Assembly: GCF_014855515.1 (NCBI RefSeq)
Contig: NZ_JACYFK010000001.1
Coordinates: 1,984,001 to 2,048,000 of the forward strand
Length of the DNA: 64,000 bases
From: Euzebyella marina
Lineage (GTDB): Bacteria > Bacteroidota > Bacteroidia > Flavobacteriales > Flavobacteriaceae
Reading direction: 5' to 3'
How positions within the stretch are numbered: position 1 is the first letter of the stretch; every line of letters starts with the position of its first letter. Below, piece by piece: positions 1 through 64,000 of the stretch. Position numbers and translations under genes: made by a program. The notes under the pieces were generated by a model. The model made no database searches and had not been told where the DNA came from. It saw nothing but the letters and a program-made list of their open reading frames with translations.

Positions 1-886
1 GGCCAAATACGAAACTTTCAATCCCGGAAATTCGGTGAAAGACCGTATGGCTCTGCAAATGATAGAAGATGCCGAAAACGAAGGTCTTCTTCAACCGGGC
101 GGAACCATTATAGAAGCCACTTCTGGTAATACGGGCATGGGTCTGGCACTGGCAGCAACCGTCAAAGGTTATCGACTTATATGTGTTATAAGTGACAAGC
201 AGTCAAAAGAGAAGGTAGATATTCTAAGAGCTATGGGTAGCGAAGTACATGTATGTCCCAGTAATGTCTCTCCCGATGACCCTGAGAGTTATTATTCGAC
301 TGCGAGAAGGTTGGCCGCCGAAATCGATGATGCCTGGTACGTTAATCAATATGACAATCCGTCGAACTCAAAGGCGCATTACCTGAGCACCGGTCCTGAA
401 ATTTGGGAACAAACCGATGGCAAGATTACGCATTTTGTGGTGGGCGTAGGTACCGGAGGCACCATATCAGGTGTTGGTAAATTTTTAAAGGAGAAGAACC
501 CTAATATTAAGATTTGGGGTGTTGATACCTATGGTTCGGTCTTTAAGAAGTATCACGAAACAGGTATTTTTGATGAAAACGAGATTTACCCCTACGTTAC
601 TGAGGGTATTGGCGAAGATATACTTCCTAAAAATGTAGATTTTAGTTTGATTGATGGCTTTACCAAGGTCACCGATCAAGATGCCGCTGTCTATACCCAA
701 AAGCTGGCTCAAGAAGAGGCTATGTTCTTGGGCAATTCGGCAGGTGCTGCTATTAAAGGGGTGTTGCAGTTAGAGAATCATTTCAACAAAGAAGACATAG
801 TAGTGGTTTTGTTTCACGACCACGGTAGTCGTTATGTTGGTAAGATGTTCAACGAAGATTGGATGAAGGAACAAGGTTTTAAATAA
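1..886 (+). CDS. PLP-dependent cystathionine beta-synthase / cysteine synthase family, 5' partial
   Basis: Fold-type II PLP enzyme that makes or interconverts cysteine/cystathionine by beta-replacement on serine or O-acetylserine; cytosolic. The reading frame is open from base 2, so the true start lies before the window. The first visible residues contain NPGNSVKDR, whose lysine forms the Schiff base with PLP. The phosphate-binding loop SGNTGMG and a second glycine loop, GVGTGGTISGVG, follow. The C-terminus (SRYVGKMFNEDWM) resembles bacterial cystathionine beta-synthase catalytic cores and has no CBS-pair domain. It lies 13 bp before the aldose epimerase gene, probably in one transcript. Choosing between CBS and cysteine synthase activity is not possible from sequence alone. 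Confidence 0.9.
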   Translation, partial: AKYETFNPGNSVKDRMALQMIEDAENEGLLQPGGTIIEATSGNTGMGLALAATVKGYRLICVISDKQSKEKVDILRAMGSEVHVCPSNVSPDDPESYYSTARRLAAEIDDAWYVNQYDNPSNSKAHYLSTGPEIWEQTDGKITHFVVGVGTGGTISGVGKFLKEKNPNIKIWGVDTYGSVFKKYHETGIFDENEIYPYVTEGIGEDILPKNVDFSLIDGFTKVTDQDAAVYTQKLAQEEAMFLGNSAGAAIKGVLQLENHFNKEDIVVVLFHDHGSRYVGKMFNEDWMKEQGFK

Positions 887-899
887 ATGAATTGATGCT

Positions 900-1679
900 A
901 TGGTAAAACTTAAATTGGATAACCAAACAGTTCGTATCGATGCTGGAGAGTTGGTAGGTTATGAACTAGATGGGTATGAAATTATTCACCAAAAGGGGAG
1001 TCCCGGGTGGAGGAATTCAGACACCGAGATGTTTCCTATTATAGGTCCTACTGCTGATGCAGGTTTTATGGTGCAGACTCCTAGAGATTTGGCAGTACAG
1101 GATCAACACGGTTTGCTTCGAGAACTCAAATATGAACTTGTAGACAGTTCAGATACCCATGCCGAGTTTCACAAGACATATAAAGAGCGAACACCGGTAG
1201 TGAACAGCAAATTTCCCGAAAAATCAACCAGACAATATCTGTTTTATACCTATAGTTTCAATTTCGTAAAAAAATATAGGCTGTTGCCCGAAGGTTTAGA
1301 AATTACTTTTACCATAGCAGGAGAACGCGACACGCCTTTTATGTTGGGCTATCATCCGGCATTCAAAATCTATACGAAGGATGCTACTGTGGAGGCTAAT
1401 GGCAAAACCATTACCTTGAACGATATCATTTCGGTAGGGAGTAGGGCCTTGCAAGTGCCAAATTGTACTGAGATCGTCTTAAGTGATCAAAAGGCTGTAC
1501 GAATTGAAACCGAAGGCTTTGACAATTTTATGTTATGGACGGAAGTTGAAAACATGCTCTGTATCGAGCCGATTACTTTTTACCCCTATGCGGTCGAACA
1601 AAAAAACTTGCACGAAGGCTTTCAATTTTTGAAAGATAAAGATGAGTTATTCAAAGTTCTGATTACTCCGATTGATTGA
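900..1679 (+). CDS. Aldose 1-epimerase (mutarotase) family protein
   Basis: 259-residue protein of the galactose-mutarotase superfamily, LacX-like branch, expected to interconvert alpha and beta anomers of a hexose in the cytosol. Family hallmarks are the glycine/proline stretch MFPIIGPTAD near residue 45, the central histidine in MLGYHPAFKI near residue 150 and the C-terminal CIEPITFYPYA, whose Glu is the usual catalytic base. No signal peptide. It sits tightly between the beta-synthase and the Crp/Fnr gene (2 bp before the latter's ATG), so it probably shares their transcript. Substrate unknown. Confidence 0.85.
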   Translation: MVKLKLDNQTVRIDAGELVGYELDGYEIIHQKGSPGWRNSDTEMFPIIGPTADAGFMVQTPRDLAVQDQHGLLRELKYELVDSSDTHAEFHKTYKERTPVVNSKFPEKSTRQYLFYTYSFNFVKKYRLLPEGLEITFTIAGERDTPFMLGYHPAFKIYTKDATVEANGKTITLNDIISVGSRALQVPNCTEIVLSDQKAVRIETEGFDNFMLWTEVENMLCIEPITFYPYAVEQKNLHEGFQFLKDKDELFKVLITPID

Positions 1680-1681
1680 TT

Positions 1682-2314
1682 ATGAACGATAAGCTGAAAA
1701 AATTCTACGGGTATCTTTTTGAGGAAGAACTTTTTAAAGAGATTGATAAACTAGGTCTTCTAAAATCGATTTCGCAGGGAACGATTATTATGGATATTGG
1801 TCAAACGATAACACATATGCCTTTGCTTCTAGAGGGTGCTATCAAAATAATTCGTGAAGATGAAAACGGTGACGAGCTTTTGCTGTATTTTTTAGAGCAG
1901 GGCGACACTTGCGCAATGACCTTGTCTTGCTGTATGGGCCAGCATAAAAGTGAAATACGTGCGATTGCCGAAAGCGATACCGAGCTATTGATGATTCCCG
2001 TGCAGCAGATGGAAATTTGGATGGCCAAATACCAGACATGGCGAAAGTTTATTCTAGATAGTTACCATACCCGTATGATGGAACTTCTGGAAACGGTCGA
2101 CACATTGGCTTTTTTACGTATGGACGAAAGGTTGCTCAAGCATTTGCAAGACAAGGCCAAGGTGAACCACAACGATAGCATTCATACGACACATCAAGAC
2201 ATCGCATACGACCTCAATACTTCTCGGGTGGTTATTTCCAGGCTTCTGAAAAAACTTGAAAAAGAGGGCAAAATCGAAATGTACCGCAATCAAATAAGAG
2301 TTGTTGAGTTATAA
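1682..2314 (+). CDS. Crp/Fnr-family transcriptional regulator
   Basis: 210-residue regulator with an N-terminal cyclic-nucleotide-binding-like beta barrel (about residues 20-115), a dimerisation helix and a C-terminal winged helix-turn-helix (about 150-205, with THQDIAYDLNTSRVVISRLL as recognition region). The ATG at 1682 is chosen over an in-frame TTG at 1676. Cysteines 77, 83 and 84 (GDTCAMTLSCCMG) lie inside the sensor barrel. Such a Cys cluster is common in Bacteroidota members of this family; a redox or sulfide-sensing role is inference. It lies directly upstream of a SulP transporter and a persulfide dioxygenase, which are its obvious candidate targets. Confidence 0.9.
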   Translation: MNDKLKKFYGYLFEEELFKEIDKLGLLKSISQGTIIMDIGQTITHMPLLLEGAIKIIREDENGDELLLYFLEQGDTCAMTLSCCMGQHKSEIRAIAESDTELLMIPVQQMEIWMAKYQTWRKFILDSYHTRMMELLETVDTLAFLRMDERLLKHLQDKAKVNHNDSIHTTHQDIAYDLNTSRVVISRLLKKLEKEGKIEMYRNQIRVVEL

Positions 2315-2386
2315 ATTATAGGTTACTGCAATTAATCAAGCGATTCTTTTGATCCGATTGGGTCGTTCAGTCATTTGTTTAACGAT

Positions 2387-2394
2387 TAACTTTG
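2387..2394 (+). promoter_or_regulatory. Bacteroidota -7 element upstream of SulP gene
   Basis: TAACTTTG matches TAnnTTTG and ends only 4 bp before the SulP ATG, so the transcript would be leaderless or nearly so. A well-spaced -33 TTTG is not evident; the nearest TTTG (2374-2377) is too close. Confidence 0.45.
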
Positions 2395-2398
2395 CGAT

Positions 2399-4126
2399 AT
2401 GCGAAGCGTCTTTCCTTTTTTACAGTGGTTGCCAAGTTACAACAAGCGCTGGCTGGGCAAAGATGCTGTAGCCGGTCTAACCTTGGGCATTGTGCTGATC
2501 CCTCAGGGTATGGCTTATGCGATGATTGCCGGTCTACCTCCAGTTTATGGGCTATATGCTTCTTTGGTGCCTGTAGTAATTTATGCGCTGTTGGGTACTT
2601 CAAGACAAATGGCTGTGGGGCCTGTGGCTATGGATTCGCTTTTGGTGGCTGCTGCACTTGCACCTTTTGCAACTACAGGAGGCGAAAACTATGTTGCTAT
2701 GGCCCTTCTCTTGGCCATGATGGTCGGTGGCATACAGATTATTTTGGGCTTGTTACGCATGGGTTTTTTGGTCAATTTCTTATCAAAACCTGTCATCAGC
2801 GGTTTTACTTCTGCTGCTGCCTTGATTATAATTATAAGCCAGCTGAAACATTTATTGGGTACGGCGGTCGAGCGCAGCAATCGTTTTCACGAGGTGCTCT
2901 ATAATGCTGCTATAAAGGTTCCGGAAATCAATTGGGTCGATTTTACTATTGGATTATTGGGGATAGTTCTTATAGTTCTTTTTAAACGATGGAACCGGAA
3001 AATACCAGGTGTATTGATAGTGGTGGTATTGGGTATTCTTGTGGTATATCTTTTCGGCTTACAATCCTACGGGGTGAAAATAGTAGGTTCTATTCCCACC
3101 GGGTTGCCTAGTTTTCATGTGCCCGTAATAACTGGCGCCAATCTTTTAGAACTCGCCCCAATTGCCTTAACATTGGCCCTTATCGGCTATTTAGAGGCTA
3201 TTTCCATAGGTAAATCCTTAGAAGAAATGAACGGTGAAGAAACCGTAAATGCAAACCAAGAGTTGATTGCAATCGGGGCCTCCAATTTTTTTGGTTCCCT
3301 TTTTCAGTCGTATCCTGTTACGGGTAGTTTTTCCCGTTCGGCAATCAACGGTTCTTCAGGTGCTAAGACCACCGTTTCTTTAATCATTTGTACTTTCATG
3401 GTGGTTGTAGTGCTGCTGTTTTTTACTCCGCTATTCTATTACCTTCCTAATGCAATTTTGGCAAGTATCATTATGGTATCGGTAGTAGGTTTAATCGATA
3501 TTGGTTACCCACGAAGCTTGTGGGCCTATCGCAAAGATGAACTGGTAATCTTATTATTGACATTTTTGACCACCTTATTTATCGGAATTACGCAGGGTAT
3601 TTTGTTCGGTGTCATGATTTCGTTGCTTCTAATGGTTTATAAAAGCTCAAAGCCCCATTTTGCCGTACTGGGTAAGATTGAGGGTTCTGATTATTACAAG
3701 AACATTGACCGTTTTGGTGAAGATATTGAGGTGCGCAATGATTTATTGATTGTACGATTTGACTCCCAATTATACTTCGGGAATAAAAATTTCTTTAAGC
3801 AACAGTTGTACAAATGCATTGATGCCAAGGGCCCAGATTTAAACGGAATCATTCTTAATGCCGAAGCTATTAACTACATTGACTCCAGTGCCGCTCAAAT
3901 GTTGATTCGGGTCATTCAAGATTTACACGAGCGCGACCTGAAATTTTATATAGCAGGTGCTATAGGGCCTGCTAGAGATATAATTTTTAGTAGTGGTATC
4001 ATAGATGAACTTTCAAAAGAGTGCTTGTTTGTTCAGACCAAAGAGGCGGTCGATTACTTTGACAAGGCGGTCTCTCCATCAAAAATTAGCGCCAAAATCG
4101 CTTACCAAAGCCTTCGGCAACGGTAA
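2399..4126 (+). CDS. SulP/SLC26 anion transporter with STAS domain
   Basis: 575-residue inner-membrane anion transporter. The N-terminal two thirds hold about 11-12 hydrophobic segments with SulP signatures: AGLTLGIVLIPQGMAYA near residue 25, PPVYGLYASL, and SFSRSAINGSSGAKT near residue 310. The C-terminal cytosolic part (about 445-560) is a STAS domain with the LNAEAINYIDSSAAQML core. Likely substrates in the family are sulfate, sulfite, thiosulfate or bicarbonate. Its position between a Crp/Fnr regulator and a persulfide dioxygenase/rhodanese favours a sulfur oxyanion, but bicarbonate cannot be excluded. Confidence 0.92.
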   Translation: MRSVFPFLQWLPSYNKRWLGKDAVAGLTLGIVLIPQGMAYAMIAGLPPVYGLYASLVPVVIYALLGTSRQMAVGPVAMDSLLVAAALAPFATTGGENYVAMALLLAMMVGGIQIILGLLRMGFLVNFLSKPVISGFTSAAALIIIISQLKHLLGTAVERSNRFHEVLYNAAIKVPEINWVDFTIGLLGIVLIVLFKRWNRKIPGVLIVVVLGILVVYLFGLQSYGVKIVGSIPTGLPSFHVPVITGANLLELAPIALTLALIGYLEAISIGKSLEEMNGEETVNANQELIAIGASNFFGSLFQSYPVTGSFSRSAINGSSGAKTTVSLIICTFMVVVVLLFFTPLFYYLPNAILASIIMVSVVGLIDIGYPRSLWAYRKDELVILLLTFLTTLFIGITQGILFGVMISLLLMVYKSSKPHFAVLGKIEGSDYYKNIDRFGEDIEVRNDLLIVRFDSQLYFGNKNFFKQQLYKCIDAKGPDLNGIILNAEAINYIDSSAAQMLIRVIQDLHERDLKFYIAGAIGPARDIIFSSGIIDELSKECLFVQTKEAVDYFDKAVSPSKISAKIAYQSLRQR

Positions 4127-4158
4127 CCTAAGTTACAATCTAGTACAAAGTGTTGGTT

Positions 4159-4166
4159 TACTTTTG
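4159..4166 (+). promoter_or_regulatory. -7 element upstream of persulfide dioxygenase gene
   Basis: TACTTTTG matches TAnnTTTG, 47 bp before the ATG at 4214. It suggests that the dioxygenase gene can be transcribed independently of SulP. No good -33 TTTG at the expected spacing. Confidence 0.4.
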
Positions 4167-4213
4167 TAGAAAGATAGTACTAAACGTTATTCTCGACGAT
4201 AAAAAATCATATC

Positions 4214-5623
4214 ATGAAAATCGAACAAATATATACCGGATGTCTAGCACAAGGGGCCTACTATGTTGAAAGTAAGGGTGAAGTTGCAATTATCGACCCT
4301 CTTAGGGAAGTAGAGCCATATATAAAAAGGGCCAAGGCCGACAATGCTCATATCAAATATATTTTTGAGACCCATTTTCACGCTGATTTTGTGAGTGGTC
4401 ACGTGACGCTTTCTAAAGAAACCGGAGCCCCTATCGTTTATGGGCCGAATGCGAACCCTTCTTTTGATGCTATCATCGCTGAAGACGGTCAGGTTTTCAA
4501 GTTAGGTGATGTAACGATCCATGTATTGCATACCCCAGGTCATACCATGGAAAGTACAACTTATTTGTTACGTGACGCCAGCGGTAAAGACCATGCCATA
4601 TTTTCTGGTGATACCTTGTTTTTGGGTGATGTAGGTAGACCTGATTTGGCACAAAAGGCCGCACATATGACGCAAGAAGAATTAGCAGGTATGTTATTCG
4701 AAAGCTTAAGGAAAAAGATAATGCCCTTAGCTGATGAGGTTATTATTTATCCTGCGCACGGGGCAGGTTCGGCATGTGGTAAGAATATGATGAAAGAGAC
4801 GGTCGACACCTTGGGCAACCAGAAAAAAATGAACTACGCTTTAAGAGCGGATATGTCAAAAGAGGAGTTTATTGCAGAAGTAACTGATGGTTTGCTGCCA
4901 CCGCCCAAATACTTTCCTCTTAATGTGAAGATGAACAAAGAAGGGTATGAAGATATTTCAGAAGTCTTGGATCGTGGTACCACTGCTTTGAACCCTGACG
5001 ATTTTGAAAAGGCGGCTAACGATACAGGAGCTATAGTTTTAGATGTTCGCCATCAAAACGAGTTTGTTGAAGGACATATACCTCGTTCAATTTTTATTGG
5101 ATTGAACGGTGATTTTGCCCCTTGGGTGGGTGCCTTGATTGCAGATACGAAACAACCTCTTTTACTTGTCTGCCCAGTTGGTAAGGAGGAGGAAGCGGTC
5201 ACGCGACTTTCTAGGGTCGGATTTGATGGCACGATCGGATATTTAAAAGGAGGTTTTGATGCTTGGAAACAATCGGGAAAGGATGTTGATACCATTCAAT
5301 CTGTTTCTGCTGAGGAAGCCAAGAAACAAATAAACTCAGAAGGTACTCCTGTATACGATGTTCGAAAGCCCGGTGAATATCAATCGGAACATGTGGTAGA
5401 CGCTACGAACACGCCTTTAGACTTTATCAACGACTATATGGGCGATTTTCCAGAGGACAAACAATTTTTTGTGCACTGCGCTGGTGGCTACCGTTCGGTC
5501 ATTGCCTCTTCTATTCTTAAAAGTAGGGGAATACATAACTTGATAGATATTGACAGTGGTTTTGGGGCACTTAAAAATTCGGGTGTTAAGGTTTCTGAAT
5601 ATGTTTGCCCGAGCACACTATAA
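4214..5623 (+). CDS. Persulfide dioxygenase-like metallo-beta-lactamase fused to two rhodanese domains
   Basis: 469-residue cytosolic fusion. Residues 1 to about 240 are a metallo-beta-lactamase fold of the ETHE1/PDO type: the metal motif THFHADFVSGH supplies H54, H56, D58 and H63, followed by HTPGHT and FSGDTLF. This class oxidises glutathione or low-molecular-weight persulfide to sulfite with one Fe(II). Two rhodanese domains follow (about 260-350 and 365-462). Both keep an active-site cysteine: LLVCPVGKEEE in the first and HCAGGYRS in the second. The fusion suggests that persulfide and sulfite/thiosulfate chemistry are coupled on one chain. Nearby SulP and Crp/Fnr genes fit a sulfide-detoxification module. 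Confidence 0.9.
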   Translation: MKIEQIYTGCLAQGAYYVESKGEVAIIDPLREVEPYIKRAKADNAHIKYIFETHFHADFVSGHVTLSKETGAPIVYGPNANPSFDAIIAEDGQVFKLGDVTIHVLHTPGHTMESTTYLLRDASGKDHAIFSGDTLFLGDVGRPDLAQKAAHMTQEELAGMLFESLRKKIMPLADEVIIYPAHGAGSACGKNMMKETVDTLGNQKKMNYALRADMSKEEFIAEVTDGLLPPPKYFPLNVKMNKEGYEDISEVLDRGTTALNPDDFEKAANDTGAIVLDVRHQNEFVEGHIPRSIFIGLNGDFAPWVGALIADTKQPLLLVCPVGKEEEAVTRLSRVGFDGTIGYLKGGFDAWKQSGKDVDTIQSVSAEEAKKQINSEGTPVYDVRKPGEYQSEHVVDATNTPLDFINDYMGDFPEDKQFFVHCAGGYRSVIASSILKSRGIHNLIDIDSGFGALKNSGVKVSEYVCPSTL

Positions 5624-5744
5624 CGATTTTAGCCAGTGAAATTTGCTTAATAAAGCGGTCAGTCTAGGACGTTTCATCCTTAGTTTCCCATCTTATTTAT
5701 AAAGATGATTTTAAGTATTTGATTCTTAAGTAGTTTGAATAACT

Positions 5745-5773
5745 AAAAAGTAGCTTATAAGCTACTTTTTTTT
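5745..5773. terminator. Rho-independent terminator after the dioxygenase gene
   Basis: Near-perfect palindrome AAAAAGTAGCTTATAAGCTAC followed by eight T on the plus strand, 122 bp after the dioxygenase stop. Apart from this hairpin and a 7-bp inverted repeat (TTAAGTT/AACTTAA, about 5843-5876), the 350 bp before the microprotein at 5976 hold nothing recognisable. Confidence 0.75.
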
Positions 5774-5975
5774 GCATTTGAATCATCGAAAGGAAGTGTT
5801 TTTTAGGAATTTCGAAATTGTTAAAGAAAACTAAAGCAAAAGTTAAGTTTTCTAAATAATTTTACCTAACTTAAGTAAGAAAATTAATACGGATGTTGGT
5901 GGTAAGGTAGTTCAAAAACTCACTTTCCATCATTAGATTCAATTAATCTTCTAACGGTCTTAACATTGAAAAGAG

Positions 5976-6077
5976 ATGGATTTCATCCTGCTATATTCGA
6001 TATTTGTTGTCCTCATCGTGATGGTCTGGACGATGCTGGTCATTCGGATGTACAGAAAGATGAAAAATAAGGGCTGA
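5976..6077 (+). CDS. 33-residue single-span membrane microprotein (hypothetical)
   Basis: ATG to TGA ORF of 33 residues: short N-terminus, one continuous hydrophobic helix of about 20 residues rich in V, L, I, M and W (residues 3-23), then a basic tail with RMYRKMKNK. A purine-rich run (GAAAAGAG) precedes the ATG. The shape (one TM helix plus positive cytosolic tail) is what real bacterial membrane microproteins look like. It stops 1 bp before the convergent exonuclease gene. No family recognised; the ORF is short enough for chance to remain possible. Confidence 0.45.
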   Translation: MDFILLYSIFVVLIVMVWTMLVIRMYRKMKNKG

Positions 6078-6078
6078 G

Positions 6079-7476
6079 CTATCCTATTTTTAACAACTCG
6101 ATCATTTCATCCTCAAAAGGAATAACCTTGTTCTGGTGCTTACCTATATAAGATTTAATAATGCTTTCAGTTTCCAATGTACTTTGCTGCGATATGAGGT
6201 AAGCTTCTAAGTCTTCATTGGTGTTGATGATTGCCTCTTTGTCAAAAAAGCCGTAGCCAACATAACTGTTGTTCTTGACTATTACAAAACTTTCTTCTTT
6301 TGAATGGCGGCCTTTTTCTTTGATGACAAAACTCGCACGCTGCGAACCTAGTTCATTCATGGCGGCCATCACCTTTGAATTATAATTTGAGATATCTTCG
6401 GTACCTCTGCAAATACCCTCGCATTCGTTCAATCTATAATGTGAGCAGGTTTCTACATTTTCCTGTAAGTGGCAATATTTGGGGCATAGACTGTACGCTT
6501 TACAGACTTCTTCAAGATAAAGCCGGCAGGCGGTCGGGCTGTAAAGTATATGAAAGGCATTAGGTGCCATCTTTAGCTTGTTGAAAGCAAGGTGTTTGAC
6601 CCCATTTCTGTCCTCATAACTAAAAATACCATAAGGCTGTATCTTTCTTTTCTGGGCTCTATTGTGAATGGGGTAATGGTGTTTTATAGCTGAAGACTCC
6701 ATTAAAAGTGCCAAAAGTTCACTACCTGATAGTTCAAAATCGATGTGAAACGTTTCTTTGCAGAGTTGAACCTCGCGTGCAGACTTATCGTAGAAATGGC
6801 CTAAGACTCTTTTCTTGATATTGATGGCTTTACCCACATATATTATTTTCCCTTTCTGGTCCTTAAAATAATAGACTCCGGGTTGGTTCGGCAAAGAATC
6901 AAAAACTTCACGTGGCAATGAAGAGGGTAGGGTCGCTTCTTGAGAACGGGCGTTCAAAAATGACTTGAAAACTTCCGAAGCACCTTCTGCCCTTAACAGT
7001 TGATGAAATAACAGTACCGTAGCATGAGCATCACCTCTGGCCCGATGTCTGTCGGTCAGCGGAATGCTCAGGGCACTACACAGTTTTCCAAGGCTATAAG
7101 AATGATATCCGGGAATCAATTTTCGCGAAAGTCTAACGGTACAAAGTTTTTTTCGAGCAAATTCACGCCCCAATAGCTTCAGCTCGTTTTTGATAATGTT
7201 GTAATCAAAATTGACACTGTGTGCCACAAATATGCAATCAGAAGTAATTTCAATCACCCTATCGGCAATTTCTTTCATGGTAGGGGCATTGCGTACCATA
7301 TCATTATCGATACCCGTCAGTCGTGTAATGAAGTAGGGAATTTCAGCTTGCGGATTGACCAAAGTAGTAAACTCATCGACTACCTCATGACCATCGAATT
7401 TAAATATCGATATCTCGGTTATCTTGTTTCCCTTGATACTGTTTCCGGTAGTTTCTATATCAACTATACAATACAA
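6079..7476 (-). CDS. DEDDh exonuclease (DNA Pol III epsilon-like) fused to GIY-YIG nuclease
   Basis: 465-residue nuclease fusion. The N-terminal exonuclease (about 1-165) has DIETTG (acidic D6, E8), HSVNFDYN and HRARGDAHAT, the ExoI-III motifs of the DEDDh class. A GIY-YIG domain (about 197-280, QPGVYYFKDQKGKIIYVGKA) resembles the UvrC/Cho incision domain. The rest (about 300-465) has four Cys/His residues in YSLCPKYCHLQENVETCSHY, possibly metal-binding. It resembles epsilon-Cho fusions proposed to act in nucleotide excision repair. The start is TTG: no ATG is in frame, and TTG gives the family N-terminus MYxIVDIETTG. Confidence 0.9.
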   Translation of the reverse strand: MYCIVDIETTGNSIKGNKITEISIFKFDGHEVVDEFTTLVNPQAEIPYFITRLTGIDNDMVRNAPTMKEIADRVIEITSDCIFVAHSVNFDYNIIKNELKLLGREFARKKLCTVRLSRKLIPGYHSYSLGKLCSALSIPLTDRHRARGDAHATVLLFHQLLRAEGASEVFKSFLNARSQEATLPSSLPREVFDSLPNQPGVYYFKDQKGKIIYVGKAINIKKRVLGHFYDKSAREVQLCKETFHIDFELSGSELLALLMESSAIKHHYPIHNRAQKRKIQPYGIFSYEDRNGVKHLAFNKLKMAPNAFHILYSPTACRLYLEEVCKAYSLCPKYCHLQENVETCSHYRLNECEGICRGTEDISNYNSKVMAAMNELGSQRASFVIKEKGRHSKEESFVIVKNNSYVGYGFFDKEAIINTNEDLEAYLISQQSTLETESIIKSYIGKHQNKVIPFEDEMIELLKIG

Positions 7477-7600
7477 ACTGGTGATGGCTTTTGAAGAACA
7501 ATTAAAGGTAGCCTAAACTTTTGCCTTTTCAAAAATAGTCGGCGTCAAAGAGTTTTGGTAACCCAAGGTTTGCGTATTTTTAAACACCAACCTCTGATCG

Positions 7601-9190
7601 ATGAAAAAACCGGCCTTTTACTTAATACTATCAGTTTTCCATTTTTTGGTTCTATCCTGTTCCGATAAAAAAGAAAACAAGTCTACAAAAGAGGCAACTA
7701 AGTTGCCCAACATAATTTATGTGCTGGCCGATGATCTGGGCTACGGTGACATTCATTCGTTCAATACGAAAGGCAAGATTAAGACACCTAATATTGACCG
7801 TCTGGCATCAAACGGAATGAAATTTACCGATGCACATACTTCCTCGGCTGTTTGCACACCTACCAGATATGGTATTCTAACGGGTCGATATAACTGGCGA
7901 AGTCCGCTAAAAAGTGGGGTATTAACAGGAAGGTCAAAGGCGTTGATTCCCACTGAAAGAAGTACGGTGGCTTCAATTTTAAAAAAGTCGGGTTACCACA
8001 CGGCATTTATAGGAAAATGGCATTTGGGTTGGGATTGGGCACAAAAAGACTCACTAAAGATATCCGGAGAAGGGTGGAATCCTGAAGATTTTGAAAACAT
8101 CGATTTTAAAAAGCCAATTAAGAACGGACCACAAGATTTAGGATTTGACTATTCTTACGGTCATTCCGGTTCTTTGGATATGGCACCGTACGTATATGTA
8201 GAAAACGGAATAGTTACTGCTGAAGTTGACACTGTTACCGTTGATAAAGGAAAATATACGTGGTGGCGTGAAGGCCCTACGGCCAGTGATTTTGACCATG
8301 ATGATGTAACTCCTAATTTTTTTAGAAAGTCGATGGATTTTGTCAAAGATCGGTCGAACAAATCGAATCCGTTCTTTTTATACTTGGCTCTACCATCGCC
8401 GCATACTCCTATTCTGCCTACCGATGAGTGGCTCGACAAGAGTGGCTTGAACCCATACGCCGATTTTGTAATGCAAATTGATGACTACATGGGTCAGCTG
8501 ATGAAGGTAATAGATGAGGCTGGTATTACCGAAAACACACTTGTCATTTTTACGAGTGATAACGGTTGCTCGCCGCAGGCCGATTTTAAATTGTTAGCGA
8601 GCAAGGGCCATCAACCCAGTGGTGCGTATCGTGGCCATAAAGCCGATATTTACGAAGGAGGGCATCGCGTACCTTTTATAGCCTCTTGGCCTGCGGTCAT
8701 AAAATTGGGAAGCGTGCAGAACCAAACCATTTGTACTACCGATTTAATGGCCACTTGTGCCGAAATTGCCAATAAAAATCTCAGTGAAGACGAGGCTGAA
8801 GACAGCTTTTCGATGCTCCCTTTATTTAGGAGTGTTGATGGGTATGGTCGTGAAGCTATCGTTCACCACTCGATAAATGGTAGTTTCGCCATTAGAAAAG
8901 GCGACTATAAATTGGTTTTTTGCCCTGGTTCAGGAGGATGGAGCGACCCCAAGCCGAATTCTTCTAATATTGATAGTTTGCCACCGATGCAATTGTTTGA
9001 TTTGGTAAAAGACCCTTCCGAACAGCAAAATCTGTATGGTGAAAAACCGGAAAAAGTAAAAGAATTGACCGATTTAATGGTATCATACATAAAGAAGGGT
9101 AGAAGTACCCCAGGGACAGATCAAGAAAATAGTATGGTCAATTTAAAGGGTGAAGAATGGCAGCAGTTGAAAACAATAATCCCCAATTAA
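7601..9190 (+). CDS. Lipoprotein sulfatase, S1 family (arylsulfatase type)
   Basis: 529 residues. A lipoprotein signal peptide ends at Cys20 (FLVLSC), so the enzyme is probably anchored in the periplasm or at the surface. The formylglycine motif CTPTR starts at Cys85 and continues YGILTGR. The metal pair DD (44-45), GKWHLG (Lys/His) and FTSDNGC complete the S1 active site. It hydrolyses sulfate esters, presumably on algal polysaccharide, after Cys-to-FGly maturation. It lies 6 bp before a second sulfatase gene, so the two form an operon. The exact sulfatase subfamily and substrate cannot be assigned by eye. Confidence 0.92.
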   Translation: MKKPAFYLILSVFHFLVLSCSDKKENKSTKEATKLPNIIYVLADDLGYGDIHSFNTKGKIKTPNIDRLASNGMKFTDAHTSSAVCTPTRYGILTGRYNWRSPLKSGVLTGRSKALIPTERSTVASILKKSGYHTAFIGKWHLGWDWAQKDSLKISGEGWNPEDFENIDFKKPIKNGPQDLGFDYSYGHSGSLDMAPYVYVENGIVTAEVDTVTVDKGKYTWWREGPTASDFDHDDVTPNFFRKSMDFVKDRSNKSNPFFLYLALPSPHTPILPTDEWLDKSGLNPYADFVMQIDDYMGQLMKVIDEAGITENTLVIFTSDNGCSPQADFKLLASKGHQPSGAYRGHKADIYEGGHRVPFIASWPAVIKLGSVQNQTICTTDLMATCAEIANKNLSEDEAEDSFSMLPLFRSVDGYGREAIVHHSINGSFAIRKGDYKLVFCPGSGGWSDPKPNSSNIDSLPPMQLFDLVKDPSEQQNLYGEKPEKVKELTDLMVSYIKKGRSTPGTDQENSMVNLKGEEWQQLKTIIPN

Positions 9191-9196
9191 AGAATA

Positions 9197-10747
9197 ATGA
9201 ATAGGCTATTTGTTTTGGTTATTTTGATGACGGTCGGGCTCTGTTCGTGCGAATCCGATGAGGTAGATGAAAGACGGCCTAATATTGTACTTTTTTTAGT
9301 TGACGATATGGGCTGGCAAGACACCTCGGTACCCTTTCATACCGAAAAAACGGCATTCAATGAAAGATATCACACCCCTAATATGGAGCGTTTGGCGGCT
9401 GAGGGAATGAAATTCGTTCAGGCATACGCCACCCCGGTCTGCTCGCCTACCAGAGTCAGCCTTATGACGGGTATGAACGCTGCCCGCCATAGAGTTACTA
9501 ATTGGACACTTCATCGAGATTCACTACAGCCGATGGAGAAAAACCATGATTCGTTAGTATTCCCAAAATGGAATGTGAACGGTATGAGTCCCGTTGATGG
9601 CGATCCTAGAAGTGTACATGCTATGCCTTTGGCCCAAGCCTTGAACGATATTGGTTATTATACGGTACATGCGGGCAAAGCCCACTTGGGGGCAATGGGT
9701 ACTCCGGGTGAAAGCCCATTAAACTTAGGTTTTCATGTGAACATTGCGGGCCACGCTGCCGGTGCACCAGAAAGTTACTTGGGGCTTGAAAATTTTGGCA
9801 ATGGAAAGGAAGGAAAAGAAGTGTGGGCCGTGCCAGGCCTAGAGAAATATCACGGAGAGGATATTTTTTTGACTGAAGCTATCACCAGAGAAGCACTGCA
9901 CTCATTGGATTCGGTGGTCTCAACAGAACAGCCATTTTTCCTGTATATGTCACATTATGCGGTTCACACCCCCATCATGGGCGATAAGCGATTTGTAAGG
10001 AAATATTTGGAAAAAGGCCTCGACTCGATAGAAGCAAGATACGCCTCCATGATCGAGGGTATGGATAAGAGCTTAGGTGATATCATGAAATATCTTGATG
10101 AAAAAAATCTGGCCGATAATACCGTTGTTCTCTTCATGTCAGACAATGGCGGGCTGAGTGCCCACGCCAGAGGGGGTGAACCCCACACCCATAATTTACC
10201 GTTATCTAGCGGTAAAGGCTCAATGCGTGAAGGCGGTATTAGAGAACCCATGTTGGCCAAATGGCCTGATAAGATAGCTCCCGCATCGGTATCGCAATAC
10301 CAAGTGATAATCGAAGATTTCTATCCGACGATATTAGAAATTGCTGGTATTGATAGCTTAAATACCGTACAAAAAATTGATGGGCAAAGCTTTTTGCCTG
10401 TATTGGTAGGTGAAAAGGAGTATGACGGAGTGCGCAAAATGGTATGGCATTACCCCAATGAGTGGGGGCCAAGCGGGCCTGGAATTGGAGCGGCCAGTGC
10501 TATAAGAAAAGGAGACTTTAAGTTGATTTACTACCATGCCAATCAACAAATGGAGCTTTTTAACTTAAAGGAGGATATCGGGGAGACTAATAATTTAGTT
10601 GCGGACAACAGAGAGAAGACGAAAGAGTTGGCAGTCGATTTGTCTACCTACCTGAAAGATGTTGATGCCCAAATGCCTTTTTATAAAGATAATGGTACCA
10701 TAGTGCCTTATCCCGAAGAAGTTCTTGATACAGTTCAAATTGAATGA
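9197..10747 (+). CDS. Lipoprotein sulfatase, S1 family (second of tandem pair)
   Basis: 516 residues with a short lipoprotein signal (VGLCSC, Cys16 or Cys18). The FGly motif CSPTR is at Cys82, followed by VSLMTG. The metal pair DD is at 36-37 (FLVDDMGWQD), with HAGKAHLG and FMSDNGG further on. Sequence and length differ clearly from the upstream sulfatase (different loops between the FGly motif and the GK motif), so this is not a recent tandem duplicate. It probably removes a different sulfate from the same glycan. No SusCD pair or glycoside hydrolase is adjacent, so this is not a full polysaccharide utilisation locus. Confidence 0.92.
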   Translation: MNRLFVLVILMTVGLCSCESDEVDERRPNIVLFLVDDMGWQDTSVPFHTEKTAFNERYHTPNMERLAAEGMKFVQAYATPVCSPTRVSLMTGMNAARHRVTNWTLHRDSLQPMEKNHDSLVFPKWNVNGMSPVDGDPRSVHAMPLAQALNDIGYYTVHAGKAHLGAMGTPGESPLNLGFHVNIAGHAAGAPESYLGLENFGNGKEGKEVWAVPGLEKYHGEDIFLTEAITREALHSLDSVVSTEQPFFLYMSHYAVHTPIMGDKRFVRKYLEKGLDSIEARYASMIEGMDKSLGDIMKYLDEKNLADNTVVLFMSDNGGLSAHARGGEPHTHNLPLSSGKGSMREGGIREPMLAKWPDKIAPASVSQYQVIIEDFYPTILEIAGIDSLNTVQKIDGQSFLPVLVGEKEYDGVRKMVWHYPNEWGPSGPGIGAASAIRKGDFKLIYYHANQQMELFNLKEDIGETNNLVADNREKTKELAVDLSTYLKDVDAQMPFYKDNGTIVPYPEEVLDTVQIE

Positions 10748-10809
10748 ACTTTACTATTAATGAGTTAAACTCCCGCTTTATGTAGCACTCAGCAGTTGCC
10801 CCCTAGGTT

Positions 10810-10817
10810 TATTTTTG
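10810..10817 (+). promoter_or_regulatory. -7 element upstream of GH3 gene
   Basis: TATTTTTG matches TAnnTTTG, 13 bp before the GH3 ATG at 10831, giving a very short leader. A TTG at 10796-10798 is too near to serve as the -33 element. Confidence 0.45.
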
Positions 10818-10830
10818 TAGAAAAACAACC

Positions 10831-12357
10831 ATGCCTATCATAGGAAACATCATAAAAGGGTTCATAGAAGTTAGAGATAAACTTTCCGGAGAAAGAAACC
10901 CGATAGACGAGCAAAAACAAGTGCTGAAAAAACTTTTGACCGAAGCTAACGAGACCGCTTTCGGTGAGCATTACGATTTTGATGATATTTTAGAATCTGA
11001 AGATATAGCAAAGGCTTATTCTAAAAAGATACCATTTCATGACTATAATAAGATCAATGATGAATGGTGGCATCAATTGCACGAGGGAAAAACCGATGTG
11101 ACTTGGCCGGGTAAACCTCATTATTTCGCTCTTAGTTCGGGTACCACCGGCAATACGAGTAAACGAATTCCGGTCACTGATGAAATGGTTTCTGCTATCA
11201 GAAACGCCGGGATACAACAAGTTTATGCACTAAGCAATTTTGACCTGCCGGCAGATTTTTTTGAAAAAGACATATTAATGCTCGGCAGTTCTACCGATTT
11301 AGAAAAGGTAGATGATCATGAAGAAGGAGAAATTAGTGGAATAAGTGCCAGTAATATTCCCAATTGGTTCAGGGGTTATTATAAGCCGGGTGAAGATATC
11401 GCAGAGATTGACGACTGGGACGAGCGTGTAGCCAAAATAGCTGAAAAAGCGGAAACTTGGGACGTGGGTGCACTTAGTGGAATACCTTCTTGGATTGAGC
11501 TTATGCTTGAAAAGGTCATTGAGCATCACAACCTAAAGAATATTCATGAACTATGGCCTAATCTTCAGGTTTATACCTCAGGTGGGGTAGCTTTCGGTCC
11601 ATATGAAAAGAGCTTTAATGCATTGCTGGGTCACCCGATTACCATAATTGACACCTATTTGGCTTCTGAAGGTTTTGTTGCCTTTCAGGCCCGGCCTGAA
11701 ACCGACGCAATGCAATTGGTCACCGATGGCGGAATTTATTTTGAGTTTGTTCCCTTTAAACCCGAATACATTAATCAAGATGGTTCATTGGTCGATGACG
11801 CTCCTTCAATAACCTTGGGCGAGGTTCAAAAAGGTCAAGACTATGTCTTGATTATTTCTACGGTATCAGGTGCATGGCGTTATATTATAGGTGATACTAT
11901 CGAGTTCACCGATGTTGAACGAGCTGAAATTAAGATTACGGGTCGAACCAAGTTCTTTTTAAATACGGTAGGTTCTCAGCTGTCGGTTAATAAGTTAGAT
12001 GATGCGGTTCAGCACTTGGAAGAAAAGTTTTCAATGAAAATTCCTGAATATACCCTTTGTGCTAATAGAATTGATGAAGAATTCTATCACTGCTGGTACT
12101 TGGGTTCAGAAGATGCGAAAGATGGGTCAACATTGGCCGATGCTTTGGATGAACATTTAAAACAAGCCAATAAAAATTATAAGGTAGCACGATCAAAAGC
12201 CTTAAAAGGGGTCAAGGTAACTGTTGTGAAGCCTGATGCTTTTCATGAATGGAATGGTGAAAACAAGAAAAAGGGTGGCCAAGTAAAAATGGAAAAGGTC
12301 ATGAACGAAGAAAAATTCGCTCAATGGCAGACCTTCGTTAAAGAAAACGGCTATTAA
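10831..12357 (+). CDS. GH3 family acyl-adenylating enzyme (GH3 auxin-responsive promoter family)
   Basis: 508-residue member of the GH3 branch of the adenylate-forming superfamily. In plants GH3 enzymes activate acyl acids with ATP and conjugate them to amino acids. The ATP motif FALSSGTTGNTSKRIPVT is near residue 105. Further conserved pieces are VYTSGGVAFGPYEKSF, TYLASEGF, YRYIIGDT-type WRYIIGDTIEFTD and the C-terminal GQVKMEKV. No signal peptide. It is monocistronic on the plus strand and converges with a small hypothetical gene. The bacterial substrate is unknown; acyl-amino-acid formation is inference from the family. Confidence 0.88.
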   Translation: MPIIGNIIKGFIEVRDKLSGERNPIDEQKQVLKKLLTEANETAFGEHYDFDDILESEDIAKAYSKKIPFHDYNKINDEWWHQLHEGKTDVTWPGKPHYFALSSGTTGNTSKRIPVTDEMVSAIRNAGIQQVYALSNFDLPADFFEKDILMLGSSTDLEKVDDHEEGEISGISASNIPNWFRGYYKPGEDIAEIDDWDERVAKIAEKAETWDVGALSGIPSWIELMLEKVIEHHNLKNIHELWPNLQVYTSGGVAFGPYEKSFNALLGHPITIIDTYLASEGFVAFQARPETDAMQLVTDGGIYFEFVPFKPEYINQDGSLVDDAPSITLGEVQKGQDYVLIISTVSGAWRYIIGDTIEFTDVERAEIKITGRTKFFLNTVGSQLSVNKLDDAVQHLEEKFSMKIPEYTLCANRIDEEFYHCWYLGSEDAKDGSTLADALDEHLKQANKNYKVARSKALKGVKVTVVKPDAFHEWNGENKKKGGQVKMEKVMNEEKFAQWQTFVKENGY

Positions 12358-12366
12358 CTGATTTTA

Positions 12367-12648
12367 CTAATAAGTTTGACTGGTACTGTGGGCAATACGA
12401 AGTGCCAATGTAAGGTTGAGACAAGCACTAGCGAAGTTTTGGGCGAACAAATCTTGATCTGCTATTGACATCGACTGCTTCAGTTTGGCCAGATTTTCTT
12501 CAAATACAATAAATGATTTTTCCGAATTAAATTTTATATCGGGCATATTATTGCTCAATGTCTGATATGCTTCTACTGCATTCTGCCGACTATAGTAGTC
12601 TTTTTGGCATTCCTTAAGTTTTGCTAAGATTTGCTCAATTAAACTCAT
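12367..12648 (-). CDS. Hypothetical protein, 93 residues, helical
   Basis: Small, soluble, predicted all-helical protein with heptad-like spacing (IEQILAKLKECQ, LAKLKQSM). No signal peptide, TM helix or family recognised. It converges on the GH3 gene with 9 bp between stops. A 14-bp perfect palindrome lies about 90 bp upstream of its ATG. Coding is supported by an ATG start, a compact gap and ordinary composition, but function is unknown. Confidence 0.6.
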   Translation of the reverse strand: MSLIEQILAKLKECQKDYYSRQNAVEAYQTLSNNMPDIKFNSEKSFIVFEENLAKLKQSMSIADQDLFAQNFASACLNLTLALRIAHSTSQTY

Positions 12649-12734
12649 AATATTAAGACATCGTTTTTGGGGTTAGGCTGTCTGTCTAATCTACTAAATC
12701 GGGGGATAAATATATTTATTTTCTTTAAATAACG

Positions 12735-12748
12735 TAGGAATATTCCTA
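12735..12748. promoter_or_regulatory. Perfect 14-bp palindrome, candidate operator
   Basis: TAGGAATATTCCTA is fully self-complementary and lies in the AT-rich interval 87 bp upstream of the 93-residue gene's start (minus strand). The remaining 260 bp between 12649 and 12909 contain no credible gene. Confidence 0.3.
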
Positions 12749-12909
12749 AATATTTTAAAGAAGTTTAAAAAACTTTAATTGATAGGAAAATGCCCATGTA
12801 TATCAATTACAAAGCGTGCCTGTTCCTATTATTTATGGGAAGTAGGCCTTAAAGGGTGATAGAGAAAGTGATGGTTGAGTTATTAGGGGTGTTGTAGGAA
12901 TTTTATGTT

Positions 12910-13491
12910 TTATTCCTCTTTTCTTTCTGCCTCCTCTTTTTCGTTTACTAGTTTTAGAATTTCCTTGGGGGATAGGTAATACTTGCGAATGCGTTCTTTG
13001 TAGCTTTCTTCAATCTCGGCATTATCCAAGATAAAACTTTTCGTCTTTAAAATATAATCGGCCATGCCGTGGCTAACGGCATAAGTATCGGCAGCACGTT
13101 CGGCTTCTCTAATATAAGCTCCGGAGAAGCTGTATTTAATACCGAACCAAATCAGGTTCCAACTACTTCTGTTTTTGTAATCCATGATATGCCCAAGTTC
13201 GTGGCCCAACCACCCGACCATTATTTCTTCAGGTATATCTTCGGTCAAGAATATTCTATCTGAAATTTTGACACGCTTACTAATCAGAACTACATATTTT
13301 CTTTTTTTTCGAGACCTGAATAGCGACCAAAAGGTAGGTTGGGCTCTCATGGTAGATTTTGGTATGTTCGGTTTGAACTTAAAATTTACCGATGTTTGGT
13401 TGAGCTCTGGGTAATACGAAAGTGCCTTTTCGGCCTCAGCCTTTATTGACTTTGGGGCTTGATGCTGTGCGTTCAGGGAAATTAAAGTCAT
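12910..13491 (-). CDS. Exported HELGH zinc metalloprotease-like protein
   Basis: 193 residues from the first ATG. WLGHELGHIMDY gives the HExxH zinc site, and REAERAADTYAV supplies a downstream acidic ligand region as in M48-like or minigluzincin peptidases. The only standard start leaves a truncated leader (MTLISLNAQ). Upstream in frame, codons back to an ATC at 13524 encode a basic n-region (PKRY) and a hydrophobic stretch running into this ATG, which together make a textbook Sec signal peptide ending NAQ. The real start may therefore be the ATC, or a frameshift may separate the ATG. Periplasmic location and proteolysis are inference. Confidence 0.75.
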   Translation of the reverse strand: MTLISLNAQHQAPKSIKAEAEKALSYYPELNQTSVNFKFKPNIPKSTMRAQPTFWSLFRSRKKRKYVVLISKRVKISDRIFLTEDIPEEIMVGWLGHELGHIMDYKNRSSWNLIWFGIKYSFSGAYIREAERAADTYAVSHGMADYILKTKSFILDNAEIEESYKERIRKYYLSPKEILKLVNEKEEAERKEE

Positions 13492-13699
13492 AATGAAAAT
13501 AAAGCTTAGGTAGCGCTTCGGGATCGACCAGTATGTAAGGTGATTTTTTAAGATAATACTTGGGCTTACGGGTAATATAAAAAAATAAACTTCTTTTAAA
13601 ACTATTCAACTTGTTAAGGTTAAACATAAATCGGAAAACGTTCCGATTGCTGGTGGTAATGATGGTAATTGTATATTACATACTAACAACCCAAAGACC

Positions 13700-15268
13700 A
13701 TGCCCGCTAGCAAATTCCGTAGAAAAATTTTCACTATATCGATTATAGTGGTCACCATTCTTGTTTTGGGTGCTATTACGGCACAGGTTATGGCCAATAC
13801 TTGGGTCAAGCAATTTCTTGATAGAAAGCTTCCGCCGCATGTTGAATTGAAATATGATTCAATGGAAACTAACATTTTTACGGGTAGCATTGCCCTGAAC
13901 GGGGTATTTCTAAAACTATCCAACAGAGATTCGGTCGCCACACATACTGAGGCTCAAATGAAATCGATCGCTTTGAATGGGTTAGAATATTCTCAGTTCT
14001 TCATGAAGGACCGTATTGTAGTCTCTGACTTGAAAATCGACCGCCCACAGGTAGTTCATGATTTGTATAAGGTGCATAAAAGAGTTGGCAAAGAACGTAG
14101 GGGGGTAGTTACCTTATTAAAGGAAATCGAGGTTGAAAGACTTAAAGTAGAAGGAGGAGAGCTAACTCTTAATGATAAGGATAGTCTCGCTTTTCACTCA
14201 AAAACAATCGATTTTGAAGTTTTTGAAATTAAAACAGGACCAAAGCAAATTAGAAAAAAGATACCTGTAACTTATGGTAAGTACGATTTATTGGTGGCCG
14301 ATGTATTTGTGGATTTGGGCTCTTATGAAAAATTAAATGTCGATGAGTTGCAGTTTCATGATGGAACGGTCAAGGTGCTAGGTTCTAGTCTTCAAACCAA
14401 ATATGGTAAATCAGAGCTTTCAAAACATTTGAAGGTAGAGCGAGATTATGTTGATTTAAAGGTGCCTGAAATAACCCTGGAGTCTATTGAAGTCAGTTTT
14501 GTCAAAGACACCTTGAACATTACTACCGGAAATGGTAAAATTATAAAGCCTGTTGCGGAGATTTATAGAGACAAATTGGTGACAGATGACACCCGTTCTA
14601 AAAAGATGTATAGCGGAATGCTTCGAAACCTACCTATCTACATCACCGTACCGAGTATTGAGATTGAAAACGCCCAATTGCAATATGGAGAAAAAATTGA
14701 ACAGGGAGTGGCGCCAGGCTCTGTTTCCTTCAATCAATTGAATGCCCAAATAACAAACATCAGTAATAGGGTCGAGAATAAGGCCGATACTAAAATCTCA
14801 GCAGATGCCCTCTTAATGGATCATGCACCTATTCATCTCGATTGGTCATTTCAGGTAAATACGCCGTCGGATAATTTTATTGCTTCAGGAGAAATCAAGA
14901 ATTTTAAATCGAATACGCTCAACAGCTTTTTAGAATCAAGCTTAAGAGCAAAGGCCAAGGGCACCATCAATCGGCTTTATTTCACAATTGGCGGCAATTC
15001 GTTTAATTCTTCTGGAGATATAAAAATGAGTTATGAAGATTTTGAATTCTCCGTTCTCAAGAAAAATCGCCTCGGGGTGAATAAGCTGCTGACTTTTTTA
15101 GGTAACCTGTTTATTAATGATGGTTCGAAATCTGATAAAGACGGTTTTCGATATGGTGATATTGAGGTGGAGCGGGATCCGACCAAATCTTTTTTTAATT
15201 ACTTATGGTTGAATGTGAAAGACGGTATGGTCAACACCATGGTGGGAAAAGGTAAAAAGGAGGATTGA
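13700..15268 (+). CDS. AsmA-like / DUF748-type envelope protein (hypothetical)
   Basis: 522 residues with an N-terminal TM anchor (about 10-32, after basic KFRRK) and a long periplasmic, beta-rich region. The first part (LPPHVELKYDSMETNIFTGSI) and the repeated LKVEGGELTLND-type strands resemble AsmA/DUF748 proteins, which line lipid-transport or assembly paths between the membranes. The C-terminus has NRLYFTIGGNSFNSSGDIKMSYEDF, a typical AsmA-like closing motif. It is a single gene divergent from the metalloprotease and followed by a strong terminator. Family assignment is by pattern only. Confidence 0.6.
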   Translation: MPASKFRRKIFTISIIVVTILVLGAITAQVMANTWVKQFLDRKLPPHVELKYDSMETNIFTGSIALNGVFLKLSNRDSVATHTEAQMKSIALNGLEYSQFFMKDRIVVSDLKIDRPQVVHDLYKVHKRVGKERRGVVTLLKEIEVERLKVEGGELTLNDKDSLAFHSKTIDFEVFEIKTGPKQIRKKIPVTYGKYDLLVADVFVDLGSYEKLNVDELQFHDGTVKVLGSSLQTKYGKSELSKHLKVERDYVDLKVPEITLESIEVSFVKDTLNITTGNGKIIKPVAEIYRDKLVTDDTRSKKMYSGMLRNLPIYITVPSIEIENAQLQYGEKIEQGVAPGSVSFNQLNAQITNISNRVENKADTKISADALLMDHAPIHLDWSFQVNTPSDNFIASGEIKNFKSNTLNSFLESSLRAKAKGTINRLYFTIGGNSFNSSGDIKMSYEDFEFSVLKKNRLGVNKLLTFLGNLFINDGSKSDKDGFRYGDIEVERDPTKSFFNYLWLNVKDGMVNTMVGKGKKED

Positions 15269-15287
15269 GAAATTTAGAGTAAAAGAA

Positions 15288-15316
15288 AAAGCCCCGTAAA
15301 ACGGGGCTTTCTTCCT
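15288..15316. terminator. Bidirectional terminator between convergent genes
   Basis: AAAGCCCCGT, loop AAA, ACGGGGCTTT: a 10-bp GC-rich stem with A and T tracts on both sides. It lies between the AsmA-like gene (+) and the AraC gene (-) and can serve both. Confidence 0.85.
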
Positions 15317-15334
15317 TTTCATAGCACTATACGT

Positions 15335-16366
15335 TTAAGCCGTTGCGGCCAACGATTTTTTATTGTCTTGATACATTTTTGGGCTGCAATTGTATCTTCT
15401 CTTAAATATTTTCGAGAAATAACTTCTACTTGAAAGCCCTACGGTATATACAATCTCAGATATATTCATATCGGTAGTCGATATCAATCTTTCGGCAGTG
15501 TTCAACCGCTCATTGCGAATAAAATCTGAAACGGTCTTACCGTGAAGAAGTTTAAACCCTTCTTGAAGTTTACTGGCGGAAAGGCCACAATCAAGACACA
15601 GAGATTTTATGGAATATTGTATTTCTGGATGCTCTTCAATTTTTCTAGAAACCTCTTTGATGCATTTCAATTCGTATTGGGTCAATGAACCAGTGGGGTT
15701 TTGTTCGTTCTCTAAATCTGACCTTAGATGTTCTATTTCCATGGCCAAAGTCAAGTTCAGAATACCCTCAATCAGTAATTTTTTCACTAGACCTACTTGC
15801 TTAATTTTCTCTAGTTGCGCCAATTGCTCGCCAATTCTTAGGTTATAAGTACCAAAATATCTTATTGGCTTATCTTGCTCTTTACCATGGCTGAACAGTT
15901 GTACCATCGTTTCCTTCAAACTAGACGGTAGGTTACTATCTTCACCAGTTGTACGGTCAACAGCTCTAATGATACACAGTTTTACCCTTTGATTGCTCGG
16001 GAAAACGATTTCATTGACGTGACTGGTACCGCCCATAATGGCCGTTTGAAATTCATCAAGAAGAAGTCTATCCTTATAATTCTGAAAGCACTGGTACAAA
16101 TGACCTTTCAAGCAGTACATGAAATATAATGGCTTGGCAGGGGTTGGGTCTGTAGAAATTTTGAAGTCGTCACGAAAGCAAACATCGTATTGCAAATATG
16201 AAAGGCCTCCCTCAAGAGTGATACCTTTGATAGTTCCGGTACCGTACTCATTGTCAAATTCTAGAATTCTTTCATTTCCTGAGTCTGTAACCGAGCCACC
16301 CAAAATTAGATTGGTAGCGTTTAAACTTTTTTCAAGTGATAATGATTGTAATGATAGTGTTCTCAT
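15335..16366 (-). CDS. AraC-family transcriptional regulator
   Basis: 343 residues. The C-terminal about 100 residues form the double helix-turn-helix: KSLCLDCGLSASKLQEGFKLL, then MNISEIVYTVGLSSRSYFSKIFKRRYNCSPKMY. The N-terminal about 200 residues look like a cupin-type sensor region (PLYFMYCLKGHLYQCFQ) of the kind found in Bacteroidota AraC proteins, with no TM segment. A 45-residue ORF precedes it on the same strand. Signal and targets unknown. Confidence 0.88.
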   Translation of the reverse strand: MRTLSLQSLSLEKSLNATNLILGGSVTDSGNERILEFDNEYGTGTIKGITLEGGLSYLQYDVCFRDDFKISTDPTPAKPLYFMYCLKGHLYQCFQNYKDRLLLDEFQTAIMGGTSHVNEIVFPSNQRVKLCIIRAVDRTTGEDSNLPSSLKETMVQLFSHGKEQDKPIRYFGTYNLRIGEQLAQLEKIKQVGLVKKLLIEGILNLTLAMEIEHLRSDLENEQNPTGSLTQYELKCIKEVSRKIEEHPEIQYSIKSLCLDCGLSASKLQEGFKLLHGKTVSDFIRNERLNTAERLISTTDMNISEIVYTVGLSSRSYFSKIFKRRYNCSPKMYQDNKKSLAATA

Positions 16367-16417
16367 GGCTGTGTTGTTATAGTTGTTAAATAAAATATGT
16401 AGAAGCTTTGCGTTATA

Positions 16418-16555
16418 TTAAAATTTCGAACCTTCTTCAATAGGCTTATGGGTAGTTGACCCAAAAATGAAATTTTCTATAACGTTGTCGCTTGATGTGT
16501 CTGATTCTTCGGATTTTGACTTTAAATCTAAGCCAAGTAATTTCTGTAAAAACAT
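16418..16555 (-). CDS. Candidate 45-residue small protein upstream of AraC gene
   Basis: ATG to TAA ORF beginning MFLQKLLGLDLKSK: a short hydrophobic helix, then a Ser/Glu/Asp-rich stretch and a charged end (EEGSKF). It lies 51 bp before the AraC start on the same strand, after the convergence-free end of the kinase operon. No SD or clear -7 box. No family recognised; it could be a small peptide read with the AraC gene, or a chance ORF. Confidence 0.35.
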   Translation of the reverse strand: MFLQKLLGLDLKSKSEESDTSSDNVIENFIFGSTTHKPIEEGSKF

Positions 16556-16597
16556 GCCCCTAATTGTTTGATACAAATATGAGGGTAGAAGGGCTCC

Positions 16598-16623
16598 GAT
16601 ATCTTATAGAATTATTAGATATC
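16598..16623. repeat. 7-bp inverted repeat, candidate operator
   Basis: GATATCT, 12-bp spacer, AGATATC. It sits 43 bp upstream of the 45-residue ORF and downstream of the kinase gene. No T tract follows, so it is more like an operator than a terminator. Confidence 0.25.
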
Positions 16624-16733
16624 ATTATATAATTATGTAAAAAGAGTGATGAAATGCTATTTTGTATGGATTAACTTACAAAATAGAATAGGGAAGTAGT
16701 AATCTAAAGTTACTGATCGAAGTGAACTCAAAA

Positions 16734-19352
16734 TTATTGAGTTTCTGTATAGGGAAGGTAAATTTCAAAGGTTGTACCCTCACCAGGTACACTATTGGCC
16801 TGAATATGACCACGATGGTTCTCGACAATTTTTTTACAGATGGCCAGACCGAGTCCTGTGCCAGTATAGGCATGTTTTTCGTGAAGCCTTTCGAAAAGCT
16901 CAAAAATCTTAAGACTCTGTTCTTGCTCAAAACCAATACCATTATCACTCAAGGAAATTAATAAGTATTTGCCCTTGGGCATGTTCAACTCTGGGTCTAG
17001 TTTTTTGGCGTCTACAATCTCGTAAGCCACATTTATTATAGGTACTTGATCATGTTTCTTGTATTTCAGCGAATTTGAAACCAGGTTGCTGAACAACTGT
17101 TCAAGTTGAAAGCCAGTGCCGTGTATAGAAGGTAAATCGGGTACGGTAATGACCGCTTCAGTTTCGTTAATTCTTTCCGAGAAGTCTTCAAGAACCTTTT
17201 CAAAGACCCCGTTTAAGTTCACTCGAATCGGCTCATTGATTACCTCGTCGGTAATTCTTGAGTATGAAAGAAGATTGCGTATTAGAAGTTGCATTCTATT
17301 GGCCGAATCCTCGATTTTATCCAAATAACGCCGTCCTCTATCAGAAAGGTTATCACGATCAAAATCAGAAAGCCTGCTGATAAACATCTGAATTTTACGC
17401 AACGGCTCTTGTAAATCGTGACTTGCTACCCTGTTGAATGATTCCAGTTCGGCATTGGTTCGTTTCAGGGCCCGGTTCTTAAGTTTTAGGTTTTGTTCGT
17501 TGAGAGTTTTGGCCGTAATATCCCTAATAACACCCACCATATAAGAATGCCCGTCTTTTTCTAGAAAATGCGCCATTGATGACATGTACTTCGTCTTACC
17601 GTCACGGGTTTTGACTTTATACTTACTTTTTGTTCGCTTTTTCTCTTTGATGGCCTTTACATTTTTATTTCGTAGCCGCTTGGCATCAGAGGGATTCAAA
17701 AACGATAAAAACCGCTCAAAAGAAGGCTCAAAATCACCTGGCTTATATCCGAATAGGCGGTAGGCATTATCGGAATACTTCATTGTGCCATTATCAAGGT
17801 CGAGATTATAACTGCCAATGCCCGCTATACGTTCGGCATCGTTCAAAATGGTATTTTGAACCTCAAGCGTGTCTTTTGATTGCTTCAGTTCTTCTTCGGC
17901 TTTTTTTCTAAAGGTGATGTCTTGTGATAGAATGGTAACCCCATCATCTAATTGTGAGATTTCATTACAAAAGATAAATTCCCCTTTGGGCAAAACATAT
18001 TTACGTTCAACTTCTTCAGGCTCTCCTGTGGCAATCACTTTTTTGTAAACCTCAAAATCTCCATTCTCGAATACAAAAGGATACTCTTCCGATATGAGCC
18101 CTCCCTCGATTTGATCAGAAGTACGGCCCATAAGATCCACGATTTTTTCATTGGTATATAAGACCCTGAAATCTACAATCTCATTATTTTCATCTCTTAT
18201 AGCCTTAAAGTAGCTAATGATATATTGGAAAGAAGATACCAGATTCTGAAGGAAACCTGACGTCTGTGCCAGCTCTCTATTTTGCTGTTCTAACTTTTCG
18301 TTTAGAGCCATCAATATCTGTTCGGCTTCTTTTTCAAGAGTGGTGTTTCGAACAGTGGTGCTTACACCATTTTCCAATGGTGAAGCAGTTGTATGAAACC
18401 AAACGCTCTTGCCGTCGATGGTATATTCCATTTCTTTGACAACGGTACGGTCTTCTTCTATGGCTTCGGCCAAGAAGGCGACATGTTCTTTTTGGGTCAA
18501 AAACGGAAAAACCTCGGATAGCCTTTTACCAATGGCTTCATCGGGTACTACATTGATATCTTTACGGCCTTGGGCATTGGTGTAGCCTATAATGAAATCG
18601 GTTATTTTATTTGAACTGTTTTTGATCGGTTCATAGAAATTGACAATGTTATCGGTATTGTCAAGTATATTTCTAAGAAAAGCACCGGTCGTGTCCATTT
18701 GCTTTCGATCCATATTTATTTTGGTGAAAGCGAACATTAGAATACCCAAAGCAAAAAGCGCTGAATAAAGAATATGTGTTGGGGTAAGGGTTACGTTCGA
18801 CTCATATTCTTGCCTGCGTTCTCGCAATAACGTACGCTCGGCATCGATCATCGCCTCTTGAATACCGATGAGGCTATCTAATTGGCTTTCGATGCGATAG
18901 ACTTTGTTACGAAGGGCTCTTGACTGAAGAATGAGTCTTGCCGATTCGGTATTCAAAGTGCCTAGCTCTGTAAAAAGCTCTTCGCTAAATTTGGGCACTT
19001 GTTTTAAGCGATTCAATTGGTCTTGGTTATCGCTCATCAAGAGCCTTAGCTTATTAAGACTTTGCGAACTTAAGGTTCTATACTCTTTAATAGGAGGTAG
19101 AAGAGTGCTGTCGTTCGTTATCAGAAACTGCACTCCATCTGCTTGCGAACTGGAGTAGTTCGCAAACAGCATGTTGATCTCATTGATTGTATTTTGGGTA
19201 CGTGATACGAGTTCGGTAGACTTTCGTAGCGCCGTATTTTGTTGAAATGAGGTGTACGAAATGTAAAAAAGTACAATTACGGCAAGTAGTAAAAGCAAAA
19301 GATAGGGCAAAATGCCCGTTTTGGTTTTACCAACGTTGCCTAAGTCTGCCAT
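16734..19352 (-). CDS. CHASE3/PAS sensor histidine kinase
   Basis: 872 residues. An N-terminal TM helix (about 12-32), a CHASE3-like four-helix periplasmic sensor (about 35-185) and a second TM (about 192-212) are followed by three PAS-like modules (about 220-330, 360-475, 490-610; GIGSYNLDLDNGTMKYSDNA is typical). The phosphoacceptor is in FNRVASHDLQEPLRKI, and the HATPase domain follows (NLVSNSLKYK, DNGIGF, GTGLGLAICKKI). It is a phytochrome-like-type kinase. It lies 8 bp after the receiver gene, with which it forms an operon. Confidence 0.92.
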   Translation of the reverse strand: MADLGNVGKTKTGILPYLLLLLLAVIVLFYISYTSFQQNTALRKSTELVSRTQNTINEINMLFANYSSSQADGVQFLITNDSTLLPPIKEYRTLSSQSLNKLRLLMSDNQDQLNRLKQVPKFSEELFTELGTLNTESARLILQSRALRNKVYRIESQLDSLIGIQEAMIDAERTLLRERRQEYESNVTLTPTHILYSALFALGILMFAFTKINMDRKQMDTTGAFLRNILDNTDNIVNFYEPIKNSSNKITDFIIGYTNAQGRKDINVVPDEAIGKRLSEVFPFLTQKEHVAFLAEAIEEDRTVVKEMEYTIDGKSVWFHTTASPLENGVSTTVRNTTLEKEAEQILMALNEKLEQQNRELAQTSGFLQNLVSSFQYIISYFKAIRDENNEIVDFRVLYTNEKIVDLMGRTSDQIEGGLISEEYPFVFENGDFEVYKKVIATGEPEEVERKYVLPKGEFIFCNEISQLDDGVTILSQDITFRKKAEEELKQSKDTLEVQNTILNDAERIAGIGSYNLDLDNGTMKYSDNAYRLFGYKPGDFEPSFERFLSFLNPSDAKRLRNKNVKAIKEKKRTKSKYKVKTRDGKTKYMSSMAHFLEKDGHSYMVGVIRDITAKTLNEQNLKLKNRALKRTNAELESFNRVASHDLQEPLRKIQMFISRLSDFDRDNLSDRGRRYLDKIEDSANRMQLLIRNLLSYSRITDEVINEPIRVNLNGVFEKVLEDFSERINETEAVITVPDLPSIHGTGFQLEQLFSNLVSNSLKYKKHDQVPIINVAYEIVDAKKLDPELNMPKGKYLLISLSDNGIGFEQEQSLKIFELFERLHEKHAYTGTGLGLAICKKIVENHRGHIQANSVPGEGTTFEIYLPYTETQ

Positions 19353-19360
19353 TCACTAGA

Positions 19361-19807
19361 TTATATTCTGAACAAGAAATTGCCTTTGTCCATTTCATTT
19401 TCTTCGTACTGCCAATTTCGTTTCACTACTTGAGCTATGGTTTTCTTCAGCTCTTCAAACTTATTGGGTTTGTTGATATAGATATTGGCACCGTTAACAA
19501 AAGTTTCCTCAATATCTCTTTCAGAAGAGGAAGTAGAGTAGATGGCTACCACCAAATCTTCAAATTTAGGATTGCTTCGAATTTTTTTAAGACATTCAAA
19601 CCCATCCATAACAGGCATATTCAAATCTAAGAATATCAATTGTGGGAATTCGGTACAAGATCCGGTTAAATAATCCAATAATTCTTGTCCGTTGTGAAAT
19701 TCTGTGAGGTCTGTTTTTAAATCAATTTCCTGTAACGCATCGGCAAAAAACATTCTGTCGTCTTCATCGTCGTCTACAAGCACAACCTTCATGGGCTTTG
19801 TACTCAT
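19361..19807 (-). CDS. Single-domain response regulator (receiver only)
   Basis: 148 residues, CheY-like. The acidic pocket is VDDDEDD, the phosphoacceptor Asp is in IFLDLNMPVMDGFECL, and the conserved Thr/Ser and Lys are in YSTSSSERD and INKPNKFEEL. No output domain. It probably shuttles phosphate with the adjacent CHASE3/PAS kinase, as receiver-only partners of phytochrome-like kinases do. Confidence 0.92.
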   Translation of the reverse strand: MSTKPMKVVLVDDDEDDRMFFADALQEIDLKTDLTEFHNGQELLDYLTGSCTEFPQLIFLDLNMPVMDGFECLKKIRSNPKFEDLVVAIYSTSSSERDIEETFVNGANIYINKPNKFEELKKTIAQVVKRNWQYEENEMDKGNFLFRI

Positions 19808-19823
19808 AATGGGTATTCTTTAA

Positions 19824-20375
19824 TTAAGTATTATTGGTTTTTCTTTTTTCAAGTATTCTCAAAAAAGCGGTCGGTGTGAGGCCGGTCACTTTTTTAAATT
19901 GGCCTGATAAGTGGGCTACACTACTATAATCTAATCTATAGGCGATTTCGGTCAAGCTCATATCACCTTCTAAAATCAATCTCTTGGCAAACTCGATTTT
20001 GCGCAATATAATGAAATTCTCGATTGAGGTATATGTTTCTTCCGAAAACAGGTTTGACAGATACGAATATGAATAGCCCAATTTCTCTGAAAGATAAGCA
20101 GATACCGTTGTTTTTCGCATATCGCTCGAGTATATAAGCTCTTCAAGAGCCTTTTTAATATCGCCTACAATATTATTTTTTCCGGCATTGGTCAAACTGA
20201 TACCGAAACTGGATAATGCCTGGGTGATTTGATGGCGTTTCTCTTGAGAAATTTCCCTGCTTAAAACCAAATGTCCCGTATTGTTAAATGAAAATTCTAT
20301 CCCTAATTTTTGCAATTCGGTCATTACTACCTTTTGACTTAATTCAGTTGGTATGTAGTGTAGTCGAAATTTCAT
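19824..20375 (-). CDS. AraC-family regulator (short)
   Basis: 183 residues from the ATG at 20375. The C-terminal AraC helix-turn-helix pair is clear (KTTVSAYLSEKLGYSYSYLSNLF and MSLTEIAYRLDYSSVAHLSGQFKKVTGLTPTAFL). The N-terminal half is small. A longer start at 20441 is rejected because the -7 element TATCTTTG lies between it and 20375, so that ATG would not be transcribed. It is the first gene of the AraC/receiver/kinase operon, with 16 bp to the receiver. Similar short AraC proteins in Bacteroidota accompany stress loci. Confidence 0.88.
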   Translation of the reverse strand: MKFRLHYIPTELSQKVVMTELQKLGIEFSFNNTGHLVLSREISQEKRHQITQALSSFGISLTNAGKNNIVGDIKKALEELIYSSDMRKTTVSAYLSEKLGYSYSYLSNLFSEETYTSIENFIILRKIEFAKRLILEGDMSLTEIAYRLDYSSVAHLSGQFKKVTGLTPTAFLRILEKRKTNNT

Positions 20376-20405
20376 TGATTGGCGCCTATCAAAGACCTGT
20401 AGCTG

Positions 20406-20413
20406 CAAAGATA
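20406..20413 (-). promoter_or_regulatory. -7 element of the AraC/receiver/kinase operon
   Basis: On the minus strand TATCTTTG matches TAnnTTTG perfectly, 30 bp before the ATG at 20375. It fixes the start of the regulator. The 232 bp between the divergent genes hold no other obvious gene. Confidence 0.55.
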
Positions 20414-20616
20414 GAAATAAAGTAAGTGTTAAATTTAACATTTAACGCCTTTTGGCAGTACTTAAATCTTGACAGTACGGTTAACCACAAAACTTTTTGG
20501 TCTCATCGCATGACCAACGTGCTCTTTAGCAATCTGTTTAGGTCAACAATCGTTTGATAAAAGCTATCTGTTATCTCTCGGCCCATTTATCTTTATTATA
20601 ACTAAAAATGTTAATT

Positions 20617-20856
20617 ATGGATAGGCCTAGTATAAAAAATGAAGAACAATATGAAGCTTTACGCGAGAAAGGGTACAGTCAACAAAAGGCTGCACGCATT
20701 GCCAATACCGAAGATTCAGGTGTAAAAGGAGGTAAGGCTAAGCCCTATGAAGAACGTACGAAAGAAGACTTGTACGAGCAGGCAAAAAAAGTAGGGATTG
20801 AAGGACGCTCTAAAATGACGAAGAAAGAACTGATTTCGGCATTGAGAAACAATTGA
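20617..20856 (+). CDS. DUF7218-like / Rho-N-type small protein
   Basis: 79-residue basic protein. Residues 1-32 (RPSIKNEEQYEALREKGYSQQKAARIAN) match the small stress-type family often labelled DUF7218. Residues about 45-79 (TKEDLYEQAKKVGIEGRSKMTKKELISALR) form a SAP/Rho-N-like helix-extended-loop-helix that binds nucleic acid in other proteins. The ATG at 20617 fits the family start better than the one at 20608. It opens the cluster of small stress-type genes and is closed by a strong terminator. Confidence 0.75.
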   Translation: MDRPSIKNEEQYEALREKGYSQQKAARIANTEDSGVKGGKAKPYEERTKEDLYEQAKKVGIEGRSKMTKKELISALRNN

Positions 20857-20877
20857 AAGAAGGAAGTAATTAAAAAA

Positions 20878-20916
20878 CTAAGGGCGGGAAGCTACAGCTT
20901 CCCGCCCTTAGTTTTG
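20878..20916 (+). terminator. Strong intrinsic terminator
   Basis: A 15-bp perfect GC-rich stem (CTAAGGGCGGGAAGC / GCTTCCCGCCCTTAG) with a TACA loop, followed by TTTTG. It closes the 79-residue gene. Confidence 0.85.
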
Positions 20917-20947
20917 TCAAAATTTGACAATAAAATGATGGTCTTAC

Positions 20948-21268
20948 CTATTCATTTTCGGCAAAATTCTCTTCAGGTATTTCTTTAAAGAATTCAGCCG
21001 TATCGGTATCGGCACTGGGGCCGTAGGCCATTAAAAAGACGCCTTTTAGATGATCATTGGTTTCAATAACATATAGAATTGACATATCTGACGGGTTACT
21101 CATACCCTCATATCTATGCTCTTCAACCACATGAATATCCTTCGGTGCGTATTCTTTTTTAGATTCGGTTTCGATTAATTTGCCCGCTGCGTATCTGAAA
21201 TTTTTTGAATAGCCCTTGGCTTCGAACTTTCGAATCAAATCTTGCTCGTGTTTCGCATAATTTTCCAT
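20948..21268 (-). CDS. Hypothetical protein, 106 residues, acidic C-terminus
   Basis: Soluble alpha/beta protein with the pattern VVEEHRYEGMSNPSDMSILYVIET, LKGVFLMAYGPSAD. This pattern recurs in a small Bacteroidota family that is often mislabelled as phosphoribosylpyrophosphate synthetase; that activity is not credible at this size. It ends in an acidic tail. It lies among stress-type genes, is separated from the upstream lipoprotein gene by a terminator, and probably has its own promoter. Confidence 0.7.
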   Translation of the reverse strand: MENYAKHEQDLIRKFEAKGYSKNFRYAAGKLIETESKKEYAPKDIHVVEEHRYEGMSNPSDMSILYVIETNDHLKGVFLMAYGPSADTDTAEFFKEIPEENFAENE

Positions 21269-21288
21269 GATTCTTGATTTAGAGTTTT

Positions 21289-21334
21289 ATAAAAAAGACA
21301 AAACGGATTTTTCGAAGAGAAATATCCGTTTTGT
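21289..21334 (-). terminator. Intrinsic terminator after the small lipoprotein gene
   Basis: An 11-bp perfect stem (ACAAAACGGAT / ATCCGTTTTGT) followed on the minus strand by TCTTTTTT. It separates the lipoprotein gene from the 106-residue gene. Confidence 0.8.
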
Positions 21335-21368
21335 ACGTTAGTGTTTTGCCTTAATTAAGGGGCAGTGA

Positions 21369-21560
21369 CTAGTTGTCATCCACAGCATCTTCAACTTCAT
21401 CTTGAACATCTTCTGCACCTTCTTCGATATCGTCACCTACTTCATCCATAGTATCTTCGATTTTCTCACCGGTCGATTTCTCTTCTCTACAGCTATTGAA
21501 AGCACTTAAAGAAAATACCAATGCACAAAGGGTCATAAAATAATATACTGACTTTCTCAT
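21369..21560 (-). CDS. Small acidic lipoprotein
   Basis: 63 residues: a lipoprotein signal (residues 1-24, SAFNSC lipobox) and then a very acidic segment with repeated GDDIEEGAEDVQDEVEDAV-like heptads, predicted as an amphipathic helix. Low-complexity acidic lipoproteins like this occur beside stress genes in Flavobacteriia. Function unknown. Probably anchored in the inner or outer membrane and facing the periplasm. Confidence 0.7.
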   Translation of the reverse strand: MRKSVYYFMTLCALVFSLSAFNSCREEKSTGEKIEDTMDEVGDDIEEGAEDVQDEVEDAVDDN

Positions 21561-21610
21561 TTTTCTACTTTTATTGATTATATAATTAGGTTCTCTGTTA
21601 GTCTTTTAAT

Positions 21611-21772
21611 CTAAATTCTTCGTCTGCCCATAAATAGGGAGATAACAAAAAGAACTAGAAATATGAAGAATAAAATTTTAGCAATACTGGCTGCACCAGC
21701 AGCGATTCCACCGAAACCGAAAATAGCGGCAACAATAGCTAGAATAACGAATATAACTGTCCAACGTAACAT
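21611..21772 (-). CDS. DUF1328 (YtjA-type) small membrane protein
   Basis: 53 residues beginning [20 protein letters not shown], followed by a glycine/alanine hinge ([12 protein letters not shown]), a second hydrophobic helix and a basic end (GRRRI). This is the clear DUF1328 pattern of two TM helices around GGIAAGAA. Inner-membrane, function unknown. In other bacteria it is often associated with general stress regulons. It lies upstream of the small lipoprotein gene on the same strand. Confidence 0.88.
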
Positions 21773-22013
21773 AATTTATCTGTTTTTGGGTTAATTAATA
21801 ATTTAAAATACCAGCAAGGCGATTTCCTTATTGGTATGGTGTAAAATTCCGAAAATCAACCAGTTCCTATTAGCCTTATCCAATTCAAAATTGATTCATC
21901 TAAAGTTGTGTACATCTATTTTTTGAAATTGAATTGGAATTTTAAATATCTGAAAATCAAATACGTAAGATATTTTTTAAAGAATCGTTCTTAGGTAAAT
22001 TATTAGAGTGGAA

Positions 22014-22045
22014 TAAAAAAAGGACACTCAAATGAGTGCCCTTTC
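22014..22045 (-). terminator. Terminator after the DUF2383 gene
   Basis: On the minus strand a stem around CACTCA/TGAGTG, extended by GGGC/GTCC with one mismatch, is followed by seven T. It lies 21 bp after the DUF2383 stop. Between here and 21772 are only AT-rich sequence and a weak hairpin (about 21818-21848). Confidence 0.7.
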
Positions 22046-22065
22046 TTTTAAAATTTAAGGAAATA

Positions 22066-22515
22066 TTATGCTATGTCCTCCAAGCGCTTGATATTATTAA
22101 GTCCGCTGACAATTTGGTTTTTTTGTTGTGTCAGCAGAGTTTCAGTACTAGGCGGTAAGTTAGTATCTTCCAATACCTCCTCGTACGTATTTACCGCGGC
22201 CTTTTCACCTTTAATGGCTTCTTCTAACATGGCCTCTTCGTTATCTGCGGAAAAGAAATTTTTAATGTCCATCCAAGATCTATGCGCTTTAGAAGCAAAA
22301 CTATCTCCCTTATCGACTTTTTGTCCGTACTGTCTAATCTCGGTTTTTAAAGCATGTCCGAAATCATAACGTTCTTGTGCTTTTCTTTTAAAATAACCTT
22401 TTAGATTGGAGTTCTCTACATTATCTGCGGCTTTGATGAAACCTTTTTCTGCATCATATGTTCTTTCTAATAGGTCGTTCAATTTACTTCCAACTTCTTC
22501 TGTATAGGTACTCAT
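22066..22515 (-). CDS. PA2169/DUF2383 four-helix-bundle protein
   Basis: 149 residues, all helical, ferritin-like. Hallmarks are LNDLLERTYDAEKGFIKAADNVENSNLKGYF and the second helix pair EEAMLEEAIKGEKAAVNTYEEVLED, with Glu/His positions that could bind a metal pair. The family is a cytosolic stress-associated protein of unknown activity. The 5' untranslated region carries two competing hairpins (22535-22572), suggesting post-transcriptional control. Confidence 0.88.
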   Translation of the reverse strand: MSTYTEEVGSKLNDLLERTYDAEKGFIKAADNVENSNLKGYFKRKAQERYDFGHALKTEIRQYGQKVDKGDSFASKAHRSWMDIKNFFSADNEEAMLEEAIKGEKAAVNTYEEVLEDTNLPPSTETLLTQQKNQIVSGLNNIKRLEDIA

Positions 22516-22534
22516 TTGATTATAATTTTAATTA

Positions 22535-22572
22535 GCGGTAAGAGTCTTTTTAGGGATGTTTTACCGCATCCC
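22535..22572 (-). promoter_or_regulatory. Two mutually exclusive hairpins in the DUF2383 leader
   Basis: Stem A pairs GCGGTAA (22535-22541) with TTACCGC (22561-22567), 7 bp with a 19-nt loop. Stem B pairs GGGATG (22553-22558) with CATCCC (22567-22572), 6 bp with an 8-nt loop. They share bases in 22561-22567 and cannot coexist. Stem A begins 20 nt before the ATG, so choosing A or B could change access to the start. Confidence 0.4.
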
Positions 22573-22719
22573 ATCCTCAATTATACCTCTAAATTATAGC
22601 ATGATTGCTTAGATTCTTTGTTTTATTGCCCTAAGAATTGATGCCATCGAATGCAAAGCGATAAGCGTTAAAAATGAAGTTGTTAACGCACATTTTCGAG
22701 AGGGTTAAGTACGATTTTC

Positions 22720-22947
22720 ATGAAAAAAGTAAAGATGATACAGAAAGGAACAGAAGTAGAATGGAAGTGGGGTAACGGTACTGCCAAAGGTAAAGTAGAA
22801 GAAACCTATTCAAAGGAAATTACCAAGACCATCAAAGGGAACAAAGTTACCCGCAAGGGTGAAGAGGGTAATAAAGCATTGTATATTAAACAGGATGATG
22901 GTGACTATGTGCTTAAGAGCGAAAGTGAAGTGAAAAGGGCTGATTAA
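22720..22947 (+). CDS. DUF2945 / HVA1-type TUDOR-like small protein
   Basis: 75 residues, basic, beta-rich. KGTEVEWKWGNGTAKGKVEETY and the end ALYIKQDDGDYVLKSESEVKR are the signature of DUF2945 (hypervirulence-associated TUDOR-like). Cytosolic, function unknown. Its stop overlaps the stop of the convergent topoisomerase gene by 4 bp. A member of the local stress-type gene set. Confidence 0.88.
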   Translation: MKKVKMIQKGTEVEWKWGNGTAKGKVEETYSKEITKTIKGNKVTRKGEEGNKALYIKQDDGDYVLKSESEVKRAD

Positions 22948-24035
22948 TCTTTGAAACCCGATAACGGATCAAATTGTTCGATTCTTTTGAGAATGGCCTT
23001 CTCGGATGCTGAAAAATATTGTGAGCTGCGACATCTATCGGCGCGCTTAAAACTATCTTGTAGCAGGCCATTTTCATAATCGCTTACCAATAAGGGATGC
23101 ACATAGTACTTTCTACATACATTTCTGGTGTTGCCCAAGGCGTCCGCTGCTGCATCAAAACCTGTAAGTACATTTTTATGAATTTCCTTTTCATTTTCCG
23201 GTAGCTCGAGATGCATTAGGGTGTCAAAAAATACGACGGAGGCTGCCCATGTTCTAAAATCCTTAGCAGAAAAAGAATAACCGCTAATATCTTTTATATA
23301 GCTATTGACCATTTCGCTGTCTACCGTCTGCCGCTCTCCATTATCGTCAAAGTATTTAAAAAGTTCCCAGCCAGGTATTTCTTCGCATTTGTTGATGAGC
23401 TTTATGAGCCTTTTGTTCTTAAGGGTGATTTTGTGCTCTTTCCCTTTTTTTCCCATAAAATGAAACCTAATGCCATCTTTATAAACTTCCACATGCTTTT
23501 TTCGCAAGGTTGTAAGACCATATGATTTATTTCTACGGGCATATTGCTCGTTACCGATTCGAATATGGGTCTCTTCCATCAGTTTGATGATTAAGGCCAT
23601 CATCTTACTTTGCGGCCACCCTCGTTGCCTTAAGTCTTTTTCAATCTGCTTTCTGATGCCCGGAAGCGATTTGGCAAAAAATGCCATTCTATAAAACTTG
23701 GTCTGATTTCTGACCTTGGTCCATAGGTCATGGTAACGATATTGCTTTCTTTGCTTTTCGTCTGTGCCAATGGCTTGCAAGTGACCATTTGCCAAGTGAG
23801 TGATTCGAACATCTTGCCAAGCGGGCGGAATCACCAATTTTTGAATGCGTTCTAATTGTTCTTTTTGGGTCAATGGCCCCTTCGATGAGAGGTAAACGAA
23901 ATCTTTCTGCTGCTTTTGTCTGGTAATTGAAAGGTGTTTTTCGGTAACGTACACCAAGTCGATATGTTCGATAGCCGTTTCGGGGGTCTCGATCAATTGC
24001 TGAAGCAGCTTTCTGTCAACTGATTTAACGGCCAT
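22944..24035 (-). CDS. DNA topoisomerase IB (poxvirus-like)
   Basis: 363 residues from the ATG at 24035; an earlier ATG at 24125 would overlap the hemerythrin gene and adds non-family sequence. The N-terminal domain has VYVTEKHLSITRQ and IPPAWQDVRI. The catalytic domain has RIGNEQYARRNKSYGLTTLR (Arg and Lys), FSAKDFRTWAA (Arg) and the tyrosine in CRKYYVHP. It relaxes supercoils through a 3'-phosphotyrosine link. It follows the hemerythrin gene by 10 bp, so they are co-transcribed. Confidence 0.93.
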   Translation of the reverse strand: MAVKSVDRKLLQQLIETPETAIEHIDLVYVTEKHLSITRQKQQKDFVYLSSKGPLTQKEQLERIQKLVIPPAWQDVRITHLANGHLQAIGTDEKQRKQYRYHDLWTKVRNQTKFYRMAFFAKSLPGIRKQIEKDLRQRGWPQSKMMALIIKLMEETHIRIGNEQYARRNKSYGLTTLRKKHVEVYKDGIRFHFMGKKGKEHKITLKNKRLIKLINKCEEIPGWELFKYFDDNGERQTVDSEMVNSYIKDISGYSFSAKDFRTWAASVVFFDTLMHLELPENEKEIHKNVLTGFDAAADALGNTRNVCRKYYVHPLLVSDYENGLLQDSFKRADRCRSSQYFSASEKAILKRIEQFDPLSGFKD

Positions 24036-24045
24036 CGAACTGTAA

Positions 24046-24480
24046 TTACCTATTTTCTTCCATGTGACTCTGATAATCTTTGGCCAAATCGGTCTTGTTG
24101 CGGGTAGAGAATACTTTTCCGGCAACTTGAAAAAATTGATGCTCTTCGTCTTCCAAATGGTGTTCTACTTTGTGTTGCAGGTCTTTTGCAATTTTCAACC
24201 AAGCTGAAGACGAGTAATCGGTTTCTTCTAACTGCTCAATTAGCTCATCGATTTCGTGGTGTTCGGCAATACCATGTCTGGCCAAATCTTGAGTGTTGTC
24301 AACATCTATTAAAGGTTTATAGAAGTATCGTTCTTCAGCATCGGCATGTACTTCTAATTCTGTTTTCAATTTTTTGAAGATTTCATCTCTCACCTTGGTG
24401 TCGCCAGAAGTGTCGACTAGTTGCTCTAATAGGGTTCTTTGAATGTCGTGGTCTTGTCTAAGTGCTTCAAAAATATTCAT
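24046..24480 (-). CDS. Hemerythrin HHE-domain protein
   Basis: 144 residues from the ATG at 24480 (MNIFEALRQDHD). The HHE metal ligands are visible: DHD in helix 1, HADAEERYFY in helix 2, EHHEIDELIEQL in helix 3 and KVEHHLEDEEHQFF in helix 4. It probably binds a di-iron centre that senses or handles oxygen or nitric oxide. The longer in-frame start at 24546 is rejected because the family begins with this methionine. Co-transcribed with topoisomerase IB. Confidence 0.9.
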   Translation of the reverse strand: MNIFEALRQDHDIQRTLLEQLVDTSGDTKVRDEIFKKLKTELEVHADAEERYFYKPLIDVDNTQDLARHGIAEHHEIDELIEQLEETDYSSSAWLKIAKDLQHKVEHHLEDEEHQFFQVAGKVFSTRNKTDLAKDYQSHMEENR

Positions 24481-24804
24481 GGTTCCAGATTTTAAAATGA
24501 TATGATACTGAAAATGGTCCCGACAATTGAAGTGCGCCGAAACCATTCTCTAACAACCAACCAAACTATTTGTAAATGTTTTTTTCTAACTAACTACATG
24601 TCAAAAGTAGATAAGAACGGCGCTCCGTTTTTGCTCAATCAGAAAATTGGTTGACTGTATAATTTCTACAAGTGAATAACTAAGATACCTTAATTATATA
24701 GGTCTGGGAAAAGGCCTAAAAACTGTGTTAGCTTACACATCAAAAAGACCACTAATTTTTTCAAAAGCACCAAGGCCTGTGGTGTAAAGAAGGTATTTTG
24801 CGAC
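24481..24804. other. 324-bp intergenic region between divergent genes
   Basis: It separates the hemerythrin/topoisomerase unit (-) from a small membrane protein (+). Near-consensus -7 boxes are present: TAGTTTG on the minus strand and TATTTTG ending about 5 bp before the plus-strand ATG at 24805. No ORF or hairpin worth naming. Confidence 0.4.
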
Positions 24805-25011
24805 ATGGAAATTTTAAAAGATGAAAAGGCTATGAAACAAGGTCATGAAAAAACAGAATTTATAAAAGAAGAGGGTGATACCCATGATCAATACATTCTA
24901 CAGAAGAATACTAAAACCAAAACCGGTATTTACATTATAGCGGCATTTCTGATACTCTTGATTGTAGGTATAATTGTATCGGCCGTATTCTTTGGTTCTC
25001 CAGAAGCATAA
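24805..25011 (+). CDS. Small single-span membrane protein
   Basis: 68 residues: a charged cytosolic N-terminus (1-40), one TM helix (about 42-62, GIYIIAAFLILLIVGIIVSAVFF) and a short tail. No family recognised. It lies 19 bp before the GIN-domain gene and probably shares its transcript. The -7-like box sits almost on the ATG, suggesting a near-leaderless mRNA. Confidence 0.65.
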   Translation: MEILKDEKAMKQGHEKTEFIKEEGDTHDQYILQKNTKTKTGIYIIAAFLILLIVGIIVSAVFFGSPEA

Positions 25012-25030
25012 TAATCTAACACCGAACAAT

Positions 25031-25711
25031 ATGAAAAGGTTAAGTATATATCTTGTGTTGAGTCTATTGACCATTTCAACAGTCGTGGCTCAAAAGACTA
25101 CTATTGATTTAGAAAAATTTGTTGAACTCAAAGCTTATGATCGAATTAATGTAACATTGATTAAATCAGAAGTAAACAGGGCCATTATTACAGGTGACGA
25201 TGCCGATGATGTGAGTATTAGTAATGATAACGGACTTTTGAAAATTAGAATGGAAGTTCAGGATTTTTTAGATGGAAACGAAACGAATGTCGAACTGCAT
25301 TATACCGAAGAACTTGGTTTGGTTGATGCCAATGAAGGTGCCAAAATAGTTTCCGAAGGTATTTTAGGAAATAGATTTATCAAGTTGAGAACCCAAGAAG
25401 GAGGTCAAGTAAGAGCTTCTGTAAATACTAGAAATTTAGATGCCAAAGCTATTTCTGGTGGAAAAATATGGGTTACGGGAAAAGCGCCTAACCAAGAGGC
25501 ATCCATTCGTTCGGGAGGTGAATATCATGCCAAAGAGCTAGAAGCCAATCAAACGGAAGTAACGGTTTTCGCAGGAGGAAAGGCTTTCGTTAATTCAAAG
25601 GAATATGTTGAGGCCAATGTAACTGCTGGCGGTTCCATAGAGATATTTGGTAATCCTGATCAAATTGAACAGGATAAAACTTTTGGTGGTTCCATTGTCG
25701 TTAATAAATAG
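25031..25711 (+). CDS. Exported head-GIN-domain (DUF2807) protein
   Basis: 226 residues from the ATG at 25031, which gives a clean Sec signal peptide (MKRLSIYLVLSLLTISTVVAQ). The body is a DUF2807 right-handed beta-helix: repeated short turns such as NEGAKIVSEG, AISGGKIWVTG, RSGGEYHAKELEA and TAGGSIEIFG, and the typical FGGSIVVNK end. The family occurs in Bacteroidota envelopes. Adhesin-like naming in databases is by fold only. Closed by a terminator shared with the convergent RND operon. Confidence 0.85.
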   Translation: MKRLSIYLVLSLLTISTVVAQKTTIDLEKFVELKAYDRINVTLIKSEVNRAIITGDDADDVSISNDNGLLKIRMEVQDFLDGNETNVELHYTEELGLVDANEGAKIVSEGILGNRFIKLRTQEGGQVRASVNTRNLDAKAISGGKIWVTGKAPNQEASIRSGGEYHAKELEANQTEVTVFAGGKAFVNSKEYVEANVTAGGSIEIFGNPDQIEQDKTFGGSIVVNK

Positions 25712-25736
25712 GGCTACCCATCATTTGGTAAAAAGT

Positions 25737-25767
25737 AAAACCGGGCCTTCTTGGCCCGGTTTTTTAT
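25737..25767. terminator. Bidirectional terminator
   Basis: AAAACCGGGCC, loop TTCTT, GGCCCGGTTTT: an 11-bp stem with T tract, between the GIN gene (+) and the end of the RND permease gene (-), whose stop codon it overlaps. Confidence 0.85.
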
Positions 25768-28700
25768 TGTCCTAGAACATCTACCTGCCTAACGGTACGC
25801 CCTTTTTGAATCATTAATCGAGCATCCTCTAGAGTGAGATAGAGGCAAGGTACGATCACCAAGATAATCGCTGTCGCAAAAACTATCCCGAAACCTAACG
25901 AGATTGCCATGGGTATCAAGTGAAATGCTTGACTGCTGGTTTCTAAAATAATTGGTGCAAGACCCCCAAAAGTGGTCATGGTGGTCAGCATAATAGGCCT
26001 GAACCTTCTTAGCCCCGCTTCATGAATCGATTTGTAGATGGCATCACCTTCTTTTCGCCTTTTATTGGCATAATCGATCATGATAAGGGAGTCGTTAACA
26101 ACCACCCCTGAAAGAGCGATGACCCCCATAAGACTCACAAGCGATAAATCGTACCCTAAAAGTATATGGCCAATAACAGCGCCCACGATGCCAAAGGGTA
26201 TCGCGGTCATCACAATCAGTGGTTGTATGTAACTACTAAAGGCAATGGCCAATAGGGCATATATCAATAGCATGGCAATGGCGAAGCCGGCCTTCAGCGT
26301 ATTGGTGCTCTCTCGCATATCGGCCTGGCTTCCTTCAAAGCTCCAGGTTAATCCGGGAAAATCGGCTCTCAGCTGAGGTAAGGTCTCATTTTGCACCGAT
26401 TCGATGACCCTACCAACGGTATTGGCAGGCTCCACATCCATACCCACATTAACCACCCTTCTACCGTCTCTTCGGTTGATACTGGTAAAGGCCTCTCTTT
26501 GTTCAACCTCGACCACATCCATTAACGGGACTTCGATTCCACTAGGAGTTCGGATTAGAAAATTTTCCAGATTTTTAATGTCCTTCCGTTCTTCTAAAGG
26601 CAGTTTGACCCGCACTTCTATTTCGTTCATTCCCCGTAACTGACGCATCGCCAAAGCACCAAAAAAGGCATCCCTGACCTGTCGCCCTACTTCATCGGAC
26701 GTAAGCCCAAGGTTTCTACCTTGTGGTAAGAGCTTAAAATCGTATTGTAACTTCCCCTTATTGTAATTGTCGGTTACGTCACGGGTATTGCTAAAACTTT
26801 TCATACGCTCAACGAAAGCGGCACTGGCCTTTTCCAATACTTCTATATTAGAGTGGCTCAGGTCGACACTGATGGCTTGCCGGGCACCGCCTGGCCCCCT
26901 TTCGGCTTCAAAAGTAATCTGGTCGACCCCTTCAATATCACCGATATTGTCGCGCCAAAGCGCAATTACTTCGCGGGCTGTTATATCTCTCTGATCGGGG
27001 GGCAGCATGACAATTTCAACGTCAATAAAGTTTTGTCCCCTAACATTGGTTTTGATTCCTTCGGCAACCTCATATAAATTATGTTCTTCGAACATTCGCT
27101 GGGTAGCTTGTGAAATATCATGAGCCACTTTGGCAGCTTGGTCGGGGGTAGTGCCAACGGGCAACCTAACACCCGCCTCTATTTCATCGGCCGCTACTTC
27201 GGGCATCATAATAAGACCCATGTGCCCGCTGTAACCAAAACCGCCGACTACCAATAGAAGGGCCAAGGCGGCACAAAGAGTTATGTACCTGTATTTAAGA
27301 CATAAATCGAGAAACGGGCGATACTTATTTTCAACGAAGCTATCGAATCTGTTCGCGAAAGAGCGTTGCCAACCTTCCAACTTTTTGACATACTTGTTCT
27401 TGTTTTCTTCTTTTTTTAAATGGGCCAAGTGGGAGGGGAGAATGAACAAAGCTTCCAGTAAAGAGACGGCCAAAATAACAATGACCACAGCCGGCAGCGG
27501 TTGCCAAAATTTACCGGTTTCCCCAGGCATAAAAAGCAGGGGTACAAAGGCGATAATGGTCGTAACAATACTGAACAGTACGGGCGAGGCCACATCTTTG
27601 GTTCCGGCTATGGCAGCTTTCATGGGACTGAGTCCCTTCTGCCGATATTCATACACATTTTCCCCCACTACAATCGCATCATCAACCACTATACCTAACA
27701 CCACTAGAAATCCGAACATGGAAATCATGTTCACACTGATGCCGATTAAAGGCAGTAGAATCATACCACCAATGAAAGAAACGGTCATACCCATCATAAC
27801 CCAAAACGCTAACCTGTATTCTAGAAATAGGGTAAGAATGACCAATACAATGATTATGGCCAGAACCCCATTTTCGGTCAATAGTGAAAGTCGTTCCCGG
27901 TAATCGGCCGCCCTGTTGCTATCGGTTCTGTATTTTACCCCTGGGGGTAGTTGGTAGTCTTTTAAAAGGTTTTCTACGGCATCGGCAATTTCAAGAGGGG
28001 ACTGGTCTCCAATTCTAAAAATTCGAAGTTCTACATAGTTCTCTTGGTTGAACTGACCATGAAAACCAATTTCTTCAAAACCATCGGTAATGGTAGCAAT
28101 GTCTTTCAGGGCCACTTTAGCTCCTGCATCGGAAGAAACAACGGTAATATTACCATACTCTTTGGCCCATTGTTTTCTTTCCTGCATTCTTAACAAAATC
28201 TCACCACCTCGGGTCTGCACCGCCCCAGCGGGAACATCGTTGCTGCTTTGCCTTATAATATCGGCCACTTGGCCTAGTGTAAGATTGTATTTTTGAAGGT
28301 TGCTTCTAGGGATTTCAATATGGGTTTCGTAATCGGGTACGTTTCCTAATTCGACCTGGGTAATTTTAGGGTTGTTCAAAAGGATGGTACGCAATCGTTC
28401 GGCCAGTTGTCTGAGAGTCCAAATATCAGTTTGTCCGTAAAGCCCTATTTGTAATACATCGCGCTGTCGCGATTGCAGTCGAACTTCGGGTCTTTCGATA
28501 TCGTCGGGAAAAGTACGTATGCGGTTAATGGCCTGATCAATATCCTGAAATGCTTTCATGCGTTCGGTGCCGGCTACCAACTCAATACTAATTTCAGCCG
28601 AACCTTCCCTGGCTTCTGATACGATTTCCTTGATGCCCTGAACCGCCCGAACCGCCTCTTCTACGGGCTGTAGCACTCCTTGTTCGACTTCGGCCGGGCT

Positions 28701-28892
28701 CGCACCGGGGTACACTACCGATACTTCTACAAAGTCTAACTGAAACTCGGGAAATACCTCTTTTTGAATATGGTACATGGTAAAAAGACCCCCACCTAAA
28801 AGAACGATCATCAGTAGATTGGTGGCGATGGAATTTCGCGCCATATAGGAGATGGCTCCTTCTTTTCTCGGTTCTTTATTCTCGTTTTCCAT
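25764..28892 (-). CDS. RND efflux permease (AcrB/MdtB/HAE1 type), system 1
   Basis: 1042 residues, inner-membrane proton/drug antiporter subunit. It has twelve TM segments in the 1+5+1+5 pattern, with two large periplasmic loops. Signatures include [23 protein letters not shown] near residue 60, the TM4 acidic pair in [19 protein letters not shown] and [27 protein letters not shown] in TM10-11. The short N-terminus is typical of the MdtB/MexF-like branch in Bacteroidota. Last gene of an outer-membrane factor/adaptor/permease operon, 22 bp after the adaptor gene. Confidence 0.95.
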
Positions 28893-28914
28893 AGCTGTTC
28901 TTTAAATCGTGCAA

Positions 28915-30111
28915 TTACTGTTCTTCACCTTCTGACGAAGTGCGTAAACCTATGCCATTGGTTACCGTGCTCAGGTCTGTGATCACTACTTGGTCACCCG
29001 CGGCCAGTCCTTCACTGATATAGGCATATTCATCGTCGTTCAATACGATTTCTACTTTTCTTATTTCCAGTTTTTCATCTTTCATCACCCAAACGGTTTC
29101 GTTGCTACGAATGAAATCCCTATCCAACCGAATTACGTTCTCAATGGGTTTGGCCTGAATATTAACTTCGACAAAGGTGCCTATCATCATTTTCGGTAGG
29201 TCTTTGTTTTCCGATTGTGTGGCCAATGGATCAGGCACTTTCACCAATACCCTGGCTAACCGGGTCTGGCCGTCCAGAGCACCTATTTGCCTATCAAGAA
29301 AACCTTGTCTTTCTGCATCGGCTGTCCACGCCGTAGGGTTCGTAATTCTAACTTGGGCACCTTTTTCTGAAGAGCCATCGTTAAAACTGAGCCATTGTAG
29401 TTTATTGACGGGAACGGTTGCGGTTACCCAATAAAAATCCGTTCCAACTATTCGGCCTAAGTCATCGCCGGGCGCCACTTGAGAACCATTCGTTACATTT
29501 TGGTTCAATATATGGGCATCGAAAGGAGCCCTGATCGTGGTTCTCGCAAGATTTAATTCGGCTTGGCCAACAGCGGCTTTGGCGGCCCCAATGTTGGCCT
29601 TCACCGCATTGAGCTGGGGCTTTCGAAGCACCAATTGCATTTCTTCTTCAGATAAAGGACTCGATCCAAAAAGTGAATCGTTCGATATCAGTTGAAGGTC
29701 TTGCTCGGCTATCTGCTGTCGCCCCATTTCGGTGGTCAACGAAGTTTGTGCTTGCATGAGCTCACTTTTGCGTAGTTCCAGCGTATTTCTATAATCTGCG
29801 GGGTCGATTTGTAATAAAACTTGGTTCTTTTTTACATATCCACCAGGGGTGAAAGCTGGATCTCTTCTTGTAACTTGTCCTGGAACCAATGGGCTCAGAG
29901 TGACATCTTCGACCGGTTGAACCGTTCCTGTGGCCACAATTACCGGTTCGTAAGTGCCTTTTTCGACATTGAGTACATCTACCAACATAGCCGTTTCTAC
30001 CGAAGCGCCTTCGCGTTCAGCTTCCGGCTCGGTGAAAAAAATCAAGGTGGTTAGTAAAATTCCTCCTCCGAGAATGGCCAGGCAGATGTATAGAATTTTT
30101 TTATTGCTCAT
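28915..30111 (-). CDS. RND periplasmic adaptor (membrane fusion protein), system 1
   Basis: 398 residues with an N-terminal TM anchor (KKILYICLAILGGGILLTTLIFF). Then come the lipoyl half-motifs (VQPVEDVTLSPLVPGQVTRRDPAFTPGGYVKKNQVLLQIDPADY and FDAHILNQNVTNGSQVAPGDDL), a coiled-coil hairpin (about 105-185) and beta-barrel/membrane-proximal domains to the end. It links the permease to the outer-membrane factor. It lies 14 bp after the OMF gene and 22 bp before the permease gene. Confidence 0.94.
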   Translation of the reverse strand: MSNKKILYICLAILGGGILLTTLIFFTEPEAEREGASVETAMLVDVLNVEKGTYEPVIVATGTVQPVEDVTLSPLVPGQVTRRDPAFTPGGYVKKNQVLLQIDPADYRNTLELRKSELMQAQTSLTTEMGRQQIAEQDLQLISNDSLFGSSPLSEEEMQLVLRKPQLNAVKANIGAAKAAVGQAELNLARTTIRAPFDAHILNQNVTNGSQVAPGDDLGRIVGTDFYWVTATVPVNKLQWLSFNDGSSEKGAQVRITNPTAWTADAERQGFLDRQIGALDGQTRLARVLVKVPDPLATQSENKDLPKMMIGTFVEVNIQAKPIENVIRLDRDFIRSNETVWVMKDEKLEIRKVEIVLNDDEYAYISEGLAAGDQVVITDLSTVTNGIGLRTSSEGEEQ

Positions 30112-30125
30112 ATGGTATTCCGTTC

Positions 30126-31529
30126 TTAGTTGTTCAGTTCTCTTTCTGTTTCAAAGCCTCCGGCAAGGGCGCGATATAGCCCGATTCTAATTTGGACCCT
30201 TCTTAATTGTGCATTGACCAGATCTCTTCGCAATTGTTGTTCTTGATCGAGCCCTAACAAAACATCGAGGTAAGGACTAAAGCCATTTAAAAATTCAACC
30301 CTTAGTTGCTTATTGCTTTTTTCGGCCAATTGTAGTTGTCTCGTGATGTTTTCGACCCTTTCTTCTTGTCTAATATCTTGAACCATACCATTTTCAACCT
30401 CCTGAAAGGCTATCAACGTGGTTTGTCCATATTCATAAAGTCGTTGTTGCTTAATGGCTTCGGTACGTTTAGCTTCTGCATTCAACCGGCGCCCATAGAA
30501 CAAGGGGGCCAAAATATTTCCGGCCAACGAGTAGGCCCAGTTGTCGAAAAGATTGTCAAAATTATTGGAACGTAACTGACCCCTGGCCCCGACCGACAAT
30601 CTTGGGTATTTATTTCTAACGGCCGAGGCCATATCACGATCTGCGGCCAAAAGTTGGGTGTATGCCTGCTGAATATCAGGCCTTCTTCTGACCAACTCTA
30701 AAGGCAAACCTGTTTGAGGAAGTTCGTTTATTTCAGGAAGCTCCGTTGCGGTAAATAAATTATCGCCCTTTGGCTGCCGCCCCAACAGCACCGATAGTTG
30801 GTTTTCAAGCAAACTGATATTGGTTTCAAATATAATCTGCTGTTCTTTGGTGCTTTCCAATAACTGCGCTTGCCTAAGAATATCAACGGCCCTAATCTGA
30901 CCACCGACAAATCGTGAGCGAATCAATCGAATAATGTCTTCATTGGTGGCAATCTGACTTTGGGTTATTTGTAGTTGTTTTTTGGCAGCTTGAAGTTCGT
31001 ACCAAGTAGAGGCAATTTCAGCGGATAGAGAAATGGCTGCCGATTTGTAATCGAAAAGGCTGGCCTCGGCGCGAAACTTTTCGGCTTGCACCGCTGTTCG
31101 AATCCGGCCCCATAAATCGACCTCATAACTGGCCGACAACCCCAATTGTGTGTTTTCTCCCCCGACAAAATCCGGCTCGGGAAGGTTAATGGCCGTTTGG
31201 GCAGATGCATCTACTTGTGGCCATTTATCGGCAGCCTCTCTTATGACTGTAGCTTTGGCAGCTATAAATTGTTGCCATGTAGCCGCTAGATTAAAGTTTG
31301 ATGTCAAGGCGCTATCGATTGCACGATTGAGTTGATCATCTTCAAAAACCGTCCACCATTTGTCAGGAATAACTTCTTGCCCGTTCTCGGAGAAGGGAGT
31401 AACGTTTTCAATGGGTAAATCAACGTTGGAAATCTTGGGAGCGCATCCTACCAAAAAAAACAGCAAAGCTACCTTAGCCCCTCTCATTATTAACTTTTGG
31501 TAATATTTATAATGGAGGGATTGGTACAT
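30126..31529 (-). CDS. TolC-family outer-membrane lipoprotein (NodT type), system 1
   Basis: 467 residues with a lipobox at FFLVGC, so it is a lipoprotein OMF. A nearer ATG at 31487 would give a 14-residue leader; both starts are possible. It carries the repeated OEP features: TWQQFIAAKATVIREAADKWPQVDASAQ, PLELVRRRPDIQQAYTQLLAADRDMA, LFYGRRLNAEAKRTEAIKQQRLYEYGQ and a closing LYRALAGGF. It forms the exit duct for the operon's pump. First gene of this minus-strand operon, facing a divergent efflux unit 300 bp away. Confidence 0.94.
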   Translation of the reverse strand: MYQSLHYKYYQKLIMRGAKVALLFFLVGCAPKISNVDLPIENVTPFSENGQEVIPDKWWTVFEDDQLNRAIDSALTSNFNLAATWQQFIAAKATVIREAADKWPQVDASAQTAINLPEPDFVGGENTQLGLSASYEVDLWGRIRTAVQAEKFRAEASLFDYKSAAISLSAEIASTWYELQAAKKQLQITQSQIATNEDIIRLIRSRFVGGQIRAVDILRQAQLLESTKEQQIIFETNISLLENQLSVLLGRQPKGDNLFTATELPEINELPQTGLPLELVRRRPDIQQAYTQLLAADRDMASAVRNKYPRLSVGARGQLRSNNFDNLFDNWAYSLAGNILAPLFYGRRLNAEAKRTEAIKQQRLYEYGQTTLIAFQEVENGMVQDIRQEERVENITRQLQLAEKSNKQLRVEFLNGFSPYLDVLLGLDQEQQLRRDLVNAQLRRVQIRIGLYRALAGGFETERELNN

Positions 31530-31790
31530 TTTCTTTGGCTTTTAGGTTTGGTAGGCTGAACTGGTCAATTCAATACCTTCTAAAATAGCCGATTTCGTGT
31601 TAATTAAGTATTAATAAAAACTTAAAGGTTGACTTGATTGATTTGGGAGTCCATAAATACTATAATATTATTTTGAGAATTTCATCTGTGAAAATGCCAT
31701 ATTGGTGCATATACGGAATGCATTTGGTCTAGACTACAGCACCGGTTATAGATTCGAAATAGGGTTTTAACTAAATTTAACACCGATACG

Positions 31791-31821
31791 TTGTACACTA
31801 TTCGACCGTACTCTACTTTTG
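31791..31821 (+). promoter_or_regulatory. Complete Bacteroidota promoter for efflux unit 2
   Basis: TTG (31791-31793), a 20-bp spacer, then TACTTTTG (31814-31821): a full -33/-7 pair. The next ATG at 31830 is 9 bp after the -7 box, so transcription would start almost at the ATG. This fixes the start of the next gene and makes its mRNA near-leaderless. The rest of 31530-31813 holds no gene; it must contain the promoter of the divergent operon. Confidence 0.65.
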
Positions 31822-31829
31822 GCACCCGA

Positions 31830-32243
31830 ATGAGAGGAGTTTTTAATAAACATTTGGTTCTTACCTTTTTAATCTTCTTGGGTTTTTTCTCGCAAGCCCA
31901 GGCCTCATCATTTGTTGTATTACCCGATAATGTTTGTGAAGTTCTTATAACATCAAACCAAGAACTTCAAGTAAATCAAGAAGTAAGGGGAGTCAATCAA
32001 GAATCACCTTGGACCAAGTTTTTCGCCGAAGTTTCAGATGTTGAAGAAGAAATTGAGGAAGAAGAATCTAAAGTTCAAGATTCGAAAGATGGTCTGAATG
32101 TCTTTTCGGCTGCTTTTATCTATGCACAAATTTGCGTTCAGCTCTACCTTAACGGTCAGAAAGAGCTTAACGATTACGAGGCACAGCCTACCCTTGTGCC
32201 CTCTGTAGATCTTTACAAAAGGTTTCAGGTATTTAGAATATAA
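31830..32243 (+). CDS. Small exported protein of unknown function, leads efflux system 2
   Basis: 137 residues. A Sec signal peptide (MRGVFNKHLVLTFLIFLGFFSQAQA, about 25 residues) is followed by a short conserved-looking segment, an acidic Glu-rich stretch (VEEEIEEEESK) and a C-terminus with LNVFSAAFIYAQICVQLYLNG. The ATG at 31830 is fixed by the promoter just upstream; a TTG at 31791 lies inside the -33 element. It precedes an RND adaptor, permease and OMF on the same strand, so a periplasmic role near this pump is likely but unproven. Confidence 0.72.
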   Translation: MRGVFNKHLVLTFLIFLGFFSQAQASSFVVLPDNVCEVLITSNQELQVNQEVRGVNQESPWTKFFAEVSDVEEEIEEEESKVQDSKDGLNVFSAAFIYAQICVQLYLNGQKELNDYEAQPTLVPSVDLYKRFQVFRI

Positions 32244-32387
32244 TACCCTTTCTACACACTTTCGGCTCCACTCCACACGGGGCCTAAGTTTTTCAACAAT
32301 ACGCTAAAATACTGATAAGCTCAATGGCTTTGCCATTGGTGCTCATCACATTAATCCACACAAACCAATATTAATAACGTTTAAACT

Positions 32388-33470
32388 ATGAAGAATATCC
32401 CTGTATTCATCATTTTGTGCGCACTCTTGGCACAAATTGGCTGTAAATCAAAAGAAGAAGCCAAACACCACGACACCAAATTTTTAGTGACCAGCCCAAT
32501 TCAGAAAGACACTTCTATCACCAAAGATTATGTGGCTCAAATACATTCAATTCGGCATATCGAGTTGAGGGCACTTGAAAAAGGCTACCTCAAAGAAATT
32601 CATGTAGATGAAGGTCAATATGTTCAAAAAGGGCAAAAGATGTTCAATATAATGCCCAATGTTTACCAGGCCGATTTGCAGAAAGCGGAGGCCGAAGCAA
32701 AAATTGCAGAAATTGAACTTAATAACACTCAGCTTTTGGCAGACGGCAATGTCGTTTCAACCAACGAGCTTTCAATGGCCAAAGCTACTTTAGAAAAGGC
32801 CAAGGCTGAAGTTAGCCTTGCCAAAACCCACTTGGGTTTCACCGATGTGAGGGCTCCTTTTGATGGTATTATGGACCATCTTCATGTGAGGGAGGGTAGC
32901 CTTTTAGATGAAGGCGAGCTTTTAACCACGCTTTCCGATAACTCGCAAATGTGGGTTTACTTTAATGTGCCGGAAGCAGAGTATCTAGATTATATTATGA
33001 GCAAAGACAAAGACGAGAAGAAATCGGTCGGTCTTCTGCTTGCTAACAACAAGCCTTTTAACCAAAAAGGTATTGTTCAGACCATTGAGGGTGAATTTAA
33101 TAATGAAACGGGAAATATTGCTTTTAGGGCCACTTTTCCTAATCCTGATAAAATACTGCGTCATGGCGAAACGGGAAGCATTCTTATGACCATACCGTTT
33201 AAAGATGCACTCATTATTCCTCAGAAAGCCACTTTTGAAATTCTCGATAAAAAATATGTCTTCGTCATAGATAAAGACAATGTGGTACAGCAGACCGAGG
33301 TTTCGGTCGCTGCCGAACTTCCCCACTTGTTCGTTATAAGCAACGGGCTAAAACCCGAAGATAAAATATTACTGGACGGTATACGAATGGTCAAAAACCA
33401 GGAAAAGATCCAAACTGAATTTGCAGAGCCAAATGAAGTTATTCCCAAGTTGGCCGTATACGCCGAATAA
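32388..33470 (+). CDS. RND periplasmic adaptor lipoprotein, system 2
   Basis: 360 residues. Lipoprotein signal with lipobox AQIGC (about Cys19). Lipoyl halves: IELRALEKGYLKEIHVDEGQYVQKGQKMFNIMP and VRAPFDGIMDHLHVREGSLLDEGELL. A coiled-coil hairpin of about 50 residues (QADLQKAEAEAKIAEIELNN) lies between them. AcrA/MexA-type. It bridges the permease and the OMF encoded just downstream; the gap to the permease gene is 21 bp. Confidence 0.94.
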   Translation: MKNIPVFIILCALLAQIGCKSKEEAKHHDTKFLVTSPIQKDTSITKDYVAQIHSIRHIELRALEKGYLKEIHVDEGQYVQKGQKMFNIMPNVYQADLQKAEAEAKIAEIELNNTQLLADGNVVSTNELSMAKATLEKAKAEVSLAKTHLGFTDVRAPFDGIMDHLHVREGSLLDEGELLTTLSDNSQMWVYFNVPEAEYLDYIMSKDKDEKKSVGLLLANNKPFNQKGIVQTIEGEFNNETGNIAFRATFPNPDKILRHGETGSILMTIPFKDALIIPQKATFEILDKKYVFVIDKDNVVQQTEVSVAAELPHLFVISNGLKPEDKILLDGIRMVKNQEKIQTEFAEPNEVIPKLAVYAE

Positions 33471-33491
33471 TAAGAATTAATTCAAGATATT

Positions 33492-36400
33492 ATGTTCAGT
33501 AAGTTTATCAAGAGACCGGTCTTGGCTATTGTCATATCGGTAATAATAGTATTTGTGGGGTTGCTTTCCATTAAGCAACTTCCTATTTCACAGTTCCCCG
33601 AAATTGCGCCTACCACGGTCAATATCTTCATCGCCTATCCGGGGTCGAGTGCAGACGTTTTGGTTAAATCGACTCTTATTCCTCTCGAAACGGCCATTAA
33701 CGGTGTTCAGGGAATGAGGTATATCGCCTCAGATGCCACCAGTGCAGGGGAGGGTACCTTGCGTATTATTTTTGAACCTGGTACGGATCCCAACCAAGCG
33801 GTCGTCAGGGTCAAGACAAGGGTGGATCAAGTAATGCCACTTTTACCTGAATTGGTTCAGCGTGAAGGGGTCATTATCACCCCGGTACAGCCGAGTATGC
33901 TCATGTACGTAAACCTGTACAGCGACAATGCTGATGACCACGAGCTTTTTCTTTACAATTATGCCTACACCAAAATGATTCCTGAAATTCAGAGAATCAA
34001 CGGAATCGCTAGCGCACAAATATTGGGCAGCCGTAAATACGCGATGCGAGTGTGGTTGAAACCGGACCGAATGAGGGCCTATAATGTTTCGGCAGAAGAG
34101 ATATTAGAGGCTATGGAGGAACAAAGTATTCTGGCTAGGCCCGGTAGAATTGGCCAAAGTTCAGGTAAAACTTCCCAATCCCTTGAGTATGTTTTAATGT
34201 ACCAAGATAGGTACGATGAGCCCCAACAGTATAAAGACATCATCATTAAGGCCAATGAAGATGGAGAGTTATTGAAACTTGGAGATTTGGCCGAGGTGGA
34301 GCTGGGTAGTGAATTCTTCGATATTTATTCGAACCTCGATGGTAAGCCATCGGCTTCGATAGTATTAAAACAAACTTTTGGCAGTAATGCGAGTGACGTC
34401 ATCGATGCCGTGAAGGATAAATTAGCGGAGCTGGAAGAAGACCTTCCCTCTGGTCTTGATTATAAAATCAGTTATGATGTATCTAATTTCTTGGATGCTT
34501 CCATTGAACAAGTGCTTCATACGCTTAGAGATGCCTTTATTTTGGTGGCTATTGTGGTGTTCCTATTCCTAGGTGATTGGCGTTCCACTTTAATACCGAT
34601 TATAGCAGTACCCGTATCGTTGATAGGCGCCTTTTTTGTCATGCAGATTTTTGGTCTTTCCATCAATTTGATAACCCTCTTCGCATTGGTATTGGCCATC
34701 GGTATTGTGGTCGATGATGCCATCGTAGTAGTAGAGGCGGTACATGCCAAAATGGAAGAAAAACATATTGGCCCCTTCGATGCCGTTAAAGTGGTTGTCA
34801 ATGAAATTGGTGGGGCAATTATCGCCATTACCTTGGTAATGGTTTCGGTATTTATACCAATTGCGTTCATGACCGGTCCTGTGGGGGTTTTCTACCGTCA
34901 ATTCTCCATCACGATGGCAGGTTCCATTGTTATATCTGCGGTCGTGGCCCTTACGTTAACGCCGGTTCTGTGTGCCATGATTTTAAAGAATAATCACGGC
35001 AAAGAGAGAAAGAAGTCCCCTTTGGATAAATTCATCGATTGGTTTAACCGCGGTTTTGAAAAGTTGACGGGTAGATACGGTAGAGTGCTTGACCGAATCG
35101 TTGCCCGACGTCTTTTGACTTTTGGAATACTTATCGCTTTTTGTGCCGGTATCGTTTTTACAAACGAAACCTTGCCTGCCGGATTTATACCCAATGAGGA
35201 TCAAGGTATGATTTACGCGATTATACAAACACCTCCAGGATCAACGCTTGAACGTACCAATGATGTTGCCCGAAAGTTGCAACAAATATGTGAGGAGACA
35301 GAAGGGGTTGAATCGGTATCCTCTTTGGCTGGATATGAGATTATGACCGAAGGTCGAGGTTCCAATGCCGGTACTTGTTTGATCAACCTGAAACCTTGGT
35401 CCGAAAGGCATCATTCCGTACATGAAATCATGGAAGAATTGGAAGAGGAAACCAAAGACCTTGGTGCCGTTATCGAATATTTTGAACCACCTGCAGTACC
35501 TGGTTTTGGTTCTTCAGGAGGTTTTTCCCTTCGTTTGTTGGATAAAACCGACGGAACCGATTATCACGAGTTTGAACGCATCAACAACAATTTTATGGAT
35601 GAGCTTTCAAAGCGTGAGGAAATTACGGGTCTGTTTACCTTCTACTCAGCCAATTATCCGCAATACGAATTGAAAATCAATAATAAGATTGCCATGCAGA
35701 AGGGTGTCAGTATTGACAAGGCCATGGAGAACCTGAATATATTGATCGGTAGTACCTACGAGCAGGGATTCATCCGCTTTGGTAGATTCTTTAAAGTATA
35801 CACCCAAGCCGCGCCCGAGTATAGGGCCTTACCATCCGATTTGGAGAAATTGTTCGTGAAGAACGAAGAAGGAGAAATGGTGCCTTATTCCGCTTTCATG
35901 ACTATGGAAAAGCGTTTGGGCCCCAACGAGATTACCCGTTACAATCTTTATAATTCCGCATCTATTAGGGGGCTACCCGCTAAAGGCTTCACAAGTGGTG
36001 ATGCTATTCAGGCCATTAATGAGGTGGCAGAAAAAACCCTTCCACGAGGGTATGATGTTGATTGGGAAGGTTTGTCGTATGACGAAGCCAAACGAGGGAA
36101 TGAATCGCTGTACGTATTTATTGTGGTATTGATATTCGTTTACTTCGTGCTCGCTGCACAATACGAAAGTTTCCTGTTGCCCTTTGCAATTTTGCTTTCT
36201 CTTCCTGTAGGTATTTTTGGATCCTTCGTAATGCTTAAGGGGATGGGGCTGGCCAATGATGTATACGCTCAGATAGGTCTTATCATGTTGGTAGGTCTTC
36301 TCGGTAAAAATGCCGTGTTGATCGTTGAGTTCGCCGTTCAAAAAAGAAGACAGGGCAGCACTATTCTTGAGGCCGCCATCGAAGGGGCCAAAGTAAGGTT

Positions 36401-36737
36401 CAGGCCTATTCTCATGACGTCTTTTGCATTTATCGCGGGGCTTATTCCTTTGGTAATAGCTCATGGAGCAGGTGCCATTGGTAACCGTACCATTGGAGGT
36501 TCGGCCATGGGCGGTATGTTAATGGGTACTTTATTTGGGGTTCTTGTCATACCAGGCCTGTACTACATTTTCGCTAAAATGGCAGACGGTCGTAGCCTAA
36601 TTAAAGGTGAATCAAACGAGCCGGTATCCGAAGAATTTATCCGGTTGAGCGAATCGGAGAGCAAGACCAAAGCTGCCCTTAGGGAAATGAAGAAACTCTT
36701 GAAAAAATTAACCAAAAGAAAAGACGATGAAAATTAA
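33492..36737 (+). CDS. RND efflux permease (HAE1/AcrB type), system 2
   Basis: 1081 residues, inner-membrane proton-driven exporter. It begins MFSKFIKRPVLAIVISVIIVFVG and has AYPGSSADVLVKSTLIPLETAINGV, the TM4 motif [18 protein letters not shown] and LIMLVGLLGKNAVLIVEFA in TM11. It keeps the Lys and Asp residues needed for proton relay. Different in sequence from system 1, so it is not a duplicate. The 3' end has a charged helical tail (KALREMKKLLKKLTKRK). Its stop overlaps the next gene's first ATG. Confidence 0.95.
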   Translation: MFSKFIKRPVLAIVISVIIVFVGLLSIKQLPISQFPEIAPTTVNIFIAYPGSSADVLVKSTLIPLETAINGVQGMRYIASDATSAGEGTLRIIFEPGTDPNQAVVRVKTRVDQVMPLLPELVQREGVIITPVQPSMLMYVNLYSDNADDHELFLYNYAYTKMIPEIQRINGIASAQILGSRKYAMRVWLKPDRMRAYNVSAEEILEAMEEQSILARPGRIGQSSGKTSQSLEYVLMYQDRYDEPQQYKDIIIKANEDGELLKLGDLAEVELGSEFFDIYSNLDGKPSASIVLKQTFGSNASDVIDAVKDKLAELEEDLPSGLDYKISYDVSNFLDASIEQVLHTLRDAFILVAIVVFLFLGDWRSTLIPIIAVPVSLIGAFFVMQIFGLSINLITLFALVLAIGIVVDDAIVVVEAVHAKMEEKHIGPFDAVKVVVNEIGGAIIAITLVMVSVFIPIAFMTGPVGVFYRQFSITMAGSIVISAVVALTLTPVLCAMILKNNHGKERKKSPLDKFIDWFNRGFEKLTGRYGRVLDRIVARRLLTFGILIAFCAGIVFTNETLPAGFIPNEDQGMIYAIIQTPPGSTLERTNDVARKLQQICEETEGVESVSSLAGYEIMTEGRGSNAGTCLINLKPWSERHHSVHEIMEELEEETKDLGAVIEYFEPPAVPGFGSSGGFSLRLLDKTDGTDYHEFERINNNFMDELSKREEITGLFTFYSANYPQYELKINNKIAMQKGVSIDKAMENLNILIGSTYEQGFIRFGRFFKVYTQAAPEYRALPSDLEKLFVKNEEGEMVPYSAFMTMEKRLGPNEITRYNLYNSASIRGLPAKGFTSGDAIQAINEVAEKTLPRGYDVDWEGLSYDEAKRGNESLYVFIVVLIFVYFVLAAQYESFLLPFAILLSLPVGIFGSFVMLKGMGLANDVYAQIGLIMLVGLLGKNAVLIVEFAVQKRRQGSTILEAAIEGAKVRFRPILMTSFAFIAGLIPLVIAHGAGAIGNRTIGGSAMGGMLMGTLFGVLVIPGLYYIFAKMADGRSLIKGESNEPVSEEFIRLSESESKTKAALREMKKLLKKLTKRKDDEN

Positions 36738-38178
36738 TTTAACCGATAACACCCGTATGACGAAATACATTTTAGGGGGTACTTGTTTTCTCTTAATGAT
36801 TTTTTCGTGCGTACCTAGTAAACCCTTGGCCGAAAGCAAGGTGCAGTTGCCGGAAAGCTTTACCGAGCTGGAAAGCGATACCGTAAACAGTGCCCGATTA
36901 GAATGGCGCGACTATTTTTCAGATCCTCAACTGATTTCATTGATAGATAGCGCATTGGCTAAAAACCAGGAATTGAACATATTGATGCGCCAAATCAATA
37001 TTGCGAATAATGAGATTTCAGAGAGAAAAGGTGAGTACCTACCGTTTGTTGGCGTTAGGGCTGGTGTCGAAGTTGAAAAAGTGGGAGAATTTACTCGCTC
37101 TGGAGCGGTCGAGAAGAATTTGGATATTAGGGAGGGTGAAGAATTTCCCGAACCCTTAACCGATTATTCAGTAGGTCTTTTTGCGACTTGGGAACTGGAT
37201 ATCTGGAAAAAACTTCGCAATGCAAAAAAGGCTGCGGTATTCGAATATTTGGCAACCGTTGAAGGTAAAAACTTTATGGTCACCCAATTGATTTCAGAGA
37301 TAGCGGAAAGTTATTTTGAACTTTTGGCCTTAGACAATCAATTAGACCTTATCGACCAGAACTTAGAAATTCAAGATAATGCCCTAAAAATGGTGCGACT
37401 TCAAAAGCAGGCCGCACGAACCACTGAATTGGCCGTACGTCGATTTGAAGCGGAGGTTCTTAAGAACCGAAGCCATCGGTTTGAAGTCAAACAGCGTATT
37501 ATAGAGGTCGAGAATGAAATCAATTTATTGGTAGGTAGAATTCCAGAGCCCATTCAGCGTAATTCGAGTGATTTGCTACAAAGGCAAATCGACACATCAT
37601 ATGCCGGTGTGCCTTCGCAACTACTTCAGAATAGGCCTGATATTATAAAAGCCGAATACGAACTTGCCGCTGCCGAATTGAGTATAAAAGAGGCGAGGGC
37701 AAATTTCTTTCCCTCCCTTGAACTGAATGCAGGGGTAGGACTTCAAGCGTTCGATACCCAATTTCTGACCTCTACCCCCGAATCGTTGATATATTCGGTA
37801 GTAGGCGATGTTGTGGGCCCATTGATTAACCGTAGGGCAATCAAAGCTCATTACAATAACGCCAGCGAACGCCAGGTTCAGGCCGTTTTTGAATATGAAA
37901 AGGCCGTTCTGCAGGGTTATGTTGAGGTGGTCAACCAACTGTCTAAACAAGACAATTTGAAGAAAAGTTATGATTTGAAATCCAAACAAGTGGATGCGCT
38001 TAACGAAACCATTGATTACTCAACCCGATTGTTTAGGTCGGCTCGTGCAGAGTACATAGAAGTTTTATTGGCGCAACGGGAAGCTTTGGATTCTAAGATG
38101 GAATTGGTGGAAACCAAGAAAGAACAACTGATTGCCAGGGTGAATTTATACAAAGCCCTCGGCGGCGGTTGGAATTAG
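36727..38178 (+). CDS. TolC-family outer-membrane factor, system 2
   Basis: 483 residues from the ATG overlapping the permease stop (translational coupling). An alternative ATG at 36757 gives a better lipoprotein leader ending LLMIFSC. OEP-fold features are visible: LISLIDSALAKNQELNILMRQINIANNEI, VPSQLLQNRPDIIKAEYELAAAELSIKEARANFFPSL and a closing LYKALGGGWN. It is a second NodT-type duct, dedicated by position to system 2. Confidence 0.93.
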   Translation: MKINLTDNTRMTKYILGGTCFLLMIFSCVPSKPLAESKVQLPESFTELESDTVNSARLEWRDYFSDPQLISLIDSALAKNQELNILMRQINIANNEISERKGEYLPFVGVRAGVEVEKVGEFTRSGAVEKNLDIREGEEFPEPLTDYSVGLFATWELDIWKKLRNAKKAAVFEYLATVEGKNFMVTQLISEIAESYFELLALDNQLDLIDQNLEIQDNALKMVRLQKQAARTTELAVRRFEAEVLKNRSHRFEVKQRIIEVENEINLLVGRIPEPIQRNSSDLLQRQIDTSYAGVPSQLLQNRPDIIKAEYELAAAELSIKEARANFFPSLELNAGVGLQAFDTQFLTSTPESLIYSVVGDVVGPLINRRAIKAHYNNASERQVQAVFEYEKAVLQGYVEVVNQLSKQDNLKKSYDLKSKQVDALNETIDYSTRLFRSARAEYIEVLLAQREALDSKMELVETKKEQLIARVNLYKALGGGWN

Positions 38179-38197
38179 TTTTATTGAGGGTTATTTT

Positions 38198-38232
38198 AAA
38201 ATCCGGTTTGTTATGCAAACCGGATTTTTTTG
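38198..38232 (+). terminator. Intrinsic terminator of efflux operon 2
   Basis: A 13-bp perfect stem (AAAATCCGGTTTG / CAAACCGGATTTT) with loop TTATG and a T tract, 20 bp after the OMF stop. Confidence 0.88.
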
Positions 38233-38322
38233 TTTCATGACATCTATTTAAAATATGATTGGTGCCGTTTGACCGAAATCGACTAATTTGTAAAATCAAT
38301 TATCAACTTAAATTCCATTTCA

Positions 38323-38781
38323 ATGCAACTTAAAAATTTACTACTGGCCATATTTTTAACGAGTTTAACCCCATATGTAACTTGTGCGCAAGATTCAGGA
38401 GATTCGTATGGCTATGTTCAAAAAGCCCAACCTGCACCTGTAAAAAGATATTGCCAAACTTTACAACTAAAAGATGACCCTGAACTTATTGACGAATATG
38501 AGAAATGGCATCGCTCTGAGAATATTTGGAAAGAAATCACCGCTGGATTGAAAAAAGTAGGGGTTATCGATTCGGAAATTTATAGGCATGGCACTCTGTT
38601 GGTGATGATATTGACCGTACCGGCAGATTTTGATTTTGAGAAACAAATGGGAAAATTGGCGGGATTACCTCGTCAGGCCGAGTGGGAAGAATTTATGAGT
38701 AAGTACCAAGCTTCTGACCCCGACGCTTCCTCAAGTGAGAAATGGGTACAAATGAAGCGTATTTTCAAATTGGATTCTTAG
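38323..38781 (+). CDS. Exported L-rhamnose mutarotase-like (RhaM/DUF718) protein
   Basis: 152 residues. A Sec signal peptide (MQLKNLLLAIFLTSLTPYVTCAQ) is followed by a DUF718 ferredoxin-like domain. RYCQTLQLKDDPELIDEYEKWHRSENIWKEI keeps the Tyr and His of the RhaM catalytic helix, and EIYRHGTLLVMIL fits strand 2. RhaM flips the anomer of L-rhamnose and is normally cytosolic; here the signal peptide would place it in the periplasm or outside. Lone gene with its own terminator. Rhamnose is common in ulvan, which fits the sulfatases, but no rhamnose operon is adjacent. Confidence 0.78.
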   Translation: MQLKNLLLAIFLTSLTPYVTCAQDSGDSYGYVQKAQPAPVKRYCQTLQLKDDPELIDEYEKWHRSENIWKEITAGLKKVGVIDSEIYRHGTLLVMILTVPADFDFEKQMGKLAGLPRQAEWEEFMSKYQASDPDASSSEKWVQMKRIFKLDS

Positions 38782-38811
38782 GAGATTTATTTCCTAGTTA
38801 AATGATAAAAT

Positions 38812-38842
38812 AAAAAGAGGATGGCCCCACACCATCCTCTTT
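38812..38842 (+). terminator. Intrinsic terminator
   Basis: AAAAAGAGGATGG pairs with CCATCCTCTTT around a CCCCACA loop, 31 bp after the mutarotase-like gene. The A/T tracts would also work in reverse. Confidence 0.75.
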
Positions 38843-38982
38843 AAAGAATTTAAATTGTTCCCCACAAACAATTTACCTACTTATGATGTTACTAAGTTGC
38901 GGTTATTGTACACAACCTGATTGCGCATTTGAACATAGAATTAGCCCAAAAGCGAAATGGTTTGATTTTCAAATACGTAGTA

Positions 38983-39420
38983 TTATACTTTATCTGGTGG
39001 AAGGGATAGAAGAAGTTTCATCTTTTTCCAAAACAGTATAGCGGTCACGTTGGTAGGCTTGCTGAGGTCTGCCAATAACATGAGATTTCTTTTGAACTGC
39101 TCAAATTCTGCAAACCCCATAGCGTCTTCATCAATGGGGTAATAAGCCATACCCCAATCGGGAAAATTACGCTCTGTAATATCATCTTCCGAGAACATTT
39201 TTACTTTGGTATGCCTTTCATCTTTTTGAATGCCTGCGTACAGTTCTTGAACGGTTTCTTTAGGGCCTTCCAATATTTGAATGAACTTGCCCATATAGAA
39301 GATGAGACAACCGGTAATTCCGTTTTGAGAGTTAAAGGTTTGAGCGGTCTCAAGAATTACCTCGATATCACGGTTGGTGAGTTCGGCAATGGCCTGCGAT
39401 TCATAAGTTAGGGTGTACAT
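38983..39420 (-). CDS. BLUF-domain blue-light photoreceptor
   Basis: 145 residues. Residues 1-95 are a BLUF FAD-binding domain. It keeps the key residues: Tyr6 in MYTLTYESQA (flavin electron donor), the Asn in FNSQNGITGCLIF, the Gln in GKFIQILEG and the Trp in PDWGMAYY. Photochemistry should therefore be intact. The rest is a short helical C-terminal cap. There is no fused output domain, so it must signal through partner proteins. It lies 277 bp from a divergent TPR histidine kinase, a plausible but unproven partner. Confidence 0.9.
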   Translation of the reverse strand: MYTLTYESQAIAELTNRDIEVILETAQTFNSQNGITGCLIFYMGKFIQILEGPKETVQELYAGIQKDERHTKVKMFSEDDITERNFPDWGMAYYPIDEDAMGFAEFEQFKRNLMLLADLSKPTNVTAILFWKKMKLLLSLPPDKV

Positions 39421-39467
39421 ACCTTCGGGAGTTAGGATATTCGGGCTAAGGTAGTTATTTGTTCGAT

Positions 39468-39584
39468 ATGGCCGGGAAATATTTTCCTTCGGAGAACCAC
39501 ATAAAAGGAAAAATAAATAGCAAAACTTTTGATCGGAGCAAAGAACTTGGTCTACAGGAGTTAGCTAATGCCCTAGCGGAATGA
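39468..39584 (+). CDS. Candidate 38-residue small protein
   Basis: ATG to TGA ORF beginning MAGKYFPSENHIKGK and ending LQELANALAE. It lies divergent from the BLUF gene, 48 bp from its start. Soluble, charged, no family recognised. Composition and codon usage look ordinary but the ORF is very short. It might be real or a chance ORF. Confidence 0.25.
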   Translation: MAGKYFPSENHIKGKINSKTFDRSKELGLQELANALAE

Positions 39585-39698
39585 CTACAATCTATTAGTT
39601 ACCTCATATTTGTAAAAGCAATTAAATTCTGATAAATTTCACTACTTTGACATGAGTCATCTTTTGAATGGTCCATTTTATCTTAATACCTAATATCA

Positions 39699-41645
39699 TT
39701 GAACAGACTTATTTATTTTGTGCTATTATGTCTATTCAGTTGTAGCCCTTCCAAGCACGAAAATCAAAACTTAACCATTCAGGGTAAAACTTCTCAGGTA
39801 AGGCAAAATTATGCTTTGGCAAAGGATAGAACCAATCCTTTAACCATAAGAGATAGTGCAATCAACAAGGCATATCTGTATTATCGAAATAAGCATGAGG
39901 ATACTCTCTATCCCTACATTCTCTACCAAAAGAACCTGATACATTTTACCAAACAAGAATATGATAGCTTACAGGATTATCACAATGAGTTCATCCGTTT
40001 AGACCCATCGATAACGAGAGATTCACTTCTTGCTGAAGAGTATTATTTGATGGGATACTTAGAATCTCAAATTCGCCAAAAGCATTTCAAGGCTTTTGAA
40101 CTCTATACGCAATCAAAGAACTATTTCGAACGGGAAAAAGATAGCTTGGGTATCGCCAAAACCCTTCTAAACCTGGGTACCATTCAAAAAAACCACAACG
40201 ATTTCTTTGGCAGTAAAGAAACCTTGGTGGAGGCGCTAAAGTATTTTGAAGAAGGGGAGGGTAACAGCCTTATTTCACAATGCTATAATACGTTGGCCAC
40301 CGATCATAGAAAACTTTTGAACCTGCCCGATGCAATTGAATATTACAACCTGGCCATTAAAACGGCCGAATCGAAAAGAGATCAGGTTTTGTTCACTAAC
40401 AACCTGGCTGTTGCCCATATTGATAATGGTGAATTTGATCAAGCAATTAATTTATTGAAAGGGATTGCTACGGATTCTTCTATCATTGAGAATCAAAAAG
40501 AACAAGCAAGAGTGCTTGACAATTTGGCGTATGCTAGATGGAAGGCTGGCAAGAACGCTGTGGTTCAAGATTTTCAAAAAACCCTGCAGCAGAGACATTC
40601 TGTAAACGATCGAAGAGGTCTAATAGCAAGTTACACCCATCTAGGGGAATTCTATTCGGAGAGGAATACGACTATTGCCGGTCGTTACTTTGATTCCGTC
40701 ATTCAATTGTCAAAGGTGTTGAAAATGCCAAAGGCTGAGCAAGACGCCTTGAAGTTTATGATGGATTTACTACCAAAAAACTTGGCGGTAAGAAATCGTT
40801 ACGTGGCATTAAATGATAGTTTGTATGCGAACGAACTTAAGGTGAAAACTCAGTTTGCGAAGTACAAATATGACAACAACATTAAACAAGCTTCGATTAT
40901 CAATCTGGAACTTGAAAAATTAGAAAGAGAAAAGGAGGCTAGTCGACAGCGGGCTTATAAGTTGATATATTTGATAGCAGCACTTTTATTGATGGTTATA
41001 CTTGTTTTTTTGTATTTAAGTTTTATGCAGCGTACCAAAAATTTAAGGCAGGCACATAAATTATCACGGCTCGAGGCTATTTATGAAACGGAATCCGAGC
41101 TTTCAAGAAAGATTCATGATGAACATGGTGCCCGATTAAATCAAACCATGATTATGGTTCAGAATGATGCCAGTAAATCTCATGTATTAGACAGTCTTGA
41201 ATTGCTCTATAATCATAGTCGAGACCTGGCAAGGGAAATCAACGATGTAGATACAGGGCCGAATTACTGGAACGGATTGTTGGCAATGTTAACATTTAGA
41301 ACCCCGAAAAGTGTCAAACTTTTTCTCAGTGGAGGAAAGGACGTCTCGTGGTCTTCAATGGGCAATACTTCAAAAACGGTATTGTTCAAAATTCTTCAAG
41401 AATTGATGATCAATCTTGGAAAGCATAGCAATGCTACAATTTTGGCCATTACTTTTCAGACCATCGATAAAACTTTGAAAATAAACTACGAAGATGATGG
41501 TGTTGGAGCAAGTAAAGAAGAACTTGAATCAAAAAATGGACTTCGGAATACAGAAAAGCGTATTCTGGCCATTCAGGGAAACATTACTTTTGATTCAAAG
41601 AAGAACCATGGTTTCAGGGTTGAGATGCTGATTCCGATGAAATAG
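39699..41645 (+). CDS. TPR-containing lipoprotein sensor histidine kinase
   Basis: 648 residues from a TTG start; it is the only start that yields the lipoprotein leader MNRLIYFVLLCLFSC. Residues about 100-390 are TPR-like helical repeats facing the periplasm (SLGIAKTLLNLGTIQKN, SQCYNTLATDHRK, ASYTHLGEFY). A TM helix (about 420-442) follows, then a HisKA_3-like dimerisation segment with His in KIHDEHGARLNQTMI and a HATPase_c domain (ELMINLGKHSNA, YEDDGVG, NGLRNTEKRI). Typical Bacteroidota NarL-type kinase; its response regulator starts 8 bp downstream. Confidence 0.9.
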   Translation: MNRLIYFVLLCLFSCSPSKHENQNLTIQGKTSQVRQNYALAKDRTNPLTIRDSAINKAYLYYRNKHEDTLYPYILYQKNLIHFTKQEYDSLQDYHNEFIRLDPSITRDSLLAEEYYLMGYLESQIRQKHFKAFELYTQSKNYFEREKDSLGIAKTLLNLGTIQKNHNDFFGSKETLVEALKYFEEGEGNSLISQCYNTLATDHRKLLNLPDAIEYYNLAIKTAESKRDQVLFTNNLAVAHIDNGEFDQAINLLKGIATDSSIIENQKEQARVLDNLAYARWKAGKNAVVQDFQKTLQQRHSVNDRRGLIASYTHLGEFYSERNTTIAGRYFDSVIQLSKVLKMPKAEQDALKFMMDLLPKNLAVRNRYVALNDSLYANELKVKTQFAKYKYDNNIKQASIINLELEKLEREKEASRQRAYKLIYLIAALLLMVILVFLYLSFMQRTKNLRQAHKLSRLEAIYETESELSRKIHDEHGARLNQTMIMVQNDASKSHVLDSLELLYNHSRDLAREINDVDTGPNYWNGLLAMLTFRTPKSVKLFLSGGKDVSWSSMGNTSKTVLFKILQELMINLGKHSNATILAITFQTIDKTLKINYEDDGVGASKEELESKNGLRNTEKRILAIQGNITFDSKKNHGFRVEMLIPMK

Positions 41646-41653
41646 AAGGCGAA

Positions 41654-42319
41654 ATGTTTAAAAAAGTACTTGTTGCGGAAGATTTTCAAGATACCAACTT
41701 GGGTATTGTTGGTACGCTTGGTCGTCAATATCCGGAAATGGAAATACAGGAAGAACTCTATTGCGACAGGGCTTTCAATCGGTTGAAAGTAGCCCAAGGT
41801 CAAAACGAACCTTTTTCACTGTTAATCACCGATTTGTTCTTTAAACAAGACCATGTCGAACGTAAGCTAACTTCTGGTATAGAGCTGATTCATGCCGCCA
41901 AAAAACTTCATGGCGAGATTAAAATCATTGTCAACTCAATGGAAGATAATCCGAAAACAATCAAATCTCTTTTTGACGAAGAAAAAATTAACGCCTACGT
42001 ATGTAAGGGCCGCCATGGCCTAAAAGAGCTTTTAATGGCAATTGAAGCAATACAAAAGGGGCAAAATTTTGTTTCACCACAAATTGAATTTCAAAATGGG
42101 GAAAATGTTTTTGAACTAGATGATTTTGATATGAGAATATTAAAGGATTTAGCCAATGGGTTGACCAAAAAAGAAATTTCTGAAAATTTAAAACTACAGA
42201 ATATCACTCCGAATAGCGAAAGTACCATTGATAAAAAGGTGAGTAAGCTCTTTGATGAATTCGGGGCCAGAAATACACATCACTTGATAGCCAAACTTGT
42301 TCGCGAAGGTAAAATTTAA
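41654..42319 (+). CDS. LuxR/NarL-type response regulator
   Basis: 221 residues. Receiver domain (1-125): acidic pocket AED near residue 9, phosphoacceptor Asp in LLITDLFF and switch/Lys region YVCKGRHG. C-terminal DNA-binding helix-turn-helix (about 150-221): LKDLANGLTKKEISENLKLQNITPNSESTIDKKVSKLFDEFGARN. Partner of the TPR kinase gene. Targets unknown; the small Cys-rich gene downstream, after a possible attenuator, is one candidate. Confidence 0.9.
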   Translation: MFKKVLVAEDFQDTNLGIVGTLGRQYPEMEIQEELYCDRAFNRLKVAQGQNEPFSLLITDLFFKQDHVERKLTSGIELIHAAKKLHGEIKIIVNSMEDNPKTIKSLFDEEKINAYVCKGRHGLKELLMAIEAIQKGQNFVSPQIEFQNGENVFELDDFDMRILKDLANGLTKKEISENLKLQNITPNSESTIDKKVSKLFDEFGARNTHHLIAKLVREGKI

Positions 42320-42372
42320 GATTTCCGTTCCACTTCTTTTATTCTCCCTTACGGAAATCTGTAAGGGATTTG
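42320..42372 (+). promoter_or_regulatory. Antiterminator/terminator-like hairpin pair
   Basis: Stem 1 (9 bp, perfect): GATTTCCGT (42320-42328) with ACGGAAATC (42351-42359). Stem 2 (7 bp): CCCTTAC (42346-42352) with GTAAGGG (42361-42367), followed by ATTTGTCTTTT. Stem 2 looks like a terminator and stem 1 would break it. The pair begins right after the regulator stop and lies 122 bp before the next gene. It may simply be a terminator with a fortuitous partner. Confidence 0.45.
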
Positions 42373-42493
42373 TCTTTTCTAGAAATAGCTTTGACCAGCT
42401 AATGTAAATAACCGGAAGACCAGTTTCGGGTATTTTCTTTTTTACCGATTGATTTTGGTTTTCAGTTTAATCTAGACAATTATTTATTTGAGT

Positions 42494-42700
42494 ATGGTGA
42501 ACTATTACGTTAATGATACCCCACAGTTGAACGGTGACCATGAAGTACATGCTGAAGATTGCAGGTGGTTGAAAGTTGCCAAAAAAACAACTCTTTTGGG
42601 TTATCATAGCAATTGTCATTCGGCCGTAAGTAAGGCAAAGTATATTTATGCCCAAAGTAATGGATGCAGATACTGCTGTCAGAATTGCCATACTTCATGA
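42494..42700 (+). CDS. Small Cys/His-rich conserved protein
   Basis: 68 residues from ATG 42494. It has ordered Cys/His positions: DHEVHAEDCRWL, LGYHSNCHSAV and a C-terminal NGCRYCCQNCHTS. The YYVND start and NGCxxCxxxCHTS end form a pattern seen in a conserved Bacteroidota small-protein group, probably binding a metal. Cytosolic. The HTS end is exact to the family pattern, supporting a complete gene. Not functionally characterised as far as I know. Confidence 0.7.
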   Translation: MVNYYVNDTPQLNGDHEVHAEDCRWLKVAKKTTLLGYHSNCHSAVSKAKYIYAQSNGCRYCCQNCHTS

Positions 42701-42870
42701 GGGACTTTGATTCAAAATGTAATCGAAGTTTGCTCTATCAACACTACTACTTACCAAAAGTGTAAAAGTCTTAGAAAATATAGTGTTTATAGGCCAGCTT
42801 GCTGAAGAGGTTATGGGGGAATCACCGATTTGGTAGGCTGCGCCTTTAAGATAAAGCAGAAAAAAAAATG

Positions 42871-42905
42871 AAAAAACCTGTAAATCAATAATCTACAGGT
42901 TTTTT
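42871..42905 (-). terminator. ssrA terminator
   Basis: AAAACCTGTA / TACAGGTTTT with an 11-nt loop. On the minus strand a T tract follows, 24 nt after the tmRNA 3' end. The 170 bp before it (42701-42870) show nothing recognisable. Confidence 0.85.
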
Positions 42906-42928
42906 GTTGTGAAAAGGTATTTAAAAAG

Positions 42929-43324
42929 TGGAGCCGGAGGGATTCGAACCCTCGTCCAAACAAGCAACGTCAAAGCTTTCTACATGCTTAGTTTCCGCTT
43001 AATTTTCGATGAACGTCCGGCCGGAAACGACCTAACGAACACTTAGCTTCTTAAGGTTTTAGAGGCAACGCCGAAGCTACGCTACCCTTGTGTTGACTTT
43101 TATGGTGCCTCTTAATAAACCGCCGTCAACAAGGGCTGTTCAGAGACATCTCGCTTTCCGACCTTGTCGGAACGAGGCATAACCTTACTATAATTCGGGT
43201 TACGCGGCAAGAGCGTAATTAGATTCGCCAATTAAAAGTGTGAAGTATGATATTAACGAGCTGTACCCCAGCGCTCGGCATGCTTACATTGCCATTGGTC
43301 TCGCTGTCAAAACCGGTCGGCCCC
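42929..43324 (-). ncRNA. ssrA: tmRNA (transfer-messenger RNA)
   Basis: 396 nt. The 3' end is a tRNA-like T arm and acceptor (GGTTCGAATCC, then CTCCGGCTCCA with the CCA encoded). The 5' end GGGGCCGACCGG pairs with it as an alanyl acceptor stem. The tag reading frame (43229-43200) encodes GESNYALAA and then TAA, a Bacteroidota-type degradation tag to which the charging alanine is added. It rescues stalled ribosomes with SmpB. No -7 box fits directly upstream of the mature 5' end, so it is probably cut from a longer precursor that starts near 43520. Confidence 0.96.
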
Positions 43325-43370
43325 ATAAGAAATCAATTTCCGTATTACCAAAGAACCATATAGCCCAAGG

Positions 43371-43520
43371 CTATGTTTTTTTAGCGGGCCCACTTGTACC
43401 AAGGTTCAAGTGGTCGGGCTATCGGCTGTACACACCTGCCCGTACCTAACGGTACGTTCTGGCGGGGTACTTGCCTCTATCCCTGCCCGATTGCCACACT
43501 AGTTGTCCTTAACAAATACG
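43371..43520 (-). ncRNA. Structured RNA upstream of ssrA (possible 6S-type RNA)
   Basis: On the minus strand this region folds as a rod: TCGGGC (43490-43485) pairs with GCCCGA (43419-43414), closing a 77-nt arm. The arm has a large asymmetric internal loop and an apical hairpin CGTACC-GTTA-GGTACG (43456-43441). A second hairpin CCACTTG / CAAGTGG (43413-43390) follows. The closing stem, central bubble and apical stem resemble 6S RNA, and a 6S-Flavo class is known in Bacteroidota, but the identity is inference. The -7 box TATATTTG lies just upstream. Confidence 0.5.
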
Positions 43521-43525
43521 GGCGG

Positions 43526-43533
43526 CAAATATA
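43526..43533 (-). promoter_or_regulatory. -7 element for structured RNA/ssrA transcript
   Basis: On the minus strand TATATTTG matches TAnnTTTG; TTTG (43552-43549) lies 15 bp upstream as a short-spaced -33. Transcription would start near 43520. Confidence 0.55.
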
Positions 43534-43559
43534 CCCCAAAAAGTATTCCAAAAAAAAGT

Positions 43560-43590
43560 TTTGACAGTGTATGCGCTTCCGCTACATTTG
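43560..43590 (+). promoter_or_regulatory. Consensus Bacteroidota promoter of the saccharopine dehydrogenase-like gene
   Basis: TTTG (43560-43563), 19 bp, then TACATTTG (43583-43590): an ideal -33/-7 pair. It is back to back with the ssrA-side promoter. The leader of about 115 nt carries a direct repeat GGGTTTTGACA (43619-43629) and GGGTGTTGACA (43639-43649), 20 bp apart. Confidence 0.65.
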
Positions 43591-43709
43591 AAACTAGTTG
43601 ACCATAAATAAGAAAACCGGGTTTTGACATCAAAAACTGGGTGTTGACAAAAATGAGCGCGCTCGAATCACGGTTATTCGCCAACTTTTAATATTAACCA
43701 TCACAATTT

Positions 43710-44906
43710 ATGAAATTCGGAATCATAAGAGAACGAAAAAATCCACCTGATAGGCGCGTAGTCTTGTCTCCGTCAGCCTGTCAAAAAGTCGTTTCCAAAT
43801 TCTCAAAAGCTGAAATAATTGTAGAGCCCTCACCGATTAGGGCCTATTCCGATGAGGTTTACGAAAAGGCGGGTCTACTAGTGGCCTCTAAAATGGATGA
43901 ATGTGATGTACTTTTAGGGGTAAAAGAAGTGCCCATTAAAAACCTGATTCCCAATAAAAAGTATTTCTTCTTTTCGCACACGATTAAAAAGCAGCCGTAC
44001 AATAGAAATTTGTTAAGGGCCATTCTGGATAAAAATATAGAGCTTTATGACCATGAGGTCATTACCAATGAAAACGAACAGCGTCTGGTTGCTTTTGGCA
44101 GGTATGCCGGCATTGTCGGGGCATATAATGGGTTTCGCGCATTCGGACTCAAGTACGGTACCTTTCATTTACCAAAAGCCGAAGAATTACCCGACAAACA
44201 GGCCTTAATTACCGAACTGAGAAAAATAAATCTTCCCAATATAAAAATATTGCTGACCGGAAAGGGTAGGGTAGGAAATGGCTCAAAAGAAATGCTTGAT
44301 GGTATGGGCCTTAAGAAAATAAATGTGGCCGAATACCTAAAAGATGATTTTAACGAACCGGTATACTGCCAAATCGATGCTTCCGAATACAACAAACGCA
44401 AAGATGGAGTGCGCGGCAATAAAGCCGATTTTTTTGCCCACCCGGAAGAATATAAGAGCAACTTTTTTCGCTTTGCCGAGGTAACCGATTTCTATATCGC
44501 CGGGCATTTTTATGGCCAGGGGGCTCCGTATTTATATACTAGGGAAGATGCCAAGCATCCCAAATTTAAAATTAAAGTTGTGGCCGATGTCAGTTGCGAT
44601 ATCGATGGTCCTGTGGCAACTACTATCAAACCGTCGACCATTGCTGACCCTATCTATGGCTATGACCCCATTTCGGAAAAGGAGAACGATTTTAAAAACG
44701 AAAATGCTATTGCCGTTATGGCGGTCGACAACCTACCCTGTGAATTACCTAGGGATGCTAGCGAGGGGTTTGGCGACGCCTTTGTTAAGAACGTGATTCC
44801 CGCCTTTTTTAATGGGGATAAAAACGGAGTTCTCGAACGGGCACGAATGACCCAAAACGGTAAGTTGACCAAGAGGTACCAATATTTGAAAGACTATGTG
44901 TCTTAG
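43710..44906 (+). CDS. Saccharopine dehydrogenase (lysine-forming)-like / alanine dehydrogenase-superfamily enzyme
   Basis: 398 residues, cytosolic. The N-terminal AlaDH/PNT-type domain (KFGIIRERKNPPDRRVVLSP, CDVLLGVKEVP) is followed by a Rossmann domain (NIKILLTGKGRVGNGSKEML, with a GxGxxG-like loop). ADVSCDIDGPVATTIKPSTIADPIYGYDP is typical of NAD-dependent saccharopine or lysine dehydrogenases of the LYS1 type. It would reversibly cleave saccharopine to lysine and 2-oxoglutarate, or act on a related amino acid. Monocistronic, with a strong promoter and a long leader. Confidence 0.8.
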   Translation: MKFGIIRERKNPPDRRVVLSPSACQKVVSKFSKAEIIVEPSPIRAYSDEVYEKAGLLVASKMDECDVLLGVKEVPIKNLIPNKKYFFFSHTIKKQPYNRNLLRAILDKNIELYDHEVITNENEQRLVAFGRYAGIVGAYNGFRAFGLKYGTFHLPKAEELPDKQALITELRKINLPNIKILLTGKGRVGNGSKEMLDGMGLKKINVAEYLKDDFNEPVYCQIDASEYNKRKDGVRGNKADFFAHPEEYKSNFFRFAEVTDFYIAGHFYGQGAPYLYTREDAKHPKFKIKVVADVSCDIDGPVATTIKPSTIADPIYGYDPISEKENDFKNENAIAVMAVDNLPCELPRDASEGFGDAFVKNVIPAFFNGDKNGVLERARMTQNGKLTKRYQYLKDYVS

Positions 44907-44993
44907 CTCTTGATTAATTATGCGTATGTCGATTTATTGTTAACTCAATGTTAATTTTTTGTTATCTTGCAGAGCTGACAAAAAATTCCCCTG

Positions 44994-45260
44994 ATGAAAA
45001 TCAACTGGATTATCAATACCAATGGTGATGAGACCCTACATCAGTATTGCGTAGAACTCGAGTATCGACTAAGGCCAAAAATCATCAAATTTCTAATTAG
45101 CAGAATAGACCCCGATTGCTGTTTTGATTTTTCATGTTTCCACTTCGATATTGATGTGGTCGGAAGAAAAATTCAATTATCGAAAGAAACGCCCAAACAA
45201 TATTACACTCTTATAGAGGCCGAATTTCCAAAGAAAATATTAGATTTTAGTAAGATTTAA
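44994..45260 (+). CDS. Hypothetical protein, 88 residues
   Basis: Small soluble alpha/beta protein (MKINWIINTNGDETLHQYCVELE, FDIDVVGRKIQLS). No signal peptide, TM helix or family recognised. It lies 87 bp after the dehydrogenase gene and converges with the PHP gene, 6 bp between the stops. Possibly co-transcribed with the dehydrogenase gene. Confidence 0.6.
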   Translation: MKINWIINTNGDETLHQYCVELEYRLRPKIIKFLISRIDPDCCFDFSCFHFDIDVVGRKIQLSKETPKQYYTLIEAEFPKKILDFSKI

Positions 45261-45266
45261 AGCTTA

Positions 45267-46388
45267 CTATCTCACATTTAAGTTCCATTCGATGATGGGG
45301 TGTACCTTCGGTGCTATGTAGCACCCTAAAGCCTTTAGTTTAAGTGTAATATTTTGCTTGGCTTCTAGAGTCTTTATCATCAATTTTTTTGTTTCTCCCG
45401 CCTTAATTTCAAAAACAGGTGAGCTGCTATAGAAGGTATAGTTCATTTGGTTTTCAAAGAGCAGGTCGCTACTGCTCACATTGGTAAGTTCTACTTCTAA
45501 TATCTGTGTTTTATCAATATACTTAACACCTGAAATTTCTATGCTGGCCTTTAAAAGGGGTGTCAAATATGGCTCACGGCCTACAAGCAAATCATTGTAA
45601 ACGGCAACTGTTCTTCCTTCAAAAAGTGCTTCTTGAAGACTCTCTTTACTCTTTTCTTTTGCGAAAACCAAAGTAATGGGGCGGTGATGACCTTTTTCGG
45701 TATAATCCCAATCAATTAGACCATGAATATCACTGGTACCCATAATGGTCAGATTGTTTTCAAGTGCCAAAGCCAAAGACTCCTCGGCATAATCACCCGT
45801 ATTGATTACCTCAATGCCGTGCAGCTCATCATTTTTGATTCGCTCTTTCTGAAAGTCACTTAAAACAGGGTTGCCCTGAGGCATTTGGGCATACCATGCA
45901 GGGTGGTTCCAGAAAACGAAGGCCTTCTGTTTTTTTGCTTCTGAAAAGGCCTTTTCAGCTTTTTCTTGAACCAATTTGTTAGCATCTTCGATAAATACGG
46001 CATTGTTGTGCCCAATAGGGGCCGAACGCGTTATTTCAGAGCCATGTACAATCAGTAAACCATGTTCTTCTGCCTCTTTCATAGCGGTCACCAGCTCATA
46101 AGAACGATTTCTATCAGGATGCGGAATATCTTCTGCATGCGGTTGGTATTCGAGATGTTCCGTTAGCGAGATGGCATCCAAGTTTTCGCGAAGTGCCTCG
46201 TGTACCCGAATGGTCGGCCACACATTACCATCTGAAAATACCGTATGCATATGTAAATCGACCTTTAGGGTTTTATATCCATCCACATCGGGATAGGAGA
46301 GGGGTTGAGCGCCCATGTGGGAATGCTCTTGAGCCTGAAGGGAAAAAAACATTAATGAAAGAACGAGTAGAAGGGTTTGGTTTCGCAT
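45267..46388 (-). CDS. Exported PHP-domain phosphoesterase
   Basis: 373 residues from the ATG at 46388, which gives a Sec leader (MRNQTLLLVLSLMFFSLQAQ). The PHP metal ligands are visible: HMH in DLHMHTVFSDG, TEHLE, the Glu in GSEITRS, the His in GHNNAVFIE, the NHPAW loop and TSDIH. A C-terminal beta-sandwich-like region (about 285-373) follows. PHP enzymes hydrolyse phosphoesters with three metals; the secreted location suggests an extracellular or periplasmic phosphodiester substrate. A longer start at 46421 lacks a signal and is rejected. Confidence 0.86.
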   Translation of the reverse strand: MRNQTLLLVLSLMFFSLQAQEHSHMGAQPLSYPDVDGYKTLKVDLHMHTVFSDGNVWPTIRVHEALRENLDAISLTEHLEYQPHAEDIPHPDRNRSYELVTAMKEAEEHGLLIVHGSEITRSAPIGHNNAVFIEDANKLVQEKAEKAFSEAKKQKAFVFWNHPAWYAQMPQGNPVLSDFQKERIKNDELHGIEVINTGDYAEESLALALENNLTIMGTSDIHGLIDWDYTEKGHHRPITLVFAKEKSKESLQEALFEGRTVAVYNDLLVGREPYLTPLLKASIEISGVKYIDKTQILEVELTNVSSSDLLFENQMNYTFYSSSPVFEIKAGETKKLMIKTLEAKQNITLKLKALGCYIAPKVHPIIEWNLNVR

Positions 46389-46465
46389 GGTTCCGGTTTT
46401 GTTCAAATGTAAACAAAACAAGTAATTCGATTTGACCTGATCAGGTGCGTAAGGTTAAGTAATGG

Positions 46466-47422
46466 TTAATTGATCAATGATACCCCAAGGCCAAAGGTTG
46501 TTTGCCTGTGATTGTAGTCTATGAGGCTTTCGCCATAACCATTGAACACTTGAACATGCCCACTAAAATTTTTGATGATAGGAAAGGTGTAGTTCAATTG
46601 AAGACTGCCTCGGTTCTTTTCGCCCAAACGTAGCGAATGTCGCCCGATGGCCGAAAGGCGTTGCCTGCCCCAATCATAGATGAGCTGGGCCTCTCCCCGT
46701 CCTATATAATCACTGATTTCTGGGTTATCATCGTTGCTGCCGCCCAAGCGAAACCAATTTTTGACAATGAGCTGCCACGGTCCCTTATCGAAACCTGCGT
46801 GAAAACTTAGGCGGTTCCAACTTCTGGAAAGGGGATCGCTACGGCCGTTCGACTCATGAACGAAGGCTGCGCCCAACATTCTTCCCTTAAAACCTAAGAC
46901 TGTAAAGTTCATGGGAAAGTTTAGAATAATTTCCGGCTCATAGTTGGTCTCCCTAAAAGGTCTTGATAATTCCTTGTTGTAAATTTGCCAATATGCTTTT
47001 TGCGAATAGGCCGCCCATACATCTGCTTTTCCCCATAAGACCTTATAGAAGACTTTGGTCTTCATGCTTAATTGAAATTTCGTTTCGAAAACATTTAGAT
47101 CAATAGGCTGCGGAAGTGAATTATCTCTTTGTTCGCTTTGCGGATTTTTATTGGTGTTTGTAGAAAATTTGCCCAGAGAAAAATAAATGGGCTTATACGA
47201 TGTAATAAGAAAGGTGCCTCGATGATGTTCTTCATCAAGCTCCCAAAGTTCGGAGAGGGTTTTACTGTTCTTGAAAATCCAATCTTGGTCAACATTATCT
47301 TGCGCCCGTACTTTTTCTGTGCCTGTTAGGTAACAAAAGATTGAGATTAAAGTAGTCAGAATAACTCGGTAATTGATTGCTTTCAATTTTTGACTTTTCG
47401 GGCAAAAATATACATTTGCCAT
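46466..47422 (-). CDS. pldA: Outer-membrane phospholipase A (OMPLA)
   Basis: 318 residues. A signal peptide ends near the Ala of KVRAQ (about residue 40). The 12-stranded barrel carries the OMPLA active site: FVHESNGRSDPLSRSWNRL supplies the catalytic His, Ser and Asn of the dyad/triad region, and FNGYGESLIDYNHRQTTFGLGVSL is the family closing strand. It hydrolyses phospholipids in the outer leaflet during envelope damage. Monocistronic on the minus strand, 77 bp from the PHP gene. Confidence 0.9.
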   Translation of the reverse strand: MANVYFCPKSQKLKAINYRVILTTLISIFCYLTGTEKVRAQDNVDQDWIFKNSKTLSELWELDEEHHRGTFLITSYKPIYFSLGKFSTNTNKNPQSEQRDNSLPQPIDLNVFETKFQLSMKTKVFYKVLWGKADVWAAYSQKAYWQIYNKELSRPFRETNYEPEIILNFPMNFTVLGFKGRMLGAAFVHESNGRSDPLSRSWNRLSFHAGFDKGPWQLIVKNWFRLGGSNDDNPEISDYIGRGEAQLIYDWGRQRLSAIGRHSLRLGEKNRGSLQLNYTFPIIKNFSGHVQVFNGYGESLIDYNHRQTTFGLGVSLIN

Positions 47423-47471
47423 ACCTTGTTAATTGAAAAGCACCTGTTTAGGATAACTTTAATATCGCATC

Positions 47472-47843
47472 TTGAACCCAGCCGAAGAATATATCCTCAA
47501 CCAACCGGAACCATACAAAAGTGTATTACTCCATTTACAGATGACCATTCAGCGCGTTTTACCAGAGGTAGAGATGAAATACAAATGGCGTATTCCCTGT
47601 TTTTATTTGGGTAAAAGCCCCATTTGTTATCTAAATGCCTCTCACAAAAACAAGTTTGTAGATATCGCATTTTGGAACTCAGCCTATTTGACCAAACATT
47701 TGGATAAAATGAACACCGAAAAACGAAAGGTGGTCAAATCTTTACGCTATACCTCCTTAGAGGAAATTGACGACCTTGTACTACAAGAAGTAATCGCCGA
47801 AGCCTACGAACTTAGAGGAAACGGATTTTATAAAAAATCGTGA
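47472..47843 (+). CDS. DUF1801 (YdhG-like) family protein
   Basis: 123 residues from a TTG start (no nearby ATG; TTG gives the family start MNPAEEYILNQPEPYKSVLLHL). DUF1801 features are MKYKWRIPCFYLGKSPICYLNASHKNKFVDIAFW and a basic C-terminal helix. Cytosolic, no known activity. Divergent from the phospholipase gene by 49 bp. Confidence 0.8.
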   Translation: MNPAEEYILNQPEPYKSVLLHLQMTIQRVLPEVEMKYKWRIPCFYLGKSPICYLNASHKNKFVDIAFWNSAYLTKHLDKMNTEKRKVVKSLRYTSLEEIDDLVLQEVIAEAYELRGNGFYKKS

Positions 47844-47881
47844 TGCCCGGCCAATTCTTGAAAGGGGAGATGGATGGTTAC

Positions 47882-49483
47882 CTACTCAATCCACCCATTT
47901 TCTTTGTAAAGGTCTATATAACTATCACTCAGCTCATCTGAATCTTTGTACTGCTTGCGTAGGTCTTCCAATTTTTGTTTTAATTGGGCTATCACCTGTT
48001 TGTATTCTGTTTCGCTGTAAACATTTTGAATCTCACTGGGGTCTTTGATTCGGTCATACAGTTCCCATTCGTCTACATCGTAATAGAAATGAATGAGCTT
48101 AAATTCTTTGGTCGATATACCGTAGTGCCTCTTTACGGCGTGTTCACCAGGGTATTCATAATAATGGTAATAAACTGCGTCTCGGTCCCAAGTGTTCTTT
48201 TCTCCCCTTAAAAGAGGTAGCAAGCTTTTACCTTGCATATCTTGTGGAGCCGATACTCCGGCTATCTCAAGAAATGTTTGTGCGAAATCAAGGTTTTGTA
48301 CCATTTCATCTTCGGTAATATTCGGTGTAATCACATGGGGCCACCTGATCAATAGAGGTGTTTTGAATGATTCGTTGTACATAAACCTCTTGTCGAACCA
48401 GCCGTGTTCACCCAAATAAAACCCTTGGTCAGAAGTATAGACCACCACGGTGTTGTCCGACAAATTTGAATCATCCAGATAGTTGAGAAGTCTGCCCACA
48501 TTTTCGTCAACGGCGGCAATGGTACCCAAATAGTCTTGCATGTATCGTTGGTATTTCCACAATGCCAATGTCGAATCGTTCAGTGAACCATATTTTTGTA
48601 GAAATTCAGAAGCAATCGGATTATAAACTGCATCCCACTTCAGTTTTTGTTCTTCGTTTAGTTGGTTGACTCCGCCGGCTCCAAGACGTTCATCGATACC
48701 TAAAGAATCTAAGGTTTCCTTTGGTATTTTCAGATCATACTGTAACAGCATATGTTTTAAAATACCCATTTCTGCAGTTTTCGAAGCTTCGCCTCGAGTG
48801 GCGTAATCATCAAAAAAAGTTTCCGGCACGGGAAAAGACTTGTTGGTAAACTCAGGATAATGCCGTTCGGCAGGCATCCAGGTACGGTGAGGCGATTTAT
48901 GCAAGTACATTAATAAAAATGGCTTCGCCGTATCGCGACGTTTCTCCATCCAATCCAACGTCAAATCAGTAATGATATCGGTTACATAGCCCGTGATAAC
49001 CGTATCTCCGTTTTGGGTTATAAATTTAGGATTGTAGTAATCCCCTTGGCCAGGCAAGATTTTAAACTCATCGAAACCTTTAGGATTATTGCCAAAATGT
49101 AATTTTCCGAACATCGCTGTTTGGTAACCTGCTTTCTGTAAAAGTTGAGGAAAAGTGACATTCGTCGTGTCGAATGGCATGCGATTATCAATTTTTCCAT
49201 TAAGATGTGAATGCTTGCCCGTTAAAATAACTGCCCTTGAGGGTGCACAAATAGAATTGGTGACGGTTGCATTGGTGAAAAGCATGCCCTCATTGGCAAT
49301 TCTATCAATGTTTGGGGTTTTGGTCAATTCTTTATTGTACGCGCTGATGGCTTGGTACGCATGGTCATCAGACATAATAAAAACAATATTCGGGCGATTT
49401 TTCTTTTCTGAAATTTTTGAGTGCTGTTTACAACTGATAAAAAGAAAAACAGACAGCAAGAGAAAGGGAATATTTAGGTTCAT
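47882..49483 (-). CDS. Lipoprotein sulfatase, S1 family (third)
   Basis: 533 residues. Lipoprotein leader ending LFISC (Cys18). FGly motif CAPSR at Cys79, then AVILTGKHSHLNG. Metal pair DD at 39-40 (IMSDDHAYQ), GKLHFG and TSDQGFYLGEHGW near residue 355. ICAPSRAVILTGKHSHLNG and the long insertion around 215-290 are like heparan/GlcNAc-6-O-type S1 sulfatases, but the subfamily is inference. It is not the same group as the tandem pair at 7601-10747. Lone gene. Confidence 0.92.
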   Translation of the reverse strand: MNLNIPFLLLSVFLFISCKQHSKISEKKNRPNIVFIMSDDHAYQAISAYNKELTKTPNIDRIANEGMLFTNATVTNSICAPSRAVILTGKHSHLNGKIDNRMPFDTTNVTFPQLLQKAGYQTAMFGKLHFGNNPKGFDEFKILPGQGDYYNPKFITQNGDTVITGYVTDIITDLTLDWMEKRRDTAKPFLLMYLHKSPHRTWMPAERHYPEFTNKSFPVPETFFDDYATRGEASKTAEMGILKHMLLQYDLKIPKETLDSLGIDERLGAGGVNQLNEEQKLKWDAVYNPIASEFLQKYGSLNDSTLALWKYQRYMQDYLGTIAAVDENVGRLLNYLDDSNLSDNTVVVYTSDQGFYLGEHGWFDKRFMYNESFKTPLLIRWPHVITPNITEDEMVQNLDFAQTFLEIAGVSAPQDMQGKSLLPLLRGEKNTWDRDAVYYHYYEYPGEHAVKRHYGISTKEFKLIHFYYDVDEWELYDRIKDPSEIQNVYSETEYKQVIAQLKQKLEDLRKQYKDSDELSDSYIDLYKENGWIE

Positions 49484-49562
49484 AGGTTTGGAAGGGTTGG
49501 TCTTGAGTCGGTTAAATTACCTAAATTATTATTGTCATACGGTCTGCACTCATTAAAACAAA

Positions 49563-49590
49563 TTAAAAAGCCCCTTGCGGGGCTTTCTAT
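49563..49590 (-). terminator. Orphan terminator in a divergent intergenic region
   Basis: AAAGCCCC / GGGGCTTT with a GCAA loop on the minus strand, followed by TTTTTAATT. It lies between divergent genes, so no annotated gene ends here. A minus-strand transcript from the TACTTTTG box at 49843-49836 would end here, about 250-270 nt. TTCCGTATTACGGAA (about 49640-49654), a perfect palindrome, lies within it. Otherwise 49484-49876 holds no credible gene. Confidence 0.6.
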
Positions 49591-49876
49591 AAATAAGAGC
49601 TGTTCAGGGAAAGGGCAGTAACGTATGGTATAACTAATATTCCGTATTACGGAACAACAGTGTCGCATTAACTAAAATCGTGAAGGTTGGTTTGGGAAAG
49701 CTAAGCAATTAAGCTTTGTGTTTTATTAAAGTACGAAAAATCAATCAACATTTTATCAAATAGAGTTAAAATTAGAAGAACCTTGAGGGTAGGGGTAATC
49801 GATCAGCTTAATTTTTCACCGATTTACATTAGTCTCAAAAGTAAAAAAGGTACTTTGCAATTAAACTTTTGAAAGA

Positions 49877-50866
49877 ATGAGCTTGGTTACCTTGAGAGAT
49901 ATAGAAACGGCCAAAAGCCGAATTGAAGGGTTTATAAAAAAGACCCCAATCGTAAGTTCTAAATTGTTGAACGATTGGCTGGGCCATGAAATATTTTTTA
50001 AGGCAGAATGCCTGCAAAAAATTGGCGCTTTTAAAGCCCGAGGGGGTTGTAATACCGTTTCATGGCTCGTAGAAAACGGCCAAAAACCCGCTAAAATAGT
50101 AGCCAATAGTAGTGGTAACCACGCTCAGGCGATTGCATGGGCCTCTAAACAATTTAATATTCCGGCAACTATTTTTATGCCTTCTTATTCCAGTAAAGTA
50201 AAGATAAGGGCCACCAAATCTTACGGGGCAGAAGTGGTGCTTTGCGAGACTAGGGATATAGCCGATGCCAAGGTTAAAGCTGCGGCCGCTGAAAAGTTTA
50301 CGTATTGGATACCTCCGTTCAACCACGAACAGGTGATTGCCGGGCAGGGTACCGCAATGTTCGAAGCACTCAATGAAATTAAAGATGTAGATGCTGTATT
50401 TGCACCTTGCGGCGGCGGCGGCTTGGTTTCAGGTACGATGGTCGCCACTAGGGGTCTTTCTCCTCAAACCAAAGTTTTTGGGGTTGAGCCTTTGAATGCC
50501 AACGATGCCGCAGAATCCCTTCGTAAAAATTCTATTCAGAGATTAAAAAGTATTCCCGACACACTCGCTGATGGGGTAATGACGATGGCAGTGGGTGATA
50601 TTACTTTTGAACATCTGAAAAAGTTAGACGGTATTTATGAGGTAGAAGAAAATAGAATCATCTACTGGTCACAATGGCTGACCCATTTATTAAAGCTTCA
50701 TCTAGAACCGACCAGTGCCATGAGTATGGACGGTGTCTGCCAATGGCTAAAAACCCAAAAGACCAAAAGAAAGGTCATGGTTGTTTTAACGGGAGGCAAT
50801 GTTGATAATGCAACTCAAAATGCGATTTGGAAAGAGGATTGCCTGATGGAAATTCCTAGGTTATAG
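49877..50866 (+). CDS. PLP-dependent serine/threonine dehydratase or racemase family
   Basis: 329 residues, fold-type II PLP enzyme. The Schiff-base lysine is in KIGAFKARGG, the phosphate loop is APCGGGGLVSG, and ANSSGNHAQAIAWAS is the substrate loop. Length without an ACT domain fits the catabolic dehydratase/serine-racemase group. It deaminates Ser or Thr to the 2-oxoacid or racemises Ser. Near MarR-GNAT but separated by 98 bp; probably monocistronic. Confidence 0.87.
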   Translation: MSLVTLRDIETAKSRIEGFIKKTPIVSSKLLNDWLGHEIFFKAECLQKIGAFKARGGCNTVSWLVENGQKPAKIVANSSGNHAQAIAWASKQFNIPATIFMPSYSSKVKIRATKSYGAEVVLCETRDIADAKVKAAAAEKFTYWIPPFNHEQVIAGQGTAMFEALNEIKDVDAVFAPCGGGGLVSGTMVATRGLSPQTKVFGVEPLNANDAAESLRKNSIQRLKSIPDTLADGVMTMAVGDITFEHLKKLDGIYEVEENRIIYWSQWLTHLLKLHLEPTSAMSMDGVCQWLKTQKTKRKVMVVLTGGNVDNATQNAIWKEDCLMEIPRL

Positions 50867-50929
50867 GCTTCCCTCTTCTAAGCTTAGTATTTTTTTTGGA
50901 TGAAAAGGCTCATGATTTCAAATCATTCT

Positions 50930-50937
50930 TATATTTG
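50930..50937 (+). promoter_or_regulatory. -7 element of MarR-GNAT gene
   Basis: TATATTTG matches TAnnTTTG, 27 bp before the ATG at 50965. The expected start is near 50943, inside the palindrome described next. Confidence 0.55.
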
Positions 50938-50938
50938 C

Positions 50939-50950
50939 ATAACTAGTTAT
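50939..50950. promoter_or_regulatory. 12-bp palindrome, probable MarR autoregulatory operator
   Basis: ATAACTAGTTAT is perfectly self-complementary and sits on the predicted transcription start of the MarR-GNAT gene, where a bound MarR dimer would block its own transcription. Confidence 0.45.
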
Positions 50951-50964
50951 ATAAATATTAATAT

Positions 50965-51924
50965 ATGAACTTATTTGAACGTACCGGAAAGATTGCACTA
51001 GGTAGCAGACTTCGTCTGTTATCGTCACGAATGACAGACGATGCAACCAAAATCTACAGAATGTACGAATTGGAGCTTTCGCCCAATTGGTTTCCGGTCT
51101 TGTTTATTCTATCTCAAGACGGAGCGAAAACGATTACTGAAATTGCCGAAGAGATTGGTCATTCTCAACCATCAGTCACTAAAATTGTGAAAGAGATGAC
51201 CAAATCAGCACTAATAGCGAAGCATCCCTACGCTCAAGACAAACGTCGAAATATGGTAGCTTTGACCGAAAAGGGAATGGCAGCTGCCCAGCATATTATT
51301 GATGTTCAATGCAAAGATGTAGATGCGGCCGTAGATGCATTGCTGGCTCAGGCAAATCATAATTTATGGGAAGCGTTGGCCGAATGGGAGTTTTTATTGG
51401 ATCAGAAATCTCTTTTTCACCGGGTCAATGAACAACGAAAGTTGCGTGAGAGCCAAAAGGTGAAAATTGTGGAATACAGTCCTGAGTATAAAGAAGCCTT
51501 TAAAAATCTAAATGAAGAGTGGATTTCAAAGTATTTTATAATGGAAAAGGAAGATTACAAGGCTTTGGACCATCCTCAGGAATACATCTTGGAACCAGGA
51601 GGCAAAATCAAGGTAGCATTATACGATAATGAACCTGTGGGAGTTTGTGCCCTTATAAAAATGAAAGACCCGGAGTATGATTTTGAGTTGGCGAAGATGG
51701 GCGTTTCTCCAAAAGCGCAGGGTAAAAGTATTGGGTATTTATTGGGGAAGTCCGTTTTGGAGGAGGCAAAGAAATTGGGAGCCAAAAAATTGTATTTAGA
51801 AAGCAACACAGTGTTAAAGCCGGCCATTAGCTTATATCAAAAGTTAGGCTTTCAAAAGGTGGCACATAGGCCAACACCTTATTCTCGAAGTAATATTCAG
51901 ATGGCTTTGGTCATTGAAGATTGA
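50965..51924 (+). CDS. MarR-family HTH fused to GNAT acetyltransferase
   Basis: 319 residues. Residues about 1-150 form a MarR winged helix (WFPVLFILSQDGAKTITEIAEEIGHSQPSVTKIVKEM, the wing KHPYAQDKRRNMVALTEKG). Residues about 160-319 form a GNAT N-acetyltransferase with the acetyl-CoA loop VSPKAQGKSIGYLLGKSVLEEAKKLGAKKLYLESN and the GNAT closing YQKLGF. The fusion is a known type in Bacteroidota. The substrate and ligand are unknown; the palindrome upstream suggests autoregulation. Confidence 0.9.
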   Translation: MNLFERTGKIALGSRLRLLSSRMTDDATKIYRMYELELSPNWFPVLFILSQDGAKTITEIAEEIGHSQPSVTKIVKEMTKSALIAKHPYAQDKRRNMVALTEKGMAAAQHIIDVQCKDVDAAVDALLAQANHNLWEALAEWEFLLDQKSLFHRVNEQRKLRESQKVKIVEYSPEYKEAFKNLNEEWISKYFIMEKEDYKALDHPQEYILEPGGKIKVALYDNEPVGVCALIKMKDPEYDFELAKMGVSPKAQGKSIGYLLGKSVLEEAKKLGAKKLYLESNTVLKPAISLYQKLGFQKVAHRPTPYSRSNIQMALVIED

Positions 51925-51956
51925 GTTTTTTAGAGCTATTTTGTTCCAACGCTTTT

Positions 51957-53516
51957 TTATGTTAGCGACTCCCGCTGGTTTTCTTTGCTATCTAGTTTAA
52001 AAAAGAATACCCACAACGACAGGAGTCCGATAGTAAAGAACAACAGGTCAACTATCAAAATTTCATGATAGCCTTTGGCATAGCTGACCCACGGCCAGTA
52101 GCCCGACATGAGACCATTGGTTAGAGGAATAAATAAAGATAAAATACCGCCAGATGCCAAACACCACTTATTGGTGTAAGCGATATTTTTTCTAAATATG
52201 AAAAAGCAGGTTAGAACCAGCCAGCTCAAGAAGTAGCTTTTGAATATCGGACCTTTATCAGCGCCATAAATCTTTACGACAATAAAAGTAAAAGCGGTAA
52301 CCGGAAGCATGCTTAAGCAAATGGCCATATAGATGTTGGCAACCGCAGCATTGAATTTTCTCCTTTTCTCGGGAATGTGTTTTTTATCCCTGGCCACTAA
52401 CCAAATCATGATACCTGATAGGATTACGATGCATGAGACAATGCCGAGCCAAAAAGAAACCAACCTGAGTCCAAAACCGCCATAATTGCTCAAGTGTAGC
52501 CTGAAAAGAACGTTCTTGACCCCATCTAGGTACCGATTATTTTCTTTAGGAATTCTCTCATCAACTATCTTTTCGTCTTCAAGTCTATAAATACGGTAAC
52601 CGTAACCACTGAACTTATCCTTGTAATCGAGTTGACCACTTAAGGCAACGTGCATATTGGCATCGCCGTAATTAAAAATATGTACTTCACTTAGGTTATA
52701 GTTGGGCCAATCTGCCAGAGTCTGATCAATCAGTTGATTAATGCTTGGCGTCCCATTCAAAGGTTTGTAGGTGTACTCGAATTCAGGATGTGAATATTCT
52801 AAATCTTCGAACAGCGCGTTTTGATCACCACCATAGAGCGTCATCACGGTAGGTAAAATTAGAATTCCTTTCAGTAAAAAGAATGCTCCGGTAACGGCGT
52901 AGACAAACTGAAAAGGAAACCCGATAAGGCCTAAGGCCGTGTGGGTATCGGTCCATAACGTTTTTAGTTTCGCCCATGGTCTGAACACATAGAAGTTGCT
53001 GATAATCTTATCCCAATGGACGTATATTCCCGTAAAAATGGCAAATAGAAAGAAAAGCGCTACAAAACCGGATAGATACCTGCCGTACGGGTAAGGTATC
53101 TGGTCTAAAAAGTGAAGTCGATATAAAAATTCTCCAAGACCATAATTTTCTTGATAGGTTGAGTGTTCGAGATTCTTTGTATCTAAATAGAAACTGGCCG
53201 TTTCTTCTTTTTTATTAAGGGCCGAATCTTTAGATGCACTTACATAAACATTGAGATTACGTTCGTTGTAGTAATGCGAAAGTGATATTTCGCGGCCTTG
53301 AAGATTATGGTCTTCTTTAATATGGCTTATGTAAGAATCGATGTCGCCGGGCAGTTGGTCTAACACTTCTACATGTTCGCCTCTTTCCCAATTGGCAATC
53401 TCATCCCGAAAAAAAGAAAAAGAACCGGCAAAGAAAATAACATACAGCGCCACACTAATGACTATACCACTAACGGTATGTGTATGGAACATGATGTTAT
53501 AGATTCTTCTTTTCAT
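51957..53516 (-). CDS. PepSY-associated TM protein (iron uptake/reductase type)
   Basis: 519 residues, inner membrane. It begins MKRRIYNIMFHTHTVSGIVISVALYVIFFAGSF. Several TM segments, PepSY-type periplasmic domain (about 40-130), then HTALGLIGFPFQFVYAVTGAFF and HLSNYGGFGLRLVSFWLGIVSCIVILSGIMIWL with His that could bind heme. Such proteins occur with siderophore receptors and may reduce ferric-siderophore. Last gene of the minus-strand iron cluster, 12 bp after the 93-residue gene. Confidence 0.85.
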   Translation of the reverse strand: MKRRIYNIMFHTHTVSGIVISVALYVIFFAGSFSFFRDEIANWERGEHVEVLDQLPGDIDSYISHIKEDHNLQGREISLSHYYNERNLNVYVSASKDSALNKKEETASFYLDTKNLEHSTYQENYGLGEFLYRLHFLDQIPYPYGRYLSGFVALFFLFAIFTGIYVHWDKIISNFYVFRPWAKLKTLWTDTHTALGLIGFPFQFVYAVTGAFFLLKGILILPTVMTLYGGDQNALFEDLEYSHPEFEYTYKPLNGTPSINQLIDQTLADWPNYNLSEVHIFNYGDANMHVALSGQLDYKDKFSGYGYRIYRLEDEKIVDERIPKENNRYLDGVKNVLFRLHLSNYGGFGLRLVSFWLGIVSCIVILSGIMIWLVARDKKHIPEKRRKFNAAVANIYMAICLSMLPVTAFTFIVVKIYGADKGPIFKSYFLSWLVLTCFFIFRKNIAYTNKWCLASGGILSLFIPLTNGLMSGYWPWVSYAKGYHEILIVDLLFFTIGLLSLWVFFFKLDSKENQRESLT

Positions 53517-53528
53517 TTCACAATAAGG

Positions 53529-53810
53529 TTAAAGGCCCCAATAAGTAATGAGCCCAAAAAAGGAGCTTGCCAAAAGGTAAATTCCCCAGATTTTTAATCC
53601 GTTTTTCGCCATAAAAGCAATCATCATTAAAATGGCCCATAGAATAAAGGCGCTAAAAGTACTGGTGATAATAACAGTCACTTTATCGAACCAAACGGCC
53701 AAGGCCAAATGAACCGAAATCGTTACCAAAAGCCCACCCACTATGGCAGCGGTAATAGTGGCCGTTCGATGGCCCAGTCTCGGATTCAGGTATTTATTGT
53801 TGGCCGGCAC
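53529..53810 (-). CDS. Small three-TM membrane protein (DUF3649-like)
   Basis: 93 residues, about three hydrophobic segments (TITAAIVGGLLVTISVHLALAVWF, TSTFSAFILWAILMMIAFMA, GIYLLASSFFGLITYW). It resembles the DUF3649 small proteins found with PepSY proteins and siderophore receptors. It overlaps the next upstream gene by 1 bp. Assignment by context and pattern, not by a decisive motif. Confidence 0.65.
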   Translation of the reverse strand: MPANNKYLNPRLGHRTATITAAIVGGLLVTISVHLALAVWFDKVTVIITSTFSAFILWAILMMIAFMAKNGLKIWGIYLLASSFFGLITYWGL

Positions 53811-54142
53811 TAAGAATAAAGGTTTTCAAAAGTGACTAATAAAGCTAAAAAGAGACCCAACCTAATAGGTGTAATCATATGTAGCGGAGCTAGTAAAATA
53901 ACTAGGCTGCCGATTGTCATCAATAGGATAGAATAGATAAAAATGCCGGAGCCTAAACCAAGAAAATTTATAGAGATAATCAGTGCCAAAACCAGAATGC
54001 CAAGGCCAATGTATTTGAATGTTCTACCTTTTTCTTTGATCCAAGTTTCAACTCCAAAATTATTTTTGGGATTGACCTTGTTCGAGGAACAATAGTTGAG
54101 GTAGAAGCCACTAAAAATCAATACAATTTTTAGACTCCACAT
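53810..54142 (-). CDS. Small three-TM membrane protein (DUF3325-like)
   Basis: 110 residues with an early hydrophobic start, then two or three strong TM helices (YIGLGILVLALIISINFLGLG, IFIYSILLMTIGSLVILLAPLHMI, GLFLALLVTF). It fits the DUF3325 place in siderophore-uptake operons. It lies 4 bp after the DUF4198 gene and overlaps the next gene by 1 bp. Family named by context; function unknown. Confidence 0.62.
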   Translation of the reverse strand: MWSLKIVLIFSGFYLNYCSSNKVNPKNNFGVETWIKEKGRTFKYIGLGILVLALIISINFLGLGSGIFIYSILLMTIGSLVILLAPLHMITPIRLGLFLALLVTFENLYS

Positions 54143-54146
54143 AACT

Positions 54147-54866
54147 TTACCCCTTATTAACGCAATAGGTACCGCAATGCCAAATGAACTCGTAATCTTT
54201 ACCTTGGTACGTGCCAGGAACTTCTTCTTTCATGGTTGTTTCTACCAAATACTTTGTATTCCAAGGTAATTCTAAAGTCACGATTCCATCTCCATCCGTT
54301 TCCAACGCTTTTGACCATAGGTCTGAGATAAAAATGGTGACTTCATTTTTTGCGAGCGGTTGACCTTTATAACTCACTTGAAGTTTTAATTCTCCTTTGT
54401 TAGCCGGAAGTTCTTTAATGGCTATCCCATCAGGATTTACAGTTTCTGTTTGCTTTTCAACATCTCCGACGTTCACTTTCGCAGTGGCATGGTAGTGGGT
54501 TTTGAAAATACCGAAGTCGTATTGCGTATAATCGATGACCCCGATTTCATTATTGTTTAGGGCAAGGGTGTAGATTCCTTTCTTCTCGGGTGTAAAACTG
54601 GCCAGATAAAATTTCTCTTTGGCTACGGTTTTCAATTCTTCTTTCTTTCCGTCTGGGTGTATCAACCAAAGTTTAAATTTTGAAACGTTGTTGAAGGCTT
54701 CGCCCTTCACTTCTTCGATAACACCGTAGGTGTACTCGCCAAAGTGAACTTTCACTTCTTGAGCTTTACCAATGGTTCCTTTTCCGGCAGTATCTACCCA
54801 TAGATAATGGGCAAAGCTGCTAGAGGTTGTTATCATTAATACAAAGGCTATAAATAATTTTTTCAT
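54147..54866 (-). CDS. Exported DUF4198 family protein
   Basis: 239 residues. Signal peptide MKKLFIAFVLMITTSSSFA and mature start HYLWVD, typical of DUF4198. A beta-rich Ig-like region carries KFKLWLIHPDGKKEELK, FTPEKKGIYTLALNN and, near residue 165, GELKLQVSYKGQPLAKNEVTIFISDLW, with a terminal Cys pair (WHCGTYC). DUF4198 proteins accompany metal uptake systems; here beside a siderophore receptor. A terminator sits between the receptor gene and this gene. Confidence 0.8.
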   Translation of the reverse strand: MKKLFIAFVLMITTSSSFAHYLWVDTAGKGTIGKAQEVKVHFGEYTYGVIEEVKGEAFNNVSKFKLWLIHPDGKKEELKTVAKEKFYLASFTPEKKGIYTLALNNNEIGVIDYTQYDFGIFKTHYHATAKVNVGDVEKQTETVNPDGIAIKELPANKGELKLQVSYKGQPLAKNEVTIFISDLWSKALETDGDGIVTLELPWNTKYLVETTMKEEVPGTYQGKDYEFIWHCGTYCVNKG

Positions 54867-54878
54867 AATAATAGTTTT

Positions 54879-54907
54879 TAAAAAAGGCCCCTGAAGGTAT
54901 TCAGGGG
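54879..54907 (-). terminator. Terminator inside the iron-uptake operon
   Basis: On the minus strand CCCCTGAA / TTCAGGGG with a TACC loop, then GCCTTTTTT-like run. It lies between the receptor stop (54929) and the DUF4198 ATG (54866), 13 bp before the latter. It would make receptor mRNA more abundant than the downstream genes. Confidence 0.7.
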
Positions 54908-54928
54908 CGGTTGTTGTTAAGTGGGGAA

Positions 54929-57253
54929 TTAAAAGGAGTAGGCTACGGTTATTCTTCCGTTGATACCTGGCTCTGATTGCCAGTAGATGTAGCTGCCATA
55001 ATTGGCACCTGCATAAAGGTATTCGTCAAGAATGTTGTTCACATTGACCTGAACCCTGAATTTATCGTTATGCCATGATAGGGCGCCATCCATTCTAAAA
55101 TAGTTGGGAAGATCTGACTGATTATCTGCCGCCCATGCCCAAGTTGAACGATCGGCTTGATATTGATATCCTAGCGATGCTCCGAATCCGTTCAATTTGC
55201 TGTACTGCCCGAAGCTGTAGTTCACCCATCCGTTTGAGACATGTTTGGCATGGCCGGCCACTAGGTTTCCTGATTTATCCTCTACATTGGTATTGGCGTA
55301 ATTAAGAATCACATTAAGACCGTCGGTAATTTCACCTTGCATATCGAACTCGATACCTTTCGACTCTATTTCACCTGAGTAGATAGAGAAGTTGTCATTA
55401 GGGTAAGCGGGGTCGCCCACCAATATTTTATTCTTATTGATTTTATAGACTCCTAAAGAAGTTCTTAGCCTACCATCGAAGAAGTTACCTTTTAGACCCC
55501 CTTCAATATCTTTACCGTTCACAGGGTCATTTAAAATGTCTCCTGAGGCGCTGACACCGCTTTGAGGTAAAAATGACTCATCGTAAAGGGCGTAGAAAGT
55601 CAATGACGGAATGATATCGGCACTTATACCGACCCTTGGAGTTACCACATCGTCAGTTTCTGTCTGCCCTAGTGTGTATAGGTTTGAATACCTACCGGCT
55701 ACGGTAACCCTAATTTTTTCGTTTAAGAAGCCGAGTTCATCTTGTGCATAATACGAGCGTAGAATACTGGCGCCATAAGGTGTTCCTCCGTTGCGGTATT
55801 GTACGGGAACGCTTCTATCGAAATTGGTCGCTGGGCTATCTCCGTATACCGGATTAAATACGTTGAAAGGTGCAGTGGTATCCACTATCGATAAATCGGT
55901 CCAATCGGCCCAATAGCTCTTATCACTGTAATCGAAACCACCCATAATCTTGTGAGTAACACCCAAGGTGTTGAACTGGCCGTTTACATAAAGTTGGGCA
56001 TATTTACCTCTTGAAAGGGCATCCCATTCAGATACGTACCTGATGGCATCACCGTTATCGGCCATTGATATCAACCAAGTCGAATTACCTTCTTGATCGT
56101 AACGTAAGGAGGCCAATTGCGCGTGAATGCTCCAATTATCTGAAAATTCATGATCAAAATTCATGAAGAAAGTGACCTCTTGAATATCGGTAACAGGGTA
56201 ATCGTTATTGGTGAATTTGAAATCTCTTGGTAGACTAGCATAGCCGGCACTCGCAGGGGCAAACACATAGGCAGAACCGAGATATGACTCCGCTTGTTGA
56301 AGGTTCATTTCTGTAGTGATGGATGTTCTGTCAGAGAATTTGTAGGTCAATGACGGGGCCACGCCATATCTTGTTGCATCTTCGTTGCCACGATGTGAAT
56401 CGGAAGTTTGCAACATAGCATTAAAACGGCCTAGTAATTTACCGTTCTCGGTTAATTTTCCGCCTACATCTACTGTACCTCTGTAAAAATCGAAACTACC
56501 GGCCGAAAAGGAAGCATTCGCTATAAATTCTTCAGTAGGTTTTTTGGTCACCACATTGTAGAAGCCACCTGGCTCACCAGCTGCCATCATAAAACCTGCA
56601 GGACCTTTAACGAATTCGATACGTTCGACCGTATTCATATCTTCCGCCAACGGACCCCAGGTATCTTGAACATTAACGCCATTTCTAAAAGCGGGTAACC
56701 TAAAACCTCTCATATTGATTCTGGCAAAATTGCCCCAATGTTCCAGCATGGTCACACCACTAACGTTTCTGGTAAGACCGTCCATAATCGTGGTTACTTG
56801 TTGGTCTTGAAGTAGATTTTCACCGATTACCTGAATGTTCTGCGGTAATTTGACTAATTCGGTCTTTAATCTCAATGATTGCGAGGGCTCTCTTTGCAAG
56901 TACTTGTTTTGGTGTCCTTCAACAACCACCTCATTCAACTGTTCTTGTTTTTCGGTCAAAACAACCACGGGTACGTTGGTCGTTGCGCCTGAGGTGAGAT
57001 TAATGGTTCTATTCTCGCTAGACATACCTACCGATGAGAAGATTAGGGTAACCGACTTTTTGTTAACTCCAGAGAAAGTATAGTTACCTTCTTCGTCGGA
57101 TGTGGTTCCAAAAGTGGTGTTCTGTATTAAAACGGTTACGTAGGGCAGTGGGGCATTTTCACTATCTACTACTTTACCTTTGATCGTACCGTCTTGAGCA
57201 TTCGCAAGACCGAACATCAATAAAAATAAGGGTATGAAAATAAGCTTTCTCAT
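54929..57253 (-). CDS. TonB-dependent siderophore receptor
   Basis: 774 residues from the ATG at 57253, which gives a Sec leader (MRKLIFIPLFLLMFGLANAQ). Then a CarboxypepD_reg-like domain (about 20-100, IKGKVVDSENAPLPYVTVLIQNT), a plug (about 125-240) and a 22-strand barrel. It resembles ferric-siderophore receptors (FhuE/FecA-like, LWHNDKFRVQVNVNNILDEYLYAG and a terminal aromatic F). The start at 57301 is rejected because it lies on the -7 box. Its neighbours (DUF4198, small TM proteins, PepSY) agree with iron import. Confidence 0.92.
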   Translation of the reverse strand: MRKLIFIPLFLLMFGLANAQDGTIKGKVVDSENAPLPYVTVLIQNTTFGTTSDEEGNYTFSGVNKKSVTLIFSSVGMSSENRTINLTSGATTNVPVVVLTEKQEQLNEVVVEGHQNKYLQREPSQSLRLKTELVKLPQNIQVIGENLLQDQQVTTIMDGLTRNVSGVTMLEHWGNFARINMRGFRLPAFRNGVNVQDTWGPLAEDMNTVERIEFVKGPAGFMMAAGEPGGFYNVVTKKPTEEFIANASFSAGSFDFYRGTVDVGGKLTENGKLLGRFNAMLQTSDSHRGNEDATRYGVAPSLTYKFSDRTSITTEMNLQQAESYLGSAYVFAPASAGYASLPRDFKFTNNDYPVTDIQEVTFFMNFDHEFSDNWSIHAQLASLRYDQEGNSTWLISMADNGDAIRYVSEWDALSRGKYAQLYVNGQFNTLGVTHKIMGGFDYSDKSYWADWTDLSIVDTTAPFNVFNPVYGDSPATNFDRSVPVQYRNGGTPYGASILRSYYAQDELGFLNEKIRVTVAGRYSNLYTLGQTETDDVVTPRVGISADIIPSLTFYALYDESFLPQSGVSASGDILNDPVNGKDIEGGLKGNFFDGRLRTSLGVYKINKNKILVGDPAYPNDNFSIYSGEIESKGIEFDMQGEITDGLNVILNYANTNVEDKSGNLVAGHAKHVSNGWVNYSFGQYSKLNGFGASLGYQYQADRSTWAWAADNQSDLPNYFRMDGALSWHNDKFRVQVNVNNILDEYLYAGANYGSYIYWQSEPGINGRITVAYSF

Positions 57254-57298
57254 ATATTGCACTAAGTTTATTTGGTTTAAGTCTAAATAAAAACGGTG

Positions 57299-57306
57299 CA
57301 AATGTA
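57299..57306 (-). promoter_or_regulatory. -7 element of the siderophore receptor gene
   Basis: On the minus strand TACATTTG matches TAnnTTTG, about 46 bp before the ATG at 57253. It supports the shorter start. Confidence 0.55.
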
Positions 57307-57329
57307 GAGTTTAAAGGCAAATAATAAAA

Positions 57330-57354
57330 TTTATTTAGAATAATTATAAATAAA
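57330..57354. promoter_or_regulatory. AT-rich inverted repeat upstream of the receptor promoter
   Basis: TTTATTTA, 9-bp spacer, TAAATAAA, 24 bp upstream of the -7 box. A Fur or other iron-regulator operator is possible, but the low-complexity AT context makes chance symmetry plausible. Confidence 0.3.
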
Positions 57355-57374
57355 AGTTAAGAAGCGCTTCTGTA

Positions 57375-58211
57375 TCAATTGTTTACTAAAGAGGGTAAGC
57401 TATTGATGGTCTGTCTAAGGGCAGTCAAATTTTTTAAAAGCTGAGGCAGCATTTTAAGGTCTAACATGTTCGCACCATCACTTTTGGCATTGGCAGGATC
57501 AAAATGTGTTTCCATAAAAATACCGTCAACCCCTGCAGCGATTCCGGCCCGGGCCATGGTATTGATAAGTTCCGGTCTTCCCCCGGTAACCCCTGAAGCT
57601 TGGTTGGGCTGTTGTAATGAGTGGGTCACATCTAAAACTACAGGTGCGTATTGTTTCATGGTCGGCACGCCTCTAAAATCGACAATCATATCTTGGTAGC
57701 CGAACATAGTACCCCTGTCGGTTATCCAAACATTTTCATTGTCAGATTCCTTCACTTTGTTAACGGCGTGTTTCATGCTCTCGGGAGACATGAACTGTCC
57801 TTTTTTGAGATTAACGGTTTTTCCGGTCTCGGCCGCGGCGACGACCAAATCGGTCTGTCTTACCAAAAAAGCAGGTATTTGAAGCACATCAACATATTCA
57901 GCGGCCATGTCAGCGTCAGAAACTTCGTGAATATCTGTAATGGTAGGAACTTTAAAGGTTTCCGAAACCTTTCTTAGAATTTTCAACGCTTTTTCATCGC
58001 CGATACCCGTAAACGAATCGGCCCGACTTCTATTCGCCTTTTTGAAACTTCCTTTGAAAACATAAGGTATTTTAAGCTCGTCGGTAACCTTTACGATTAC
58101 TTCGGCAATCCTCATGGCCATATCTTCTCCCTCAATGGCACAAGGCCCGGAAAGTAGAAAGAAATTATTGCTGTCGGCATGGCTTATTTGGGGAATGTTC
58201 TGAAGGCGCAT
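57375..58211 (-). CDS. kdsA: 3-deoxy-8-phosphooctulonate synthase (KDO-8-P synthase)
   Basis: 278 residues, cytosolic TIM barrel. It condenses phosphoenolpyruvate with arabinose 5-phosphate for lipopolysaccharide Kdo. Signatures: FLLSGPCAIEGEDMAM, VFKGSFKKANRSRADSFTGIG, PTITDIHEVSDADMAAEYVD, DVTHSLQQPN and IMETHFDP. A Cys in SGPCAIE suggests either metal-dependent or metal-independent type. It has its own -7 box with only about 10 nt of leader. Confidence 0.95.
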   Translation of the reverse strand: MRLQNIPQISHADSNNFFLLSGPCAIEGEDMAMRIAEVIVKVTDELKIPYVFKGSFKKANRSRADSFTGIGDEKALKILRKVSETFKVPTITDIHEVSDADMAAEYVDVLQIPAFLVRQTDLVVAAAETGKTVNLKKGQFMSPESMKHAVNKVKESDNENVWITDRGTMFGYQDMIVDFRGVPTMKQYAPVVLDVTHSLQQPNQASGVTGGRPELINTMARAGIAAGVDGIFMETHFDPANAKSDGANMLDLKMLPQLLKNLTALRQTINSLPSLVNN

Positions 58212-58227
58212 AGCGTAAAAATTTTTA

Positions 58228-58235
58228 CAAAGATA
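58228..58235 (-). promoter_or_regulatory. -7 element of kdsA
   Basis: On the minus strand TATCTTTG matches TAnnTTTG, 16 bp before the kdsA ATG, predicting a leader of about 10 nt. Confidence 0.5.
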
Positions 58236-58350
58236 GTACTTATGCTTACTAATTAATATCCCTTTGCAGATTGTAAATTTTATTCACTCTAAAATGTTCG
58301 ATGGCTCAATTTTTGATTGTGCGATTTACGATTTTAAATATTGATTTTTT

Positions 58351-58893
58351 ATGAAGAAAACCTTACTACTGTTACTTTTTATAGCAGCCTTTTTTAATTC
58401 CCTTGCGCAATCTGATAAGCAGGTAGAAAAAGGGCTGTTAAAGGTTAATGCTCTACTGCCAGGAGCTTCTTATGAGTTGGGGGCGGGCAGAAATACTACA
58501 TTTAATTTTGATGTTGCCCTTGTACCGGGTGGCGGAACTGATTATTACGGTAACTCAAGGTTTGGCCTTTTTATAGGTGCGCAAGCTGAGTTTAGATATT
58601 TTGCCAATTTTAATAGGCGATTGTCCAAAGGAAAAAATATTGAGGGCAATTCAGGTAACTATTGGGCCTTGAACAATCAAATCCTCATAGGAAACCCTTT
58701 GGTAGGTACTTACTATTTAGATAACACCTATAATCATATTGTGGCCATCACCTATGGAATCCAGCGTACTAGGCCTAAAGGCTTTTATTGGAACGTATCT
58801 TTTGGTCCCGGTGTAGCTATTTCAGAATCTGATGCCGGAGGTGCCATTATGATAGACGTCAAATTGGGTTGGGTGGTGAAAAAAATTCGGTAA
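58351..58893 (+). CDS. Exported beta-barrel-like hypothetical protein
   Basis: 180 residues. Sec leader MKKTLLLLLFIAAFFNSLAQ. The mature part alternates hydrophobic and polar residues in short strands (VNALLPGASYELGAGRNTTFNFDVAL, FGLFIGAQAEFRYFANFNRR, IVAITYGIQRTR, GFYWNVSFGPGVAIS), as in small outer-membrane barrels. No family recognised. Divergent from kdsA by about 140 bp. Confidence 0.65.
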   Translation: MKKTLLLLLFIAAFFNSLAQSDKQVEKGLLKVNALLPGASYELGAGRNTTFNFDVALVPGGGTDYYGNSRFGLFIGAQAEFRYFANFNRRLSKGKNIEGNSGNYWALNNQILIGNPLVGTYYLDNTYNHIVAITYGIQRTRPKGFYWNVSFGPGVAISESDAGGAIMIDVKLGWVVKKIR

Positions 58894-58938
58894 AATAATT
58901 CCCTCAAAATCAATCACATAAAAATAACATCAACTTCG

Positions 58939-58968
58939 TTGAAGACTAGAAAATTAGCAGTATCTTTG
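58939..58968 (+). promoter_or_regulatory. Complete promoter of typA
   Basis: TTG (58939-58941), 19 bp, TATCTTTG (58961-58968): a full Bacteroidota promoter, giving a leader of about 35 nt before the ATG at 59008. Confidence 0.65.
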
Positions 58969-59007
58969 CGCGCTCAAAAGAGGGCTGTACCCTTTTAATA
59001 TTATATT

Positions 59008-60807
59008 ATGTCTACAACAAAGAATATTGCGATTATCGCGCACGTTGACCACGGTAAGACTACCTTGGTAGACAAAATCATGTACCACTGCCAATTGTTT
59101 CGTGAAAACGAAAATACGGGCGATCTTATCTTGGATAATAATGATTTGGAAAGGGAAAGAGGTATTACCATTACTTCTAAGAACGTTTCCGTAGTGTACA
59201 AAGACACTAAAATCAACATTATCGATACTCCTGGTCACGCCGATTTCGGTGGTGAGGTTGAGCGTGTGCTTAATATGGCCGATGGTGTTTTATTGTTGGT
59301 AGATGCTTTTGAAGGGCCTATGCCACAAACACGTTTCGTGCTACAAAAGGCCATCGATATGGGTTTAAAGCCCTGTGTGGTCATTAATAAAGTGGATAAG
59401 GAAAACTGTACCCCTGAAGAGGTGCATGAAAAAGTGTTCGACTTAATGTTCGAACTGGGTGCTGAAGAATGGCAACTTGATTTTCCGGTAGTTTACGGTT
59501 CTGCAAAGAATAACTGGATGAGTGAAGACTGGCAAAAGCAAACCGAGAATATTGAGCCTTTGTTAGACATGGTTATAGAGCACATACCTACTTTTCAACC
59601 AAAAGAAGGTACGACTCAAATGTTGATTACTTCATTGGATTTTTCTTCGTTTACAGGTAGAATTGCTATCGGTAGACTTCAAAGAGGTCATTTAAAAGAA
59701 GGTCAGCAAGTTTCATTGGTGAAGCGAAACGGAAAAGTCGTTAAATCAAAAATAAAAGAGCTTTTTGTTTTTGAAGGCCTTGGGCGAAAGAAAGTAGATT
59801 CTGTTGAGGTAGGTGATATTTGTGCTATTGTTGGTATGGACGGTTTTGAGATTGGTGATACCGTTGCCGATATCGAGACTCCGGAGCAATTACAGACCAT
59901 TGCTATCGATGAGCCTACTATGAGTATGCTGTTTACCATCAATGATAGTCCTTTCTTTGGTAAAGACGGTAAGTTTGTTACTTCAAGGCATATCAAAGAA
60001 CGTTTAGAGAAAGAATTGGAAAAGAACTTGGCGCTACGTGTACAGGAGACTGACAGTGCCGATAAGTTCTTGGTCTTCGGCCGTGGCGTTTTGCATTTAT
60101 CTGTCCTGATCGAGACCATGAGAAGAGAGGGTTACGAGCTTCAAATTGGGCAACCACAGGTAATCATCAAAGAAATTGATGGTGTCAAATGTGAGCCTGT
60201 TGAGCAATTGACTATTGACTTACCTGAAGAAGTTTCGGGTAGGGCCGTAGAAATGGTTTCTATCAGAAAGGGTGAAATGGTTAGTATGGAGACTAAAGGT
60301 ACCCGAATGATCTGTGAGTTCATCATACCTTCAAGAGGTATTATCGGTCTGAGAAACCAGTTGCTGACTGCAACCGCTGGTGAAGCCATCATGTCTCACC
60401 GATTTATTGAATATCAACCCTTAAAAGGGGATATTTCTGGCAGGATCAATGGTTCTTTAGTTTCTATGGAAACGGGTACGGCAATACCTTACTCTATCGA
60501 TAAGCTGCAAGAGCGCGGAAAGTTTTTTATCGATCCAGGAGAGGATATCTATGAAGGTCAGGTAATTGGTGAAAACTCTCGTCAAGATGATATGACAGTA
60601 AACGTAACAAAGACCAAAAAGTTGTCTAACGTGCGTTCGGCAGGTGCCGATGATAAGGCCAAAATAGTACCGGCCATCAAGTTCTCTCTAGAAGAAGCTT
60701 TAGAATATATTCAGAAAGATGAGTACGTTGAGGTGACCCCTAACCACCTTCGTTTAAGGAAGATATATTTAAAAGAGGTTGACCGAAAGCGAAACAAAAT
60801 ATCTTAA
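59008..60807 (+). CDS. typA: Translational GTPase TypA/BipA
   Basis: 599 residues, ribosome-associated. G1 [10 protein letters not shown]3 [17 protein letters not shown]4 NKVD. Domain order: G (1-195), beta-barrel II (about 205-300), domain III, domain V and the BipA-specific C-terminal domain ([34 protein letters not shown]). Length and order match BipA, not EF-G or LepA. Active in stress and cold growth and in 50S assembly. Monocistronic with its own terminator. Confidence 0.97.
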
Positions 60808-60814
60808 AGTAGCG

Positions 60815-60846
60815 AAAGCCCTGATTTTATCAGGGCTTTTTCTTTT
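60815..60846 (+). terminator. typA terminator
   Basis: AAAGCCCTGAT / ATCAGGGCTTT, 11 bp, loop TTT, followed by TTCTTTTT. Confidence 0.9.
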
Positions 60847-61000
60847 TATAAAACCGTTAAATACTTAGTAAATTCTCAAAATCAAAGTTCAATATTTGAT
60901 GCTTTGATAATTCTTAAATCTGCCCCTTTTTTTTAGTTCCACTTGCGTAGGAATATCTATATCTTAAAGCTGTCAACTCTAAACTCAAATTATTAATTCT

Positions 61001-61789
61001 ATGCAGCTTAAAGACAAGAAAGTACTCATTACCGGAGGTTCAAGAGGTATCGGAAAATGCATGATCGACGAACTGGTCAAACAGGGGGTTCAAGATATTG
61101 CGGTTATCGGTAGAGATAAAGAAAACCTAAAGGCATTGCGCACTACATTTGAATCGGTAAATTTTATATTGGTCAGGGGAGATGTCGGTGATTTGAACGT
61201 GCTTCGCGATGTTACTTCAAAAATTGAAGATGAATGGGGTTCTTTAGATATTCTCATCAACAATGCCGGTATCGTTTCTGCTGGCCCTTTAGAAGATCTT
61301 TCCGATGAGGATATTTATGATCAAGTTTCGGTCAACTTAACGGCCGTTATGGTCCTTACCAAATATTGCATTCCTCTTTTAAGACATTCCCAGGAAGGAG
61401 CCATCTTAAATGTTTCTTCCGGATTGGGTTTGATAGGTATGCCGTTCTACTCAGTTTATGCCAGTACAAAAGCTGCAATTCGTCAATTTTCCGATGCGAT
61501 AAGAAGAGAACTTGAACCTGATTCTATATCGGTTACCTGTGTATATCCTACCGCAACAAATACCGACATGATGACGACTTCAAAGGCAACTGATATGGAT
61601 TCTCCCGAATTTGTGGCCGAAAGGTCTATTCAAGCTATGGTGCAGAAAAAATTGCATGTAATTTTTGGAGGAGAGGAACGACTTAACGACAGTAAACTGA
61701 ATTTTGAGTCCCCCGAGAAGTTCGATGCCAAAATTGCCAAAAGCTACGAAGAACGAAAAGAAGCTAGTCTTTATCATAAGGCGATGTAA
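61001..61789 (+). CDS. Short-chain dehydrogenase/reductase
   Basis: 262 residues, classical SDR. Cofactor loop TGGSRGIGKCM, NNAG in ILINNAGIVSAGPLE, and the catalytic Ser-Tyr-Lys: SSGLG, then YSVYASTKAA. NAD(P)-dependent oxidoreductase, substrate unknown. The end (YEERKEASLYHKAM) is short. It lies 43 bp before a lipoprotein gene and could share its transcript. Confidence 0.88.
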   Translation: MQLKDKKVLITGGSRGIGKCMIDELVKQGVQDIAVIGRDKENLKALRTTFESVNFILVRGDVGDLNVLRDVTSKIEDEWGSLDILINNAGIVSAGPLEDLSDEDIYDQVSVNLTAVMVLTKYCIPLLRHSQEGAILNVSSGLGLIGMPFYSVYASTKAAIRQFSDAIRRELEPDSISVTCVYPTATNTDMMTTSKATDMDSPEFVAERSIQAMVQKKLHVIFGGEERLNDSKLNFESPEKFDAKIAKSYEERKEASLYHKAM

Positions 61790-61832
61790 TATTCACAACT
61801 TCTAATGGGGTCTTGACGCAAACAATATTTTA

Positions 61833-62732
61833 ATGCAAAGACAGATACAGCTACTCTTTTTAATCGGTTCATTCATATTTATCGGTTGCAACCAAGATCA
61901 AAAAAGCAAGACCCCAAAAGTAGTAGAGAAGCAAGAACACGTACCTTCCAGCTCGCTTGAAATTCCTCATGATTGGATAGAGCGAAGGGTTAATAATGCC
62001 AAAGAAAGATTATCGGCAACTAAAGCAGGCGCTGTAATCTGGCAAGCCATGGAAGCTCACGGGGGATTACAGAACTGGTTCGGTAGTGGTGCATTATCCT
62101 TTCGATTTAATTACCAACCTTTAGACGGAAAGGCGGGTAGGGATAGTTATCAAACTATTGATGTTTGGCGTAATCGTGCCCGGCACATAAGTGTCGTGGA
62201 TAGCACCGACCAATTTGGTTGGACGGGCGAGAAAGCGTGGCTAAAGGCAAAAGATAGCACCTCATTCACTTTTGATACCAAGTTTTGGGCCCTGACCCCT
62301 TTGTATTTAATGGGGCATCCTTTTGTAATCGATGGCGAAGGTGTTCAGTTAGAATTGCTTCCTCAGGTAGAATATCAGGGCAAGACCAATGATGTGGTCA
62401 AAGTTACTTTTAAGGCCGGTACAGGCGATGCGCCCGACGACTACTATATTCTTCAGTTTGATGCTCAATCGCACTTGATAACGGCCACACGATATATTGT
62501 TTCCTATCCGGAGTATTTCAAAGATGGAGGGCATAATCCTGAAAAGTTCATGGAGGTAGGCCAATTGACAAAGGTGGGAGGAGTTCTGCTTCCTACCAGT
62601 TTAAAGACCTATTGGACCAAAGATGGCCAACCGGGTGAATACATTACCAAAATTGATATCACTGAAATCAGTTTCGAAAAGAACCTGCCAGAAAATTATT
62701 TTGAAATGCCCAGGGAGGCAAAAGTACTTTGA
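61833..62732 (+). CDS. LolA-like lipoprotein (DUF6503-type), hypothetical
   Basis: 299 residues. Lipoprotein leader with lipobox IFIGC (Cys19). A LolA-like half-barrel: AHGGLQNWFGSGALSFRFNYQPL, HISVVDSTDQFGWTGEKAWLKAKDS, TDVVKVTFKAGTGDAPDDYYILQFDAQSHLITATRYIVSYPEY-type strands. Similar Bacteroidota proteins carry the label DUF6503. Periplasmic side of a membrane, function unknown. Converges with the ROK kinase gene, 19 bp between the stops. Confidence 0.65.
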   Translation: MQRQIQLLFLIGSFIFIGCNQDQKSKTPKVVEKQEHVPSSSLEIPHDWIERRVNNAKERLSATKAGAVIWQAMEAHGGLQNWFGSGALSFRFNYQPLDGKAGRDSYQTIDVWRNRARHISVVDSTDQFGWTGEKAWLKAKDSTSFTFDTKFWALTPLYLMGHPFVIDGEGVQLELLPQVEYQGKTNDVVKVTFKAGTGDAPDDYYILQFDAQSHLITATRYIVSYPEYFKDGGHNPEKFMEVGQLTKVGGVLLPTSLKTYWTKDGQPGEYITKIDITEISFEKNLPENYFEMPREAKVL

Positions 62733-62751
62733 TAGCCTAGTCTACCGGTAT

Positions 62752-63486
62752 TTAATGCATTGCGGCAGCGGCTGCACCTATGATGCCTGCATGGTTCTGT
62801 AGCTCGGCAGGTATTACGGGAGTTTCTATTTTGATGTACTTTTTAAACTCGTCAAAATCTTTTGATGCTCCACCTCCTAATAGAATAAGGTCTGGTGCAA
62901 CAATCAACTCCACATATTTCAAAAATTTATTGAAACGCTTACCCCACTTTTTATACGAAAGTCCTTCTCTGTCTTTCGCCGAACCAGCGGCCCAAGTTTC
63001 AATTTTCTTGTATTTTTTATAAGGTATTTGGCCCAATTCAAAATTGGGTATCAGCCTACCATCTAAAAATGCGCCACTACCAAGGCCTGTGCCTATGGTA
63101 ATCATGATCACCAAACCTTCCGCGCCTTTACCGATACCATAGGTCATGCACGCATAACCGGCAATATCGGCATCGTTGACCACGGTAAAATCAAGACCTG
63201 TTTTTTGTTCGAACAAGCTTTCTATGTTTACCCCAAGCCAACTAGGGTCAAGGTTTCCGGGTGATTTACAAACCCCCTTTTTAATAACGGTAGGAAATCC
63301 GCAACCGACTTTTCCTTTGTAATCGAAGTGTGCCACAATTTGGGCGATTACATCGGCCATGTCTTCTGGAGTACGTGAAGGAGGTGTAGGGATTCTGAAA
63401 CGCTCGGTTACAAGTTCACCGGATTCTATATTTACGATTCCGCCTTTGATTCCTGAACCGCCTACATCAATGCCAAGTACTTCCAT
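62752..63486 (-). CDS. ppgK: Polyphosphate glucokinase-like ROK family kinase
   Basis: 244 residues. ROK start GIDVGGSGIKGGIVNIESGE with the phosphate loop, VVNDADIAGYA (catalytic Asp), GTGLGSGAFLDGRLIPNFELGQI near residue 135 and a C-terminal LGGGASKDFDEF. The lack of the ROK zinc-cysteine motif and the short length fit PPGK, which phosphorylates glucose using polyphosphate or ATP. Symbol is by similarity only. It follows the truncated sulfatase gene by 77 bp. Confidence 0.8.
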   Translation of the reverse strand: MEVLGIDVGGSGIKGGIVNIESGELVTERFRIPTPPSRTPEDMADVIAQIVAHFDYKGKVGCGFPTVIKKGVCKSPGNLDPSWLGVNIESLFEQKTGLDFTVVNDADIAGYACMTYGIGKGAEGLVIMITIGTGLGSGAFLDGRLIPNFELGQIPYKKYKKIETWAAGSAKDREGLSYKKWGKRFNKFLKYVELIVAPDLILLGGGASKDFDEFKKYIKIETPVIPAELQNHAGIIGAAAAAMH

Positions 63487-63563
63487 TATTTAGTTTTCTG
63501 GTTTTGGTTGGCAAAGTAACGAAATCTTTTGATAGAATGTATTCCATTTCGAGTAAAGCCAAG

Positions 63564-64000
63564 CTATTCAGGTTGAGAGTAGAGCCCTGTGTTTCCTTTT
63601 TCCCAAAGGGGCATCAGGCGTTGCACAAGCTTGGGATTTTGAGCTGCGACGTTTCTTCTTTCCTCAGAACTTTCGGTATGGTCGTACAGTTCTATTACAG
63701 GTTGCTCGTCGCTGAAAAATTTGGTGAGTCGATAATGAGGTGTTCGCATGCTTATGCCTCCTTTGAAATAGCTGTAAGCCACCTCAGGTTTTGACATAGG
63801 CTGGGAATTCAATAATGGAACAAGACTTTTTCCGTCTAGTTTAGATGAGGTTTCGATATTGGCCATTTCTAACAATGTCGGGTAAATATCGACACTTTCA
63901 ACTAGGGTGCTAATTTCTCTTTGCTGGTGGTCAATCAGTGGCGATTTTATGATTAAGGTGCTTTTAAGCGCATTATCAAAAAGGGTGTGTTTACCCCACA
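63564..64000 (-). CDS. Sulfatase, S1 family, C-terminal part only (window edge)
   Basis: The frame is open to the window edge, so the N-terminal part with the FGly motif lies beyond 64000. Visible: WGKHTLFDNALKST, VESVDIYPTLLEMA and DGKSLVPLL, the late S1 pattern of iduronate-2-sulfatase-like enzymes, then GISMRTPHYRLTKFF and VIELYDHTESSEERRN. Fourth sulfatase in the window. An internal ATG at 63875 is not the start. Confidence 0.88.
   Translation of the reverse strand, partial: WGKHTLFDNALKSTLIIKSPLIDHQQREISTLVESVDIYPTLLEMANIETSSKLDGKSLVPLLNSQPMSKPEVAYSYFKGGISMRTPHYRLTKFFSDEQPVIELYDHTESSEERRNVAAQNPKLVQRLMPLWEKGNTGLYSQPE

Follow-up and report, generated by a model that had tools for sequence, protein, structure and literature searches.

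Directly upstream of ssrA, the gene for tmRNA, in Euzebyella marina, a member of the Flavobacteriaceae, the minus strand of the 64,000-nucleotide stretch analysed here (referred to as the window throughout) can form a stable RNA structure, and this raises the question of what the structured RNA is and what it may do next to tmRNA. An original prediction, made from the letters of the sequence, held that this is a rod-shaped RNA sharing the tmRNA transcript, either a 6S-type RNA or a member of a new class. 6S RNA, which has a closing stem, a central bubble and an apical stem in one rod, is known for binding RNA polymerase and for pRNA synthesis. We thus examined the fold of the element, its match to known RNA families, its position relative to the ssrA promoter, and its distribution among related genomes.

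Structure and conservation of the element

Much of what had been read in the sequence is present. On the minus strand, TCGGGC (43490-43485) and GCCCGA (43419-43414) close a 77-nt arm, an apical 6-bp hairpin is followed by a 7-bp hairpin (43413-43407 with 43396-43390), the box TATATTTG lies upstream, and the 150-nt stretch folds better than 200 of 200 shuffles (z -3.73). Stability relative to shuffles is stronger (z -4.68) for the 105-nt element delimited in Table 1, which on its own folds exactly into the structure P1/P2/P3 at -50.3 kcal/mol. As judged from alignments and folds, the conserved structure is a three-way junction composed of a 5-bp closing stem (P1), a long arm (P2), and a hairpin (P3). 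TCGGGC/GCCCGA, which had been taken for the closing stem, was not borne out in that role, as relatives back another register (P1 in Table 1), and the "large asymmetric bubble" that had been described becomes, in the conserved register, an internal loop that is close to symmetric and carries conserved tandem G·A mismatches.

Alignment of the regions upstream of ssrA, as the original prediction had proposed, revealed both conservation and covariation. Aligned with MAFFT, 21 sequences show two-sided changes in 11 of 17 pairs, a number reached by none of 500 shuffles, and 91.3% of cells pair, while sliding of the partner cuts pairing to 24-45%. An alignment of 67 sequences, which was made with a model and is hence biased to the structure, gave changes on both sides for 14 of 17 pairs, with P1 cells pairing at 99.4%. 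Since the E. marina P1 is misplaced in the model-made alignment, support for this stem in E. marina comes from pairwise comparison with two same-genus genomes, G001 and G002, in which the two ends of each element were paired to give P1. Relative to G002, 28 of the 37 pairs are the same, 6 have changed on both sides, 1 has changed on one side, and 2 are broken; the corresponding numbers for G001 are 26, 6, 1, and 4. The motif GCGUU-A-GGGAU(A/U)G ... GA(A/U)AGCCC-G-hairpin-AACGC, identified by reading the sequences, is shared among ssrA leaders of family members.

When the 5' leader is included in folding, the lowest-energy structure in E. marina contains TCGGGC/GCCCGA (-56.3 kcal/mol vs -53.5 kcal/mol for the family fold) and is thus predicted to be better by 2.8 kcal/mol. 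With the leader, the family fold is preferred in G002, and in G001 another fold is better by 1.6 kcal/mol, P1 being improbable. On these predicted energies, the TCGGGC/GCCCGA stem may represent an alternative fold specific to E. marina.

Identity of the element

In a 136-nt scan, the sole match of the E. marina element among 4227 Rfam families was Flavo-1 (RF01705), at 16.4 bits and E 0.31; the match is in the right register, yet below the gathering cut-off (42 bits), so that the E. marina copy falls short of formal Rfam membership. A 421-nt scan of the region gave no Flavo-1 match at E<=10, nor did locus L142 give one at E<=1. A P2 arm with a conserved core and an internal loop, as in Flavo-1, is found in the E. 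marina element by register, by alignment, and in its own fold. Among ssrA loci, the first eight scanned included one over the cut-off (L038, 49.2 bits) and one below (L031, 29.2 bits), and six of ten loci (L137, L124, L149, L105, L038, and L065, with L124 and L149 belonging to one genome) pass the Flavo-1 cut-off; no Flavo-1 match at E<=1 was found in ssrA loci L074, L115, L003, and L142. Scanning of four other loci yielded one that passes (L151), two below the cut-off (L184, 37.2 bits; L178, 29.8 bits), and one without a match (L145).

We also built a covariance model, R1, from the ssrA leaders of 21 relatives, including two of the same genus and excluding the E. marina copy; E. marina, L076, and L117 are absent from the seed because their CGGGY-type P1 was one position off register in the first MAFFT alignments. 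R1 identifies the E. marina element at 43486-43384 with 46.4 bits and an E-value of 6.7e-10 in the window (R1 E-values are rough), the next best match in the rest of the genome reaching 15.2 bits. When three genomes of the genus were searched with the region, each relative yielded a single strong match in addition to the E. marina copy itself. Since R1 also finds the ssrA copies that pass RF01705 (L137, 55.1 bits; L124, 54.1; L105, 51.1; L038, 49.2; L065, 48.1), this model supports homology of the E. marina element to cut-off-passing Flavo-1 copies.

With the Rfam matches of the ssrA loci, the consensus register, and the 16.4-bit match of the element itself, the notion of a new RNA class was dropped in favour of divergent Flavo-1, and this part of the original prediction proved mostly wrong. 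Of the two Rfam families that it had named, tmRNA was recovered (43324-42928) and 6S-Flavo (RF01685) was not, the element itself giving only the sub-threshold Flavo-1 match. While the P2 arm looks rod-like, a 6S-type RNA is refuted, with practically no probability left to it, by a separate 6S-Flavo gene elsewhere in the E. marina genome (G000:C5:259059-259167, 108.4 bits, over the cut-off), by the absence of any 6S match at the element at E<=10 in both the 421-nt and the 136-nt scan, and by a conserved structure that forms a three-way junction and not a single rod with interruptions. Considering identity and shared leader jointly, we regard it as very likely that the upstream element is a divergent copy of Flavo-1 in the 5' leader of the ssrA transcript.

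Position relative to promoter and tmRNA

Table 1. Features of the ssrA locus in the E. marina window
Feature	Position	Strand	Basis or remark
-33-like T-rich/TTGG element TTTTTTTTGGAATAC	43543-43557	-	kept except one T in two same-genus genomes; putative ssrA promoter role
-7 box TATATTTG, TAnnTTTG type	43526-43533	-	box read in sequence
Leader 5' extension ahead of element, ~32 nt	43490-43521	-	predicted from -7 box position
Flavo-1-type three-way-junction RNA element, 105 nt	43385-43489	-	R1 match, fold z, sub-threshold RF01705 match
P1 5' strand CGGGC	43485-43489	-	partner 43389-43385; 4/5 pairs changed on both sides vs G002, likewise vs G001
P2 arm, tandem G·A internal loop and apical hairpin	43416-43483	-	alignments, folds, RF01705 register
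P3 hairpin CCACTTG...CAAGTGG	43390-43413	-	alignments; 2 pairs broken in each same-genus relative
P1 3' strand GCCCG	43385-43389	-	pairs with 43489-43485
Small spacer hairpin ATAGCC/GGCTAT	43360-43374	-	weakly terminator-like on -, better on +
boxA-like GGTTCTTTGG, imperfect	43348-43357	-	sequence reading
ssrA, tmRNA, tag GESNYALAA	42928-43324	-	RF00023 match; element outside that match
Terminator-like site 3' of ssrA	42871-42905	-	terminator-like site scan

In the 700 nt that precede the E. marina tmRNA, the sole TAnnTTTG box on the tmRNA strand lies upstream of the element, and no such box occurs in the spacer between element and tmRNA, in agreement with the original prediction that the mature tmRNA 5' end (43324) has no -7 box of its own. 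The -7 box occupies -12 to -5 relative to the start in the available part of PMC9723704, and with this placement transcription is predicted to start near 43521. On the same strand as tmRNA, with a putative promoter upstream and none in between, the E. marina element has the arrangement of a leader. On the plus strand, TACATTTG (43583-43590), which falls inside a block conserved in the genus, is a possible divergent -7 box toward an alanine dehydrogenase/PNT-like gene (43710-44906), and a hairpin with a T run (43358-43376) is terminator-like for transcription arriving from the ssrA side.

The same layout recurs in relatives. The element is on the tmRNA strand in all 67 loci that carry it, with a gap to tmRNA of 12-188 nt (median 52), so that, together with the lone TAnnTTTG box before the element in E. 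marina, the predicted presence of a structured RNA on the tmRNA transcript probably holds. A -7 box starts 11-19 nt ahead of the element in 40 of these 67 copies, exactly 14 nt ahead in 27, as compared to 0 of 45 copies elsewhere and a mean of 0.9 (maximum 5) in shuffles; a box anywhere within 150 nt was found for 63/67 ssrA copies vs 6/45 other copies. As the box occupies -12 to -5, a box start 14 nt ahead would place the beginning of P1 at nucleotide +3; in the E. marina leader, P1 begins near +33 rather than +3. In the 66 loci without the element, the -7 box nearest to tmRNA has a median position of -46 (boxes within 200 nt), with none within 700 nt in 11 loci, as compared to a median of -179 in 66 loci with the element (E. 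marina left out), 3 of which had none. Among the 67 loci, TAnnTTTG boxes in the spacer were found in L004 (G001) alone, which has two. These box positions look as though the element lay between the transcription start and tmRNA.

Distribution at ssrA and elsewhere

To describe the distribution of the element, we used 133 ssrA loci, drawn from 132 of 149 genomes of the family plus G002; the 17 family genomes left out followed no fixed rule (some, e.g., G092, have ssrA at contig ends), and by coordinates three of them (G006, G009, and G140) carry the element at ssrA. The element is present upstream of tmRNA in 67 of these 133 loci (38/93 and 29/40 in two sets), and the 66 loci without it imply that it is dispensable. 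Mapped on a fast tree of one short gene (tmRNA, 133 rows), presence and absence require 33 changes, fewer than in any of 200 shuffles (mean 44.7, range 35-51), indicating that presence is partly inherited, yet often gained or lost. R1-positive genomes with an examined ssrA locus have a copy there in 66 of 105 cases, and genomes with a single R1 match in 6 of 14.

The 45 copies away from ssrA that were examined, taken from the best-scoring matches and ten low-copy genomes, are mostly located between ORFs, several of them close 3' of a stop codon, as judged by ORF calling alone. Five overlap an ORF, and only one of these ORFs is long (353 aa, at L163, on the opposite strand), an overlap that may hint at recent mobility. 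In seven of the ten low-copy genomes (L178, L184, L191, L192, L195, L199, and L201), a 317-aa ORF lies 3' of Flavo-1; the two of these seven ORFs that were tested encode methylenetetrahydrofolate reductase (metF), and at one tested metF locus the C-terminal part of methionine synthase (a metH-like ORF) precedes the element. The Flavo-1 family thus also occupies places other than 5' ends, e.g., between metH and metF.

Flavo-1 may be a dispersed, possibly mobile structured repeat that the ssrA leader merely tolerates. This hitch-hiking explanation, which we consider unlikely, is a serious one because the family is both dispersed and patchy: R1 matches occur in 116 of 149 family genomes and in 89 of 197 genomes of a class sample, 26 of the 116 have at least 21 matches, with counts per genome saturating at 27, and one (G032) has at least 69, the 45 other copies examined show no strand preference (23/45 share the strand of the ORF that follows), and presence is patchy on the tmRNA tree. 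A tolerated repeat is, on the other hand, difficult to reconcile with sense orientation in 67/67 loci and fixed promoter spacing in 40/67, with structure-preserving substitutions within the genus, and with the situation in Euzebyella, where R1 finds the ssrA copy in 3/3 genomes, the ssrA copy alone at E<=0.01 in E. marina and in G002, and a metF copy in G001 only. Outside the family, moreover, none of 81 ssrA loci (from 80 genomes, with L206 offering hardly any upstream sequence) carries the element, even though 68 of these loci, in 67 genomes, belong to genomes with R1 matches elsewhere (of 82 such genomes in the class sample, 67 were covered by the ssrA check).

Possible roles of the leader

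The 5' end of tmRNA is matured by RNase P. We infer from the layout of the locus that element and tmRNA are probably on a single precursor: transcription would start near 43521, run through the element and spacer, and enter tmRNA, and RNase P, by analogy with known tmRNA maturation, would cut at 43325/43324 and thereby remove the leader. The role that we favour for the element before this cut is that of a structural cap or insulator at the 5' end of pre-tmRNA. In many relatives, the initial nucleotides of the transcript would be engaged in P1, an arrangement that would shield pre-tmRNA from 5'-end-dependent decay and prevent misfolding between leader and tmRNA as long as the two are joined. 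While the cap or insulator function taken by itself remains tentative, at somewhat less than even odds, we assign a probability of roughly 0.6 to the explanation as a whole, i.e., a Flavo-1-type leader on the ssrA precursor, removal by RNase P, and a cap or insulator role. This explanation is weakened by features of E. marina itself (P1 near +33, an alternative fold better by 2.8 kcal/mol, and a copy below the Rfam cut-off) as well as by the 66/133 loci without the element, its patchy presence, and the occurrence of the family at non-5' sites. A bolder version, in which Flavobacteriaceae would have recruited Flavo-1 time and again, as a transferable capping domain made of RNA, to roughly position +3 of pre-tmRNA, where it would set tmRNA supply via precursor stability or processing, seems rather doubtful to us; if true, it would give the orphan Flavo-1 family a first functional home, tied to ribosome rescue.

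Control of transcription, in which the leader would bind a factor and, jointly with the weak hairpin and the motif resembling boxA, govern read-through into tmRNA, appears quite unlikely. The motif GTTC[AT]TTGA, found in 31 of 133 ssrA leaders as compared to about 0.3 expected by shuffles, argues for such control, as do the terminator-like hairpin, the tail of which overlaps the boxA-like site, and the predicted alternative fold; yet the motif occurs both with and without Flavo-1 and is commoner without (20/66 vs 11/67), terminator-like sites in the region are near chance (3 observed vs 1.2 expected from shuffles), and the small hairpin is not present in the spacers of G001 and G002. A 16S rRNA gene, sought for comparing the boxA-like motif with an rRNA leader, was not found in the E. 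marina assembly. More improbable still is persistence of the leader, once released by RNase P, as an sRNA that acts in trans and is produced in equal number to tmRNA; the stable fold (z -4.68) and the conserved core are consistent with this possibility, but loop and 5' sequences differ strongly, by eye, between genera, and 40/67 loci have little or no 5' extension. An independent sRNA with its own terminator was rejected, as the sole minus-strand terminator-like site between element and tmRNA is weak and such matches are near chance, and a leader peptide was set aside, as reading the leader by eye gave a very short ATG frame only.

Regardless of which role applies, our data suggest that a structured leader can be overlooked when tmRNA is annotated in this family. 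Flavo-1 has been without known function since 2010, and a strand-locked, recurrent site at the probable start of the tmRNA transcript, together with a fold extended by P1 and P3, makes its role amenable to testing in bacteria that can be cultured.

Comparison with known systems

REP elements are dispersed structured repeats made of short palindromes; Flavo-1 resembles such repeats in its many copies in some genomes, often just past a stop codon and on either strand, and differs from them in forming a three-way junction instead of a short palindrome. Our search of open-licence papers found none on such intergenic repeats, nor any that links Flavo-1 to tmRNA or ssrA, and the available parts of PMC2864571, PMC9723704, PMC9029176, and PMC7366714 hold no such link. 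In the part available of PMC9723704, a Flavobacterium psychrophilum transcriptome study, Flavo-1 matches yielded no real functional clues, and the accessible table of Weinberg et al. 2010 (PMC2864571) has the entry "y n n" for Flavo-1. 6S-Flavo (RF01685) is likewise a non-coding RNA of Bacteroidota, with another fold and another place in the genome, and tmRNA (RF00023) is adjoined by the element on the same strand and probably in the same transcript, yet the element lies outside the tmRNA match. The first "n" of the Flavo-1 table entry reportedly stands for not cis-regulatory. The element described here is like Flavo-1 (RF01705) in its Bacteroidota range and in the GGGAU(A/U)G...GA(A/U)AGCCC core and internal loop of P2, which align in register; it is unlike the Rfam consensus, a single hairpin (P2) with unpaired flanks, and its E. 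marina copy scores below the cut-off. What is added here, on the strength of the alignments and predicted folds, is that P1 and P3 extend the P2 of Flavo-1 to a three-way junction and that this junction is placed as a probable leader of ssrA.
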